From: a bacterium
Lineage (GTDB): Bacteria > Gemmatimonadota > Glassbacteria > GWA2-58-10
Assembly: GCA_021372515.1 (NCBI GenBank)
Contig: JAJFUG010000201.1
Coordinates: forward strand, 1-53,676
Direction: 5' to 3'
Length of the DNA stretch: 53,676 bases
The position numbers and the translations under genes were made by a program. The notes beneath the pieces are model-generated. The model saw only the letters and a program-made list of their open reading frames with translations. It was not told the DNA's origin and did not search any database. Shown here in pieces: positions 1 to 53,676 of this stretch (position 1 is its first letter; each line of letters starts with the position of its first letter).

Positions 1-141
1 GAGATGGTGATGCCGGGCGACAACGTGGAGCTTTTGATCGAGTTGATCACGCCGATCGCGATGGAGAAAGAGCTTCGTTTCGCGATTCGTGAGGGCGGCC
101 GTACGGTGGGCGCCGGCGTGGTGACCGAGATTATTGAATAA
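1..141 (+). CDS. tuf: Elongation factor Tu, C-terminal fragment
   Basis: Only the last 46 codons are in the window; the gene begins upstream of base 1. The visible end, which includes [19 protein letters not shown] and finishes [17 protein letters not shown], is the third beta-barrel domain of EF-Tu, the GTPase that delivers aminoacyl-tRNA to the ribosome. Its place 33 bases before rpsJ is the usual tuf-S10 junction. No terminator is visible between them, so co-transcription is likely. Confidence 0.97.
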
Positions 142-174
142 TCACATAAACGGGACTCTGTTCAAGAGGCTTAC

Positions 175-483
175 GTGCAGGGACAGAAGATTCGCATAAG
201 ACTGAAGTCTTTCGACCACGCGTTGATCGACCGGTCGACAGAGGACATAGTCAAGACGGCTATGGAGACGGGCGCACAGGTGGTTGGGCCGATTCCGCTG
301 CCCACCAAGCGCAGTGTTTTCACGGTGAACCGCTCTCCGCATGTCGACAAGAAGAGCCGTGAGCAGTTCGAGCTCAAGACGCACAAGCGCCTGATCGAGA
401 TCTACAACAGCAAGCCTCAGACCATCGACGCGTTGACCAAGCTCGATCTGCCCGCCGGGGTGGACATCGAGATCAAGGTCTGA
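175..483 (+). CDS. rpsJ: 30S ribosomal protein S10
   Basis: This 102-residue protein has the full S10 length. S10 sits in the 30S head and, as NusE, also joins the antitermination complex with NusB. The family stretches [14 protein letters not shown] and [13 protein letters not shown] are present. The start is GTG at 175, preceded by an AAGAGG-like ribosome binding site 5 bases upstream. It opens the S10 cluster. The 111-base spacer to rplC is long for this operon and contains competing GC-rich hairpins. Confidence 0.98.
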
Positions 484-522
484 CGCGCACGCGATGGACG
501 GCAGGCTCGCGCGGGGGTCAAT

Positions 523-545
523 CGCCGCAGGCGGCGGACGCCGCC
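523..545 (+). other. Two mutually exclusive GC hairpins between rpsJ and rplC
   Basis: Arm CGCCG (523-527) can pair with CGGCG (532-536) around the loop CAGG. Alternatively GGCGGC (530-535) pairs with GCCGCC (540-545) around GGAC. The two structures share bases, so only one can form at a time. Such competition could serve control of rplC, but short GC inverted repeats are common in this genome. Confidence 0.3.
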
Positions 546-594
546 CCGTGTCGAGAGACAAACTGAGGACTTTATAATCCTCGAGAGGTAATGG

Positions 595-1215
595 ATGCTT
601 GGATTAATCGGAAAGAAAATGGGCATGACCCGGATATTCAGCCCCGAAGGGCTGGCTGTGCCGGTGACCGTGATCCAGGCCGGGCCCTGCAAGGTGACCC
701 AGGTCAAGACCGGCGCCAAGGAAGGTTACGAGGCGATCCAGGTCGGCTTCGGAGCGCGTAAGGAGAAGAACCTTACTCGCGCGGTCAAGGGACATCTGGC
801 CAAGGTGCCGGGATTCTTCCCGGTGCGGCTGGGCGAGTTCCGCCTGGACGACGCCGGAGAGTACACGGTGGGCCAGGACCTGGATGTGACGATTTTCGAG
901 GCCGGCGAGATAGTGGACGTGATCGGTGTGATGAAGGGCCGCGGTTTTCAGGGCGTCATCCGGCGTCACGGACACAGCGGCGGCAGCGAGACCCACGGCA
1001 ACACCGCACACCGCGTTCCGGGTTCGGTCGGCTCGTCCGCCGATCCGTCGCGCACCTGGAAGAACCTGAAGCTTCCGGGCCAGTACGGCAACACCCGTCA
1101 GACCCAGAAAAACCTTCAGGTGGTAAAAGTGGATGTCGAGCGTGGCATCCTGTTCATCAAGGGAGCGGTCCCGGGTCCGGCCAACGGCCTGGTGACAATC
1201 AGAAAGCAAAAGTAA
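595..1215 (+). CDS. rplC: 50S ribosomal protein L3
   Basis: The protein is 206 residues, the normal bacterial L3 length. L3 is an early-assembly 23S rRNA binder whose long loop reaches toward the peptidyl-transferase centre. The N-terminus MLGLIGKKMGMTRIF is diagnostic, and the GRGFQGVIRRHG segment belongs to the extended loop. Two ATGs lie 4 bases apart (591 and 595). The second is in frame and follows a GAGAGG ribosome binding site at 583-588. A 57-base spacer separates it from rplD. Confidence 0.98.
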   Translation: MLGLIGKKMGMTRIFSPEGLAVPVTVIQAGPCKVTQVKTGAKEGYEAIQVGFGARKEKNLTRAVKGHLAKVPGFFPVRLGEFRLDDAGEYTVGQDLDVTIFEAGEIVDVIGVMKGRGFQGVIRRHGHSGGSETHGNTAHRVPGSVGSSADPSRTWKNLKLPGQYGNTRQTQKNLQVVKVDVERGILFIKGAVPGPANGLVTIRKQK

Positions 1216-1272
1216 TGCAGGCTCCGCCGCGAAATGTGCCCGCGGCACTGAGCGTAACAGACTGAGGAAACC

Positions 1273-1896
1273 ATGACGCAGGCAGGATTGTACAGGCAGA
1301 ACGGAGAAAAAGCGGGTGAGGTGGGACTGCCCGAAAGCTATTTCGGGGCACAGATCAAAGAGGGTCCCGTCTACTATGCGGTGAACGCCCTGCTGACCAA
1401 CCAGCGTCAGGGTGATGCATCGACCAAGACCCGCGGCCAGGTGAATTTCAGCACCAAGAAACCCTGGCGTCAGAAAGGCACCGGACGTGCGCGCGCCGGT
1501 ATGCGCAGCAGCCCGGTGTGGCGTCACGGCGGCACGGTGTTCGGCCCTCACCCCAAGGAGTACGACGTGCGCGTGCCGAAGAAGGTGCGTCGCGCCGCCC
1601 TGGTCAGCGCTCTTAGCGCCAAGGCCCAGGAACAGGCCTCAGTGGTGGTGATCGAGAGCATCGAAATGGCCGCGCCCAAGACCCGCGAGGTGGCGGATTT
1701 CCTGAAGAAAGTGGACGCCTGCGGAAAGCGTGTGCTGTTCATGCTCGAGGCGGTAAACCCGATGTTCTGGAAATCGGCGCGTAACCTGGAACGGGTTGCG
1801 GTGAAGCCGTTCTCGGAGTGCAGCGCCTATGACGTCCTGCTGGCCGAGAAACTGGTGATAGAGCGAAGCGTACTCGATCAACTGGAGCAGAAGTGA
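1273..1896 (+). CDS. rplD: 50S ribosomal protein L4
   Basis: This is a full-length L4 of 207 residues. L4 lines the exit-tunnel constriction and in Enterobacteria also represses its own S10 operon. The extended tunnel loop is recognisable (RQKGTGRARAGMRSSPVWRHG, about residues 60-80), followed by the globular VPKKVRRAALVSALSAKA segment. A GAGG ribosome binding site lies 5 bases before the ATG. The stop codon overlaps the GTG start of rplW, which suggests translational coupling. Confidence 0.98.
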   Translation: MTQAGLYRQNGEKAGEVGLPESYFGAQIKEGPVYYAVNALLTNQRQGDASTKTRGQVNFSTKKPWRQKGTGRARAGMRSSPVWRHGGTVFGPHPKEYDVRVPKKVRRAALVSALSAKAQEQASVVVIESIEMAAPKTREVADFLKKVDACGKRVLFMLEAVNPMFWKSARNLERVAVKPFSECSAYDVLLAEKLVIERSVLDQLEQK

Positions 1897-2186
1897 AGAT
1901 GGATGCATACCAGATAGTGCAGCGCCCGCTGCTGACAGAAAAGAGTGACCGTCTGCGCGAGGGCAGCCGGCAGTACTGCTTCCAGGTTGATCCGAGCGCC
2001 AACAAGCTCGAGATCAAACAGGCGGTGGAGGAACTGTTCAAGGTCAAGGTGGAAAAGGTGCGCGTCTACAACCTTGAAGGCAAGACCAAACGCATGGGCC
2101 GTCACGAGGGCCGTCGCGCCAACTGGAAGAAGGCGTTCGTGACACTCAAAGGCGAGGCAGTAATCGACCTGTTCGAAGGTGTATAA
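1893..2186 (+). CDS. rplW: 50S ribosomal protein L23
   Basis: This protein of about 97 residues matches L23, which forms part of the exit-tunnel rim and docks trigger factor and SRP. The N-terminal [15 protein letters not shown] and the [21 protein letters not shown] loop are typical. Two starts are possible: GTG at 1893, overlapping the rplD stop with GGAG 5 bases upstream, or ATG at 1899 with that GGAG 11 bases upstream. The spacing favours 1893. The choice changes only two residues. Confidence 0.97.
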
Positions 2187-2218
2187 GGTTAAGGTTAAAT
2201 CAAACCTGTGGACGTAAA

Positions 2219-3043
2219 ATGGCTCTGAAGAAGCTCAAACCGGTTACGGCAGGCACTCGGTTCCGTCAGATCAGCGCTTTCGACCTGATCACCGAGACAA
2301 AACCCGAGCGCTCGCTGGTGGAAAACCTGCCCGAAAAGGGCGGGCGCAATCATCATGGTCACGTGACCATGCGCTATCGCGGCGGTGGCCACAAGCGCCA
2401 GTACCGCCGTATCGATTTCAAGCGCAACAAGCCGGGGATCAAGGCCCGCGTGGCCACGATCGAGTACGACCCGAACCGCTCGTCGTTCATCTGCCTGGTC
2501 AATTACGTTGACGGGGAGAAGCGCTACATCCTGCACTGCCAGGGTCTGAGCGTAGGCGACTGGGTCGAGTCCGGCCCCGGCGCCGACATCCGTCCGGGCA
2601 ACGCCCTGGCGCTGGCCGACATCCCGCTGGGCACCATGGTGCACAACGTGGAGATGAAGCCGGGCAAGGGCGGGCAGATCGCGCGCAGCGCCGGAAGCGC
2701 TGTGCAGATCGCGGCCAAGGAGGGACGGTATGTCCACCTGAAGATGCCCTCGGGCGAGATGCGTCTGATCCCGCGTGAGTGCATGGCCACGGTGGGCGTG
2801 GTGGGTAACTCGGAGCACGAGGGCATCTCCTACGGCAAAGCCGGGGCCAAGCGCTGGATCGGTGTACGCCCGCACGTGCGCGGCGTGGCCAAGAACCCGG
2901 TCGACCACCCGATGGGCGGCGGCGAGGGTAAGAGTTCCGGCGGCCGCCACCCCTGCACTCCGTGGGGCAAGCCGACCAAGGGATACAAGACCCGTAAGAA
3001 GAAGAACCAGTCGGACAAATACATTATCAAGCGTAGAGGCTAA
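2219..3043 (+). CDS. rplB: 50S ribosomal protein L2
   Basis: This full-length L2 has 274 residues. L2 binds 23S rRNA close to the peptidyl-transferase centre and supports subunit association. The C-terminal HPMGGGEG motif carries the conserved histidine near the active site. The [18 protein letters not shown] segment and the central SH3-like and OB folds are intact. Nothing in the sequence suggests truncation or frameshift. It lies 32 bases after rplW and 25 bases before rpsS. Confidence 0.98.
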
Positions 3044-3068
3044 CCCGTAACAGGGATGATGAGGCAGC

Positions 3069-3356
3069 ATGTCCAGATCGATTAAAAAAGGTCCTTTTAT
3101 CGAGGACTCCCTGCTCAAGAAAGTCCTGACGCTCAACAGCGCCGGGGAAAAGAAGGTGATCAAGACCTGGTCCCGTCGCTCGACCATCAGCCCGGAATTC
3201 GTCGGGCACACGGTGGCCGTGCACAACGGGAACAAGTTCATCCCGGTCTACGTCACCGAGAACATGGTCGGCCACAAGCTGGGCGAGTTCTCGCCGACCA
3301 GATTCTTCCGCGGCCACGGCGGCAAGCTGGCCGAGCGCAGTTCGGCTCGCAAGTAA
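3069..3356 (+). CDS. rpsS: 30S ribosomal protein S19
   Basis: This protein of 95 residues is S19, which lies in the 30S head with S13 and contacts the A-site tRNA region. [16 protein letters not shown] at the start and the later [21 protein letters not shown] segment followed by [16 protein letters not shown] are family hallmarks. It is followed by a 107-base spacer, one of the longest in the cluster. That spacer holds three copies of a CAGGCGGA word but no ORF. Confidence 0.98.
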
Positions 3357-3360
3357 GCCG

Positions 3361-3440
3361 CAGGCGGACGCAGGCGGAGTAAAACGGCAGCAACGAAGTT
3401 TCGGCCGCAGCGCGCCGTGAGTGATCACGCGCAGGCGGAA
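3361..3440 (+). repeat. CAGGCGGA repeats in the rpsS-rplV spacer
   Basis: CAGGCGGACG (3361-3370) is followed directly by CAGGCGGAGT (3371-3380), and a third copy GCAGGCGGAA lies at 3431-3440. The spacer also contains GC-rich inverted segments. No known element is recognised. It may be a remnant of local duplication. Confidence 0.4.
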
Positions 3441-3463
3441 GGTTCCAACCCAATCTGTACGAG

Positions 3464-3829
3464 ATGATGATGATTGCTCAAGCTAAAGCCAAGTATGTCC
3501 GTATTTCCTCGCGCAAGGTCCAGCTCGTGGTCGATCTGATCCGCGGGAAGAATATCGAGGAAGCGTTCACCATTCTCCGCTATACGAACAAGGCGGCCTC
3601 CCTGCCTGTGCGCAAGCTGGTCCAGTCGGCGTACTCCAACGCGGTCAACCAGCTCGGAAGCATGGACCTGGACACCAGGAGCATCGTCATCCGGGAGATT
3701 CGGGTGGACCAGGGACCGACAATGAAACGCTGGCTGCCGCGGGCGATGGGCCGCGCTACACCGATGTTGAAAAGGACGAGCCACATAAGCGTGGCCCTGG
3801 ATGTCCCGGAGCCTGCACCCGCGCGTTGA
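3464..3829 (+). CDS. rplV: 50S ribosomal protein L22
   Basis: The protein has up to 121 residues. L22 has a globular domain and a long beta-hairpin that reaches into the exit tunnel. AKAKYVRISSRKVQLVVDLIRGK and the tunnel hairpin RWLPRAMGRATPMLKRTSHI identify it. Three tandem ATG codons (3464, 3467, 3470) could each be the start. The local ribosome binding site is weak, so the exact start is uncertain by two residues. A macrolide-resistance-type deletion in the hairpin is not seen. Confidence 0.97.
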   Translation: MMMIAQAKAKYVRISSRKVQLVVDLIRGKNIEEAFTILRYTNKAASLPVRKLVQSAYSNAVNQLGSMDLDTRSIVIREIRVDQGPTMKRWLPRAMGRATPMLKRTSHISVALDVPEPAPAR

Positions 3830-3894
3830 TTCGACTCGAATCGGGGCCAGTGAACACGGCGGCCGGAAAACTATAAGGCAATAAGGAGTCTCAA

Positions 3895-4569
3895 GTGGGT
3901 CAGAAGACACATCCCGTTGGATTCAGACTCGGCATAGTCAAGGGCTGGGAATCGGTCTGGTTTTCGGAACGCGATTTCTCGCGCCTGCTCAAGGAAGACG
4001 AGCTGATCCGTAAATACGTGCACAACCGGCTGTCCCACGCCGCGATCAGCAAAGTGGTCATCGAGCGCACGCCGCAGAAAATGACGGTGGTCATCCACAC
4101 GGCGCGTCCCGGCGTGGTGATCGGCCGCAAGGGTCAGGAAGTGGACAAGCTGCGCGATGAGCTGGCGCACCTGTCGAAGGATGAGATCTTCATCAAGATC
4201 GAGGAGATCAAGAATCCCGAACTCGACAGCCAGCTCGTGTCGGACGGAGTCGCGTTCCAGCTCAGCCAGCGGGTGAGTTTCCGCCGGGCGATGAAGAAAG
4301 CGGTGACCTCGGCCATGCGGATGAACGCTCAGGGGATCAAGATCAAGTGCGGCGGCCGTCTGGGCGGCGCCGAGATCGCGCGCTCCGAGGGCTATCACGA
4401 GGGCCGGGTGCCGCTGCACACGCTGCGTGCCGATATCGATTACGCGACGAGCACGGCGCACACCACTTTCGGCACGATCGGGGTGAAAGTCTGGATCTGC
4501 AAGGGCGAAGTGATTCAGCCGCGGCGCAAGGGCGCCGAACGCAAGCCCGAAGCTGCGACGCGTTCCTGA
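3895..4569 (+). CDS. rpsC: 30S ribosomal protein S3
   Basis: At 224 residues this is a standard S3, which forms the mRNA entry channel with S4 and S5 and has helicase activity there. The N-terminus [13 protein letters not shown], the KH-type RNA-binding motif [12 protein letters not shown] (about residues 75-86), and the C-terminal [20 protein letters not shown] segment are present. It starts with GTG at 3895, with AAGGAG 6 bases upstream. Confidence 0.98.
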
Positions 4570-4661
4570 GCCGTCACGGTACGGAAAGCGCCCTTTACGG
4601 AGCAACAGAAAAGTCAAAGCAATGCCGGTGAGAAGCGCCGGCCTGAATTCGAGGAGTAACA

Positions 4662-5096
4662 ATGCTTGCCCCCAAGAGAATCAAGTACAGGAAACAGCAG
4701 CGCGGCCGGATGAACGGGGCCGCCTGGCGCGGCTCCTCGGTGAGCTTCGGCGAGTACGGGCTCCAGGCGCTTGAGCCGGCCTGGATCACGAACCGCCAGA
4801 TCGAGGCGGCCCGTGTGGCGATGACCCGTCACATCAAAAGGGGCGGGAAAGTCTGGATCAGGATTTTCCCGGACAAGCCGATCACCAAGAAACCCGCCGA
4901 AACCCGCATGGGTAAGGGCAAAGGCGCCCCGGAGGGCTGGGTGGCCGTGGTCAAAAGCGGCCGGATCATGTTCGAGATCGGCGGAATCGAGAAAGAGCTA
5001 GCGCTGGAAGCCTTGCGCCTGGCCTCGCATAAGCTGCCCATCCGGACCAAGGTCATCTTCCGGGAGACTGTCACGGAGGAGGGGGCGGAAGAATGA
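4662..5096 (+). CDS. rplP: 50S ribosomal protein L16
   Basis: This 144-residue protein is L16, which helps place A-site tRNA on the 50S subunit. It begins [19 protein letters not shown] and contains the [14 protein letters not shown] stretch around the conserved arginine and glycine loop. A GAGGAG ribosome binding site precedes the ATG. Its stop codon overlaps the ATG of rpmC in an ATGA arrangement, so the two are probably translationally coupled. Confidence 0.98.
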
Positions 5097-5305
5097 AAGC
5101 CCACGAAATCAGGGAAATGAACGAGGACGAAATCCGTCAGCGCCTGAGCGACCTGAAAGAGGAATATTTCCGTCTCTCTTTCCGTCACTCGGTGCACAAG
5201 ATCGACAACCCGCTGCAGCTTCAGCGCATGCGCCGGGATATCGCCCGCTGCCTGACAGTGCTCAAGCAGAAAGAGGCTGCCGCGGGCGAAGTCGCCGGGG
5301 CCTGA
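5093..5305 (+). CDS. rpmC: 50S ribosomal protein L29
   Basis: A 70-residue, highly helical protein typical of L29, which sits beside L23 at the tunnel exit. It opens [18 protein letters not shown] and contains the [20 protein letters not shown] hairpin of two helices. Its ATG overlaps the rplP stop codon. It is followed 43 bases later by rpsQ. Confidence 0.97.
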
Positions 5306-5348
5306 GACCTAACCGAACAAACAGCCGGTTGGCATTCTGGAGATTAAA

Positions 5349-5606
5349 ATGGAAAGAAGCTTTCGTAAAACCCGTGTCGGCACTGTGGTCAGCGACAAGA
5401 TGGAAAAGACGGTGATCGTCCGCATCCAGCGTCAGATCAAGCACCCGATCTACGGCAAGGCAATGTGGCGCTCCAAGAAGTTCCAGGCCCACGACGAGGA
5501 CAATCGCTGCAAGATCGGCGACCAGGTCCGGATCATGGAGACGCGCCCGATCAGCAAGAACAAGTGCTGGCGTGTGATCGAGGTAATCTCCAGCGTGGTG
5601 GAATGA
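5349..5606 (+). CDS. rpsQ: 30S ribosomal protein S17
   Basis: This 85-residue OB-fold protein is S17, an early binder of 16S rRNA in the 30S body. The segments [19 protein letters not shown] and [20 protein letters not shown] are characteristic. A GGAG ribosome binding site lies before the ATG. Its place between rpmC and rplN matches the conserved order. Confidence 0.97.
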
Positions 5607-5677
5607 TCTAAAGGCTTCCGGAGTGTACGGCCGGAACCGGGATAGCGATTCCTCAAACCGTGGACAGGTGAAAGAAA

Positions 5678-6046
5678 ATGATACAGCAGGAGACAATTCT
5701 CAGGATAGCGGACAACTCGGGGGCCAAGAAAGCGCTCTGCATCCGGGTGCTGGGTGGAACCCGCCGCCGCTACGCCCGGCTGGGCGATATCATCATCGTC
5801 GCGGTCAAGGATGCTCTGCCCAACGGCAACATGCGCAAGGGCGACGTGGCCAAGGCGGTGGTTGTGCGCTGCGCCAAGGAAACCCGTCGCAAGGACGGCA
5901 GCTACATCCGGTTCGACGAGAACGCGGCCGTGATCATCGACGACAAGAAAGAGCCGCGGGCGACCCGTATTTTTGGCCCGGTGGCCCGTGAGCTGCGTGA
6001 GAAGCAGTTCATGAAGATCGTCTCACTTGCCCCGGAAGTGCTTTAA
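5678..6046 (+). CDS. rplN: 50S ribosomal protein L14
   Basis: This is a 122-residue L14, the full family length. L14 contacts 16S rRNA at an intersubunit bridge. [18 protein letters not shown] and the later [22 protein letters not shown] segment are highly conserved family blocks. The gene lies 71 bases after rpsQ, and this spacer contains no other ORF. Confidence 0.98.
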
Positions 6047-6072
6047 TCACACGGATACGAAGGTGCCTCAAG

Positions 6073-6405
6073 ATGCATATCGTGAAAAATGACAAGGTGA
6101 TAGTGATCGCGGGCAACAGCCGGGGCCGCACGGGCGAAGTGCTCAAGGTGTTCCCCGACAAGGAGCGCGCGATAGTTAAGGGTCTCAACATGGTCAAGCG
6201 CCACCAGCGCCCGACCCAGAAGAACCCGCAGGGTGGGATCGTGGAGAAGGAAGCTCCGATCCACGTGAGCAACCTGATGCTGCTGGATGACAAGAGCGGC
6301 AAGGGTGTACGGATTCGCAGCAGCAAACTCAACGATGAGAAGGGCAGCAAGGTCAGGATCAGCGCAAAAAGCGGTGAGGTCATCCCGAAAAAAACCGGGG
6401 CCTGA
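6073..6405 (+). CDS. rplX: 50S ribosomal protein L24
   Basis: The 110-residue product is L24, an initiator of 50S assembly with an N-terminal KOW/SH3 fold. The KOW motif is seen as DKVIVIAGNSRGRTGEVLKV, followed by NMVKRHQRPTQKNPQGGIVE. The C-terminus ends in a lysine-rich tail. It sits between rplN and rplE as expected. Confidence 0.97.
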   Translation: MHIVKNDKVIVIAGNSRGRTGEVLKVFPDKERAIVKGLNMVKRHQRPTQKNPQGGIVEKEAPIHVSNLMLLDDKSGKGVRIRSSKLNDEKGSKVRISAKSGEVIPKKTGA

Positions 6406-6480
6406 AAATAAGCCGTCCGCTGCGGTCCGGATTCTCGCCGTCTAATAAGGAACAATTTTTAACCGGTAGGTACACAGGCG

Positions 6481-7038
6481 ATGGCCAGACTCAAAGAGAA
6501 ATACTACAAAGTGATACAGCCGAAACTGAAAGATGAGTTCGGCATCAAGAACATCCTCGATGTGCCGCGTCTCGAAAAGATCGTGATCAATTGCGGCATG
6601 GGCTCGGCGATCCAGAACCCCAAGGAACTGGAAACCGCCCAGCAGGAGCTGCGTCAGATCACCGGTCAGCACGCCGTGATCACTCGGGCCAAGAAATCGA
6701 TTTCCAATTTCAAGCTGCGTGGCGGCATGAAAATCGGCTGCCGGGTCACCCTGCGCGGTGAACGGATGTGGGAATTCGTCGACCGGCTGATTTCGGTTGC
6801 CATCCCGCGCATCCGTGATTTCCGCGGTATTCCCAACAAGAGCTTCGACGGTCGGGGCAACTACACACTGGGCGTCAAGGAGCAGGTGATCTTCCCGGAA
6901 ATCGATTTCGACAAGATCGAGAAGCTGCACGGAATGGATATCACTTTTGTGACGACTACGGAAAAGGACGACCGGGCTTTCGCTCTGCTGCGCGAGCTGG
7001 GAATGCCATTCCGCACCGCACAGCAACGGACCGCCTGA
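6481..7038 (+). CDS. rplE: 50S ribosomal protein L5
   Basis: This 185-residue protein is L5, which binds 5S rRNA and contacts P-site tRNA and S13. The [38 protein letters not shown] and [10 protein letters not shown] segments are family signatures. Length and ends look complete. It is followed 44 bases later by the zinc-type S14 gene. Confidence 0.97.
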
Positions 7039-7082
7039 GGCGGCTGATACAGGAACCTCAGCCAGAAAAAGAGGGTGACGAA

Positions 7083-7268
7083 GTGGCCAGAAAAGCCTTG
7101 ATCGAAAAATGCAACGGCAAGCCAAAATTCAAGGTGCGCCAGTACAACCGCTGCAAGCGCTGCGGCCGTCCACGGGCTTACTATCGTAAGTTCGGGCTGT
7201 GCCGTATCTGCCTGCGGCAGCTCGCCCTTCAGGGTAAAATCCCGGGCGTGCGCAAGGCGAGCTGGTGA
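7083..7268 (+). CDS. rpsN: 30S ribosomal protein S14, zinc-binding type
   Basis: This protein of 61 residues is the short S14 type with a zinc ribbon rather than the long zinc-free type of E. coli. The ligand cysteines are the CKRC and CRIC pairs (about residues 24-43). The C-terminus [11 protein letters not shown] is typical. It starts with GTG at 7083. Genomes often carry a zinc-independent paralogue elsewhere for zinc limitation; none is in this window. Confidence 0.97.
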
Positions 7269-7372
7269 GTTGGGCGCCATAAAACAACGAATATGATTGA
7301 GCCGGCCGCGGTGCAGCGATTACCGCGCCACCGGCGGAAGAAAACGAAAAATACATCGCAGAGAGAGCAAAG

Positions 7373-7771
7373 ATGACGATGACTGACCCCATTTCCGATA
7401 TGCTGACCCGCATCCGCAACGGGTACAAGGCTAAGCATATCCGGGTGGACGTTCCCTCGTCGAACCTGAAACGGGAGATCGCCCGAATCCTGATGCGGGA
7501 AAACATGATCCGCAACTGGCGCGAGGTTCCCGGCAACTACCAGGGCATTATCAGGATCTACCTGAAATATGGCCCCGGGGATGTGCCGGCGATGATCGGT
7601 TCGCGGCGGGTGAGCAAGCCGGGGCTGCGAATCTATCGCGCCTCCGAACAGCTCAAGCGTATCCGCAACGGCCTGGGATTGTCCATTATTTCCACCTCCA
7701 AGGGTGTGATCACCGACCGCGAGGCGCGCAAGCTTCACGTGGGCGGCGAGGTGCTGGCCGAGGTCTGGTAA
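7373..7771 (+). CDS. rpsH: 30S ribosomal protein S8
   Basis: The 132-residue product is S8, a primary 16S rRNA binder and, in E. coli, the repressor of the spc operon. It has DPISDMLTRIRNGYKAKH at the N-terminus and the C-terminal SIISTSKGVITDREARK signature with the GGEVLAEVW end. ATG codons at 7373 and 7379 are both possible. A 104-base spacer precedes it. Confidence 0.97.
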   Translation: MTMTDPISDMLTRIRNGYKAKHIRVDVPSSNLKREIARILMRENMIRNWREVPGNYQGIIRIYLKYGPGDVPAMIGSRRVSKPGLRIYRASEQLKRIRNGLGLSIISTSKGVITDREARKLHVGGEVLAEVW

Positions 7772-7832
7772 GGCCCGGTGTGAGAGTTATTAATTCGATC
7801 TCAGGAATCTGAGGTAAATACGGGAGGACCTC

Positions 7833-8381
7833 GTGTCCCGCATAGGAAAACTTCCAATTGCTCTGCCCAAAGGGGTCAAAGTCAGCCACGACAAGGAACT
7901 GCTCGTGGTCGAGGGGCCCAAGGGCAAAAATGAAGAGCGCATTCACCGCAACATGATCCTCGACATCAGTGAGGATCAGATTTTGGTGCGGCGGCCGGAT
8001 GACAGCAAGCTGAACTGCTCCCTGCACGGGCTGACCCGCACGCTGGTGTTCAACGCGATAACCGGCGTGACCACAGGGTTCACCAAGCGTCTGGCCATCG
8101 AAGGCGTGGGCTACAAGGCCACGTTGAGCACCAAGAACAAGGGCGCCCTGACCCTCGACCTGGGTTTCTCACACCAGATCGAGGTTGTGCCGCCCGCGGG
8201 CGTTTCGTTCGAGGTCCCGGCTCCGACCGCGATCGTGGTCAACGGGATCAACAAGCAGGTGGTCGGCGAAGTGGCGGCCAAGATTCGCGGCTACCGTCCG
8301 CCGGAGCCCTACAAGGGCAAGGGCGTACGTTATGAAGGTGAGCAGATCCTGCGCAAGGCCGGAAAGGCTGGCAGCAAGTAA
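7833..8381 (+). CDS. rplF: 50S ribosomal protein L6
   Basis: A 182-residue L6 with two similar alpha/beta domains, located near the GTPase centre of the 50S subunit. SRIGKLPIALPKGVKV at the start and the C-terminal RGYRPPEPYKGKGVRYEGE block are conserved. The start is GTG at 7833 with GGGAGG upstream at good spacing. No frame disruption is seen. Confidence 0.97.
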   Translation: MSRIGKLPIALPKGVKVSHDKELLVVEGPKGKNEERIHRNMILDISEDQILVRRPDDSKLNCSLHGLTRTLVFNAITGVTTGFTKRLAIEGVGYKATLSTKNKGALTLDLGFSHQIEVVPPAGVSFEVPAPTAIVVNGINKQVVGEVAAKIRGYRPPEPYKGKGVRYEGEQILRKAGKAGSK

Positions 8382-8471
8382 GCGCGTAATCTGACCGTCG
8401 ACCGGGGAGGGCGCAGCCCGCACCCCGGTCCGCGGAACTAAACTATCCTCAAGTGGTGCGGGAATAAAGCG

Positions 8472-8831
8472 ATGAAGGCTTTCGACAGAGAAACAGCCCG
8501 ACTGAAGAGACACACGCGGATCCGGAAAAACATCGCCGGATGCCCCGAGCGTCCCCGCCTGGTGGTGCACCGCTCGCTCAAGAACATCGAGGGCCAGATC
8601 ATCGATGACAAGAGTGGGGTGACCCTTCTGGGCCTGTCCTCCCTGGCCAAGGAAATCGAGGCCGGCGGGAAGAAGAAGACCGAAATCAGCAAACTGGTCG
8701 GCCTGACCCTGGCGCGCAAAGCGCTGGAAAAGGGTATCACGCGGGTGGTTTTCGACCGCGGCGGCTACCTGTATCACGGCCGGATCAAGGCGTTTGCCGA
8801 GGGAGCCCGCGAGGGTGGCCTGGAGTTCTGA
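8472..8831 (+). CDS. rplR: 50S ribosomal protein L18
   Basis: This 119-residue product is L18, which joins L5 and 5S rRNA in the central protuberance. The motifs [18 protein letters not shown], the KRHTRIRKN start and the [20 protein letters not shown] end are diagnostic. The 90-base spacer before it holds GC-rich inverted sequence but no ORF. Confidence 0.97.
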
Positions 8832-8880
8832 CAGCGAAATAATATCTGTATCCTGAAATTCCTGGCAAGGAGTTGAGGAA

Positions 8881-9411
8881 TTGGATTTCAACAAAGAAAA
8901 AAGTGAGCTGATCGAGAACGTCATCACGATCAACCGCTGCGCCAAAGTTGTAAAGGGCGGACGCCGTTTCAGCTTCAGCGCTCTGGTGGCGGTCGGTGAT
9001 GGCAAGTCGAAGGTCGGCCTGGGTATGGGCAAGGCCAACGAGGTGAGCGACGCAATCCGCAAGGGTGTGGAGATCGCCAAGAAGAACATGGTGGAAGTGC
9101 CCGTGCTCCGCGGTACGGTACCGCACGAGGTTGTCGGCGAGTTCGGCGCCGGCCGTGTGTTGCTCAAGCCCGCCGCTCCCGGGGCCGGTGTGATTGCCGG
9201 CAGCAGCGTGCGAGCGGTGCTCGAGTGCGCCGGCATCCAGAACATCCTGTCCAAGTCGCTGGGTTCGAACAACCCGCATAACATGGCCAAGGCCACCCTG
9301 GCCGGGTTGAACAAGATGATGACCCTCGACAGTGTCGCCCGCCTGCGCGGCGTGACACGTGAGGAAATCGCCAAGGGAGACCGTGTCGTGGTGGAGGCGA
9401 CCTGTGACTAA
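8881..9411 (+). CDS. rpsE: 30S ribosomal protein S5
   Basis: The protein has 176 residues and is S5, which shapes the decoding site and mRNA entry. It has the dsRNA-binding-like [19 protein letters not shown] region and [20 protein letters not shown]. The start is the rare codon TTG at 8881 with AAGGAG 8 bases upstream. The C-terminus ends EATCD, and its last codons overlap the GTG start of rpmD. Confidence 0.97.
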
Positions 9412-9589
9412 GAAACTGAAAATCACCCAGATAAAAAGCGGAATCGGCGCCCCGCCAAAGCAGCGCGCCACTCTGGAGGCGCTCAACCTGTCGCGTCACC
9501 AGACCAGCGTGGTCCACGGCGACACCCCGCAGATTCGTGGCATGGTGTTCAAGGTGCGCCACCTGGTCGAGGTCGAGGAAACTGACTGA
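9404..9589 (+). CDS. rpmD: 50S ribosomal protein L30
   Basis: This protein has 61 residues, the normal size of bacterial L30. It starts [20 protein letters not shown] and contains the [15 protein letters not shown] end. I chose GTG at 9404 because it has a GGAGG ribosome binding site at 9393-9397 and gives the family length. A longer reading would run back into rpsE. The start overlaps the rpsE stop by 8 bases. L30 is absent from some phyla, so its presence has some taxonomic value. Confidence 0.95.
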
Positions 9590-9652
9590 GGCGGCCTTAA
9601 GCTGACAGCGGTCCTCAGAACAAGATAAAAACTCTCAGAATGGAACGGTCCG

Positions 9653-10092
9653 ATGAAGTTGTCTGAATTGAAAAGACCCGAGGGGGCGAACAAAGAGCGC
9701 AAGCGTGTCGGACGCGGGCGCGGCACCGGTCATGGCAATACGGCCGGCAAAGGCCACAAGGGGCAGAAAGCCCGCAGCGGCGGCAAGGTGTCGTCGTGGT
9801 TCGAAGGCGGACAGATGCCCTTGCAGCGCCGCATCCCGAAACGCGGGTTCCACAACCCCTTCCGTACCGCCTATCAGGTCGTGAATCTGGCGGACATCAG
9901 CCGTCTGGGACAGCGGGAAAGTCTGACCCCGGATGATATGGTCGAACTGGGACTGATTGTCCGGAACAAGGGTCCGGTCAAGGTCCTGGCCAAGGGCGAA
10001 CTGGCTTTCGCTGTCACCGTTTCCGCCAACGCTTTCAGCGCCAAAGCCCGTGAAGCGATTGAGGCTGCCGGCGGTAAGGTGGAGGTGCTTTA

Positions 10093-10093
<1 letters not shown>
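9653..10093 (+). CDS. rplO: 50S ribosomal protein L15
   Basis: This 146-residue product is L15, a late-assembly 50S protein. MKLSELKRPEGANKERKRVGRGRG with GKGHKGQKARSGG and the C-terminal FSAKAREAIEAAGGKVEVL are typical. Its stop codon TAA shares its last A with the ATG of secY, so the translocase gene is probably coupled to ribosomal protein translation. Confidence 0.97.
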
Positions 10094-11397
<1,304 letters not shown>

Positions 11398-11415
11398 CCT
11401 TGGGGGTGCCGGCGG

Positions 11416-12168
11416 ATGGTATTTCTGAAAACCCGCTTTGAGATCGAAAAGATACGTGAGGCGGGAAAGATAGTGGCCGAGGTGCTGGCCCGGGTGGAGA
11501 AAGAGATCCGGCCCGGAATCTCGACCCTGGAGCTGGATGAGCTGGCCGAAAGGATAATCCTGGCCCATCCGGACAGCCGGCCCGCTTTCAAGGGCTACGG
11601 CGGGTTCCCCGGCACGCTCTGCGTGTCGCTGAACAACGAGGTTGTGCACGGCATCCCCAAGCGGGACCGTATCCTGGCCGAGAGCGATGTGGTCAGCGTG
11701 GATGTGGGGGCGTTCCACCGCGGCTATTATGCCGACGCCGCCGCCACGTTCGTGGTCGGGCCGGCGGATGAGCGCCGCGCCAGGCTGATCGACAGCTGCC
11801 GTCGCGCTTTGGAGGCGGGGATCGCCCAGGCGGTGATGAACAACCGGGTGGGGGACATCGGGGCGGCGGTGCAGAAAGTGGTGGAGGCCGATAACTATTC
11901 GGTGGTGCGGGACCTGGTGGGGCATGGGATCGGCCAAAGCCTGCATGAGGACCCGCAGGTGCCCAACTACGGGCGGCCGAAAAGCGGCTATCCACTGAAA
12001 GAAGGGCTGGTGGTTGCCATCGAGCCGATGGTTAACGAGGGGACATACGATGTGCGGACCCTCAGTGACAACTGGACGGTTGTCACGGCCGACGGCAAGT
12101 TGAGCGCGCACATAGAGCACACGGTCGCCGTGGGGCCGAATGGCCCGGAGATACTTACCCGGGCCTGA
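11416..12168 (+). CDS. map: Methionine aminopeptidase, type I
   Basis: This 250-residue enzyme removes the initiator methionine from new proteins. All five metal ligands of the pita-bread fold are visible in order: D in VSVDVGAF, D in YYADAAAT, H in [12 protein letters not shown] in AIEPMVNEG and E in [10 protein letters not shown]. It lacks the N-terminal zinc-finger extension of eukaryotic forms. It follows secY by 18 bases and precedes infA, an arrangement common in bacteria. Confidence 0.97.
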
Positions 12169-12206
12169 GCGCAGCGCGCCGGCTCAACCCAAATGCAAGG
12201 ATCGTT

Positions 12207-12425
12207 ATGCCGAAGGAAGATGCAATCCAGGTGACCGGTACGGTGATCGAACCGCTGCCAAACGCGATGTTCCGGGTGGAGCTCGAAAACAAGCACGAGG
12301 TCCTGGCTCACATAAGCGGCAAGATGCGGATGAATTTCATCCGGATTCTTCCCGGCGACAAGGTGGCCCTGGAACTTAGCCCGTATGACCTGAGCCGCGG
12401 CCGGATTACTTATCGGTACAAATGA
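12207..12425 (+). CDS. infA: Translation initiation factor IF-1
   Basis: The 72-residue OB-fold protein is IF-1, which blocks the A site during initiation. [22 protein letters not shown], the [17 protein letters not shown] block and the [16 protein letters not shown] end match the family over its full length. It sits between map and rpmJ as in many genomes. A start codon at 12207 follows an AAGGATCG sequence. Confidence 0.98.
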
Positions 12426-12452
12426 TATAATTACCAGGACAGCGGAGTCGAG

Positions 12453-12566
12453 ATGAAAGTACGAAGTTCAGTAAAAAAAATATGCGAATATTGCAAGATC
12501 ATTCGCCGGCGGGGGGTGGTGCGCATAATCTGCAAGAACCCCAAGCACAAGCAACGTCAGGGCTGA
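12453..12566 (+). CDS. rpmJ: 50S ribosomal protein L36
   Basis: A 37-residue protein too small for most ORF finders. It reads [20 protein letters not shown] and then [17 protein letters not shown]. The zinc ligands C11, C14, C27 and H32 are all present, so this is the zinc-binding form. Its position between infA and rpsM is the conserved one. A GGAG ribosome binding site lies 8 bases before the ATG. Confidence 0.96.
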
Positions 12567-12602
12567 TAACCCCTAACGCCAAATCCAAGCTGGAGACAGT
12601 AT

Positions 12603-12986
12603 ATGGCTCGAATAGCAGGAGTGGACCTCCCGAGAACCAAGCGAGTTGAGATCGGCCTGACTTATATTTTCGGCATCGGGAGATCCTCGGCCCGTGATAT
12701 CCTGGAGAAGGCCGGAATCAACCCCGATACGAAAGTGGCGGATCTGACCGACAACGAGGCGGCCCGTCTGCGCAGCGTCATCGAGCGCGACTACAAGGTC
12801 GAGGGTGCGCTTCGCACGGAAATCTCGATGAGCATCAAGCGGCTGATGGACATCGGCTGCTACCGCGGTCTGCGCCACCGTCGCAATTTGCCGGTGCGCG
12901 GGCAGCGCACGCACACGAACGCCCGCACCCACAAGGGTCCGCGCAAGGCGATCGCAGGCAAGAAGAAGGCCAAGGCCAAGAAATAA
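12603..12986 (+). CDS. rpsM: 30S ribosomal protein S13
   Basis: The 127-residue product is S13, located at the top of the 30S head and contacting L5 and P-site t[22 protein letters not shown] and the [20 protein letters not shown] block are strong signatures. The C-terminus is a lysine-rich tail. It begins the alpha-operon part of the cluster. Confidence 0.97.
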
Positions 12987-13064
12987 CAAGCAGCCTGCGC
13001 CGCAGGGCGGATCTGGTGACATGCATCCGCGGTCGGCGCAATCTTCAAACTTACAGGAGTATCA

Positions 13065-13463
13065 ATGGCCAGTCCGTCCAAGAAGGGATCGAAGGTTAAA
13101 AAGAAGGTCAAGAAGGTGGAGGCCGAAGGAGTGGCCCACATCAAGGCCAGCTTCAACAACACCATCGTTACCATCACGGATCTGAACGGTAACACGGTGA
13201 GTTGGGCCAGTGCGGGCAAGGTCGGCTTCAAGGGATCGAAAAAGAGCACCCCGTTCGCCGCTCAGACCGTGGCGGAAAATGCCGCGCGGGAAGTCATCAA
13301 CCTGGGGATGAAGCGGGTGCACGTGAAAGTCCAGGGCCCTGGCAGCGGACGCGAGTCGGCGATCCAGGCGATCCAGGCGGCTGGACTCACTATCAAGTCG
13401 ATCCGGGATTGCACTCCGATTCCGCACAATGGATGCCGGCCGCCCAAGCGCAGGCGTGTATAA
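13065..13463 (+). CDS. rpsK: 30S ribosomal protein S11
   Basis: A 132-residue S11, which lies on the 30S platform near the E site. [18 protein letters not shown] and the terminal [18 protein letters not shown] are family hallmarks. The N-terminus carries an extra lysine-rich stretch of about 18 residues ([17 protein letters not shown]). Such basic N-terminal extensions are common in S11. Confidence 0.97.
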
Positions 13464-13490
13464 TATATCAGTGATTTTGGAGGAGTGTAA

Positions 13491-14126
13491 ATGGCGCGTT
13501 ATCTGGATGCCAATTGTAAACTCTGCCGTCGGGAAGGGACCAAGCTCTTCCTGAAAGGTGAGCGCTGCTTCACCGAAAAATGCGCGGTGGAGCGTCGTGC
13601 CTTTGCGCCGGGGCAGCACGGCCGCAATGCCGGCCGCCGTCGCAAAACCAGCGACTATAACATGCAGCTCAGGGAGAAGCAGAAAGTCAAGCGGATTTAC
13701 GGTCTGCTGGAGAAGCAGTTCCGCAACTATTTCGTCAAGGCCTCGCGCAAGAGCGGCGTCACCGGCGAAAACCTGCTTCAGCTTCTCGAGACCCGTCTGG
13801 ACAACGTGGTCTTCCGTCTGGGGCTGGCCCCCAGCCTGAAAAGCGCCCGTCAGCTCGTTCGCCACAGCCACATCCTGGTCAACGGCAAGCCGGTGGATAT
13901 ACCCAGCTATCAGGTTGTTCCGGGTGAGGAAATTTCGGTGCGGGAGAAAAGCCGCCAGTTGGGCCTGATCCTCTCGACCATCGAGCGTCGCGGCAAGCAG
14001 GAACTGGTCAACTGGCTGAGCGTGGACTACAAGTCACAGACCGGCCGCATGCTGGAGCTGCCGGGCCGGGCCGACATACCGATCGCCGCGCAGGAACAGT
14101 TGATCGTCGAGTTGTACTCGAAGTAA
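13491..14126 (+). CDS. rpsD: 30S ribosomal protein S4, zinc-binding form
   Basis: This protein has 211 residues. S4 nucleates 30S assembly and represses the alpha operon in E. coli by binding an mRNA pseudoknot. The N-terminal cysteines (C9, C12, then the ERCFTEKC pair) form the zinc knuckle of the C+ type. The central S4 RNA-binding domain includes [26 protein letters not shown] ribosome binding site precedes the ATG. The 218 bases after it could hold the leader of rpoA. Confidence 0.97.
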
Positions 14127-14344
14127 GCGCAGAGTGCGCCGGGGCCGACAGCCAGGCACGCGCAGTGCATCGCAAGCGGCCCGGCCGGGAGGCTGTCGCC
14201 TGAACGCCGGGACTGCCGCGGGCAGCCGCCGAGAGCGTGGCGGAACCACAAGGGCCGAACGCTGCGCAGCAGCAAAGAGGTACTGTTTACCCGGGATTAA
14301 TTTCCCCCTTAGGCTTGATAATTCAAGCGGGAGATATACGGGTC

Positions 14345-15376
14345 ATGAATCTAAAGAATCTGGTTTTGCCGTCCAGAATAGAAAAGAACACCCGGAATTA
14401 TTCTGAAACCTTCGGCGAGTTCAGTGTATACCCGCTGGAACGCGGTTTCGGGATCACCCTGGGCAACGCGCTGCGGCGTGTGCTGGTCTCCTCGCTCGAG
14501 GGCGCGGCGATCTGGGGTGTGCGGGTGGAGAGCGTGCTGCACGAGCTGTCCAGCATCCCCGGAATCGTCGAGGACATGCCGGAGATAATCATCAACCTCA
14601 AGCGCGTAGTGCTCAAGCGCCGGGATGAGGAAGCGGTCGAGGGAGTCTGCAAGCTCGAGGTCAACGATGCGGACGAGGTCACAGCCGCGAAAATACAAAC
14701 CCCTCCGGGCTTCGAGGTGGTGAACAAGGACCTGTACCTGTTCAGCCTGAAGGAAAAGAAAACCGTGCGCATGGAGTTGATGATCAAGTGCGGCCGCGGC
14801 TATCATCCCTCCAACACGCACGAGGTGCCGGGCGATGATCCGCAGTTCATTCCCATCGACTCGCTGTTTTCTCCGGTGGTCAAGGTCTCGTTCGACGTTG
14901 AGGAGCAGCGCGTGGGCCAGCGCACCGATTATGACAAGCTGGTCGTGCGGGTTAACACCAACGGCTCGATCACCCCGGAGCGGGCGATGATCAACGCCGC
15001 CGAGCTGCTGATCAAGCACTTCGAGTTCCTCAAGACGTTCAGCGAGCCGGAGGAGGCCAAGCCGACCGCCACCGACCTGCGCAAGAACCGTCTGAAGGAG
15101 CTATTCAACCGCAGTGTCGAGGAACTGGAGCTGTCGGTGCGCAGTAGCAACTGCCTCAAGGCCAGCAACATCAAGACCTTGGGCGAGCTGGTGCAGAAGA
15201 CCGAGAGCGAGATGATCAAGTTCCGCAACTTCGGGCGCAAGTCGCTCAACGAGATTTCTGAAATCCTCTCCCGTCACGGGATGCATTTCGGGATGAAGCT
15301 GGAGCGCAACGAAAAAGGCGAATGGGAACTCCTCGACGATGACGGTGAGGAGATCAGGACCGAGCCGGTGGAGTGA
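14345..15376 (+). CDS. rpoA: RNA polymerase subunit alpha
   Basis: This protein of 343 residues is the alpha subunit that nucleates RNA polymerase assembly. The N-terminal domain has ERGFGITLGNALRRVLVSSL, and the C-terminal domain (about residues 255-320) has the helix-hairpin-helix region with IKTLGELVQKTESEMIKF and the NFGRKSLNEI motif that contacts UP elements. An in-frame extension to 14237 lacks family similarity, whereas the ATG at 14345 has a GGGAG sequence about 11 bases upstream. I therefore use 14345. Confidence 0.97.
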   Translation: MNLKNLVLPSRIEKNTRNYSETFGEFSVYPLERGFGITLGNALRRVLVSSLEGAAIWGVRVESVLHELSSIPGIVEDMPEIIINLKRVVLKRRDEEAVEGVCKLEVNDADEVTAAKIQTPPGFEVVNKDLYLFSLKEKKTVRMELMIKCGRGYHPSNTHEVPGDDPQFIPIDSLFSPVVKVSFDVEEQRVGQRTDYDKLVVRVNTNGSITPERAMINAAELLIKHFEFLKTFSEPEEAKPTATDLRKNRLKELFNRSVEELELSVRSSNCLKASNIKTLGELVQKTESEMIKFRNFGRKSLNEISEILSRHGMHFGMKLERNEKGEWELLDDDGEEIRTEPVE

Positions 15377-15470
15377 GGCCGGCCCCATACTGGCGCGAAA
15401 CGTTACGGAGCTGTCCGGACAGTGACCGGCGAGCTTCACAGAATGGTTTAAAGCGATTAAGGGAACACTC

Positions 15471-16001
15471 ATGAGACACATGAAAAAAGGCAATGCCCTG
15501 AACAGGTCGCAGAGCCATCGCCGGTGGATGCTCAGCAACATGGTGACCAGCCTGTTCCAGCACGAGCGCATCGAGACTACCGTGGCCAAGGCCAAGGAAG
15601 CTCGCCCGCTGGCTGAGAAACTGATCACCTTCGCCAAGCGCGGCGACCTGCATGCCCGTCGTCTGGTGCTGCGCATAGTCCGGGACAAGGCGGTTGTGGA
15701 AAAGCTGTTCAGCACCCTGGGCGAGCGCTACCGCAACCGTCCGGGCGGCTACACCCGTATCCTGCGCCTGCGCAACCGTCTGGGCGACAACGCCACGATG
15801 GTGATTTTCGAGCTGGTCAAGGAAGAGTCCCGCAAGGGCGGCAGCGGACGTCGCCGTCGCGGGCGGAAAAAGAAGGAAACCCCGGCCGCAGCGGAGCAGA
15901 AAGCCGCCGAGGCCGTGTCGGCCCAGACCGCCGCGGAAGTGGCGCAAGCCGCTCCGGAAACGGCTGCGGAACCCAAGGCCGAGGAAAAGCCGGCTGAATA
16001 A
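15471..16001 (+). CDS. rplQ: 50S ribosomal protein L17 with extended C-terminus
   Basis: The first 120 residues or so are standard L17, located near the exit tunnel: MRHMKKGNALNRSQSHRRWM, then FAKRGDLHARRLVL and RNRPGGYTRILRLRNRLGDN. The product has 176 residues, about 50 more than the common bacterial form. The extra tail is a basic patch (GRRRRGRKKK) followed by an Ala/Glu/Pro-rich disordered stretch. Tails of this kind occur in several phyla. The gene ends the superoperon, 21 bases before an intrinsic terminator. Confidence 0.96.
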   Translation: MRHMKKGNALNRSQSHRRWMLSNMVTSLFQHERIETTVAKAKEARPLAEKLITFAKRGDLHARRLVLRIVRDKAVVEKLFSTLGERYRNRPGGYTRILRLRNRLGDNATMVIFELVKEESRKGGSGRRRRGRKKKETPAAAEQKAAEAVSAQTAAEVAQAAPETAAEPKAEEKPAE

Positions 16002-16022
16002 CCTGGCCGGATGAGGTTCGAT

Positions 16023-16071
16023 AAAAAGGTAAGGGATTGACGGGTCCGCCCGCGATGCCTTACCTTTTTTT
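16023..16071 (+). terminator. Intrinsic terminator of the ribosomal protein superoperon
   Basis: AAAAAGGTAAGG (16023-16034) pairs with CCTTACCTTTTT (16058-16069) and the T tract runs to 16071. The A and T tracts are placed for termination on both strands. It lies directly after rplQ. Confidence 0.85.
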
Positions 16072-16108
16072 ATGCCCTGGAGCCAACCCTGAGCCACTGG
16101 ATGGAGTG

Positions 16109-17341
16109 ATGCGTTTCAAAAACCTGCTGATACTGCTCGTGCTGGCTGCCCTGCTCTGCGGCCAGGCCGCGGCGGCGCGCAAGGCGACTATCCGCATGCG
16201 GCCTGCCGAGGGCCGGGGCAAAGTGGATGAGAGGTCCGGTTTCAGGCGGGGGACAGGGCGCGCGCTCTGGGTGGTGCGCACCAGTCTGCTCAGCCGAGAG
16301 AGCCTGGACCGCCTGGTGGAGCAGGCCGCCGGGGCGGGATTCAACACCCTTTTCGTCCAGGTCTGCGGGCGCGGTGACGCCTATTTCCCGTCGCGGGTGT
16401 TTCCCCCGGCCGAGGACTACGCCCAGCGCGTGGCCGGGGCCTATGACCCCTTGGACTACCTGCTCCGCAAGGCCCACGCCCGTGGGATCGAGGTGCACGC
16501 CTGGGTCAACACCCTGCTGGTCTGGTCAGCGCCACAGCGGCCGGGCTCGACCGCTCACGTGGTCAACGCCCACCCGGAATGGATCATGGTCAACGCCGAG
16601 GGCGAGCGTATGAGCGACTACCCGTTCGAGCGCTACGCCAGGCTGCGGATCGAGGGCGCTTTCCGCAGCCTGGCCGAGCCGGAGTCGGCGCGCGAGCTGG
16701 AGAAATTCCTCCTCGACCTGGTCAGCCGCTACCCGGTGGACGGCCTGCATTTGGACTATCTCCGCTACCCCTCAGACGCCGTGGATTACAGCCCGGCCGC
16801 GCGCCGTCAGTTCGCCGCCCGGAGCGGGGTCGACCCGCTGGCGCTGCTCACCCAGCGCGAGCAGCTCGAACAGCGCCTGGGCCAGACCGCAGTGGACAGC
16901 CTGTCCCGGCGCTGGCTGGAGTTCAAGGCCGGGCTGGTGACAGGTTTCGTGGAGAGCCTGCGCGGCCACCTGCGGCAGGTGCGTCCCGAGCTGCGGCTTT
17001 CGGCCGCGGTCAAGCCGGACATCGACTCGGCTTACCGCACTTTCGCCCAGGACTGGCCGGGCTGGGTGCGCAGCGGGAGTGTTGATTTCGTGGTTCCGAT
17101 GGCCTATAGCAAGAAACCGGAGCAGGTCTACACCCAGATCGAGGCCGCCTGCCGCGCGGTGGGGCGCGAGCATGTCTGGGCCGGGATACGGGCCTGGGAT
17201 GTGCCGGTCGCCTCGGTACTGGAGAGGGCGCGCCGGATCGAGCCGCTGGGCGCGGGCGGGATCAGCTTTTTCTCGTACAACGGCATGGAGAACAACGCGC
17301 AGTTTTTCCGTAGCGTGCGCTCCTGGGCGCTCGGGCGCTGA
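16109..17341 (+). CDS. Secreted GHL10-family glycoside hydrolase-like protein
   Basis: The 410-residue product starts with a signal peptide (MRFKNLLILLVLAALLCGQAA). The rest looks like the glycosyl-hydrolase-like 10 family (DUF187), a TIM-barrel group with members such as YngK that act on cell-wall or other polysaccharides. ALWVVRTSLLSRESLDRLV, FNTLFVQVCGRGDAYFPSR, the VHAWVNTLLVWS strand and DGLHLDYLRYPSDAVDYS fit the barrel strands. DGLHLDYLRYP is the expected active-site region. I chose ATG 16109, not the in-frame 16037, because the latter lies inside the terminator and lacks a signal peptide. Its substrate is unknown. Confidence 0.82.
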   Translation: MRFKNLLILLVLAALLCGQAAAARKATIRMRPAEGRGKVDERSGFRRGTGRALWVVRTSLLSRESLDRLVEQAAGAGFNTLFVQVCGRGDAYFPSRVFPPAEDYAQRVAGAYDPLDYLLRKAHARGIEVHAWVNTLLVWSAPQRPGSTAHVVNAHPEWIMVNAEGERMSDYPFERYARLRIEGAFRSLAEPESARELEKFLLDLVSRYPVDGLHLDYLRYPSDAVDYSPAARRQFAARSGVDPLALLTQREQLEQRLGQTAVDSLSRRWLEFKAGLVTGFVESLRGHLRQVRPELRLSAAVKPDIDSAYRTFAQDWPGWVRSGSVDFVVPMAYSKKPEQVYTQIEAACRAVGREHVWAGIRAWDVPVASVLERARRIEPLGAGGISFFSYNGMENNAQFFRSVRSWALGR

Positions 17342-17400
17342 GTGGCCGGTGCGGACAAAAGAAAACGGCGTCCGGGGAAAGACGATGCTGTTTTGAGTTT

Positions 17401-17424
17401 AGGGGCACGGCAGTCCGTGCCCCT
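17401..17424. terminator. Perfect palindrome at a convergent junction
   Basis: AGGGGCACGG (17401-17410) pairs perfectly with CCGTGCCCCT (17415-17424) around CAGT. It lies between the convergent GHL10 gene and mazG, 28 bases from the mazG stop. There is no strong T tract on either side, so efficiency as an intrinsic terminator is uncertain. Confidence 0.55.
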
Positions 17425-17452
17425 TGTTGATCCAATCTTTCTGCAGAACCCC

Positions 17453-18307
17453 TCATTCCTGCTCCGGAGCCTTCTGCCCCCGCTCCTCGCGCTTCACCTC
17501 GTCCCAGACCTTGTCCAGTTCCTCCAGGGGCAGCGCACCCAGCTTTAGGCCGCGCTGACGGAGCTTTTTTTCCAGGGCCTTGAACCGGCGGACAAACTTG
17601 GCGTTGGTACGCTCCAGTGCCAGCTTGGGGTGCACCTCCAGCAGGCGGGCCAGGTTGACCACGCTGAACAGCAGGTCGCCGATCTCCTCCTCCATTCCAT
17701 CCCTCTGCCCCGCGGCTACGGCCTGACGCAGCTCGCCCACCTCCTCCTCCACCTTGTCGAACACCTCCAGCGGCCCGGACCAGTCGAAACGGTACTTGCT
17801 CACCCGTCCCTGGATACGGTAGCTCTTGAGCAGCGGGGGCAGGCTCCTGGGCAGGCCGTCCAGCACGGACTTGCCCGGATTGGATTCTCCGTTGGTTTTC
17901 GCCGCTTCTTCTTTCTCCCCCTGCTTGATCTGCTCCCAGGCGAAAAGCTGGTCCTCGCGGCTGGCGAAACGCGCCCCGGCGAACACGTGCGGGTGACGGC
18001 GCACCATCTTGTCGCGGATCAAGGCCACCACCTCGGGCAGGCCGAAGCGGCCGGCCGCCTCGGCCAGGCAGACCTGGAAACACAGGTGCATCAGCACGTC
18101 CCCCAGCTCCTCGCACAGGTGCACGGGATCATCGCTCTCTATCGCCTCCAGCAACTCGTAGACCTCCTCCAGCAGGTAGGGCTTGAGCGAGCGCGCGGTC
18201 TGCTCGCGGTCCCAGGGGCAGCCTTGCGGCGAGCGCAGGTAGGCCACCAGCTCCTTGAGTTCCTCCACCGTGCGTATCCCGGCGAAATCTTTGCGTTCGT
18301 TCTCCAC
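17453..18307 (-). CDS. mazG: Nucleoside triphosphate pyrophosphohydrolase MazG
   Basis: The 284-residue product has the two-domain MazG layout. MazG converts NTPs to NMPs and pyrophosphate and helps clear aberrant nucleotides or lower (p)ppGpp. The first helical domain has PQGCPWDREQTARSLKPYL with EEVYELLEAI and EELGDVL. The second has EEEVGELRQAV and MEEEIGDLLFSVVNLAR. These are the metal-binding EExxE and ExxD pairs. The start is GTG at 18307 with AGGAG 5 bases upstream. The longer frame back to 18844 only mirrors tatC. Confidence 0.93.
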   Translation of the reverse strand: MENERKDFAGIRTVEELKELVAYLRSPQGCPWDREQTARSLKPYLLEEVYELLEAIESDDPVHLCEELGDVLMHLCFQVCLAEAAGRFGLPEVVALIRDKMVRRHPHVFAGARFASREDQLFAWEQIKQGEKEEAAKTNGESNPGKSVLDGLPRSLPPLLKSYRIQGRVSKYRFDWSGPLEVFDKVEEEVGELRQAVAAGQRDGMEEEIGDLLFSVVNLARLLEVHPKLALERTNAKFVRRFKALEKKLRQRGLKLGALPLEELDKVWDEVKREERGQKAPEQE

Positions 18308-18422
18308 AGTGTCTCCTCTCGCGGCGTGTCTGTGCACTGCCTCAAAGATAACCCCGGCGCGGTGAAAGGCAAGCCCGCCACGGCGCTCACGACCTGAAGG
18401 GAGGGCGCGCCGCTGGTAAGGC

Positions 18423-18451
18423 TTGCTCTGGACGGTCCTGACAAGTATATT
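18423..18451 (+). promoter_or_regulatory. Possible promoter of tatC
   Basis: A -10-like TATATT (18446-18451) stands 17 bases after TTGCTC (18423-18428) in the mazG-tatC divergent gap. The -35 match is weak (3 of 6). Confidence 0.35.
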
Positions 18452-18527
18452 ATCAGCTTGATATTTCTGGCTGTTCCGGTACGTCCGGCGGCGTGGGCAC
18501 GGGCAATCAGTCAAAGCGAAACGATAT

Positions 18528-19379
18528 ATGGCCGACAGCAAAGACCTCCCAGAAAAGGTGAACAAACCCGGCGAAGTGGTGCAGGCGCGTACGGATGAGG
18601 ATGACGACGATCCTTTCGAAAAGGATGAGGACGATCTGAACCGCAGGAGCGAGATGCCGTTCCTGGACCACCTGGAGGAACTGCGCCGGCGCATCCTCTG
18701 GTGCCTGGCCTTCATCTTCGTCGGCATCATCCTGGGCTTCTGGATCAACAGCAAGTACGACTTGCTCGCGGTCATCGTCAAGCCCGTGGTGCCGTACCTC
18801 AAGAACGGCAAGCTGATGATCATCAAGCCCACCGAGGGTTTCATGATCGCAATGAAGCTGTCGTTCTTCTTTGGGATGCTGTTCGCCTCGCCGGCGATGA
18901 TCTACCATTTCTGGGCTTTCATCGCCCCGGCGTTGCTCAAGAAAGAGCGACGGGTGGTGTTCCCGCTGCTGTTCCTTTCGTTGTTCATGTTCGTGCTGGG
19001 CGCGGTGATGGCGTTCTATGTCACATTGCCGCTGGGTATGGCGTTCTTCTCGAAATTCCAGTTCGCCTCGACCGAGTTCATGCTCACCGCCAGCTCCTAC
19101 CTGGATATCGCCACCCAGTTGGTGCTACTGACCGGGGTTGTGTTCGAGTTGCCGGTGGTGATAATGATCCTGGCCCGCCTGGGGCTGGTCACTCCCGAAT
19201 TTCTGCGCACCAAGCGCCGCCACGCGATCCTTGTCATTTTCATCATCGCCATGGTAGTCACGCCGCCGGACCCGGGCAGCATGATCCTGGTGGCCGTGCC
19301 GATGTGCCTTCTGTACGAGATCAGTGTCTGGATCGCGGTGGTGGTTGCGCGCAAGAAGAAAGAAGCCGACTCAGAGTAA
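18528..19379 (+). CDS. tatC: Sec-independent protein translocase TatC
   Basis: This 283-residue inner-membrane protein with six predicted helices is TatC, the receptor for twin-arginine signal peptides. MPFLDHLEELRRRILWCLAF is the conserved start, and SPAMIYHFWAFIAPALLKKERR and the FELPVVIMIL stretch with its conserved glutamate are present. A 40-residue acidic N-terminal extension (RTDEDDDDPFEKDEDD) precedes the core. No tatA is adjacent. Its likely clients in the window include the DUF362 protein at 28028. Confidence 0.96.
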   Translation: MADSKDLPEKVNKPGEVVQARTDEDDDDPFEKDEDDLNRRSEMPFLDHLEELRRRILWCLAFIFVGIILGFWINSKYDLLAVIVKPVVPYLKNGKLMIIKPTEGFMIAMKLSFFFGMLFASPAMIYHFWAFIAPALLKKERRVVFPLLFLSLFMFVLGAVMAFYVTLPLGMAFFSKFQFASTEFMLTASSYLDIATQLVLLTGVVFELPVVIMILARLGLVTPEFLRTKRRHAILVIFIIAMVVTPPDPGSMILVAVPMCLLYEISVWIAVVVARKKKEADSE

Positions 19380-19399
19380 TCCGAACGGAGTCGCACCAG

Positions 19400-21946
19400 G
19401 TGATAAAATTATCCGCGCTGCCCCCCTTGTGTCTCGCCGTCCTGTTGCTCGCGGTCATCGCCGCCCAGGCCGCGCCGCAACGGGGGGCGATGCTGCGCGG
19501 GGCCCAGGCCTCCGGTGAGCGTCCGCGCGCCGGCCGGGCCGTGCGGGACAGCAGCGCCGCAGCGCACAAGGATTCTCTCGCCTCCAAAGCCGACCTGCCC
19601 GAGCCGGACTCCCTGATGCAGGCCCTGTCCGTCCTGGGCGGCCCCCACAGCGAAAAGATACAGTACACCGGTGAAGAGATCACTTTCCTGGTCCGCCGCG
19701 GCGTGATGCTGCTGCGCGGCGCGGCCGAGGTGGCCCAGTCCGGCCAGAAAGTGCGCGCCGACTCCCTGATCGCCTACAACCGCCGCACAGGCGAGATATT
19801 TGTCAGCGGCAGCCCCTCGCTCGATGACGGGACCGAGAGCATCGAGGGGACCGAGATGCGCTACAACGTGGAGCGCGACCGCGGCATGATCTCGGGCGGC
19901 CACACCACTTTCGGCGACTGGATCCTGGACAGCCGCCGCCTGAGCAAAGTCGGCCCGGACAGCATCTACGGCGCGGACAACAGCTTCACTACCTGCGACC
20001 TCGATTCACTCGGGGTGCACTACCATTTCGAGAGCCCACGGATCAAGGTGCTCCGCGACAAGCGGGTCTTCGCCGCCCCGGTGGTGCTCAAGGTGGGACG
20101 GGTGCCGGTGTTCGCCCTGCCCTTCGTGTTCTTCCCGATCACCCGCGGCAACCGGGTCAGCGGCATCCTCCAGCCGCGCATCGGCGTGAACAGCGTGATG
20201 CGCAGCTCCGGCACCGGCCGCACGATCGGCAACCTGGGTTATTTCTGGGCCCCCAACGACTGTGTCGACCTGATGGGCGCCCTGGATATCCGCACCTCCA
20301 GCCAGACCACCCTACGCGGGCGCACCCGCTACAACAAACGCTACGAGTATGACGGCGATTTCGACTTGCGCCGGATCTGGGACAAGACCAACGGCTCCAC
20401 CGACTACAGCATTTTCGGCCGCCACAACCAGAACCTGGGCGAAAAGGGCCGCCTCAACGCCGAGATCAATTTCACCAGCAGCCGGAACCTCCTGAGCCGC
20501 ACCGCGTTCGACATCCAGGATGTCCTGCGCCAGAGCCTCAAGAGCCGGGCCACGTTCTCCTGGCGGCCCTCCTGGGGCTATTTCAGCTCCACCCTCGACC
20601 ACCAGAAAATGCTGCAGCAGGGCAGCTCAACCTCCACGCTGCCCTCGCTCTCGCTCAGTTTCAACAAGCGCAGCCTGTTCCCGGAACGCAGCCGCAACCT
20701 TCCGCGCCGCGCCGGGCTGCTCAACCCCGGCTGGCTGTACAACATGACCTGGGGCGCCTCCACCGGCTACAGCAACACACGCAGCCAGAGCGAGAGCAGC
20801 GCGGACCGGGATGTCCACCGGGCCAACGGCAGCGTGGACCTGGACACACCGCAGACCCTCTACGGCTGGCTCAAGCTCAATCCACGCCTGCGCTACTCAG
20901 CCCAGACCACCCACGACAACCAGGCCGTCGAAAGCGGGTTCGACACCGAGCAGAGCGTGAACCTGTCCACCTCGCTCTCGACCCAATTGTACGGCATATT
21001 CGACGGTCCGCGCGTGGGGCCGGTGTTCCGCTGGCGCCACAGCGTGATGCCGCGCCTGACCTACACCTACCAGCCCGACCTCACCGGCGACCGTCCGGCC
21101 AGCCGGGTCAACCGCCTGGATTTCACGGTCTCCAACGACATTGACTACAAGTACAAGGTGGCCGAGAACCAGGACAAGGGCCAGGCCGGGGCCGGGCCGG
21201 GGGCCGGGACCGGCGCGGGCCTGGGGGGGCAGCCGGGACAGGAGCCGGGGGTGAAAAACGGCAAGCTGTTCTCTCTGCGCAACAGCCTGGGCTACGATTT
21301 CATCCGCGCCGCGCGACGCGACACCCTGGGCTGGGGCGACCTGAACACCTCACTCACCAGCAGCCCGGCCAGTTTCCTGAACATCCAGCTCATGATGAAC
21401 CACCAGCTGGTCGAGCCGGGGCTGAGCGAGCACCTGAAGCCGTTCATGAACAGCCTGAGCACCACGCTCACCCTGCGCGGCACCTACAAGGCCGAGGAGG
21501 GCGGCAGCACGGCGGAGATGGAGGAGGAGGCCTACCAGGAGAGCCAGCGCTACCCCGACTACCAGGGCAGCGCTTTCGACATGACCCGCCAGCAGCGCTA
21601 CGAGAACCGGCGCGACATGTCCTACGCCCGCAGCATGCCCTGGAGTGTCAACCTGAGCCACAACCTTAACCGTGTGCGCAGCGGGCAGAACAACAACCAG
21701 AGCCTGCGCTGGTCGCTCACGTTCAACCCCACCCGTGACTGGCACCTGGTCTATTCCAGCAGCTACAATTTCGCGCGCAGCGGGCTGCAGGGGCAGACTT
21801 TCATCCTCAGCCGCGACCTGCACTGCTGGCAGGCCAACCTGAGCCTGATCACCCTGCCCGGCGGGCGGTTCGAGTTCACGTTCAGCACCTTCGTCAAGGC
21901 CAACCCCGCGATCCGCATGCCGGATATCCGGCGAGCCAGCAACTGA
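19400..21946 (+). CDS. lptD: LptD-like LPS-assembly outer-membrane protein
   Basis: The 848-residue product has a signal peptide (LPPLCLAVLLLAVIAAQA). An OstA/LptA-like beta-jellyroll lies around residues 85-220 (KIQYTGEEITFLVRRGVMLL to YNVERDRGMISG), followed by a long beta-barrel-like C-terminal part. The joining block FALPFVFFPITRGNRVSG (about residues 237-254) is typical of LptD-like proteins of the FCB group. LptD inserts lipopolysaccharide into the outer leaflet. GTG 19400 has GGAG 9 bases upstream. A Gly/Ala/Pro-rich insert near residue 597 likely forms a loop. The frame upstream of 19400 lies within tatC. Confidence 0.82.
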   Translation: MIKLSALPPLCLAVLLLAVIAAQAAPQRGAMLRGAQASGERPRAGRAVRDSSAAAHKDSLASKADLPEPDSLMQALSVLGGPHSEKIQYTGEEITFLVRRGVMLLRGAAEVAQSGQKVRADSLIAYNRRTGEIFVSGSPSLDDGTESIEGTEMRYNVERDRGMISGGHTTFGDWILDSRRLSKVGPDSIYGADNSFTTCDLDSLGVHYHFESPRIKVLRDKRVFAAPVVLKVGRVPVFALPFVFFPITRGNRVSGILQPRIGVNSVMRSSGTGRTIGNLGYFWAPNDCVDLMGALDIRTSSQTTLRGRTRYNKRYEYDGDFDLRRIWDKTNGSTDYSIFGRHNQNLGEKGRLNAEINFTSSRNLLSRTAFDIQDVLRQSLKSRATFSWRPSWGYFSSTLDHQKMLQQGSSTSTLPSLSLSFNKRSLFPERSRNLPRRAGLLNPGWLYNMTWGASTGYSNTRSQSESSADRDVHRANGSVDLDTPQTLYGWLKLNPRLRYSAQTTHDNQAVESGFDTEQSVNLSTSLSTQLYGIFDGPRVGPVFRWRHSVMPRLTYTYQPDLTGDRPASRVNRLDFTVSNDIDYKYKVAENQDKGQAGAGPGAGTGAGLGGQPGQEPGVKNGKLFSLRNSLGYDFIRAARRDTLGWGDLNTSLTSSPASFLNIQLMMNHQLVEPGLSEHLKPFMNSLSTTLTLRGTYKAEEGGSTAEMEEEAYQESQRYPDYQGSAFDMTRQQRYENRRDMSYARSMPWSVNLSHNLNRVRSGQNNNQSLRWSLTFNPTRDWHLVYSSSYNFARSGLQGQTFILSRDLHCWQANLSLITLPGGRFEFTFSTFVKANPAIRMPDIRRASN

Positions 21947-22052
21947 GCCGGGCGGTGACTGTCTGCATTTCATATGATATCTTTGTGATCGCAGGCCGAG
22001 TTTTCGCCTGGAAGGATGGAATTGCCACCGCGCTGATCAAGGAGAAATACTT

Positions 22053-24068
22053 ATGAAACCACCCGGAATGGCAGCCTCCATTGTTTTTTTTGTCATCCTC
22101 TGCTCGAGCTGGACACAATTGCCAGCCCAATCCAAGCCCCGGCTCAGCGCTCTGTATCCGGTCGAGACCTTACAGCGCGTGTTGCTTCCCTGCAGCCAAT
22201 GGCACCCGTACCCGAAAGCCCGGGAACGGGAATTCTGGGAGTCTCTGCCCGCCGGCTTCCGTACAGACCTGATCGCCCGGGGCGAGAAAGCCGCCGCCAA
22301 GGAATGGCCTCAACTGCTGGCTACGGAGTATATCGCCTTCGCCGACTTAATCTCCTCGGATTATAAAAGGAAGAACAGGGAGCGCAGGAACATGCTCCGC
22401 GACCTTGTCCTGGCCGAGTGCGCCGAGGGCCGGGGCCGGTTCCTGAAAAAGATAGCAGACGGGATTTGGCTGATCTGCGAGGAATCGGGCTGGAGCGATG
22501 CCCCCAGCCCGCACATGCGGACCCCCGGCTATGAGCTGCCCGACAAGTCGAAACCCGAACTCGACCTAACCTCCGGCGAGACGGTCAACCTGCTGGCCTG
22601 CACCTCCTACCTTTTGGCTGAGGAACTGGACACTGTCTCGATCAACCTCAGGAAACGAATCCTGCTGGAGGCGCGCGAGCGGGTGCTCGACCCCTGCCTG
22701 CAGCGGGATGACATGTGGTGGATGGGTTTCCAGCCCGCGCACACGATGAACAACTGGAACCCCTGGTGCAATTCCAACTGGCTGACCGCGGTCCTGCTCC
22801 TGGAGACCGATCCCGGGCGGCGGGTGGCCTCGGTCCACAAGATACTCCGCAGCCTGGACCAGTTCATCGGCTATTACTCGACCGACGGGGCGTGCGACGA
22901 GGGCCCGCATTACTGGGGGTTCTCGGGTGCGACGCTGTTCAACTGCCTGGACCTGCTTAACAGCGCCAGCCGTGGGGCCATCGATGTTTTCCAGGACGGG
23001 ATGATAAAGAATATCGGGAAATACATCTACCGGGTGCATATCGACAGCCTGTACTTTTTCAACTACGCCGACGCCCCGCTGTTCACCGACTTCGATGAGC
23101 AGGGCGACGATATGATGTTCCGCTACGGCAAGAAAATCGGCGATCCGAATCTCGTCGCGCTGGGCGCATACCTGGCGGGTATCCGCATGGCGAACGGTCC
23201 CTCGGTGGCGGGCAACATGGCCCAGCGTCTGGCGGCCCTGCAGGACCTGAACGAGCTGTACGCCGCGCGCCGCAGCACTCCGCCGTTTGTGCGGGATGTC
23301 TGGCTGGAAGGGACCATGGAAATGGTCGCCCGCTCCAAAGGCGGCAGCCCCGAGGGTTTCTATCTCGCCGCCCGGGGTGGCTATAACGACTGGAGCCATT
23401 CGCACAACGATGTCGGCAACTTCATCGTCTATTACAACGGCAAGCCGGTCTTCATCGATGTCGGCAGCGCCACGACCAACATCAAGACATACGGAGAGGA
23501 ACGCTACACGCTCTGGAACCTGCAGTCGGCTTATCACAACCTGCCCACCGTGAACGGTGTCATGCAGTACGAGGACCACAGCCAGTTTGTTCCCGGACAT
23601 TCGAGGAACGAGAAGGGCTATTGGGCCAAGGACCCGCACTACAGTGCGACCGGTTCCTACGCCCGGTTCGGCTGTGATATCAGCGCGGCCTACCCGCCCT
23701 CGGCAAAGCTTAAGTCCTGGCGACGGACTGTCAGCCTGGACCGGAAGAAACAGATCACTGTCACCGATGATTACGAGCTCGCTGAAAAAACGGGAGAGGT
23801 GTTCCTCAGCCTGATGACTCCCTGCCGGGTGGAGCTGGAAAAAGACGGCCTGATAAGCCTGGAGGTGTGGGACGCCGGGGAGGCGGGAAAGAGCGCTGCG
23901 CTCAAGTTGCGCTATGACCCGAAACAGCTTTCGGCCAAAGTTGAGGAGATCGATCTGGATGATCCCCGGCTGGAGGGTTTCTGGAAACAGGGCTTGAGGC
24001 GGATTGTGCTGAAAGTCCCGGCGGATTCGCCGCTGCGCAACAGCCTGGGTGTCCGCATTACCCGCTGA
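22053..24068 (+). CDS. Secreted heparinase II/III-type polysaccharide lyase
   Basis: The 671-residue product starts with a signal peptide ending near PAQ. Its middle is an alpha/alpha toroid with NWNPWCNSNWLTAVLLL and DEGPHYWGFSGATLFNCL. Its C-terminal beta-sandwich holds YNDWSHSHNDVGNFIVYYNG, the HNDVGNF motif of the heparinase II/III family. In this family the tyrosine in the toroid and histidines in the sheet domain catalyse beta-elimination of uronate polymers. The substrate (heparin-like, alginate or other) cannot be read from sequence. AAGGAGA lies 7 bases before the ATG. It stands alone, between lptD and a convergent gene. Confidence 0.8.
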   Translation: MKPPGMAASIVFFVILCSSWTQLPAQSKPRLSALYPVETLQRVLLPCSQWHPYPKAREREFWESLPAGFRTDLIARGEKAAAKEWPQLLATEYIAFADLISSDYKRKNRERRNMLRDLVLAECAEGRGRFLKKIADGIWLICEESGWSDAPSPHMRTPGYELPDKSKPELDLTSGETVNLLACTSYLLAEELDTVSINLRKRILLEARERVLDPCLQRDDMWWMGFQPAHTMNNWNPWCNSNWLTAVLLLETDPGRRVASVHKILRSLDQFIGYYSTDGACDEGPHYWGFSGATLFNCLDLLNSASRGAIDVFQDGMIKNIGKYIYRVHIDSLYFFNYADAPLFTDFDEQGDDMMFRYGKKIGDPNLVALGAYLAGIRMANGPSVAGNMAQRLAALQDLNELYAARRSTPPFVRDVWLEGTMEMVARSKGGSPEGFYLAARGGYNDWSHSHNDVGNFIVYYNGKPVFIDVGSATTNIKTYGEERYTLWNLQSAYHNLPTVNGVMQYEDHSQFVPGHSRNEKGYWAKDPHYSATGSYARFGCDISAAYPPSAKLKSWRRTVSLDRKKQITVTDDYELAEKTGEVFLSLMTPCRVELEKDGLISLEVWDAGEAGKSAALKLRYDPKQLSAKVEEIDLDDPRLEGFWKQGLRRIVLKVPADSPLRNSLGVRITR

Positions 24069-24143
24069 CCGGCGGGATGAACAAGAAAGGGGCGCGACAG
24101 GCAGTGCGCCGCACCCCTGTACTCGTCACAACGTCAGAATACA

Positions 24144-24172
24144 CAAGGGGCGGGTCTCAGACCCGCCCCTTG
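24144..24172. terminator. Perfect palindrome at a convergent junction
   Basis: CAAGGGGCGGGTC (24144-24156) pairs with GACCCGCCCCTTG (24160-24172) around TCA, a perfect 13-base stem. It separates the convergent lyase and aminotransferase genes, 27 bases from the aminotransferase stop. No T tract follows on either strand. Confidence 0.55.
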
Positions 24173-24199
24173 CCATAACCGGAATGATGAATCCAATCC

Positions 24200-25567
24200 T
24201 CAGACGTTCTCGGCGATTGCCTCTTCCAGCACGGCCAGGCCCTCGCGCAGGGCGCCCTCCTCGATCACCAGCGGCGGGTTGATCTTCACCGTGGCGCTGC
24301 CCATGCCCACCGGGGAGAACATAAGAAGGCCTTTCTCCACGCAGGAGTTGATGATGTTCCAGGCCAGGTCGCCGTCCGGCTCGATGCCGCCCTTTTTGAC
24401 CATGTGCAGCCCGGCCACCATGCCCTTGCCCTGCACCGAGCCGATCACCGCCGGGAACTTCTTCTGGATGGCCTTGAGGCCCTCGTGCAGGATACGGCCC
24501 ATCGCGGCGCCGTGCTCCACGATCTTCTCCTCGAGGATGGCCTTGATGTTGGCCACCGCCGCGGCGGCGCAGACCGGGTTGCCGGTGTGGGTGCTGGTCA
24601 TCTCGTTCGGGCCGTACAGGTCCATCACTTCCTTGCGGCCGACCACGGCCGAGATCGGCAGGCTGCTCGAGATGCCCTTGCCGAAACAGGCCAGGTCGGG
24701 CAGGATGCCGTAGTTCTCCCAGCCGAACATGGTGCCGCAGCGGCCGAACCCGGCCTGGACCTCATCGCAGCAGAACAGGGCGCCGTTGGCGTCACACCAC
24801 TTACGCAGCGCCTGCACGTACTCGGGCGGCGCGAAACTGGCGCCGCCGCCCTGGTAGGTCTCCATCAGCACGCCAGCCACCATGTCAGGCGTAATACCCT
24901 TGGCGGCCAATGATTTCTCGAACAGTCCGAAGCTGGTGTCGGGCGTGCGGAACCCATCCGGGAACGGCACCTGGACAATGTTCGGGTCCAGGTTGACAAT
25001 CCATTCCTTCAGTGCCGGGCTGCCGCCCAGCATCTGCGCGCCCAGGGTGCGGCCGTGGAAATCCCGCTCGAACGAGACCACGGTGATCTTGTGCTTGCCG
25101 TACTTTTTCAGGCCGTAGGTGCGCATCAGCTTGAACGCGCATTCCACGGTCTCGCTGCCGGTGGTCAGGATGAAAGCCTTGTCCATCGAGGGCGGGGTGA
25201 CATCCACCAGGAGCTGGGCCAGCTCGGCGCGCGGGTCGTTGGGGAAACAGTAGCTGGTGAGCAGCCCCCCCTTGACCTGGTCCAGGATGGCCTTGTTGAT
25301 CTTGGGATGGTTGTGCCCGGCGTTGGTGATCAGCACGCCGCTCGACCAGTCGATCCACTGGTTGCCCCACTTGTCCCAGACCGTGGCTCCCTGTGCGTGG
25401 CTCCAGAGCACCAGCGGCTGGCCGCTCATCGAGAGCGGCTCGTTGCGGCGCAGGCTCTCGATAATGGGCAGGGACTCGGGCACCGGGATGGCGGTCTTGA
25501 TCTTGCGGTTTGGCGTGTCGACCGGCTTTACGGTCCTGGGTGTGGTGCTGAATGTCTTGGCCAACAT
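24200..25567 (-). CDS. Class III PLP-dependent aminotransferase
   Basis: This 455-residue protein belongs to the class III aminotransferase group that includes 4-aminobutyrate and acetylornithine aminotransferases. The PLP lysine lies in CFGKGISSS. The conserved aspartate is in LFCCDEVQAGFGRCG. The substrate-side residues are not diagnostic, so the amino donor is unknown. An AAGGAGG sequence sits only 2 bases before the ATG at 25567, so the TTG of codon 2 (25564) with 5-base spacing is also possible. The gene is convergent with the lyase gene and divergent from the epimerase gene. Confidence 0.85.
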   Translation of the reverse strand: MLAKTFSTTPRTVKPVDTPNRKIKTAIPVPESLPIIESLRRNEPLSMSGQPLVLWSHAQGATVWDKWGNQWIDWSSGVLITNAGHNHPKINKAILDQVKGGLLTSYCFPNDPRAELAQLLVDVTPPSMDKAFILTTGSETVECAFKLMRTYGLKKYGKHKITVVSFERDFHGRTLGAQMLGGSPALKEWIVNLDPNIVQVPFPDGFRTPDTSFGLFEKSLAAKGITPDMVAGVLMETYQGGGASFAPPEYVQALRKWCDANGALFCCDEVQAGFGRCGTMFGWENYGILPDLACFGKGISSSLPISAVVGRKEVMDLYGPNEMTSTHTGNPVCAAAAVANIKAILEEKIVEHGAAMGRILHEGLKAIQKKFPAVIGSVQGKGMVAGLHMVKKGGIEPDGDLAWNIINSCVEKGLLMFSPVGMGSATVKINPPLVIEEGALREGLAVLEEAIAENV

Positions 25568-25574
25568 GTCCTCC

Positions 25575-25592
25575 TTGTACTTGTACTTGTAG
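25575..25592. repeat. Hexamer triplet next to a ribosome binding site
   Basis: TTGTAC occurs twice in tandem (25575-25586) and is followed by TTGTAG (25587-25592). On the minus strand the repeat ends at the AGGAGG sequence of the aminotransferase leader. Confidence 0.5.
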
Positions 25593-25642
25593 TTTGTCTT
25601 TCGTTATGTTTCGATTGTCAGCGAAAGGCAGCGGAAGTAAAA

Positions 25643-25671
25643 AAGCTAACAGAAACGGCCTGAAATGTCAA
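25643..25671 (-). promoter_or_regulatory. Sigma70-type promoter of the aminotransferase gene
   Basis: On the minus strand TTGACA (25666-25671) is followed after 17 bases by TAGCTT (25643-25648). The -35 box is perfect and the -10 box keeps T1, A2 and T6. Transcription would start about 70 bases before the ATG at 25567. Confidence 0.55.
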
Positions 25672-25739
25672 TGTATGGAGACTCGGCCAGCTGGATTCAG
25701 GCGCGGTTTTTTCGACTGTCGGCGAGGGTGTTGTGCGGC

Positions 25740-25768
25740 TTGATTTCAGGGCACAAATGTGTTATAAA
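25740..25768 (+). promoter_or_regulatory. Possible promoter of the epimerase gene
   Basis: TTGATT (25740-25745) and TATAAA (25763-25768) are separated by 17 bases and lie about 100 bases upstream of the epimerase start. Confidence 0.4.
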
Positions 25769-25869
25769 TCTCAACTTGACAGTCGGCTTGAATTCCTGCC
25801 GTCGCCCGGCTTTTCCCAAGGCGGGGGCGACCGTGAAACCGATAGATAAATTCTAAACATGAGGTCCGC

Positions 25870-26787
25870 ATGCGTGTCCTGATAACCGGTGGAGCGGGCT
25901 TTATCGGCAGCCATCTGGCGGAGCATTTTTCGGTCTCCGGCGCCGAGGTTCGGGTGCTGGACAACCTGCGCACCGGCTACCTGCGCAACCTTGACGGGCT
26001 GACTTGCGATTTCCGCCGCGGCTCGGTCACCGAGGCTGCGGAGCTGGCCGCGGCCATGGACGGGGTGGAGCTGGTATTCCACCTGGCGGCGATGGTCAGC
26101 GTGCCGGAGAGCGTGGAGCACCCGGACGAGTGCGTGCGGATCAACACCCTGGGGACGCTGAACGTGCTGGCCGCGGCGAAAAAGGCCGGGGTGCGCAAGG
26201 TGGTGCTGGCCAGCAGCGCGGCGGTCTACGGCGACAACCCGCAAGTGCCCAAGCGCGAGGACATGCTGCCCGAGCCCAAGAGCCCCTACGCGGTGACCAA
26301 GCTGGACGGGGAATACTACCTGCGGATGTACCGTGACGCCTGGGCCCTGGACACGGTGAGCCTGCGCTTCTTCAACGTGTTCGGGCCGCGCCAGGACCCC
26401 TCCAGCCACTACGCGGCCGCAGTGCCAATTTTCATCCACCGCGCCCTGCGGCATCAGGACATCGTGATCTTCGGCGACGGGGCCCAGGTGCGGGATTTCG
26501 TCTACGTGAAAGACCTGGTCCGGGCGATCCTGATGGGCGTGGAGCGGGGGCGGGATGTCTACAATGTCGGGCGCGGGGAGTACATCACCATCCTGGAGCT
26601 GGCCCGGCGGATCGTCCAGATCACCGGCTCGCGCTCGAAGATCGTATTCGCCGCCGAGCGGCCCGGGGACATCCGCGCCAGTTACGCCGACATCTCCCGT
26701 CTGTGCGCTCTGGGCTATAACCCCTCGGCGGACCTCGAAACCGGGCTGGCCGCCACTATCCAGTATTTCAGCGCGTTGATGGAGTGA
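25870..26787 (+). CDS. NAD-dependent sugar-nucleotide epimerase/dehydratase
   Basis: This 305-residue protein is an extended short-chain dehydrogenase. TGGAGFIGSHL at the N-terminus binds NAD. SSAAVYGDNP and YAVTK supply the catalytic serine, tyrosine and lysine. It resembles UDP-glucose 4-epimerase and related NDP-sugar enzymes for lipopolysaccharide or capsule sugars. The substrate cannot be assigned. It has no glycosyltransferase neighbours here. GGTCCGC precedes the ATG. Confidence 0.88.
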   Translation: MRVLITGGAGFIGSHLAEHFSVSGAEVRVLDNLRTGYLRNLDGLTCDFRRGSVTEAAELAAAMDGVELVFHLAAMVSVPESVEHPDECVRINTLGTLNVLAAAKKAGVRKVVLASSAAVYGDNPQVPKREDMLPEPKSPYAVTKLDGEYYLRMYRDAWALDTVSLRFFNVFGPRQDPSSHYAAAVPIFIHRALRHQDIVIFGDGAQVRDFVYVKDLVRAILMGVERGRDVYNVGRGEYITILELARRIVQITGSRSKIVFAAERPGDIRASYADISRLCALGYNPSADLETGLAATIQYFSALME

Positions 26788-26836
26788 GTCCGGGTGACGG
26801 TTGGAAGAAATTGACAAAAAGGTTGCAATTCTGCGT

Positions 26837-26867
26837 TTGAATCCGTTTATTATTGTACCGGTATAAT
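26837..26867 (+). promoter_or_regulatory. Promoter upstream of the envelope-redox cluster
   Basis: A perfect -10 box TATAAT (26862-26867) follows TTGAAT (26837-26842) with a 19-base spacer. It sits in an AT-rich gap after the epimerase gene and 54 bases before the first lipoprotein gene. A separate TTGACA at 26811 has no matching -10. Confidence 0.5.
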
Positions 26868-26920
26868 GTTAGAGCTGGTTGAAGCATCCCCGGCCGGGCC
26901 CTGTCCACCAGGAGTGAGGG

Positions 26921-27922
26921 ATGAGCGGCGCAAACCCGGAGCGGTTGAGGATATCCTCACACAAGGTGTTTTTCGTGTCCCTGGCCGCAGTCTGCCTGGC
27001 CGTGGCCGCCTGCGGTCGCACATATCCGGATTCCAGTCCGGAGGGGTCAGTCCGGCCGGTGCAGACCGCCCTGCTGCCCTCGCGCGGCTTGCCCTCGGGC
27101 TGGTCCGCCGGCGATTCGGTCCAGGAATATGACGGCGCGGGGCTGTCCGACCTGCTGGACGGTGGGGCGGAGCTGTACCGGGAGTTCGGTTTCGTGCGCT
27201 CCCTGACCCGCGAGTACATCGGGCCGGAGGGCGCCCTGGTGATCGCCGGGGTGTACGAGATGACCGACCCGGCCGCGGCTTTCGGCCTGTTCACGGTCTC
27301 GCGGCGGGAGGATTACCAGAGGGTGGATTACGGCCTGGCCGGAGCGGAGAGCGACTATCGGCTCGTGTTCTGCAAGGGGTCTTATTTCGTGGACATGCAG
27401 TCGATGGGGCCGGGGCCGGAGAGCCAGGCCGCGGTGCGCGCCCTGGGCCGCAGCGTGGAGAGCGCGCTCCCCGGGACAACCGGGAGCCTGCCCGCGGCCC
27501 TGTCGTTGCTGCCGTCCCGGGACCGTCTACCGGACAGCGAGACCCTGGTGCGCGGGGTCCTGGGACTGAACACCTGCCATTACCTGAGCGACAGTAACCT
27601 CTACGGCCTGAGCGCCGCGCTGCCGGCGGTGCTGGCGCAGTACGTGAGCGGCGACGACCCCCGCTCGGTATGGCTGCTGGCGGTAAGCTACCCGGACCCG
27701 GCCGCCGCGTCCGGCGCGTTGGAGCGTGTGAGCGCTTTCTACAGTCAGCGCGCCGCAGCCGACCCGTCCGGACACCTGGCGCCCGAGGGCGCCGTAGCCC
27801 TGACCTACACCTCGGACCAGGGCGAGGACCGCATCCTGTTGAGCGGTGATAAGCTTTACAACCTGTTCGACGCACCGGCCGGGGCCTCGGCGGCCATGCT
27901 GAAACAATTGCTGGCGGAGTGA
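26921..27922 (+). CDS. DUF6599-like lipoprotein, copy A
   Basis: The 333-residue product has an N-terminal signal with a lipobox (AVAAC, acylated Cys at 31) and should be a lipoprotein. The body resembles the DUF6599 family: LPSGWSAGDSVQEYDG, LLDGGAELYREFGF, YIGPEGALVIAGVYEMTDPAAAFGLF and KGSYFVDMQSMG. AGGAG lies 6 bases before the ATG. It is the first gene after a candidate promoter and precedes the DUF362 gene by 105 bases. The molecular function of this family is unknown. Confidence 0.75.
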   Translation: MSGANPERLRISSHKVFFVSLAAVCLAVAACGRTYPDSSPEGSVRPVQTALLPSRGLPSGWSAGDSVQEYDGAGLSDLLDGGAELYREFGFVRSLTREYIGPEGALVIAGVYEMTDPAAAFGLFTVSRREDYQRVDYGLAGAESDYRLVFCKGSYFVDMQSMGPGPESQAAVRALGRSVESALPGTTGSLPAALSLLPSRDRLPDSETLVRGVLGLNTCHYLSDSNLYGLSAALPAVLAQYVSGDDPRSVWLLAVSYPDPAAASGALERVSAFYSQRAAADPSGHLAPEGAVALTYTSDQGEDRILLSGDKLYNLFDAPAGASAAMLKQLLAE

Positions 27923-28027
27923 TCCGCGCGGCCTTTCGGCGAAGAGAGACGGAGTTGCTTTGCTCTTTGATGAAAATGTATCAGAGCGGTTGAAGATTTC
28001 GTTTAGAGAGCGTGGAGGGAGATAAAG

Positions 28028-28987
28028 ATGGAGATCGGACGCAAGGAATTTCTGAAAGTGCTCGGGGCCGGCGCTCTGGCGGCCGGACTGGCCGGCTGCG
28101 GCGGTGGCGCGAAGACTGAAGGTGCTGGAAACGGAGCCTCTGGCGAGGCGGCCACGCAGCGTCGCCGCGAACCGGTCAAGACCGGCGGCCCGGTGCTGAG
28201 CGTAGCCACCGGGGCCGACCCCGAGGCGATCACCCGCCGGGCGATCCAGGAACTGGGCGGCATGGGCCTGTTCATCTCGCGCGGCGACAAGGTGATGATA
28301 AAGCCCAATATCGGCTGGGACCGCGTGCCCGAGCAGGCCGCCACGACCAACCCGACCGTGGTGGCCACCCTGGTGGCGCTCTGCCTGGAGGCGGGCGCGG
28401 CCAAGGTCTACGTGCTGGACAACACGATCAACGACCCGCGGCGCTGCTACGTGCGCAGCGGGATCAAGGAGGCGGCCGAGAAAGCCGGCGCCGAATGCCC
28501 GTTCGTCGAGGATTTCAATTTCAAGAAAGCCGAGGTGGGCGGTGAGCTGATCAAGCAGTGGCCGGTCTACCAGCCGGCCCTGGAGGTGGACAAGATCATC
28601 AACGCCCCCATCGCCAAGCATCACAGCCTGAGCCGTCTGACCGTGGGCATGAAGAATTTCTACGGCCTGATGGGCGGGCGGCGCAACCAGTTGCACCAGG
28701 ATGTGCACCTGAGCATCGCCGAGATGACCCGTTTCTTCGCCCCCACCCTGACCGTGGTCGACGCCGTGCGCATCCTCACCGGCAACGGCCCCTCGGGCGG
28801 GAGCCTGACCGATGTTAAGAAGACCGACACCGTGATCGCCTCGCTCGACCCGGTGGCTGCGGACAGCCGTGCGGCCGGACTGTTCGGGATCGACCCGGTC
28901 GAGATACGCTACCTGACACTGGGCCAGCAGATGGGCCTCGGCTCGATCAGCCCCGACGCCTCACTGGTCCGGGAGGTGAGCCTCTGA
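28028..28987 (+). CDS. DUF362-domain lipoprotein with Tat-like signal
   Basis: This 319-residue product starts GRKEFLKVLGAGALAAGLAGC. The region resembles a Tat signal with RK in place of RR, and the cysteine at residue 24 forms a lipobox. The rest is the DUF362 domain (PF04015), with segments such as GDKVMIKPNIGWDRVPEQ and NAPIAKHHSLSRLTVGMK. DUF362 genes often sit beside ferredoxin-type genes, as here. The stop overlaps the ATG of the polyferredoxin gene (TGATG), a sign of coupling. No enzyme activity is established for the domain. Confidence 0.83.
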   Translation: MEIGRKEFLKVLGAGALAAGLAGCGGGAKTEGAGNGASGEAATQRRREPVKTGGPVLSVATGADPEAITRRAIQELGGMGLFISRGDKVMIKPNIGWDRVPEQAATTNPTVVATLVALCLEAGAAKVYVLDNTINDPRRCYVRSGIKEAAEKAGAECPFVEDFNFKKAEVGGELIKQWPVYQPALEVDKIINAPIAKHHSLSRLTVGMKNFYGLMGGRRNQLHQDVHLSIAEMTRFFAPTLTVVDAVRILTGNGPSGGSLTDVKKTDTVIASLDPVAADSRAAGLFGIDPVEIRYLTLGQQMGLGSISPDASLVREVSL

Positions 28988-30606
28988 TGCGCACTGCACG
29001 ACGGATCAGCCAGAGCGCGTTCTTCATCCTGTTCCTTTTCCTGCTGGTCATGACCGAGTACAAGGGCGTCGACACCATCGCCTACCCGGTCAAGGTGTTT
29101 TTCGATTTCGACCCGCTGGTGGCGGCCTCCACGTTCCTGGCCCAGCACGCCGTTCCGCGCATGCTGCTCTGGAGCCTCGTGGTGGTGGGCCTCACGGTGA
29201 GCCTGGGCCGCTTTTTCTGCGGCTGGGTCTGTCCGATGGGCACGCTCAACCACATCCTGAGCCACAACAAGCGCAAGCCCAAGGACAAGATCGCCCGCAA
29301 CCGCTACGACAAGCGCCAGAGCTGGAAATACGTGGCCGTGGTCTTTTTCCTGGCCGGCTCGCTGCTGGGCCTTCAGATCGTGGGGTTCCTCGACCCGTTC
29401 TCGGTGCTCATCCGCTCGTTCGGCCTGGCGGTCAACCCGGTGTTCAACTGGCTGGTGCGCGCGGCGTTCTACCCGCTGTTCGCCCTCGACCTGCCCTGGC
29501 TCAACGCGATAATCGAGCCGGTGTTCAATTTCCTGCGCCGCTGGGTGCTCTCGTTCGAGCAGCCCTATTTCTACCAGGGGCTTTTCATCGGCCTGGTTTT
29601 CACCGGCATCGCGGTGCTCAACCAGGTGCGGCGTCGTTTCTGGTGCCGCTACCTCTGCCCGCTGGGCGCGCTGCTGGGCCTTCTGAGCCGTTTCAATTTC
29701 CTGAAGCTCCGGGTTAACAAAGAGACCTGCACCAACTGCAACCTGTGCAGCCGCAACTGCGAGGGCGCCTGCGAGCCGCAGTCGAGCGAAAGCTGGCTGC
29801 GCACCGAGTGCCTCTACTGCTGGAACTGCATCGAGTCCTGCCCCAGCCATTCGCTCTCGTTCGGCTTCGGTCTGCCCGGCAAGGCCGAGCGTGGCGTGGA
29901 TTACGGCAAGCGCCACGTGGTGGCCGCAATGGGCGCGGCGGTGGGAGCGGTGGCCCTGGCCCGGATCGACCCGCGTAAGATGCCGCCGTTCGCCTCGGGC
30001 GAGGATGTCAAGGAGTCGAAGAAATTCAACCCCGCGCTCATCCGTCCGCCCGGAGCGGTGGACGAGTCCGAGTTCCTGCACCGCTGCATCAAGTGCGGCG
30101 AGTGCATGAAAGTCTGCATCAAGAACGCGATCCAGCCCACCCTGATGGAGGCCGGGCTGGAGGGGTTCTGGACGCCCTACCTGAAAATGCAGCAGGGCTA
30201 CTGCGAGTACAATTGCACGCTCTGCGGCCAGGTCTGCCCGACCCAGGCGATCCGGAAACTGACCGTGGAGCAGAAACACCAGACCAAGATCGGGCTGGCG
30301 TTCTTCGACAGGAACCGCTGCATCCCGTACAGCCAGGGGCACAATTGTATAGTTTGCGAGGAGGTCTGCCCCACGCCCAAGAAAGCGATCTGGTTCGAGG
30401 AGGTCGAGGTGCTCGACAGCTCGGGCCAGAACAAGATCAAGGTCAAGCAGCCGCATATCGACCCGCACCTGTGCGTGGGCTGCGGCATGTGCGAGAATGT
30501 CTGTCCGTTGGTGGACAAGCCCGGCGTCTACGTGACCGCCATCGGCGAGAGCCGCTCGCCCAACAACCAGATGCTGCTGGATGTCTACGGCTCGGGATTG
30601 ACCTGA
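28987..30606 (+). CDS. Membrane polyferredoxin, NapH-NapG-like fusion
   Basis: The 539-residue product has four or five membrane helices in its first half with the NapH-type motifs CGWVCPMG (about residues 78-85) and CRYLCPLG (about 220-227). [4Fe-4S] cysteine sets follow at about 248-261, 278-286, 367-377, near 405-415, near 450-460 and 496-507. A second hydrophobic stretch after residue 310 (GKRHVVAAMGAAVGAVALA) looks like a degenerate NapG-type signal. It probably moves electrons from the quinone pool or a carrier to extracytoplasmic or cytoplasmic partners. The fusion is my inference. Confidence 0.82.
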   Translation: MRTARRISQSAFFILFLFLLVMTEYKGVDTIAYPVKVFFDFDPLVAASTFLAQHAVPRMLLWSLVVVGLTVSLGRFFCGWVCPMGTLNHILSHNKRKPKDKIARNRYDKRQSWKYVAVVFFLAGSLLGLQIVGFLDPFSVLIRSFGLAVNPVFNWLVRAAFYPLFALDLPWLNAIIEPVFNFLRRWVLSFEQPYFYQGLFIGLVFTGIAVLNQVRRRFWCRYLCPLGALLGLLSRFNFLKLRVNKETCTNCNLCSRNCEGACEPQSSESWLRTECLYCWNCIESCPSHSLSFGFGLPGKAERGVDYGKRHVVAAMGAAVGAVALARIDPRKMPPFASGEDVKESKKFNPALIRPPGAVDESEFLHRCIKCGECMKVCIKNAIQPTLMEAGLEGFWTPYLKMQQGYCEYNCTLCGQVCPTQAIRKLTVEQKHQTKIGLAFFDRNRCIPYSQGHNCIVCEEVCPTPKKAIWFEEVEVLDSSGQNKIKVKQPHIDPHLCVGCGMCENVCPLVDKPGVYVTAIGESRSPNNQMLLDVYGSGLT

Positions 30607-30640
30607 GACGGGGCGGGTGTTAAAATCATTGGGTAACGCG

Positions 30641-30674
30641 AAGCGGGGGCGGAAGATACTTTTTGCCCCCGCTT
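30641..30674 (+). terminator. Hairpin after the polyferredoxin gene
   Basis: AAGCGGGGGC (30641-30650) pairs perfectly with GCCCCCGCTT (30665-30674) around a 14-base loop. Only GCTTTCC follows, so it is a weak or partial terminator. It separates the redox genes from the GWxTD genes. Confidence 0.45.
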
Positions 30675-30795
30675 GCTTTCCACTGCCGCTGTCCCGGACC
30701 CGCCGGCCGCGTTCGGCCCGTCCGGGACAGGGTGTGTCCGGCCGGGCTTTGTGCTGCCCGGCGTTGAGCCTGTCGTTCGACCGGACCCTGCGCCG

Positions 30796-33060
30796 ATGCG
30801 TACTCTGCTGAAATGCGTTGTTGTCCTGGGCCTGTGCGCCGCTGCCCCAGTCCGCGCCGCTGCTGCTGTCACCACGCCGGACAGCCTGCCCGCTCCTGCG
30901 GCGGTGGTGCAGCGCGACAGCCTGGCGGTGAAGCTCAATTCCTTTCTGCGGCTGGGTTTCAGCCGCCTGGAGCAGGATGACCAGCAACTGGCGCGCCAGG
31001 CGTTCGACCGGGCGCTCGAGCTGGCCCCGGGCGATGCGAAGGCCTGGATCGGGGTGGGGCGCTGCTACCTGGAGCGCGAGGACAAGCGGGCGCGCCTGAT
31101 CCGGATCGTGGAGCGCTGGTTCAACATGGACGATGTCTCGCGGGCCATCGACTGTTTCGGCAAGGCCGTGGAGCTGGCCCCGGGCAGCGCCGAGACCCAT
31201 TACTGGCTGGGCTCGGCCTACATGCGGCGCTACGGGCGCGCTGACCTGGAAACCGCCCTGGTCCAGCTCCAGACAGCCTCCGACCTGGGTGGCATGAACC
31301 GCGACCTGGGGCTCAAGCTGGCCTCCCTGAACAAGGCCCTGGGCAACCTCGACTCCGCCGAGCGGGTGCTCTCCGAGGTGATCGAGAGCGAGAAGGGCCG
31401 TCTCGACCCGCTGGCCGGCCTGGAGCTGGCCAAGATCAGCCTGCGGCGCCACAACTACGACAAGGCGATCCGTCTCTACTGGCGCGGGGTGCAGGCGATC
31501 ACCACCCGGGCCGAGTTCAAGGCCTACTGGGACGATGTGGTGATGCTGGCGGATGAGGACGAGCGCGAGCAGTTCGACCAGACCGCTCCCACCCAGGCCG
31601 AGCAGTTCTTCCGCGATTTCTGGTTCCGCCGCGACCACGACCTCGACCTGTCGCCCGGCATGCGCCTGCTGCGCCACTACTACCGCCTGGCCGTGGCCGA
31701 CAGCCTGTACCACGTTCCGTTCGCCCAGCGCAATCCCTCGCTCGGCCCCCTGGCCGCCACCTACCCGGAGGTGGATGTGCCCTACGATGACCGTGGCCTG
31801 GTCTACATCCGCCACGGCCGACCGGACCGCACCTTGACCCAGATCGGCGATGGCTTCCTGCCCAACGAGACCTGGATCTACTACCGTCATGACGCTCCCG
31901 ACCTGATGCTGCATTTCGCCGGGCTGAACGGCAACACGGAATACCAGCTCGTCACCGCCCTGTCCTCGGTGGTGGGGCGGCCGAGCGATTTCATCGCCGA
32001 CATCGACGGGAATGTCTACCCGCGGGATGACGAGGAGGCCACCCGCCTGAACTGGGTCCGCGAGCTGTACGCCTCGCGCGAGGAGGTGGGCGACGGGCTG
32101 TATTTCCGCCTGCTCAACCATCCCGGCGACCCGTTCGCCCTGATGGAGGAGGAGGCGACCAACGCCCTGGCCATCCGCCGCGCCCTGAACAGCGAGAGCG
32201 TGGAGGCGCCCTACTCGCATCCGCTGCGCTCCTTCTACGACCTGGTCGGTTTCCGCGGCCTCTCGGGCAAGCAGGGCGACCTGGAGTTCTACCTGGGCGT
32301 GCCGGGACAGGATATCAGCTTCTCGCGCCAGCGGGACGCCTACTACTACGACATCGCTTTCGAGCTGATGCTCTACGACAGCCGCTGGCGCCAGGTGGGG
32401 CGGATCGAGAAAGCCGAGCAGCACCGGAGCGCGATCAACCCCCACGACCTGGTGGACCGGCTGGTGCTCGACCTGGGCCGCCTCGACATTCCGGCCGGGG
32501 ATTACCGCTATTTCATCAGGATACAGAACGGCGAGTCGGTGGGGCTGTTCAACGGCGAGCTTCGGATGGACTCGTTCGACGGGGATTCGCTGCAGTCGAG
32601 CCAGATACTGACCGCGCAGAATATCTTTGCCTCGCCGGTCGATTCGAGTAAATTCAAGCGGTACGGCCTGGAAATATATCCGAACCCCTCCCGGGTGTTT
32701 CACCCGACAGACAAGATGTTCGCCTACCAGGAGATATACAACCTGACCCCGGCGGCGGACGGCAGTTGCCGCTACCGGATCACCTACGTGGTCAGCACGC
32801 TCAGGCGCGACCGCAACGTGTTCGGGGCTGTGCTCGACACTTTCAAGTCCCTGGCCGGCCGTGGCCCGGGGCAGGAAAAGGTGGTCCTGTCGGCCGAGAA
32901 GACCCGCCGTCCGTCGGGACAGGACCTGGTGCAGGAGGAAGTGGCGATCGACATCTCGGACAATCCGGATGGACTGTACGAGCTGTCGGTGCGGGTGGAG
33001 GACCTGAACCTGGCTGGACGGATGACCCAGCGCAACACCCGTTTCGTGGTCAAGCGCTGA
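30796..33060 (+). CDS. Secreted TPR-GWxTD domain protein
   Basis: The 754-residue product has a signal peptide (MRTLLKCVVVLGLCAAAPVRA). TPR-like repeats follow (ARQAFDRALELAPGDAKAWI, DCFGKAVELAPGSAETHYWL). The GWxTD-type domain appears as FWFRRDHDLDLSP and YDDRGLVYIRHGRPD (about residues 330-345), with GW replaced by VPY. The C-terminal third is beta-rich. GWxTD domains have no known biochemical role. The ORF frame also opens earlier at 30673, but ATG 30796 gives the signal peptide. Confidence 0.78.
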   Translation: MRTLLKCVVVLGLCAAAPVRAAAAVTTPDSLPAPAAVVQRDSLAVKLNSFLRLGFSRLEQDDQQLARQAFDRALELAPGDAKAWIGVGRCYLEREDKRARLIRIVERWFNMDDVSRAIDCFGKAVELAPGSAETHYWLGSAYMRRYGRADLETALVQLQTASDLGGMNRDLGLKLASLNKALGNLDSAERVLSEVIESEKGRLDPLAGLELAKISLRRHNYDKAIRLYWRGVQAITTRAEFKAYWDDVVMLADEDEREQFDQTAPTQAEQFFRDFWFRRDHDLDLSPGMRLLRHYYRLAVADSLYHVPFAQRNPSLGPLAATYPEVDVPYDDRGLVYIRHGRPDRTLTQIGDGFLPNETWIYYRHDAPDLMLHFAGLNGNTEYQLVTALSSVVGRPSDFIADIDGNVYPRDDEEATRLNWVRELYASREEVGDGLYFRLLNHPGDPFALMEEEATNALAIRRALNSESVEAPYSHPLRSFYDLVGFRGLSGKQGDLEFYLGVPGQDISFSRQRDAYYYDIAFELMLYDSRWRQVGRIEKAEQHRSAINPHDLVDRLVLDLGRLDIPAGDYRYFIRIQNGESVGLFNGELRMDSFDGDSLQSSQILTAQNIFASPVDSSKFKRYGLEIYPNPSRVFHPTDKMFAYQEIYNLTPAADGSCRYRITYVVSTLRRDRNVFGAVLDTFKSLAGRGPGQEKVVLSAEKTRRPSGQDLVQEEVAIDISDNPDGLYELSVRVEDLNLAGRMTQRNTRFVVKR

Positions 33061-33182
33061 GCCGGCCCGCGGCCGACATTCTCCGGCGTTTTTGGCCCGA
33101 ACGCGCCGCACGTTCCAGTGTATTATCCCTTAGTGAACTGGCCGAGTCTTGTTGCGCCGACTTTCCGCGTGCGGAGAATAAT

Positions 33183-34463
33183 ATGTCCCAAGGATCGAGA
33201 ACAAGCCTGCTGTTGATGATCATTCTGGCCGTCCTGGGCCTGGGCCGCGCCGCCGCCCAGGAGGTCAATCCTTTCGAGAACGACGTGCCGTTCAGCCTGC
33301 GGATGGCGTTTTTCCGCGGTCCGGCCGACAGCACCCGCTGCCTGATCACCGTGGCTGTGGAGAACCAGAACCTGCTGTTTTTCCGCCAGAAAGACCATTT
33401 CGAAGCCGCCTACGAGGCGTTCCTGAGCATGCGCGACACCGAGTCGGGCCACATGCTCCGCGGCTTGTGGGACAAGGACCTGCGGGTGCCCAGCTACGAT
33501 GAGACCACCCTGGAGGCTAATTTCGACCCCCTGCAGACCGAGATGAACGTGTTGCCCGGCAAGTACGAGGGCTTTGCCGAGGTGAAGGATCTGAACGCCC
33601 ACACCTACGGCAACGGACGGGTCTCGGTCAATGTCCCGAACCTGTCGGAAAAGCTGCCCAAACTGAGCACGCCGTTCTTTTACGAGCCCGGGATGCGGGC
33701 CGATTCGGTGGTCGATTCGCACCTGGAAATCTCGACCCTGCGGGGCGCTTCCTTGCAATATGCCTCGGGCCAGCCTATATTCCTGCTGGTCGAGGTTTAT
33801 GCCGATTCCACCCGCCCGCCCGAGGGCTGGAAACTGACCGCCGAGGTGGTCAAGGCCCTGATGGTCTTCCCGCGGGTGGAGGTGTCCCTGGCCGATGGCG
33901 AGCTGACCCAGCGCAAGCTGATCCGCCTGCCCTCGCAGACCCTCGGCCTGGGCAGCTACGAAGTGGATGTCTACCTGCGGGACGCCAAAAACCAGTCGCT
34001 GGCTCGCGCCACCAGTTTCACGTTCCGCATAGTCAAATCGGCGAGTTGGGTCAGCGAGAACTATTCGCAGGAGATACGCTACCTCAAGTACCTGGCCAGC
34101 GAGACCGAGCTCAAGGAGCTGATGGCCGTGCCCGAGGCCCAGCGACAGGCCGCGCTGGATGCGTTCTGGCAGAAGATGGACCCCGTGCCGGCCACGGCGG
34201 TCAACGAGCTGAAAGTCCAGTATTTCGAGCGGATCGATTACGCCAACCGTCATTTCAGCACCGATCAGCGCGAGGGCTGGGAGACCAACATGGGCGAGGT
34301 CTATATCCTGCTCGGCCCGCCCACCGAGATCTACGGCAGCCGCCTGAACCAGATCTGGGTCTACGAGGTGGAGAACCTGGTGCTCTATTTCTTCAATCAG
34401 AACCTGCGCAACCGAGAGGAATTCGACCGTTATGTCCGCGAGCGCCGCTGGTGGAGCAACTGA
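33183..34463 (+). CDS. Secreted GWxTD domain protein
   Basis: This 426-residue product begins with a signal peptide (LLLMIILAVLGLGRAAA). A long beta-rich region is followed by a canonical GWxTD block, REGWETNMGEVYILLGPPTE (about residues 363-382), and the YEVENLVLYFF end typical of such proteins. It follows the TPR-GWxTD gene by 122 bases on the same strand. The pair may act together. ATG 33183 has GGAG at good spacing; the earlier in-frame opening at 32766 lies within the upstream gene. Confidence 0.8.
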   Translation: MSQGSRTSLLLMIILAVLGLGRAAAQEVNPFENDVPFSLRMAFFRGPADSTRCLITVAVENQNLLFFRQKDHFEAAYEAFLSMRDTESGHMLRGLWDKDLRVPSYDETTLEANFDPLQTEMNVLPGKYEGFAEVKDLNAHTYGNGRVSVNVPNLSEKLPKLSTPFFYEPGMRADSVVDSHLEISTLRGASLQYASGQPIFLLVEVYADSTRPPEGWKLTAEVVKALMVFPRVEVSLADGELTQRKLIRLPSQTLGLGSYEVDVYLRDAKNQSLARATSFTFRIVKSASWVSENYSQEIRYLKYLASETELKELMAVPEAQRQAALDAFWQKMDPVPATAVNELKVQYFERIDYANRHFSTDQREGWETNMGEVYILLGPPTEIYGSRLNQIWVYEVENLVLYFFNQNLRNREEFDRYVRERRWWSN

Positions 34464-34517
34464 GCGACATCGACAGGATAATCATTCGGCCACTCATTAT
34501 CATGGAGCGATCAGACA

Positions 34518-35492
34518 ATGATTCATTCACGTCCGGGACGCTATCTGGTTTTCGGGCTTTTGCTTGCCGCCGCGGCTCTGTTCGCCGCCGGTTGCGGCGG
34601 GGCGAAGGAAAATAAGGAAGAGGCCCCGGCCGCCGCGGGTGCTGCCGGCTCGGGTGCGGCGCTGGCGGTGCTGCCGGCTGACGGGGCGGCGGAGGGCTGG
34701 ACCCGCAGCGGCGAGCCCCGCGTGTTCAACGCCGACAGCCTCTGGGTGTACATCGACGGTGGAGCGGAGGGATATTTAATCTATAATTTCCAGGAGGTCG
34801 CCACCGCCGACTACCAGGGCCCGGACGGCCTGCAGGCCGTGGTGGATGTCTACCGCATGGCGAATGAACTGTGCGGCTTCGGCATCTACTCCTCCGAGCG
34901 CCCCTACGAGGCCCAGTACAACCAGATCGGCTGCCAGGGCTATTTCACCCGCAACGCCCTCAATTTCTGGCAGGGACCCTACTACGTGAAAGTCACCTCG
35001 TTCAAGGAGGGCAACGAGGTGGAGCCGGCCCTGCGCAAGCTGGCCGAGGCCGCCCGGGCCGCCATTCCGGCCAAGGCCGAGATTCCGCCCGAGCTGGATG
35101 TGTTCCCGGCCGACAACCTGATCCCCAACACCGTGCGCTACCTGGCCCGCGATGTCCTGGGACAGAGCGACCTGAAAAACGGGTTCACAGCCGAGTACAA
35201 GGACGGCGACACCGAGTACAAGCTGTTTTTCATTCTGCACGAAACGGTCGAGGAAGCCCAGAAGAGCTACGAGTCGTACAAGACCTTCATGACCAAGTAC
35301 GCCAAGGACCTGGAGGACCACAGCGACGAGGAAGTGCCGTGGTTCTCGGCCAAGGACCCCTACTACGAGAAAGTGCTGGTCATGCAGGCCGGCAAGACCA
35401 TGCTCGGCGCGCTGGGTCTTCAGGATGCCGAGCGGGTGAACGACTATCTGGGGCGCATGCAGCAGAAGCTGGCGGCTCTGGGACGGATCTGA
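34518..35492 (+). CDS. DUF6599-like lipoprotein, copy B
   Basis: The 324-residue product has a lipoprotein signal (LLLAAAALFAAGC, Cys 26). Its core matches copy A at 26921: EGWTRSGEPRVFNADSLWVY, IDGGAEGYLIYNFQE, YQGPDGLQAVVDVYRM, CGFGIYSSERPYE and FWQGPYYVKVTSF. The two proteins are clear paralogues, but diverged. This copy lies after the GWxTD pair and 12 bases before a membrane-protein gene, which suggests one transcript. Its role is unknown. Confidence 0.78.
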   Translation: MIHSRPGRYLVFGLLLAAAALFAAGCGGAKENKEEAPAAAGAAGSGAALAVLPADGAAEGWTRSGEPRVFNADSLWVYIDGGAEGYLIYNFQEVATADYQGPDGLQAVVDVYRMANELCGFGIYSSERPYEAQYNQIGCQGYFTRNALNFWQGPYYVKVTSFKEGNEVEPALRKLAEAARAAIPAKAEIPPELDVFPADNLIPNTVRYLARDVLGQSDLKNGFTAEYKDGDTEYKLFFILHETVEEAQKSYESYKTFMTKYAKDLEDHSDEEVPWFSAKDPYYEKVLVMQAGKTMLGALGLQDAERVNDYLGRMQQKLAALGRI

Positions 35493-35504
35493 CCGGGAGC
35501 CAGG

Positions 35505-36245
35505 ATGGAAGAAGAGTATCTGGCCAAGTACGCACCGCAGCCCGAAAAACCGGTCCGTAAACGGCGGTCGTTTTTCGGTGACAGCCCCACCGTACGCTAT
35601 GGCCTGATTGTCGTGAGCATGACGATGCTTTTCCTGCATTTTTATAAGTCCATGTACGAGGGAAAGCACCTGCGCGGCCCGATCGACGATTTCTTCAGGA
35701 AAAAATATTCCAACATGACTGTCCTGTACCCCTCCGGGGGCGAGCGGGCCGCGGACAGCCTGGTGGAGGCTTACGCCCGCAAGGTGGCCGCGGGCCTGGA
35801 GAAGAAGTTCTCGACCCGAATCCCGGTCCAGGCCGACCGTGAGGCCAACGACCGCACGCGCAAGCGCAAATCCCTGCTGCTCTACGGTCCGGTGGAGGAC
35901 AACCGCCTGTTGCGCCACATCCAGGATGACCTGCCGATCCGTTTCCGCGACGGCCGGGTCTGCCGGGGTGACGGGTCAGTGATCGACCGCAGCGACTGGC
36001 GGTTGGTGTTTGTCGCTCCCAACCCCTACAACAACACCCAGTACGTGCTGGTCTACACCGCAGCCTCGCCCGAGTTGCTCGTGGGGATAAACTACGTGGG
36101 CAACCCGAATTACGTGCCCCACGACTCCACGGACTACGTTCTCGCGGCTGGCGACAGTGTCCTGGCCTCCGGCTTTTTCGACAAGGACAGCACCCGCGGC
36201 GCCTGGAGCCTTCCCCACGACGCCCTGGCCACGGTCGGGCGCTGA
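35505..36245 (+). CDS. Single-pass membrane protein, hydrolase-like tail
   Basis: The 246-residue product has a basic N-terminus, one membrane helix (about residues 32-48) and about 195 residues predicted to lie in the periplasm. LLLYGPVEDN, LPIRFRDG and VAPNPYNNTQYVLVYTA resemble, by memory, a C-terminal domain that follows secreted alpha/beta hydrolase-type peptidases and reads like LP-x-W then PNPLNPxRYVV. No catalytic triad is visible. It follows copy B of the DUF6599-like gene closely. I cannot name its function. Confidence 0.6.
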   Translation: MEEEYLAKYAPQPEKPVRKRRSFFGDSPTVRYGLIVVSMTMLFLHFYKSMYEGKHLRGPIDDFFRKKYSNMTVLYPSGGERAADSLVEAYARKVAAGLEKKFSTRIPVQADREANDRTRKRKSLLLYGPVEDNRLLRHIQDDLPIRFRDGRVCRGDGSVIDRSDWRLVFVAPNPYNNTQYVLVYTAASPELLVGINYVGNPNYVPHDSTDYVLAAGDSVLASGFFDKDSTRGAWSLPHDALATVGR

Positions 36246-36302
36246 GGCCCGGGACCGTTGCAGGCAGTCTGTCACCCTCACTCCCTCACCCGGACGGCCC
36301 CG

Positions 36303-37931
36303 ATGAAAATGGTCCGCCAGCCGCTTGCCAGCGCCGTGCTGCTCGCGCTGCTCATCGCGGGCTGCGGCGGCAGCGGCAAAGGCCCGGCCGAGGCGGGCGT
36401 GTTCCGTTTCCGCATCCCCGGCGACCCGGTTTCCCTCGACCCCATCCACAGCGTGGACCTGGTTTCCCAGACCGTGGTCAACAACCTGTTCGACCCGCTG
36501 GTCCGTCTGGATGCAGTCAGCGGCGAGGTGGCGCCCTGCCTGGCACGGAGCTGGGAGCCGCTGGACTCGGCCGGCCTGGCCTACCGTTTCCATCTGCGGA
36601 CAGATATGCTTTTCCACAATGGACGCGCGGTTAGCGCCCAGGACGTGCGCTACTCGTTCGAGCGTCTGTTAGCTCCGCGCTCGGCCAGCGAGCGACCCTG
36701 GGTCCTCACCCCGTTGCTGGGTGCGGAGCGTTTCCGCGCCGGGGCCGCGGACCGGGTCGAGGGAATAGTCCCCGAGGATGACAGCACGCTGGTGCTGCGC
36801 CTGGAGCGCCCCTGGGCGCCGTTTCTGGCCCAGCTCACCATGGCCGGGGCGAGTATTGTGCCGCGCGAGGAGGTGGAGCGCCTGGGCGAGGAGCATTTCG
36901 GCCAGACCCCCGTGGGCAGCGGGCCGTTCCGTTTCGTGGGCTGGCAGCACGACTCCTGGGTGCGTCTGGAGAGGAACGAGCGCTACGCGCGCGGCGTGCC
37001 GGGTATCCGCAGCCTCGAGTTCCCGGTGGCGCCCAGCGTGGCCGTGGCCCTGGAGAAATTCGCCGCCGGCGAGCTGGACCTCCTGGAGCAGATCCCGCCC
37101 GGACAGGTGGAGCTGGCCCGGCGGCGGTTCGACGGGCAATTGCATATCTGGCCGGGGCTGTCGGTGCGCTACATCGGGTTCAACCTGTCCCGCGCCCCTT
37201 TCCGCGGCAACCGCACCCTGCGGCTGGCTTTCAATTATGCGGTCAACAAGCGGGCGATCACCGAGGTGCTGAGCGAGGGCGTGGACCAAATCTCCACCGG
37301 GCCCCTGCCGCCCGGGCTGCCGGGCTGGGACCCGCAGGCCGCGGGCTACCCGTTCAGTCTGGAGCGGGCGCGCGAGTTGCTGGCCGAGGCCGGCTATCCC
37401 GGCGGTTGCGGCCTTCCCGAGCTGACCCTGCTCTACAACAACGACCCGCAGGACCGCCGAGTCTGCGAGTTTGTCCAGGCCTGCCTGGCCGAGCTCGGAG
37501 TGAATGTGCGGCTCAAAAGCCTGGAGTGGGCCGCTTTCCTGGCCGCGATCCGCGCCGGGGAGAGTGACCTGTTCCGCGGCAGCTGGATCGGGGATTTCCC
37601 GGACGCGCACAATTTCCTGTTCACCCTGTTCCACAGCTCCAACTGGGGCGACGCCGGCAACTACACCCGCTACGCCGACTCCGGCGTGGACAGCCTTCTC
37701 ACGCTCGCCCTGCGGGTCACCGATCCGGCGCAGCGGGCCGGGCTGTACCGTGAGGCCGAGCGTCGTATCGTGGCGGATGTCCCCTGGATCTTCACCTACC
37801 ATCCCGGTCAGGTGGCCCTGGTGGGCCCGCGCTGGAGCGGGCTGACCTACCCGCTGGTCGGTATCTGGGCCGCCGAGCTGTGGCGTCTGCAGCCCGTGGC
37901 CCCGGCTGCGGAAGGAGGTGCGGCGCAATGA
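36303..37931 (+). CDS. Peptide-type ABC substrate-binding lipoprotein
   Basis: The 542-residue product is a solute-binding protein of family 5 (DppA/OppA-like), anchored by a lipobox (LLIAGC, Cys 21). PGDPVSLDPIHSVDLVSQTV, VSAQDVRYSFERL and VGSGPFRFVGW are family signatures. Such proteins bind peptides, nickel or other solutes for import. The stop codon overlaps the ATG of the first permease gene (ATGA), so binding protein and permeases are one operon. The ATG at 36303 gives the signal peptide, while an earlier opening at 36258 does not. Confidence 0.88.
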   Translation: MKMVRQPLASAVLLALLIAGCGGSGKGPAEAGVFRFRIPGDPVSLDPIHSVDLVSQTVVNNLFDPLVRLDAVSGEVAPCLARSWEPLDSAGLAYRFHLRTDMLFHNGRAVSAQDVRYSFERLLAPRSASERPWVLTPLLGAERFRAGAADRVEGIVPEDDSTLVLRLERPWAPFLAQLTMAGASIVPREEVERLGEEHFGQTPVGSGPFRFVGWQHDSWVRLERNERYARGVPGIRSLEFPVAPSVAVALEKFAAGELDLLEQIPPGQVELARRRFDGQLHIWPGLSVRYIGFNLSRAPFRGNRTLRLAFNYAVNKRAITEVLSEGVDQISTGPLPPGLPGWDPQAAGYPFSLERARELLAEAGYPGGCGLPELTLLYNNDPQDRRVCEFVQACLAELGVNVRLKSLEWAAFLAAIRAGESDLFRGSWIGDFPDAHNFLFTLFHSSNWGDAGNYTRYADSGVDSLLTLALRVTDPAQRAGLYREAERRIVADVPWIFTYHPGQVALVGPRWSGLTYPLVGIWAAELWRLQPVAPAAEGGAAQ

Positions 37932-38881
37932 TCCGTTTCCTGCTGCGTCGTCTGGTCAGCCTCGTTCCGGTGGTCCTGGGCCTGGCCAGCCTGGTGTTTG
38001 TCCTGATGTACTTGGTGCCCGGCGACCCGGCGCGCCTGATGGCGGGCCAGCACGCGGATGAGCAGACCCTGTCCGTCCTGCGCCACAACCTGGGCCTCGA
38101 CCGTCCGCTGCACGTGCGCTACGGCATGTTCCTGTCCGGACTGGCCCGCGGCGACCTGGGCTATAGCTACCGTCAGCGGCGCCCCGTGACCACCGTGCTC
38201 GCCGAGCGGTTCCCGGCCACGCTGCGCCTGGCCCTGGCCGCGCTGGCCATTGCCCTGGTCTGCGGAGTGGGCGCCGGGATGCTGGCCGCGGTGCATCACG
38301 GCCGGGCGGCGGATTTCGTGGTGATGCTGCTCAGCCTGGGGGGCATCTCCACGCCCGTGTTCTGGCTGGGGATGATGCTGATCGTGCTGTTCGCCGGGGT
38401 GCTGGGCTGGCTGCCGGTGGGCGGGTACGGGGACGGTTCGCTGCGCTATCTTATCCTGCCCGCGCTCAGCCTGAGCGCGATCAGCACCGGCTATTTCGCC
38501 CGGATCACCCGGGCCGCCCTGCTGGAGGTGCTGAGATCGGACCATGTCCTGGCCGCGCGGGCGCGGGGACTGAGCGAGGCCCGCATCCTCTGGAGTCACT
38601 CCCTGCGCGGAGCGGCGGTGCCGCTGGTCACGGTGATCGGGACCAACCTGGCCTCGCTGCTGGGTGGGGCCGTGGCCACGGAGACAGTGTTCGCCTGGCC
38701 GGGGGTCGGTCGGGCGATCTATGATGCCATCCTGGTCCGCGACCTGCCGGTGGTGGAGGGCGGGGTGATCCTGCTGGCGTTCCTGTTTGTCGGCTCCAAC
38801 CTGCTGATCGACCTGCTGTACGCCTGGATCGACCCCCGTATCCGTCTGGATGGGGGCGGACCGCGGGAGGCCACCGGATGA
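37928..38881 (+). CDS. Peptide-type ABC permease, DppB-like
   Basis: The 317-residue membrane protein is of the DppB/OppB type, with MIRFLLRRLVSLVPVVLGLA and the EAA-type cytoplasmic loop ARARGLSEARILWSHSLRGA that contacts an ATPase. GVGRAIYDAILVRDLPVVEG is also typical. The ATG overlaps the stop of the binding-protein gene, and its own stop overlaps the ATG of the second permease gene. No ATPase gene follows. Confidence 0.9.
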   Translation: MIRFLLRRLVSLVPVVLGLASLVFVLMYLVPGDPARLMAGQHADEQTLSVLRHNLGLDRPLHVRYGMFLSGLARGDLGYSYRQRRPVTTVLAERFPATLRLALAALAIALVCGVGAGMLAAVHHGRAADFVVMLLSLGGISTPVFWLGMMLIVLFAGVLGWLPVGGYGDGSLRYLILPALSLSAISTGYFARITRAALLEVLRSDHVLAARARGLSEARILWSHSLRGAAVPLVTVIGTNLASLLGGAVATETVFAWPGVGRAIYDAILVRDLPVVEGGVILLAFLFVGSNLLIDLLYAWIDPRIRLDGGGPREATG

Positions 38882-39708
38882 CGATGCAGACAAAAAGCCC
38901 CTGGAGCCTGCGTTTCGGCGTTCTGGTGGTGCTACTGCTGGTGGTTTCGGCCCTGGGCGCGGGAGTACTCGCCCCCTACAATCCCTACCGGGTGGATATC
39001 GAGCACGTGATGGCCGCCCCCAGCCTGGCCCATCCGTTCGGCACGGACTACCTGGGGCGGGACGTGCTGAGCCGGGTGCTGTACGGGGGAAGGATTTCAC
39101 TGGCCATCGGGCTGCTGGCCGTGGCGGTATCGGGCGTTCTGGGCACGCTGATCGGGGCGCTGGCCGGCTACTGCGGCGGCTGGCTGGATGAGGTGCTGAT
39201 GCGCCTGACCGACATCGTGCTGGCTTTTCCAACGGCCCTGTTCGCCCTGGCCGTAATGGCGATTTTCGAGAACCCGACCGTGACCACCATTTTCCTCGTG
39301 CTGGGGCTGGTCGGCTGGGGCTCCATCGCGCGCCTGGTGCGCTCCGAGGTGCTCTCGATCAAGGCGCGCGACTACGTGCTGGCCGCCCGGGCGGTGGGGG
39401 TGAGCCCGGCCGGGATCCTTCTGCGCCATATCCTGCCCAACACCGTGGGCACGCTGAGCGTGGCTCTCACCCTGGGCGTGGCCTCCAATATCCTGACCGA
39501 GGCCTGGCTCAGCTTTCTGGGCCTGGGCGCACAGCCGCCCCTGCCCAGCTGGGGCGCGATGATCACCGAGGGCCAGTTCTACCTGACCAGCCGTCCCTGG
39601 GTCTGTATCTTCCCCGGCCTGGCGATCCTGATCACCGTGCTGGGGTTCAACATGGCGGGCGACGGCCTGCGTGACCGGCTCGACCCGCGTCTGGGACGCA
39701 AGTTGTGA
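38878..39708 (+). CDS. Peptide-type ABC permease, DppC-like
   Basis: The 276-residue protein is of the DppC/OppC type. The motifs HPFGTDYLGRDVLSRVLYGG and the EAA loop AARAVGVSPAGILLRHILPN are clear. WLSFLGLGAQPPLPSWGAMI near the C-terminus is a DppC signature. The start overlaps the previous stop. A palindromic repeat follows 12 bases after the stop, and the expected dppD and dppF ATPase genes are not in the window. They could be elsewhere in the genome. Confidence 0.9.
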   Translation: MTMQTKSPWSLRFGVLVVLLLVVSALGAGVLAPYNPYRVDIEHVMAAPSLAHPFGTDYLGRDVLSRVLYGGRISLAIGLLAVAVSGVLGTLIGALAGYCGGWLDEVLMRLTDIVLAFPTALFALAVMAIFENPTVTTIFLVLGLVGWGSIARLVRSEVLSIKARDYVLAARAVGVSPAGILLRHILPNTVGTLSVALTLGVASNILTEAWLSFLGLGAQPPLPSWGAMITEGQFYLTSRPWVCIFPGLAILITVLGFNMAGDGLRDRLDPRLGRKL

Positions 39709-39720
39709 GGTCTGAAATCG

Positions 39721-39784
39721 TTGTAGGGGTGGCCCCCTGTACCCGCCCGAAACCACGGCAGGCACAGGGGCCTGCCGCTACAAA
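39721..39784. repeat. Large imperfect inverted repeat, REP-like
   Basis: A left arm (39721-39747, starting TTGTAGGGGTGGCCCC) pairs with a right arm (39757-39783, ending CCTGCCGCTACAA) with about 20 of 27 bases matched and a loop of about 9 bases. It lies between the convergent DppC-like gene and a small minus-strand gene. It has the look of the repetitive extragenic palindromes found in many genomes. Confidence 0.6.
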
Positions 39785-39841
39785 TTTTGGCTGCGCGTGC
39801 CTGGCATGATCACGGAAAGCCTGCGGCCGTTTAGGGCAGCC

Positions 39842-40066
39842 TCAGAGCAGGAACCCGGCCACCCGTCCCAGGTCTCTCAGGTTGAAGCGGCGGCGCTTGC
39901 CGCCCAGGTGGCTGGTGGTTTCCTGCTCCTCCACCAGCGGCGTGTGGATTTCGGGCGCTTCCGGGTGTTCGGCGGCTGTGGGCTGCGGAGCGAGCGGGTT
40001 CGCGCCCGGCCGGCCGGCGGGACCTCCGGCGGCGGGCCGTATGAAGAAAAATCCGTTGCGGGCCAT
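39842..40066 (-). CDS. Hypothetical 74-residue protein
   Basis: The ORF reads MARNGFFFIRPAAGGPAGRP, followed by a Pro/Ala-rich middle and a basic C-terminus (RRRFNLRDLGRVAGFLL). A strong AGGGAGG sequence lies 5 to 6 bases before the ATG. That is the main reason to call it; the frame extends upstream to 40183 without a site. It has no domain that I recognise and no membrane helix. It may be a small cytosolic protein. Confidence 0.5.
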   Translation of the reverse strand: MARNGFFFIRPAAGGPAGRPGANPLAPQPTAAEHPEAPEIHTPLVEEQETTSHLGGKRRRFNLRDLGRVAGFLL

Positions 40067-40135
40067 ATCATCCTCCCTGATGATATCGGTGGCTGAAAGC
40101 GGCATCCTTGGCCGCGGCTGTGGCGCCGCCGCAGG

Positions 40136-40163
40136 TTGCGTAATCGGCGGACGTATGTATATT
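40136..40163 (+). promoter_or_regulatory. Possible promoter of yggT
   Basis: TTGCGT (40136-40141) and TATATT (40158-40163) are 16 bases apart and lie 51 bases upstream of yggT. The -35 box is poor. Confidence 0.35.
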
Positions 40164-40213
40164 ATCGGTAAAAGAGGCTGCAACTTGAAGATAAACCGTC
40201 AAGGGGGCACGAG

Positions 40214-40474
40214 ATGTTCCATGCGGTACCGCTGATCGACAAGCTGATTGCTATCTACAGCTACCTGCTGCTGGCCCGGGTGGCGCTGTCCTGGTTCCGG
40301 GTCAACTACTCCAACCCCTGGGTGCGCCTTCTGCTGCGCATCACCGACCCGTTCCTGGAGCCGTTCCGCGCGCTGATCCCGCCGATGGGCGGGATCGATT
40401 TCTCGCCGATAGTTGCGTTCCTGGTGCTGAACCTGATCCGCTCGCTGCTGGTCCGTTTCCTGCTGGGGATGTAG
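40214..40474 (+). CDS. yggT: YggT family membrane protein
   Basis: This protein has 86 residues with two membrane helices. YLLLARVALSWFRVNYSNPW and LLLRITDPFLEPFRALIPPM match the YggT family (YlmG in Gram-positives), which in other bacteria and plastids is linked to envelope or division-site organisation and osmotic tolerance. The single-domain length is shorter than the tandem E. coli protein. GGGGG lies just before the ATG. It stands alone here, without the usual ftsZ or proC neighbours. Confidence 0.87.
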   Translation: MFHAVPLIDKLIAIYSYLLLARVALSWFRVNYSNPWVRLLLRITDPFLEPFRALIPPMGGIDFSPIVAFLVLNLIRSLLVRFLLGM

Positions 40475-40580
40475 GCTTAACTTGCGGTAAGGACTGTGCA
40501 ACAGCTGTATGAATCCTTGGGATGATGCTGGCATAATGAACGTATTTAACCCGTTCGATAGGCTTGTTCAAGCAGTCCTT

Positions 40581-41252
40581 TTATTTCCATTCTAATGGTT
40601 TGTGGATATTTGTCCCTGGGATTGGATCGGGTAATTGTGCGGCCCGAAGTGCTCCCATCCGTACAGTTCTCATGTTCAATCCAAGAAGCTGAAGAGGCCG
40701 TGAAGTCGGTTTTCCTCTAAAGGCATGAGGGTTCAACAAGATAACTTCCTTGCCAAGTTCTTTGGTCACAATTCTTAATGCTTCTGTCAAGTCAGAATCG
40801 TTGGTCATGACCAATGCCGTTTCATATAGATTCCGGCATCCATCGAAAACCAGATGCGTGGCAAGATTGACGTCTGAACCTTTTTCCTCTTTGTTGATAA
40901 TCCAGATTGCATTCGGTGTGGGAGAATTTTTATCTGTCGAGTATTGGCATTTTGCGATTGGTCTTGTCAGTGGGTCGGTTCTATAATTACCCAGAATTAT
41001 TTGAAGTCTTTGTTTCCCTATTGATTCCATTGCTTTCCAATGGCATTGCTGACGGGTTGATTTGGATGAATCCCAATGTGAATCAACCAGAGCAGTAAAA
41101 TATTTAACTTTTATAATATCATAACCCTGCAGGAGCAATTCGCTTAGCTTGACATAATCAATCCATTTGTAGCTTCTTGTAGAATCCCTTTTGTGAAACA
41201 CTCCATAGTAAAAATTGAATCCATCGATATAAACATATGTCGACTTTGCCAT
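40581..41252 (-). CDS. NYN (PIN-like) domain putative ribonuclease
   Basis: The 223-residue product starts MAKSTYVYIDGFNFYYGVFH, giving the first aspartate of the NYN fold. EEKGSDVNLATHLVFDG and ALVMTNDSDLTEALRIV supply the other acidic residues. NYN proteins of this LabA/DUF88 group are predicted metal-dependent RNases. The gene is visibly AT-richer than its neighbours, and codon use is unlike theirs. GGGGG lies 4 bases before ATG 41252. An earlier in-frame opening at 41291 overlaps hairpins and is less likely. Confidence 0.8.
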   Translation of the reverse strand: MAKSTYVYIDGFNFYYGVFHKRDSTRSYKWIDYVKLSELLLQGYDIIKVKYFTALVDSHWDSSKSTRQQCHWKAMESIGKQRLQIILGNYRTDPLTRPIAKCQYSTDKNSPTPNAIWIINKEEKGSDVNLATHLVFDGCRNLYETALVMTNDSDLTEALRIVTKELGKEVILLNPHAFRGKPTSRPLQLLGLNMRTVRMGALRAAQLPDPIPGTNIHKPLEWK

Positions 41253-41273
41253 TTTACCCCCATAAATAAAGCA

Positions 41274-41320
41274 GGGGGTGCCTTTCGACACCCCCGCAGC
41301 GTATCGCCTGAGGCGATACG
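41274..41320 (-). promoter_or_regulatory. Twin hairpins upstream of the NYN gene
   Basis: Hairpin 1 pairs GGGGGTG (41274-41280) with CACCCCC (41289-41295) around CCTTTCGA. Hairpin 2 pairs CGTATCGCC (41300-41308) with GGCGATACG (41312-41320) around TGA, a perfect 9-base stem. Both lie in the likely leader, 22 to 68 bases before the start codon at 41252. They may control transcription or stability, or be a mobile-repeat scar. Confidence 0.5.
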
Positions 41321-41382
41321 AAGGGTCGACAAACTCTCTATAACATTATCGGTAATTAATCAGAGATAGTCAAGATATTTTA

Positions 41383-42477
41383 TCACTCGTAGACCAGGGC
41401 CTTGATCGGGTCCTGGCGCGAGGCCCAGAACGCGGGGTAGAGCGCGCCCAGGGCGCCGACCAGCACTCCCAGCAGCACGCTGTTGATCAGAAGGCTGCTG
41501 GAGATTTCCACGGTGATGAGCTGGAATTTCCACTGGATGGCGTGACGGCTGAGCACGGCCAGGCTGATCCCGGCCAGGCTGCCCAGGGCAGAAAGCAGCA
41601 GCGCCTCGCTCATGATGGTCATCAGGATGTAGCCCCGCGAGGCCCCCAGCGACTTGAGGATGCCGATCTCGCGGGTGCGCTCCACCACGGTGGTGTACAT
41701 CGAGAGCAGGATCACCAGAGCGCTTATCACCAGGGCCGTGTAGTTGATCGCACGGATGAACTGGTTCAGCGCCTCGATGTACTTGCCCATCGAGGCGGCG
41801 ATGTTCGACATGAACTGCGTCTCCACACCCTTGATGTTCCGGGTGATGCTGCCGGAGACTTTCTCCACCAACTCGGGCGAGCGTGCGGTCACGAAGAACA
41901 GGCTGACCCTGTCGGGCTGGCTGGTCAGCTCGGCCAGGGTGGCGTAGGGCAGGAAAATGCGGGTGCCCACCCCCGGCTGCACGATCCCCACGATGTGGAA
42001 CTGACGGCCCAGCAGCTCCAGGCTGTCGCCCACGGCCAAGCTCTCCAGGGCCGCGATGCGGCTGTCAATGAACATCTCATCCGGGCCGGACAGCATCCGC
42101 CCCTCCAGGAACACCAGCTGCCCGCCCAGGTCGCTGAATTTCTGCGGCTCGATCCCGAAAATGTTGTACGGGGCGCTGCCGATGGTGGCTTTCCAGATCA
42201 GCACCGGGCTCACGGTCTTGACCCCGTCGATGGCCTCGAGCTGCTCGCCCAGCTTGTAGGGCAGAACGCCGGAGCCGAACAGCAGCGGGTTGCTCCCGGT
42301 GCGGATCACCGTGATGTCGGCGCCGATGCCGCGGATGCGCTCGGTGAACTCGTTCAGCACGCCGTTGACCAGGCCCCAGAGCACGATGAAAAGACTGATG
42401 CCCACGGCCAGGGCCAGCACGCTGATCGAGCTGCGCATTTTGCGCTGCATCAGGTTGGAAAACGCCAGACGGAACAT
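41383..42477 (-). CDS. MacB/FtsX-type ABC transporter permease
   Basis: The 364-residue product has one N-terminal helix (MFRLAFSNLMQRKMRSSISVLAL), a periplasmic domain (about residues 45-240) and three C-terminal helices with the cytosolic signature ERTREIGILKSLGASRGYI. It is a MacB_PCD plus FtsX-domain permease, of the class that exports or extracts lipoproteins, lipids or peptides with a LolD-type ATPase. No ATPase gene is adjacent. The start is ATG 42477, because a strong promoter at 42542-42570 lies upstream within the longer frame. Confidence 0.87.
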   Translation of the reverse strand: MFRLAFSNLMQRKMRSSISVLALAVGISLFIVLWGLVNGVLNEFTERIRGIGADITVIRTGSNPLLFGSGVLPYKLGEQLEAIDGVKTVSPVLIWKATIGSAPYNIFGIEPQKFSDLGGQLVFLEGRMLSGPDEMFIDSRIAALESLAVGDSLELLGRQFHIVGIVQPGVGTRIFLPYATLAELTSQPDRVSLFFVTARSPELVEKVSGSITRNIKGVETQFMSNIAASMGKYIEALNQFIRAINYTALVISALVILLSMYTTVVERTREIGILKSLGASRGYILMTIMSEALLLSALGSLAGISLAVLSRHAIQWKFQLITVEISSSLLINSVLLGVLVGALGALYPAFWASRQDPIKALVYE

Positions 42478-42541
42478 GGATCGGGACCTGTGTTTCGAGG
42501 CAAAAAAGTGGCGCCCCAGCGCCGGAATGAATGAAAAAAAT

Positions 42542-42570
42542 AATCTATCTCCCAACGCTTCGCGTGTCAA
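42542..42570 (-). promoter_or_regulatory. Promoter of the MacB-type permease gene
   Basis: On the minus strand TTGACA (42565-42570) precedes TAGATT (42542-42547) by exactly 17 bases. Transcription would begin near 42535, about 58 bases before the ATG. Confidence 0.6.
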
Positions 42571-42620
42571 TGATTAAGCCTCGGCGAGCGGCCCGCACAG
42601 CCGATAAGGGCAAGATTTGT

Positions 42621-42649
42621 TTGACTTTAGATAGCCCGGATGTTAGCTT
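42621..42649 (+). promoter_or_regulatory. Promoter of the FLEET-like operon
   Basis: TTGACT (42621-42626) and TAGCTT (42644-42649) are separated by 17 bases. The predicted start near 42656 gives a leader of about 65 bases before GTG 42721. Confidence 0.45.
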
Positions 42650-42720
42650 GAAACGTAAAGTTGAACGCTCCGGCGGCCATGATTTCCATTCATTTTCGCT
42701 CAAGGCGGGAGGCAAGTTAA

Positions 42721-43731
42721 GTGGGTGAGGACCTGCTCGGCCTTAAGAAGAACTGGACCGAGGCCCTGGACAGGCTCCAGGCTCCCCTGAGCGGGGAGCT
42801 GCTGGATGTCAGGCGCCGGATGGAGCAGATCCTGCGCTCCGATTTCGAACCGGTCAACCGGACGATCAACCATCTGTTCAGCCGCGCGGGCAAGATGATC
42901 CGCCCCACGCTCCTGCTTCTGGCCGCCGACCGTCGCCGCGGCGACTACAGCTCACTGGTTTCGCTGGCCGCCGCGGTGGAGATAATCCACACCGCCTCGC
43001 TGGTGCACGACGATTCGATCGACAGCTCCACCCACCGACACGGGGTGGAGACGCTCAACTCCAAGTGGAACCACAAGACCAGCGTCATCATCGGCGATTA
43101 CCTCCTGGCCCAGGCCTTCGGGGTGCTGGCCGGTCTGGCCTCGCCGGACGTGATCGGCGAGATGAGCGCGGCCTGCCGCTGCCTGGCCCTGGGCGAGATG
43201 CGCCAGATGGCCCTGGAGGGCAACCTGGTCGCCACGGAGCAGGACTATTACGATTTCATCCTCGAGAAGACCGCCAGCCTTTTCAGCGCCAGTTGCGCGG
43301 TGGCCGCGGTCCTGGGAGATGGACGCGACCTGACCGCGCTGCGGCGCTTCGGCGCACTGTTCGGCACGATTTTCCAGATCACCGATGACCTGCTGGACTA
43401 TTCCGGCTACGCCGGCGAAACCGGCAAGCCCACCGGCCTGGATATACGAGAGAAAAAAATGACCCTGCCGCTGATCCACGCCTGCACGGTTATGGACCCG
43501 GCCGACCGCACCGAGCTGACCCGGATTTTCGCCTCCGACGGGATGCTGAGCGAGGCAGAGGCCGAACGGGTGGCCGAGCTGGTGATCGACAACGGCGGGA
43601 TCGATTACGCTATCGAGCGGGTGGTGGAACTGGCCGGTGAGGCGTCCCGCGTTACCGAGGATTTTTCGGACCCGGCGCGGGCCTCGAAGCTCAAAGAACT
43701 GGTGGAACTGATAGTTGAACGTGACCGGTAA
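42721..43731 (+). CDS. Polyprenyl diphosphate synthase
   Basis: This 336-residue protein is a trans-prenyltransferase that builds the isoprenoid side chain of menaquinone or ubiquinone from isopentenyl diphosphate. Its two aspartate-rich motifs are LVHDDSIDSS (first) and TDDLLDYSG (second). GKMIRPTLLLLAA is also conserved. Chain length cannot be read reliably. It begins with GTG 42721, with no strong ribosome binding site. It overlaps apbE by 17 bases. In the Listeria FLEET locus an equivalent enzyme (DmkB) makes a demethylmenaquinone tail. Confidence 0.9.
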   Translation: MGEDLLGLKKNWTEALDRLQAPLSGELLDVRRRMEQILRSDFEPVNRTINHLFSRAGKMIRPTLLLLAADRRRGDYSSLVSLAAAVEIIHTASLVHDDSIDSSTHRHGVETLNSKWNHKTSVIIGDYLLAQAFGVLAGLASPDVIGEMSAACRCLALGEMRQMALEGNLVATEQDYYDFILEKTASLFSASCAVAAVLGDGRDLTALRRFGALFGTIFQITDDLLDYSGYAGETGKPTGLDIREKKMTLPLIHACTVMDPADRTELTRIFASDGMLSEAEAERVAELVIDNGGIDYAIERVVELAGEASRVTEDFSDPARASKLKELVELIVERDR

Positions 43732-44824
43732 ATTCAAGGCCCGCCTGATCGCAGTCCTGCTGCTGGTTGTGCTGATCGCCGGCATACGCTACCTGGCCTC
43801 GGGCAACGCCGAGGCGTCATTGTCCGGCGAGCGGACTTTCTCGTTCGACAGCTTCACGATGGGTACGCTGCTGTCGGTGAAAGTGCGCTCGACCGATAAA
43901 GACCAGGCGCGCCGTCTTGCGGATGTGGCGCGGGAGGAAGTGGCGCGGCTGCACCGTGTATTCGACCCAAAAGACCCGGACAGCGAGCTGAGCCGTCTAA
44001 ACGGCGCCCGCGGCAGCGCGGAGCCGGTAGCGTTGAGCGAGGACATGGCCGCCGTGCTCGCTGCAGCTATGCGCGTGCACACAGTGAGCGGCGGGGCGTT
44101 CGAGCCGGCGCTGGGGGATGTCAGCCGTCTCTGGGGATTCAGCGAGGAGCGCCGCCGTGACCATCCGCCCGACTCGGCCGAGATAAGCACGCTCCTGGGG
44201 GCCTCCTGCCTGAGCCGGGAGATAAAGATATCTCCGGACGGCAGAAGCGTGAGCCTGGGCGCCTGCACCGGGCGGCTCGACCTGGGGGCGATTGTCAAGG
44301 GCTACGCCGCGGACCGCGCGGTCCAGGTGCTGCGCCGGGCCGGGGCGCGCAACGCCCTGATCGACCTGGGCGGCGAAATCGGCGTGCTGGGCGTGGGCTC
44401 GGACGGTGTCTCGTGGCGGGTGGGAGTGCAGCACCCGCGCAAGCGGGACTGCCACCTCGGGGCGCTGAGCCTTCACGAGGGCCTTTCCGTGGCCACCTCG
44501 GGCGATTACGAGCGCTTTTTTATCGACAGCGGCGTACGCTATCACCATATTTTGGACCCGCTCACCGGCTGGCCCTCCCGCAGCGGGGTGGTCAGTGTGA
44601 CCGTGGTCACCGAGTACGGCCTGGAGGCGGACGCCATGTCGACGTCCGCGTTCATCCTGGGGCCGGAGAAAGGCTTCGCCCTGCTGGAATCCGAGAAGTG
44701 CGAGGGCCTGATGATCTATGTCGGGGACAGCCGCACCGAGGACGGGAAGCTCCTCTGGAAGGCCACCAGCGGGTTCTCGCGCTACCTTCCGCAGCCTGAC
44801 CTCGAGGGCCTGCCGCTGCCCTGA
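43715..44824 (+). CDS. apbE: FAD:protein FMN transferase ApbE
   Basis: The 369-residue enzyme flavinylates threonine residues of extracytoplasmic proteins by transferring FMN from FAD. One N-terminal helix anchors or exports it. FSFDSFTMGTLLSV, LGAIVKGYAADRAV, ALIDLGGEIGVLG, TSGDYERFF, YHHILDPLTGWPSR and EADAMSTSAFILGPE form the FAD and Mg sites. TTG 43715 or GTG 43721 could start it; TTG has GGTGG 9 bases upstream. Neither has an ideal ribosome binding site. Its target proteins are not in this window. Confidence 0.93.
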   Translation: MNVTGKFKARLIAVLLLVVLIAGIRYLASGNAEASLSGERTFSFDSFTMGTLLSVKVRSTDKDQARRLADVAREEVARLHRVFDPKDPDSELSRLNGARGSAEPVALSEDMAAVLAAAMRVHTVSGGAFEPALGDVSRLWGFSEERRRDHPPDSAEISTLLGASCLSREIKISPDGRSVSLGACTGRLDLGAIVKGYAADRAVQVLRRAGARNALIDLGGEIGVLGVGSDGVSWRVGVQHPRKRDCHLGALSLHEGLSVATSGDYERFFIDSGVRYHHILDPLTGWPSRSGVVSVTVVTEYGLEADAMSTSAFILGPEKGFALLESEKCEGLMIYVGDSRTEDGKLLWKATSGFSRYLPQPDLEGLPLP

Positions 44825-44849
44825 GCCGGGCGCGGACTGGGAGGCGTTG

Positions 44850-45278
44850 ATGGGGCGAGAAACGTTCAGACTGCCGCCGCTGTTCACTTTGATCGACCTG
44901 CTGCTGGTGTTGATAGTGGTGGTTTTTTCCGCCGGTTTCTACCATCACGGCAGCCAGGGGGCGGGTAAAGGGCCTCTGACCGCGGTGGTGCAGTTCGAGG
45001 ACCGCGAGTTGGCGAGGTTGAGCCTGGAGCGCGACACCACGGTTACGGTGAACGGCGTGCTGGGGACGATAAAAGTGGTGGTGGCTGACGGGGCGGTGAA
45101 GTTCGAGGATTCCCATTGCCCGGCGCGGGTTTGCGAGAAGACCGGCTGGATAAGGCGCGCCGGGGCCGCGATTGTCTGCGCGCCCAATCATGTGCTCTGT
45201 CGCCTGGAGCGCTCCGACGGCGCCCTGGAGCCGGCAGATGGAAAGGGCAAGCCCGGACTGGACGCCCTTGTCAGATAG
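44850..45278 (+). CDS. NusG domain II membrane protein, EetA-like
   Basis: The 142-residue product has one N-terminal membrane helix (LIDLLLVLIVVVFSAGF), then a NusG-domain-II fold (PF07009) with HCPARVCEKTGWIRR and GAAIVCAPNHVLC. The cysteines in this block are typical of the group. In Gram-positive FLEET loci the protein named EetA is annotated as a NusG domain II protein, from my recollection. Here it lies 25 bases after apbE and 10 bases before a Gx-family gene. That context supports the EetA-like reading. Confidence 0.82.
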   Translation: MGRETFRLPPLFTLIDLLLVLIVVVFSAGFYHHGSQGAGKGPLTAVVQFEDRELARLSLERDTTVTVNGVLGTIKVVVADGAVKFEDSHCPARVCEKTGWIRRAGAAIVCAPNHVLCRLERSDGALEPADGKGKPGLDALVR

Positions 45279-45288
45279 GAGACCCGTG

Positions 45289-45906
45289 GTGACAGAAAGC
45301 CTCGCCGCCGCGGCGGTCTACTACGACCCGGCCCGCGACATTCCCGAAGTGCGCCGCCGCACCGAGGCCTTGAGCCTGGTGGCCATGGCCACGGTGTTCG
45401 AGTTGGTGCTATTCGTGCTGGACGCCCTGATCCCCAAGCCGGTGCCCTGGATAAAGCTGGGCCTGGCAAACATAGTCACCCTGAGCCTGCTGGTCTCGGT
45501 GGGCTGGCGCTGCGCCCTGGCGGTGCATGTGCTGCGGATCATTATCGGTGCGGTGTTCCGCGGCGGGCTGTTCACGCCGTTCTTTCTGCTCAGTTTCGGC
45601 GGCGGCATGGTCTCGTTCCTGGTGATGCTGCCGCTGGCGCTCTGGCTGATGCCCTGGATGGGATTTGTCGGGGTGAGTCTGGCCGGGGCGCTGGCACACA
45701 ATTTCACCCAGTTGCTGCTGGTCGGGGCGGCGCTTTCCGACCAGGCGGTGATCGGCCTGCTCTGGCCGCTGGTGGTGGTTTTCTCTTTGGTGTTCGGTTG
45801 TTTTACCGGCATAAGCTCATACTATCTCTGCCGCCGGATCCCCCTGCTGGCCACGGGAGTGTTGCTCGCCCGGCCGGAGGCCGCGGAGCGGGGCGGGCGG
45901 AGCTGA
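45289..45906 (+). CDS. Gx transporter family membrane protein, EetB-like
   Basis: The 205-residue protein has five or six membrane helices. KPVPWIKLGLANIVTLSLLV is typical of the Gx family (PF07456, old name heptaprenyl diphosphate synthase component I), and the fold resembles ECF-type substrate-binding subunits. In FLEET loci EetB belongs to this family. GTG 45289, with AGGAG 7 bases upstream, is preferred to GTG 45286. Its substrate is unknown; a flavin or quinone precursor is one possibility. Confidence 0.82.
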   Translation: MTESLAAAAVYYDPARDIPEVRRRTEALSLVAMATVFELVLFVLDALIPKPVPWIKLGLANIVTLSLLVSVGWRCALAVHVLRIIIGAVFRGGLFTPFFLLSFGGGMVSFLVMLPLALWLMPWMGFVGVSLAGALAHNFTQLLLVGAALSDQAVIGLLWPLVVVFSLVFGCFTGISSYYLCRRIPLLATGVLLARPEAAERGGRS

Positions 45907-45940
45907 AAAGGTTCTTCCGGCTCAAGGCCAGGAGGCTCAA

Positions 45941-46213
45941 TTGCAACGTCAGCGCAAACAATTCTCAGTCTACTGCATCATCCTGATCATCGGCATGCTG
46001 CTGGGCGGCTACCTGGGAGAGTTCCTCTCCACGATCATGCCGGACGGCGTGGCGAAGGATTTCTTCCTGACCTCGGTGGTGGGCAAGTTCGGGCCGTTCT
46101 CGATCGATCTGCTGCTCATCGCGCTGACCCTGGGGCCGCTGGTGGTGAAAATCAACCTGGTGAGCGTCCTGGGACTTTTCATCGCGTTCTACCTGTTCCG
46201 CTCCTTCATCTGA
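45941..46213 (+). CDS. DUF4321 family small membrane protein
   Basis: This 90-residue product has two to three membrane helices: VYCIILIIGMLLGGYLGEFL, the FGPFSIDLLLIALTLGPLVV stretch and LGLFIAFYLFRSFI. The YLGEFL and FSIDL-LTLG pattern matches DUF4321. The rare start TTG (45941) has a strong AGGAGG 5 bases upstream. It is the last gene of the operon, 34 bases after the Gx-family gene. The function is unknown. Confidence 0.78.
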   Translation: MQRQRKQFSVYCIILIIGMLLGGYLGEFLSTIMPDGVAKDFFLTSVVGKFGPFSIDLLLIALTLGPLVVKINLVSVLGLFIAFYLFRSFI

Positions 46214-46240
46214 GCCGGGCACGCCGAAGCCGGGATCGTG

Positions 46241-46278
46241 AAAAAAACAGGGGTGCGGTTTTCGAGCCGCACCCCTGT
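46241..46278 (-). terminator. Intrinsic terminator of the minus-strand foldase-cyclase pair
   Basis: ACAGGGGTGCGG (46247-46258) pairs perfectly with CCGCACCCCTGT (46267-46278) around an 8-base loop. The seven A bases at 46241-46247 give a T tract on the minus strand, downstream of the cyclase gene that ends at 46313. It also lies at the end of the plus-strand operon. Confidence 0.8.
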
Positions 46279-46312
46279 CCGTTTATACGTATCCTGAAGC
46301 CGGCCGCCAGTC

Positions 46313-47251
46313 TCAGCTCCCGAAGCGCGTGATCGCCACCCGGTTGCGCCCGCCTTTCTTGCACTCGTACATCAACTCGTCCGCCCGGCGCATCAGGCTG
46401 TCGCGGTCGACATCCGGTTTGTCTCCCGGCTCGGCCAGCACTCCGCCGATAGAGATTGTCACGCGCAGCGAGTCACCGCTGGAGGTGACGATGTCGTCCT
46501 CCACGTGCTGGCGCATCTTCTCGGCTACCTGGGCCAGCTTTTCCTGGCTCACGTTCAGGATCAGGGCGATGAACTCCTCGCCGCCCCAGCGACCCAGAAT
46601 GTCGGAGGCGCGGATGATCGAGGACATGTTGCGCGACACGCTCCAGAGGACCTTGTCCCCGGCGTCGTGCCCGAAGCGGTCGTTGATGTTCTTGAAATGG
46701 TCGATGTCGATGAACAGCAGGCCGAAACGCAGGCCGTAGCGCCGCAGCTCGTCGGTCTTGGCGTCGATGATCTTCTCGATGTAGCGGCGGTTGGCCAGGC
46801 CGGTCAGCGGGTCGAGCATGGCCAGGGTCTTGAGCTTTTCGATCACCTGCTGGGTGGCGATACGCGCCGAGTTGTCGCGGAAGATCTGCACCGCGCCGAT
46901 GACGCGCGATTCCGGTCCCAGGATCGGGCTGACCCGTGCGGCCACCGGGATACGGCGGCCGTTGCGGTTGGTGATGAAGCAGTCGAACTCGCGCGGCTTC
47001 CCGTCCACCAGGGTCTGCTCCACCAGGCAGGCGCTCAGGCACTGCCCCTCGCCCTCGCCGCCCTCGGCATTGTCGTGCATCCGCACCTGGATGGTCGAGA
47101 CCTTGCCCAGGGCTTCCTCTTCCGAGTAGCCGGTCATGGCCTCGGCGGCCTTGTTCCAGAAAATAATCTTCCGGTTCAGGTCGACGCAATAGATGGCGTC
47201 ATACAGGTTGTCGAGCAGATTCTTGTAATAGAGCGCGTCCATCCACACCAT
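46313..47251 (-). CDS. PAS-GGEEF diguanylate cyclase
   Basis: The 312-residue product has a PAS domain (about residues 8-130; DAIYCVDLNRKIIFWNKAAE) and a GGDEF domain with DPLTGLANRRYIEKI and the catalytic GRWGGEEF. It makes cyclic di-GMP. RASD five residues before GGEEF is the inhibitory I site, so product feedback is expected. The PAS region has no heme or flavin signature that I can read. It lies 18 bases after the foldase gene and shares its terminator, so they are probably co-transcribed. Confidence 0.93.
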   Translation of the reverse strand: MVWMDALYYKNLLDNLYDAIYCVDLNRKIIFWNKAAEAMTGYSEEEALGKVSTIQVRMHDNAEGGEGEGQCLSACLVEQTLVDGKPREFDCFITNRNGRRIPVAARVSPILGPESRVIGAVQIFRDNSARIATQQVIEKLKTLAMLDPLTGLANRRYIEKIIDAKTDELRRYGLRFGLLFIDIDHFKNINDRFGHDAGDKVLWSVSRNMSSIIRASDILGRWGGEEFIALILNVSQEKLAQVAEKMRQHVEDDIVTSSGDSLRVTISIGGVLAEPGDKPDVDRDSLMRRADELMYECKKGGRNRVAITRFGS

Positions 47252-47269
47252 CCCCGTTGTGTCGACCGT

Positions 47270-49174
47270 TCACTGGATCAGGTTGAGATCGGAACGCTTC
47301 TTTTGTATGTCGGCCTGGTGCTTGGCCGTGGTGGAATCGGACTCGATCTTGCGCAGGTCCTCTATCTTGGTCCCGCTGTAGAGTTCGCCGCTGAACAGGG
47401 TGTACAGGCCCTGCATCCTCTGGCCCATGAGTTGCTGGGTCAGGCGCGCCTTGGCCTGGTCGAACCCGGACATATCGGCCTCGGTGCGGCTGTTCACCTG
47501 CAGCAGGTAGAAATTGTTGCCCGCCTCGACCAGGTCGCTCTTGACCCCCACCGGCAGGCCGAACGCAGTGCCGATGAAAGCGTTGCTGCGGCCCACCCCG
47601 GCCAGGCCGGACAGGCGGGTGAACTCGGGGGAGCTGGTCAGGTTCAGGCCCTTGGCCTGGGCGAAATCGGCCAGGCTGGAGAACTGTGCGTAGTCGGACA
47701 TCAATGCGCGGATTTTCTTTTCTGCCAGGGGCTTTTTCTTGTCCAGGCCAAGCTGGCGGCGGATGGCGTCAGCGGCCTCCTCCAGCGGCACTGTGCCGCT
47801 CTGGATACGCTGGTTCACCTTGATCAGGGCCACGCACTCCTGGTTCTCGGACAGCACCGAGATCGGGTAGCTGACCGCGCCCTCGCTGGCGCCGTAGACA
47901 TAGTCCATCAGGTCGCGTCCGGCCTGGATGCCTGGAATCTGCCCCCCGATGACGAAGCTGCCGCTTTCCTTGACCTGCAGGGCGCTGTCCGCGACCACGG
48001 CCTCGAAACTGCGGCCCTCCTGGCGCATCAGGCCACGCAGTGTGCGGGCGCGGGCGCGCACGGCGTTGAGCTGCTCAGCCGAGGGCTCAATGTTCAGGGC
48101 GATACGGCGGGCGCGCAAGCGCTTGACCCCGTCGAACACCTTCATACTATCCACGCGCAGGATCATCATGCCCTTGGAGACCACGATGGGAGCGCTCACC
48201 TCGCCGGGCTTCATGTTGAAAGCCTGGCCGGCCATCAGGGTGTCCTGGTAATCACCCTTGGCGAACCAGCCCAGGTCGCCGCCGCTCGAGGCGAACGGGT
48301 CCTGCGAGTAATGCACGGCCAGGCTGTCCCAGGACTCGCCGCTCTTGTACCGCGCCAACACCGCTTCCAGGGTGTCACGCGCGGCCGCGCTGTCCTTGCT
48401 GCCCGGCAGTAAGGGCAGCAGAGCGAAAGTGACCGCGGCGATATCCGGGCGCTTGAAACTGTCGGGGTGATCGTCGTAGTACTTCTTAATCTCGTCGTCG
48501 CCGATCTGGACTTCCGAGTCCGCGATGAGCGAATCGGAGACGAAACGCACGTAATCGACCTGGGCCTTCTCGTCAGCGGCCTTGTAGTTGAGCTTGAGCT
48601 CATCGTCGGTCATCTTGTACAGCGAGGCGACTTCAAGGAAGAGCTTCAAATTGGGGATCTTGTTCCGGGCGTCGGTCTCCAGCTCGCTCACCAGCTGGGC
48701 CATGCGCGGATCGGCCAGTATCTGGAGGTACTTGTCGTAGTCGAAGCGGCCGTCGGTCTGGAGCGCCGGCTCGCGCATCAGCTCGGGCAGTGGGTTGGTC
48801 CGGATGTATTCGACCACTTCTCCGTCGTTCACCTTGATCCCGCGTTTATCGAGGACCTTGCCCAGGATTATGTCGTTGACTATGTCCGACCAGACCTGGT
48901 CGCTGAGCTGATCCATCTCCCAGGAGGACAGTCCGCCCGAGGAGCGCTGGCTGCTGGCCATCTCGACCGCCCGGCGCAGACGGTCGTTGTAGGCCTGGCG
49001 GTCGATTTTTTCCTTGCCCACGAACCCGGCGTACTTAACTCCACGGTAGTCCTTGCGGTTCTGCTGCACCAGATAGTCGTCCAACCCGGTCAGGGTAAAG
49101 GCCATCCAGCCGACAAAGAAGAAAATGAGGACGAAGAAGATGATCTTCATGTTGTTGCGGAATGTCTGCATCAT
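47270..49174 (-). CDS. PpiD/SurA-like periplasmic peptidyl-prolyl isomerase
   Basis: The 634-residue product has an N-terminal membrane anchor (MKIIFFVLIFFFVGWMAF), a SurA_N-type helical region (about residues 40-210), and a parvulin domain with SQDPFASSGGDLGWFAKGDY (about residues 285-365). A second, degenerate isomerase-like region follows. PpiD helps fold or guide exported outer-membrane proteins. This fits the diderm context and the LptD-like gene nearby. The ATG 49174 follows AAGGG at wide spacing. A minus-strand promoter candidate lies at 49336-49363. Confidence 0.85.
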   Translation of the reverse strand: MMQTFRNNMKIIFFVLIFFFVGWMAFTLTGLDDYLVQQNRKDYRGVKYAGFVGKEKIDRQAYNDRLRRAVEMASSQRSSGGLSSWEMDQLSDQVWSDIVNDIILGKVLDKRGIKVNDGEVVEYIRTNPLPELMREPALQTDGRFDYDKYLQILADPRMAQLVSELETDARNKIPNLKLFLEVASLYKMTDDELKLNYKAADEKAQVDYVRFVSDSLIADSEVQIGDDEIKKYYDDHPDSFKRPDIAAVTFALLPLLPGSKDSAAARDTLEAVLARYKSGESWDSLAVHYSQDPFASSGGDLGWFAKGDYQDTLMAGQAFNMKPGEVSAPIVVSKGMMILRVDSMKVFDGVKRLRARRIALNIEPSAEQLNAVRARARTLRGLMRQEGRSFEAVVADSALQVKESGSFVIGGQIPGIQAGRDLMDYVYGASEGAVSYPISVLSENQECVALIKVNQRIQSGTVPLEEAADAIRRQLGLDKKKPLAEKKIRALMSDYAQFSSLADFAQAKGLNLTSSPEFTRLSGLAGVGRSNAFIGTAFGLPVGVKSDLVEAGNNFYLLQVNSRTEADMSGFDQAKARLTQQLMGQRMQGLYTLFSGELYSGTKIEDLRKIESDSTTAKHQADIQKKRSDLNLIQ

Positions 49175-49335
49175 GGCTGGTAGACCCTTGCTGGTTGATG
49201 AAGTATCAAAGTGCAATCCCCTGTCGTCCGACCTGCAACCGTCAGGTTGAAACGGTTTCCGGGACTCGGCCCGGCAAAGCACGGTGTGGCGCGGCAGAAG
49301 GATGTCTCGGATTGACCGGATTAACTAAACCTCTC

Positions 49336-49363
49336 AATATAAGACTGATAAACAAAAAGGCAA
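49336..49363 (-). promoter_or_regulatory. Possible promoter of the foldase-cyclase pair
   Basis: On the minus strand TTGCCT (49358-49363) precedes TATATT (49336-49341) by 16 bases, giving a leader of about 155 bases. Confidence 0.4.
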
Positions 49364-49419
49364 GCACAAACTTATTCTGGAGAGGGTTTTCTGTACAAAG
49401 TTCAGATTTGATTAAAGCA

Positions 49420-49448
49420 TTGACAGACAAGATTGTGGTGGCTATTAT
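49420..49448 (+). promoter_or_regulatory. Strong promoter of the TPR-aroQ-efp-accBC operon
   Basis: TTGACA (49420-49425) and TATTAT (49443-49448) are separated by exactly 17 bases. It is the best sigma70-type match seen in the window. The predicted start near 49455 leaves a leader of about 95 bases. Confidence 0.65.
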
Positions 49449-49548
49449 GTATAGTTAATGCGCGAAACAGGCCCTTTTTTTATGCGCAGAACGGCTCTTT
49501 CGAAAGACGGGCCGACTGTCTGTACCGCCCCCTGACACGGGAGGTGTC

Positions 49549-50484
49549 ATGGCCCTTGAACAGGAAATCCGGGAACTCGAAAAGCGTTTCGCCGAGGCGC
49601 CTGAATCCAGATTGTTCCTGCCGTTGGCCGATGCCCTGAGCCGTGCGGGCGAGCTGGAGCGGGCGGTGGAAATCTGCAGCCGCGGGCTGGAAAGTTTCCC
49701 GGATTTCACCAGCGCCCGCGTGCTGCTGGGCCAGTGCCTGGCCCGGATGGACCGAGGCGCCGAGGCTGCGGAAATCCTGGAGTCGGTACTGAAGGACGAT
49801 ACCGGCAACCTGGAGGCCCTGCGCACTCTCGGCGAGATCGCCGTGGAGCAGGGCGATGCCGGGCGGGCCCGTGAGCTGTACGGACGGGCGCTCGAGGCGG
49901 AGCCGACCGATGAGGCCCTGGCCGCGGCCCTGGAGCGGCTGGAAAGCCGGGACGAGGCCGACGGCTCTTCAGCCGGGGAGGCCGAGGAGGCGTCTTTCAG
50001 CGGGGCGGGCGAGGTGTTCATCACCCACACCCTGGGCGACCTGTACCGTCTGCAGGGGCACTACCAGCAGGCCTTCGAGGTCTACAGCCGACTGCTCGAA
50101 AGCTGCCCGGACGACAGTACACTGGCCGTGAAGCTGGAGGATGTGGCCGCGCAACTTAACCGACGGGCGGCGGCCGCAGCTAAGAAACCGGCCCCGCTGC
50201 CGGAGCCGCGGATACAGGAACTGCTGGAGCCGGTGGTCGCGGCCGCGGGGCGGACAGAGGAAGAACCCGTAGCGGAGGCCGAGCCGATCGAGGCGCCGGC
50301 CCTGGCCTCGGATGAGGGCGGCGGTGAGCTGAGCGTGGACCTGCGTATAGACCGCATTTTCAGCAGCGTGCTGCATGGGATGGAGGTCCCGCCGGTCCGG
50401 CAATCCGAGCGAAACGGCGCTGGCTCCTTTGTCAACATGTTCGAGCGCTGGATCAAGGGGCTCAAGCTCCTGGAGGCCGAATGA
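49549..50484 (+). CDS. TPR-repeat protein
   Basis: This 311-residue cytosolic protein has several TPR-like helical pairs ([40 protein letters not shown] and [20 protein letters not shown]). An Ala/Glu/Pro-rich linker and a short C-terminal region end [15 protein letters not shown]. No catalytic motif is present. GGGAGG lies 6 bases upstream of ATG 49549. It overlaps aroQ by 4 bases, so it is part of the aroQ operon. Its role there is unclear. Confidence 0.75.
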
Positions 50485-50915
50485 AAAGCATGGCTGTGAT
50501 CAACGGCCCCAATCTGAACCTTCTGGGCAGCCGCGAGCCGGGGATTTACGGCCGGGCCTCGCTGGCCGAGATCGAGCATGCGTTGCGCGAACGGTTCGCT
50601 GGGCGCTGCGAGCTCGGTTTCTTCCAGTCCAACTCCGAGGGCGAGCTGGTGGACTACATCCAGTCCCTGGCCGGACGGGTCCACGGCGTGGTGATCAACG
50701 CCGGGGCCTACACCCACACCAGCGTGGCGCTGCGCGACGCCCTGGCGGCGGTGGACCTGCCGTTTGTGGAGGTGCACCTGTCCAACGTGTTCGCGCGCGA
50801 GAGTTTCCGGCACGTCTCCTACCTGTCGGACAAGGCGGTGGCAGTGCTGAGCGGTTTCGGGGCCAAGGGCTATGAGCTGGCCCTGGAGGGCCTGCTGGAC
50901 CGTCTGGACGGCTGA
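50481..50915 (+). CDS. aroQ: 3-dehydroquinate dehydratase, type II
   Basis: The 144-residue enzyme catalyses the third step of the shikimate pathway, 3-dehydroquinate to 3-dehydroshikimate. It has [18 protein letters not shown] with the active-site tyrosine, [15 protein letters not shown] with the asparagine, and [17 protein letters not shown] with the histidine and arginine. The ATG overlaps the TPR gene stop (ATGA). Adjacency to efp is common in bacteria. Confidence 0.95.
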
Positions 50916-51049
50916 GGCTGCCCACGGGGCGGTGACAACAGCAGTGTGATCGGAATCCGGCGCTTTCTCCGCCGCCACGCGCGGCGCAAGGGGGCGCCGG
51001 ATGCGGGTTTGGAGCGACAGTACAACAGAAAATCTTTAAGGAGGCTTTC

Positions 51050-51610
51050 TTGGCCAGTACGGCGGATTTCAGGGGTGGCATGGTCCTCAACATCGACGGG
51101 GACCTGTATGCGATCGTGGAGTTCCAGCATGTGAAGCCCGGCAAGGGTGGGGCTTTTGTCAGGACGAAACTTAAGAAGGTCAAGACCGGCCAGGTGATCG
51201 AACGCACTTACCGCGCCGGCGAACGTTTCACCGAGGTGCGCCTGGAGCGCCGCCCGTTGCAGTACCTGTACAGTGACGGGCACCTGTACCATTTCATGGA
51301 CAACAGCTCCTACGAGCAGTTCCCGGTGTCCGCCGATGTGCTGGGCGACCAGGTGAAATACCTCAAGGAGAACCTCGAAGTCAGCGGTCTGTTCCAGGAG
51401 ACCGGCGAAATTCTGGAAATCGAGTTGCCGTTCTTCGTCGACCTGAAGATCGTGGAAACTGATCCCGGTCTGCGCGGCGACACGGCCAGCGGCGGGGGCA
51501 AACCCGCGCGCCTGGAATCCGGCGCCGTGGTCAACGTGCCACTGTTCCTGAATATCGGCGATGTCATCAAGGTCGACCGCCGGACCAACATGTACCTGGA
51601 GCGTGCCTGA
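51050..51610 (+). CDS. efp: Elongation factor P
   Basis: The 186-residue factor rescues ribosomes stalled at polyproline. The N-terminal KOW domain has the loop KPGKGGAFVRTKLKKV, with lysine at the modification position, so the lysine-modified (EpmA-type) or an unmodified form is expected rather than the arginine-rhamnosyl type. The C-terminal OB domains end NVPLFLNIGDVIKVDRRT. The start is TTG 51050 with AAGGAGG about 5 bases upstream. Neither epmA nor epmB is seen here. Confidence 0.95.
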   Translation: MASTADFRGGMVLNIDGDLYAIVEFQHVKPGKGGAFVRTKLKKVKTGQVIERTYRAGERFTEVRLERRPLQYLYSDGHLYHFMDNSSYEQFPVSADVLGDQVKYLKENLEVSGLFQETGEILEIELPFFVDLKIVETDPGLRGDTASGGGKPARLESGAVVNVPLFLNIGDVIKVDRRTNMYLERA

Positions 51611-51671
51611 GTCCCGCAGAGAGCCCGCACTCAGCGGATCGATCACAATGAACCCAGAGGGGACGAACCCA

Positions 51672-52136
51672 ATGGATGTCAGATATCTCAAGAAACTGAT
51701 CCAGTTGGTCGAAACGAGCGGGATCAGTGAGCTGGAGATCGAGGACGGCGGAACGAAAGTGCGGATCGGCAAGGGACAGGTGGCCGGAGTCCCGTACCAG
51801 GCCGTCCTGCCGGCGGCCCAGCCGGTTTATCCGGCCGCGGCGCAGCTGGTCGCAGTCGAGAAAGCCGCCGAGCTGAAAGAGGAAAAGAACCTGCTGGAGG
51901 TGCGTTCTCCGATGGTCGGCACGTTCTACCGTTCCCCGCGCCCGGGCGCAAACACCTATGTGAACGTGGGCGACCGGGTGGAGGTGGGCCAGACCCTCTG
52001 CATCCTCGAAGCGATGAAGATTATGAACGAGCTGGAGAGCGAGGTGGCCGGGGTCGTTCGTGAAATCTGCGTGGAAAACGGCCAGCCCGTCGAGTTCGGC
52101 CAGCGCCTGTTCCTGGTCGATCCGGCGGGGAGATGA
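51672..52136 (+). CDS. accB: Biotin carboxyl carrier protein of acetyl-CoA carboxylase
   Basis: The 154-residue product carries the biotin that shuttles CO2 from biotin carboxylase to carboxyltransferase. The biotin lysine is in the EAMKIMNE motif (about residue 120). The N-terminus [14 protein letters not shown] is usual. An in-frame ATG at 51648 lacks a ribosome binding site. ATG 51672 has AGAGGGG 9 bases upstream. It is followed by accC after 4 bases. Confidence 0.94.
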
Positions 52137-52140
52137 GCCG

Positions 52141-53502
52141 ATGTTCAAAAAGGTCCTGATCGCCAACCGCGGCGAGATCGCCCTGCGGATCATCCGCGCC
52201 TGCAAGGAGCTGGAGATCCAGACCGTGGCGGTCTACAGCGAGGCCGACCGCGACAGCCTGCACGTGCGCTTTGCTGATGAGGAGGTCTGCATCGGGCGCA
52301 ACCGCGCCTCGGACAGCTACCTTAACATGCGCAGCATCCTGGCCGCGGCCGAGATCACCAACGCGGACGCGATCCATCCGGGCTACGGTTTTCTGGCCGA
52401 GAACGCCGAGTTCGCGGAAATCTGCCTGCGCAGCCAGTTCGCCTTCATCGGCCCCACACCGGACAACATCCGCCAGATGGGGGATAAGGCCACCGCCCGC
52501 TCGATCATGATCCGCAACAAGGTGCCGGTGGTCCCGGGCAGCCAGAGCGTGCTGCGCGACGAGAAAGAGGCTCTGCGCGAGGCCCGCTCCATCGGCTACC
52601 CGGTGATCCTCAAGGCCACGGCCGGCGGCGGCGGCAAGGGCATGCGCGTGGTGCGCTCCGAAAGCGAGCTGGTCAACAGCTTCGAGATCGCCCAGGCCGA
52701 GGCCAAGAGCGCGTTCGGCAACCCCGACATGTACGTGGAGAAATACCTCGAACACCCGCGCCATGTCGAAATCCAGATCATGGCCGACCAGCACGGCAAC
52801 GTGGTGCACCTGGGCGAGCGCGACTGCTCGATCCAGCGCCGCCATCAGAAGCTGATCGAGGAGTCGCCCTGTCCGGTGATGACCCCCGATCTGCGCGAGA
52901 AAATGGGCCACACCGCGGTCCTGGCCGCCCAGTCCATCGGCTATGTGGGCGCCGGCACGGTGGAGTTCCTGCTGGACCGGGAGCGCAATTTCTATTTCAT
53001 GGAGATGAACACCCGCATCCAGGTGGAGCACCCGGTGACCGAGATGGTGACCGGACTGGACCTGGTCAAGGAGCAGATTGCGGTGGCCGCCGGGGCGAAG
53101 CTCTCTTTCCGGGAGAAAGACATCCGTCTGCAGGGCCACGCCATCGAGTGCCGGATCAACGCCGAGGACCCCAGCCGCAATTTCATGCCGTTCCCCGGCC
53201 AGATCACCACTTACCACCCGCCGGGCGGCCCCGGCGTGCGGGTGGACACCCATATCTACCAGTCCTACACCGTGCCGCCGTATTACGACTCACTGCTGGC
53301 CAAGCTGATCGTGCACGGCCGCACCCGCGAGGAGGCGATCCAGAGGCTGCGCCGCTCGCTGGGCGAGTTCATCATCATCGGCGTGCCCACCACGATCCCC
53401 TTCCACCAGGAGATCGTCCGGGACAAGCGTTTTCTGTCCGGCGATTTCGACGTGCAGTTCCTGGAGCACCGGGCGTTGAAACAGGACGAAGACCACGCTT
53501 GA
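52141..53502 (+). CDS. accC: Biotin carboxylase subunit of acetyl-CoA carboxylase
   Basis: This 453-residue ATP-grasp enzyme carboxylates biotin on AccB, the first step of fatty acid synthesis. [20 protein letters not shown], the glycine-rich ATP loop [12 protein letters not shown] and the [20 protein letters not shown] block are conserved. It has the full length of a stand-alone subunit. It is the last gene of the operon and is followed by an intrinsic terminator. No carboxyltransferase genes lie near. Confidence 0.96.
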
Positions 53503-53550
53503 GAGGTCTGGATTCGGGCGGAGAGTGAAAGTCTATAGAAGCTTTTCAAA

Positions 53551-53586
53551 CCTGTGCGGTCCTGTTCCGGCCGCACGGGTTTTTTT
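53551..53586 (+). terminator. Intrinsic terminator after accC
   Basis: CCTGTGCGG (53551-53559) pairs with CCGCACGGG (53571-53579), with one G-T pair, followed by TTTTTTT (53580-53586). Confidence 0.85.
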
Positions 53587-53661
53587 GTCCCGTGATCCGG
53601 CACAGCCCTATGTGGGCTGGGCAGCTTAATCCTTGAGTGAAGATGAGTTTCGTTTTGCGGC

Positions 53662-53667
53662 TTGACA
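53662..53667 (+). promoter_or_regulatory. Possible -35 box at the window edge
   Basis: A perfect TTGACA stands 9 bases before the end of the window. The matching -10 box would lie outside it. Confidence 0.3.
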
Positions 53668-53676
53668 AATACTTTC

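Follow-up and report, generated by a model that had tools for sequence, protein, structure and literature searches.

Genes A, B and C of the window (the whole stretch of DNA analysed here, 53,676 nucleotides) appear to form one instance of an envelope redox module that recurs across many phyla of bacteria, a reading supported by comparison of gene neighbourhoods. B, a DUF362 protein, resembles in its predicted structure lactate racemase (LarA), an enzyme with a nickel cofactor, of which it would be an exported relative, and C is a polyferredoxin whose sequence places it in a known kind. We consider it very probable that B and C form an extracytoplasmic redox pair, and about an even bet that B is an exported hydride-transfer enzyme that depends on the nickel-pincer nucleotide (NPN) and is wired to the membrane by C.

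Genes of the cluster

The original prediction placed seven genes on one strand at 26921-36245 and read them as a single redox-linked envelope system. A check of the open reading frames found all seven on the + strand, flanked in the window by a nucleotide-sugar epimerase upstream and a peptide-type ABC transporter downstream.

A, 26921..27922, + strand: DUF6599 lipoprotein, lipobox VAAC (PF20244, 105.7 bits)
B, 28028..28987, + strand: DUF362 protein, Tat-like (RK) signal with lipobox, LarA-like predicted fold (PF04015, 169.9 bits)
C, 28987..30606, + strand: polytopic polyferredoxin, NapH-NapG fusion, seven predicted [4Fe-4S] clusters (matches to NapH and NapG models)
Promoter-like site before D, 30598..30626, + strand: TTGACC-17-TAAAAT with extended -10 (consensus scan, weak)
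Strong hairpin between C and D, 30641..30674, + strand: possible terminator (folding energy)
D, 30796..33060, + strand: TPR and GWxTD protein with signal peptide (Pfam, NCBIfam)
E, 33183..34463, + strand: GWxTD protein with signal peptide (PF20094, 74.8 bits)
F, 34518..35492, + strand: second DUF6599 lipoprotein, lipobox AAGC (PF20244, 158.4 bits)
G, 35505..36245, + strand: single-pass membrane protein, an orphan of the window's family (relatives in its own family only)

The starts of D and E are corrected ones and are the most likely. A and F, which had been proposed as two lipoproteins of one family, both pass the curated Pfam cut-off for DUF6599 (27 bits), though at 25% identity they are distant paralogues; their lipoboxes were recognised by eye, and the AlphaFold model of F has a pLDDT of 89. 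B passes the DUF362 cut-off (24 bits), and its match to the NCBIfam model Npun_F2552 is far under the cut-off (79 against 500 bits). The expected iron-sulfur membrane protein is C, which carries Fer4_5 and several 4Fe-4S domains in Pfam and whose start shares one base with the stop of B. As for the two GWxTD proteins, E is over both the Pfam (26.9 bits) and NCBIfam cut-offs; D consists mainly of TPR, and its GWxTD match is over the NCBIfam cut-off (34.9 against 28 bits) but under that of Pfam (15.1 bits). G gave no match in Pfam or NCBIfam.

The DUF362-polyferredoxin pair

A scan of genome contigs yielded 80 loci with C, from Nitrospirae, Zixibacteriota, Desulfobulbaceae, Acidobacteria, Aminicenantes, Bacteroidetes and others, and 78 of these had room to see an upstream DUF362 gene. 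The DUF362 gene lies directly 5' of the polyferredoxin gene in 70 of the 78, across many phyla and frequently with the same one-base overlap as in the window. In the remaining eight it is 1.8-2.3 kb upstream (two loci), downstream (two), hidden by an overlap in ORF calling (one) or not visible (three). Cluster 'c2' of the neighbourhood comparison proved to be an ORF on the strand opposite DUF362 that greedy ORF selection had called in error, and was discarded.

C has 28 Cys, each of them conserved in 81-83 of 83 sequences including that of the window, which is enough for seven [4Fe-4S] clusters. A twin-arginine-type motif stands before its last membrane span, as RR in 74 of the 83 sequences and as KR in nine, the window's among them. 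C thus belongs, on sequence, to the seven-cluster polytopic polyferredoxins (PFD), NapH-NapG fusions of the Q1NSB0 type with three clusters on the inner side and four on the outer (Tooke et al. 2017 eLife, PMC5449189). Insertion of a PFD, shown for the MLMS-1 protein, needs Sec and Tat together (PMC5449189).

DUF6599 and exported redox proteins

We examined 60 places with DUF6599 and counted partners within 1.5 kb, divergent members being confirmed by Pfam. DUF362, a Tat-type Fe-S aldo-keto reductase or a polyferredoxin/NapH protein is nearby in 44 of them, and DUF362 in 33; with about five DUF362 genes per genome, we estimate chance adjacency to DUF6599 at roughly one percent. At some of these places a divergent exported DUF362 protein stands beside DUF6599 without C. 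The second recurrent partner is the Tat-type aldo-keto reductase with C-terminal 4Fe-4S motifs, which adjoins DUF6599 in 12 of the 60 places (for example L168:5113-6309 and L054:6800-7948). F is an exception, having neither B nor C within 1.5 kb.

Starting from C, 13 loci beyond the window's family have DUF6599 at a distance of up to 5 kb, and 32 of the 50 genomes with C encode it. In a phylum sample of 150 Gemmatimonadota genomes, the six genomes with full-length C are also the six with DUF6599, and they form a single clade. A fold search with DUF6599 gave no convincing match in the PDB (best TP0453, TM 0.25-0.31).

Resemblance of B to lactate racemase

B had been called a Tat-type DUF362 lipoprotein. 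The family assignment and a lipobox (LAGC) stand, but the signal, GRKEFLK, is an RK variant. Among its 53 aligned relatives 51 have RR at the same place and 47 of the 53 sequences of the family have RRxF; the lipobox is unusual, with something similar in six of 53. No Cys is invariant in the 53 sequences. A Tat-type signal on a protein with no invariant Cys suggests a cofactor that is probably not Fe-S.

The AlphaFold model of B (pLDDT 90.5) was compared with the PDB by Foldseek, and all 19 matches at E<=0.001 are of the LarA family, with TM of about 0.4-0.5; a sequence search of the PDB with B found no match. DUF362 and the DUF2088 of LarA are placed in one Pfam clan, CL0471 (PMC11770544). 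A narrow profile of B aligns to LarA weakly, over just 38 columns (P 0.02), so that a wider DUF362 profile was needed; this aligns over 136 columns with P 1.5e-4, against 0.06-0.4 for five decoys. H199 of B then falls on the position of LarA His174 and K209 on that of LarA's Lys. H199, K209 and H223 are invariant in all 53 sequences of the B family, with spacing of 10 and 14 residues where the LarA counterparts have 10 and 15-16. H223 lies outside the aligned stretch, and its match to the nickel ligand of LarA is by spacing alone (14 against 15-16). In LarA the Lys (unnumbered in the source) carries the cofactor, a His completes the nickel site and His108 and His174 are the catalytic pair (PMC12611868).

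The likeness has its limits. The His at the His108 position (H114 in the numbering of L202) is invariant in LarA (11/11), and the corresponding region of B has no conserved His; nor does B have a counterpart of LarA's C-terminal domain. A K-x-H ... K-N pattern is kept in other DUF362 proteins encoded by this genome.

Association with NPN biosynthesis genes

Genes for NPN biosynthesis (lar) are linked to B-C in L054, L055, L058, L109, G003 and G007. In L058, an acidobacterium, larE, larC, larB, a polyferredoxin, DUF6599 and two DUF362 genes form a contiguous run on one strand. A stretch of 12 kb in L054, of the Syntrophaceae, contains larC, larB and larE together with a Tat-type Fe-S aldo-keto reductase, DUF6599, B and C; the genome gave no match to LarA. 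L055 and L109 have larE sequence near B-C, and in G178 larC stands beside another DUF6599. Among 78 loci outside the window's family, four lar-linked ones were seen (from three lineages) against 0.35-1.05 expected by chance, giving P of about 0.0005-0.02 when four loci are counted and 0.006-0.09 when three are.

Occurrence across genomes gives a more mixed picture. LarC is present in 40 of 46 genomes with B-C, and 19 of those 40 are without LarA. Two single-chromosome Zixibacteria records have B-C and no LarC match, but do match LarA. Most genomes carry larC well away from B-C, and the neighbours of larC in 40 stretches are mostly unrelated to DUF362. In the phylum sample LarC was found in 73 of the 150 genomes and LarA in 10, with no association between DUF362 and LarC (p 0.29). 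DUF362 is likewise missing from most genomes that have LarC without LarA, and we have dropped it as a general account of LarC without LarA in the phylum, which has no support from co-occurrence; another NPN user or another role of LarC is likely in those genomes. Taken as a whole, the linkage and the residues support NPN, and the phylogenetic profile does not discriminate; co-occurrence over the phylum lends the NPN step no support.

Two further observations concern LarA itself. Two acidobacterial LarA homologues (L211:237-1619 and L221:205-1614) begin with Tat-like signals, NRRQFLGQA and TRRDFLEQA, which hints at possible export of NPN proteins. G171, G172, G176 and G197 have LarA matches without a LarC match, possibly reflecting a divergent route of nickel insertion.

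Proposed mechanism and alternatives

In the mechanism that we propose, B would fold before it is exported through the Tat pathway and would work as an oxidoreductase whose active site is of the LarA type. Its K209 would tether NPN, H223 would bind the nickel and H199 would serve as acid/base, and the NPN would be loaded in the cytoplasm, before export. Loading there of a cofactor that is not Fe-S would explain why B takes the Tat route, and NPN fits this. The reaction of LarA is a hidden hydride transfer, and a version of it without one of the acid/base His residues, connected to seven iron-sulfur clusters, could carry out net oxidation or reduction. C would pass electrons between the quinone pool or the cytoplasm and B through its three inner and four outer [4Fe-4S] clusters, and A may be a lipoprotein accessory of such redox modules. 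The gene pairing, the family of C and the predicted fold and invariant residues of B come directly from the analysis; what we infer covers the binding of NPN, the direction of the electrons, the substrate and the role of DUF6599.

The use of NPN by B is, in our judgement, a roughly balanced question. B and C could instead be an extracytoplasmic redox pair without NPN. The LarA-like fold would then accommodate a different cofactor, or a substrate that is reduced or oxidised by C, and linkage to lar would be a coincidence; we give this somewhat less than an even chance. This reading would agree with the missing association of DUF362 and LarC in the phylum, with larC lying mostly elsewhere in the genome, with the modest linkage statistics and with the lack in B of the His108 equivalent and of the C-terminal domain; it is harder to reconcile with three invariant residues at a spacing near that of LarA, with the contiguous run in L058 and with the full lar set beside B-C in L054, a genome without LarA. 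B might also be no enzyme at all but help C to mature or assemble, for example in acquiring its clusters or inserting into the membrane. The nearly constant adjacency and frequent overlap of the two genes would suit an assembly factor and its client, but B has its own Tat-type signal and invariant polar residues resembling an active site, and divergent exported DUF362 proteins stand beside DUF6599 in places without C; we regard this as improbable.

One system or two units

The redox-linked envelope process of the original prediction is supported for A, B and C, by the DUF362-polyferredoxin pairing across phyla and by DUF6599 beside redox genes. That all seven genes are one envelope system, with D to G as lineage-specific partners, seems to us very unlikely. 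Although the genes keep a common strand and order in the window's family (six genomes in the sample, in two of which they are split over contigs), most of the window is just as syntenic. In G001, G003 and G005 the block is kept, as are most window genes within reach of the fetched contigs, and because most of the window is equally conserved in sister genomes, local gene order is no evidence for a seven-part system. A precedes B in five of the six genomes and is missing before B in G005. At the C loci of other phyla, nothing that strongly matches D, E or G accompanies C; these genes were seen beside it in the window's own family only. Furthermore, larE is inserted between C and D in G003 and lies just 3' of C in G007.

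The gap between C and D also suggests a boundary. Its hairpin in the window is real (-28.1 kcal/mol, z -5.5), with no U-run after the stem; terminator-like hairpins with U-runs occur in this gap in G005, G001 (weak) and G009. The original prediction had named, as findings that would leave a single system without support, families that are not neighbours in other genomes and transcripts that end at this hairpin; as far as sequence allows, the former was found for D, E and G and the latter is suggested by the hairpins. We have set the seven-gene system aside as unproven, and it is better to regard A-B-C as one unit and D-G as another; D, E, F and G would adjoin the redox module in this bacterial family. 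A second perfect inverted repeat with 11-base arms (CTGTCCCGGAC) lies just upstream of D, at window positions 30689-30730. Promoter-like sites in the scanned region numbered 3, against 1.7 expected.

Meaning and comparison with known systems

About 15% of surveyed genomes are reported to have larB, larE and larC without larA, so that further NPN proteins are expected (PMC11796402). The B-type DUF362 proteins may be such a family, though the full proposal, in which they are exported NPN enzymes that do net redox chemistry with electrons passing through the seven-cluster polyferredoxin, is a tentative one. If true, they would be NPN enzymes outside the racemases and epimerases, and would be some of the NPN users in genomes with larB/C/E but no larA. 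They are in any case a concrete and directly testable candidate, with a predicted tethering Lys, an export route and an electron partner. In the literature that we searched we found no papers on DUF6599 or GWxTD, on DUF362 with a polyferredoxin or on Npun_F2552, and no described function for DUF362 or DUF6599; both families now gain a working context.

B is a member of the DUF362 family (PF04015, 170 bits). C resembles the described PFD in its NapH-NapG fusion, its seven predicted [4Fe-4S] clusters and a Tat-like motif before the last span, and differs from it in having KR in place of RR in the window; the PFD paper (PMC5449189) does not mention a DUF362 partner. Compared with the NapGH quinol dehydrogenase, C matches the NapH and then the NapG models in domain order and cluster motifs, but it is one fused chain, scores far under the NapG and NapH equivalog cut-offs and has DUF362 rather than nitrate reductase as its partner. 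The LarA-family enzymes described in the literature we found are racemases or epimerases. B shares with the LarA superfamily the predicted fold, the His and Lys positions on which H199 and K209 align and the Pfam clan CL0471, and differs from it in being exported, in doing without the His108 equivalent and the C-terminal domain, and in its pairing with an Fe-S protein.
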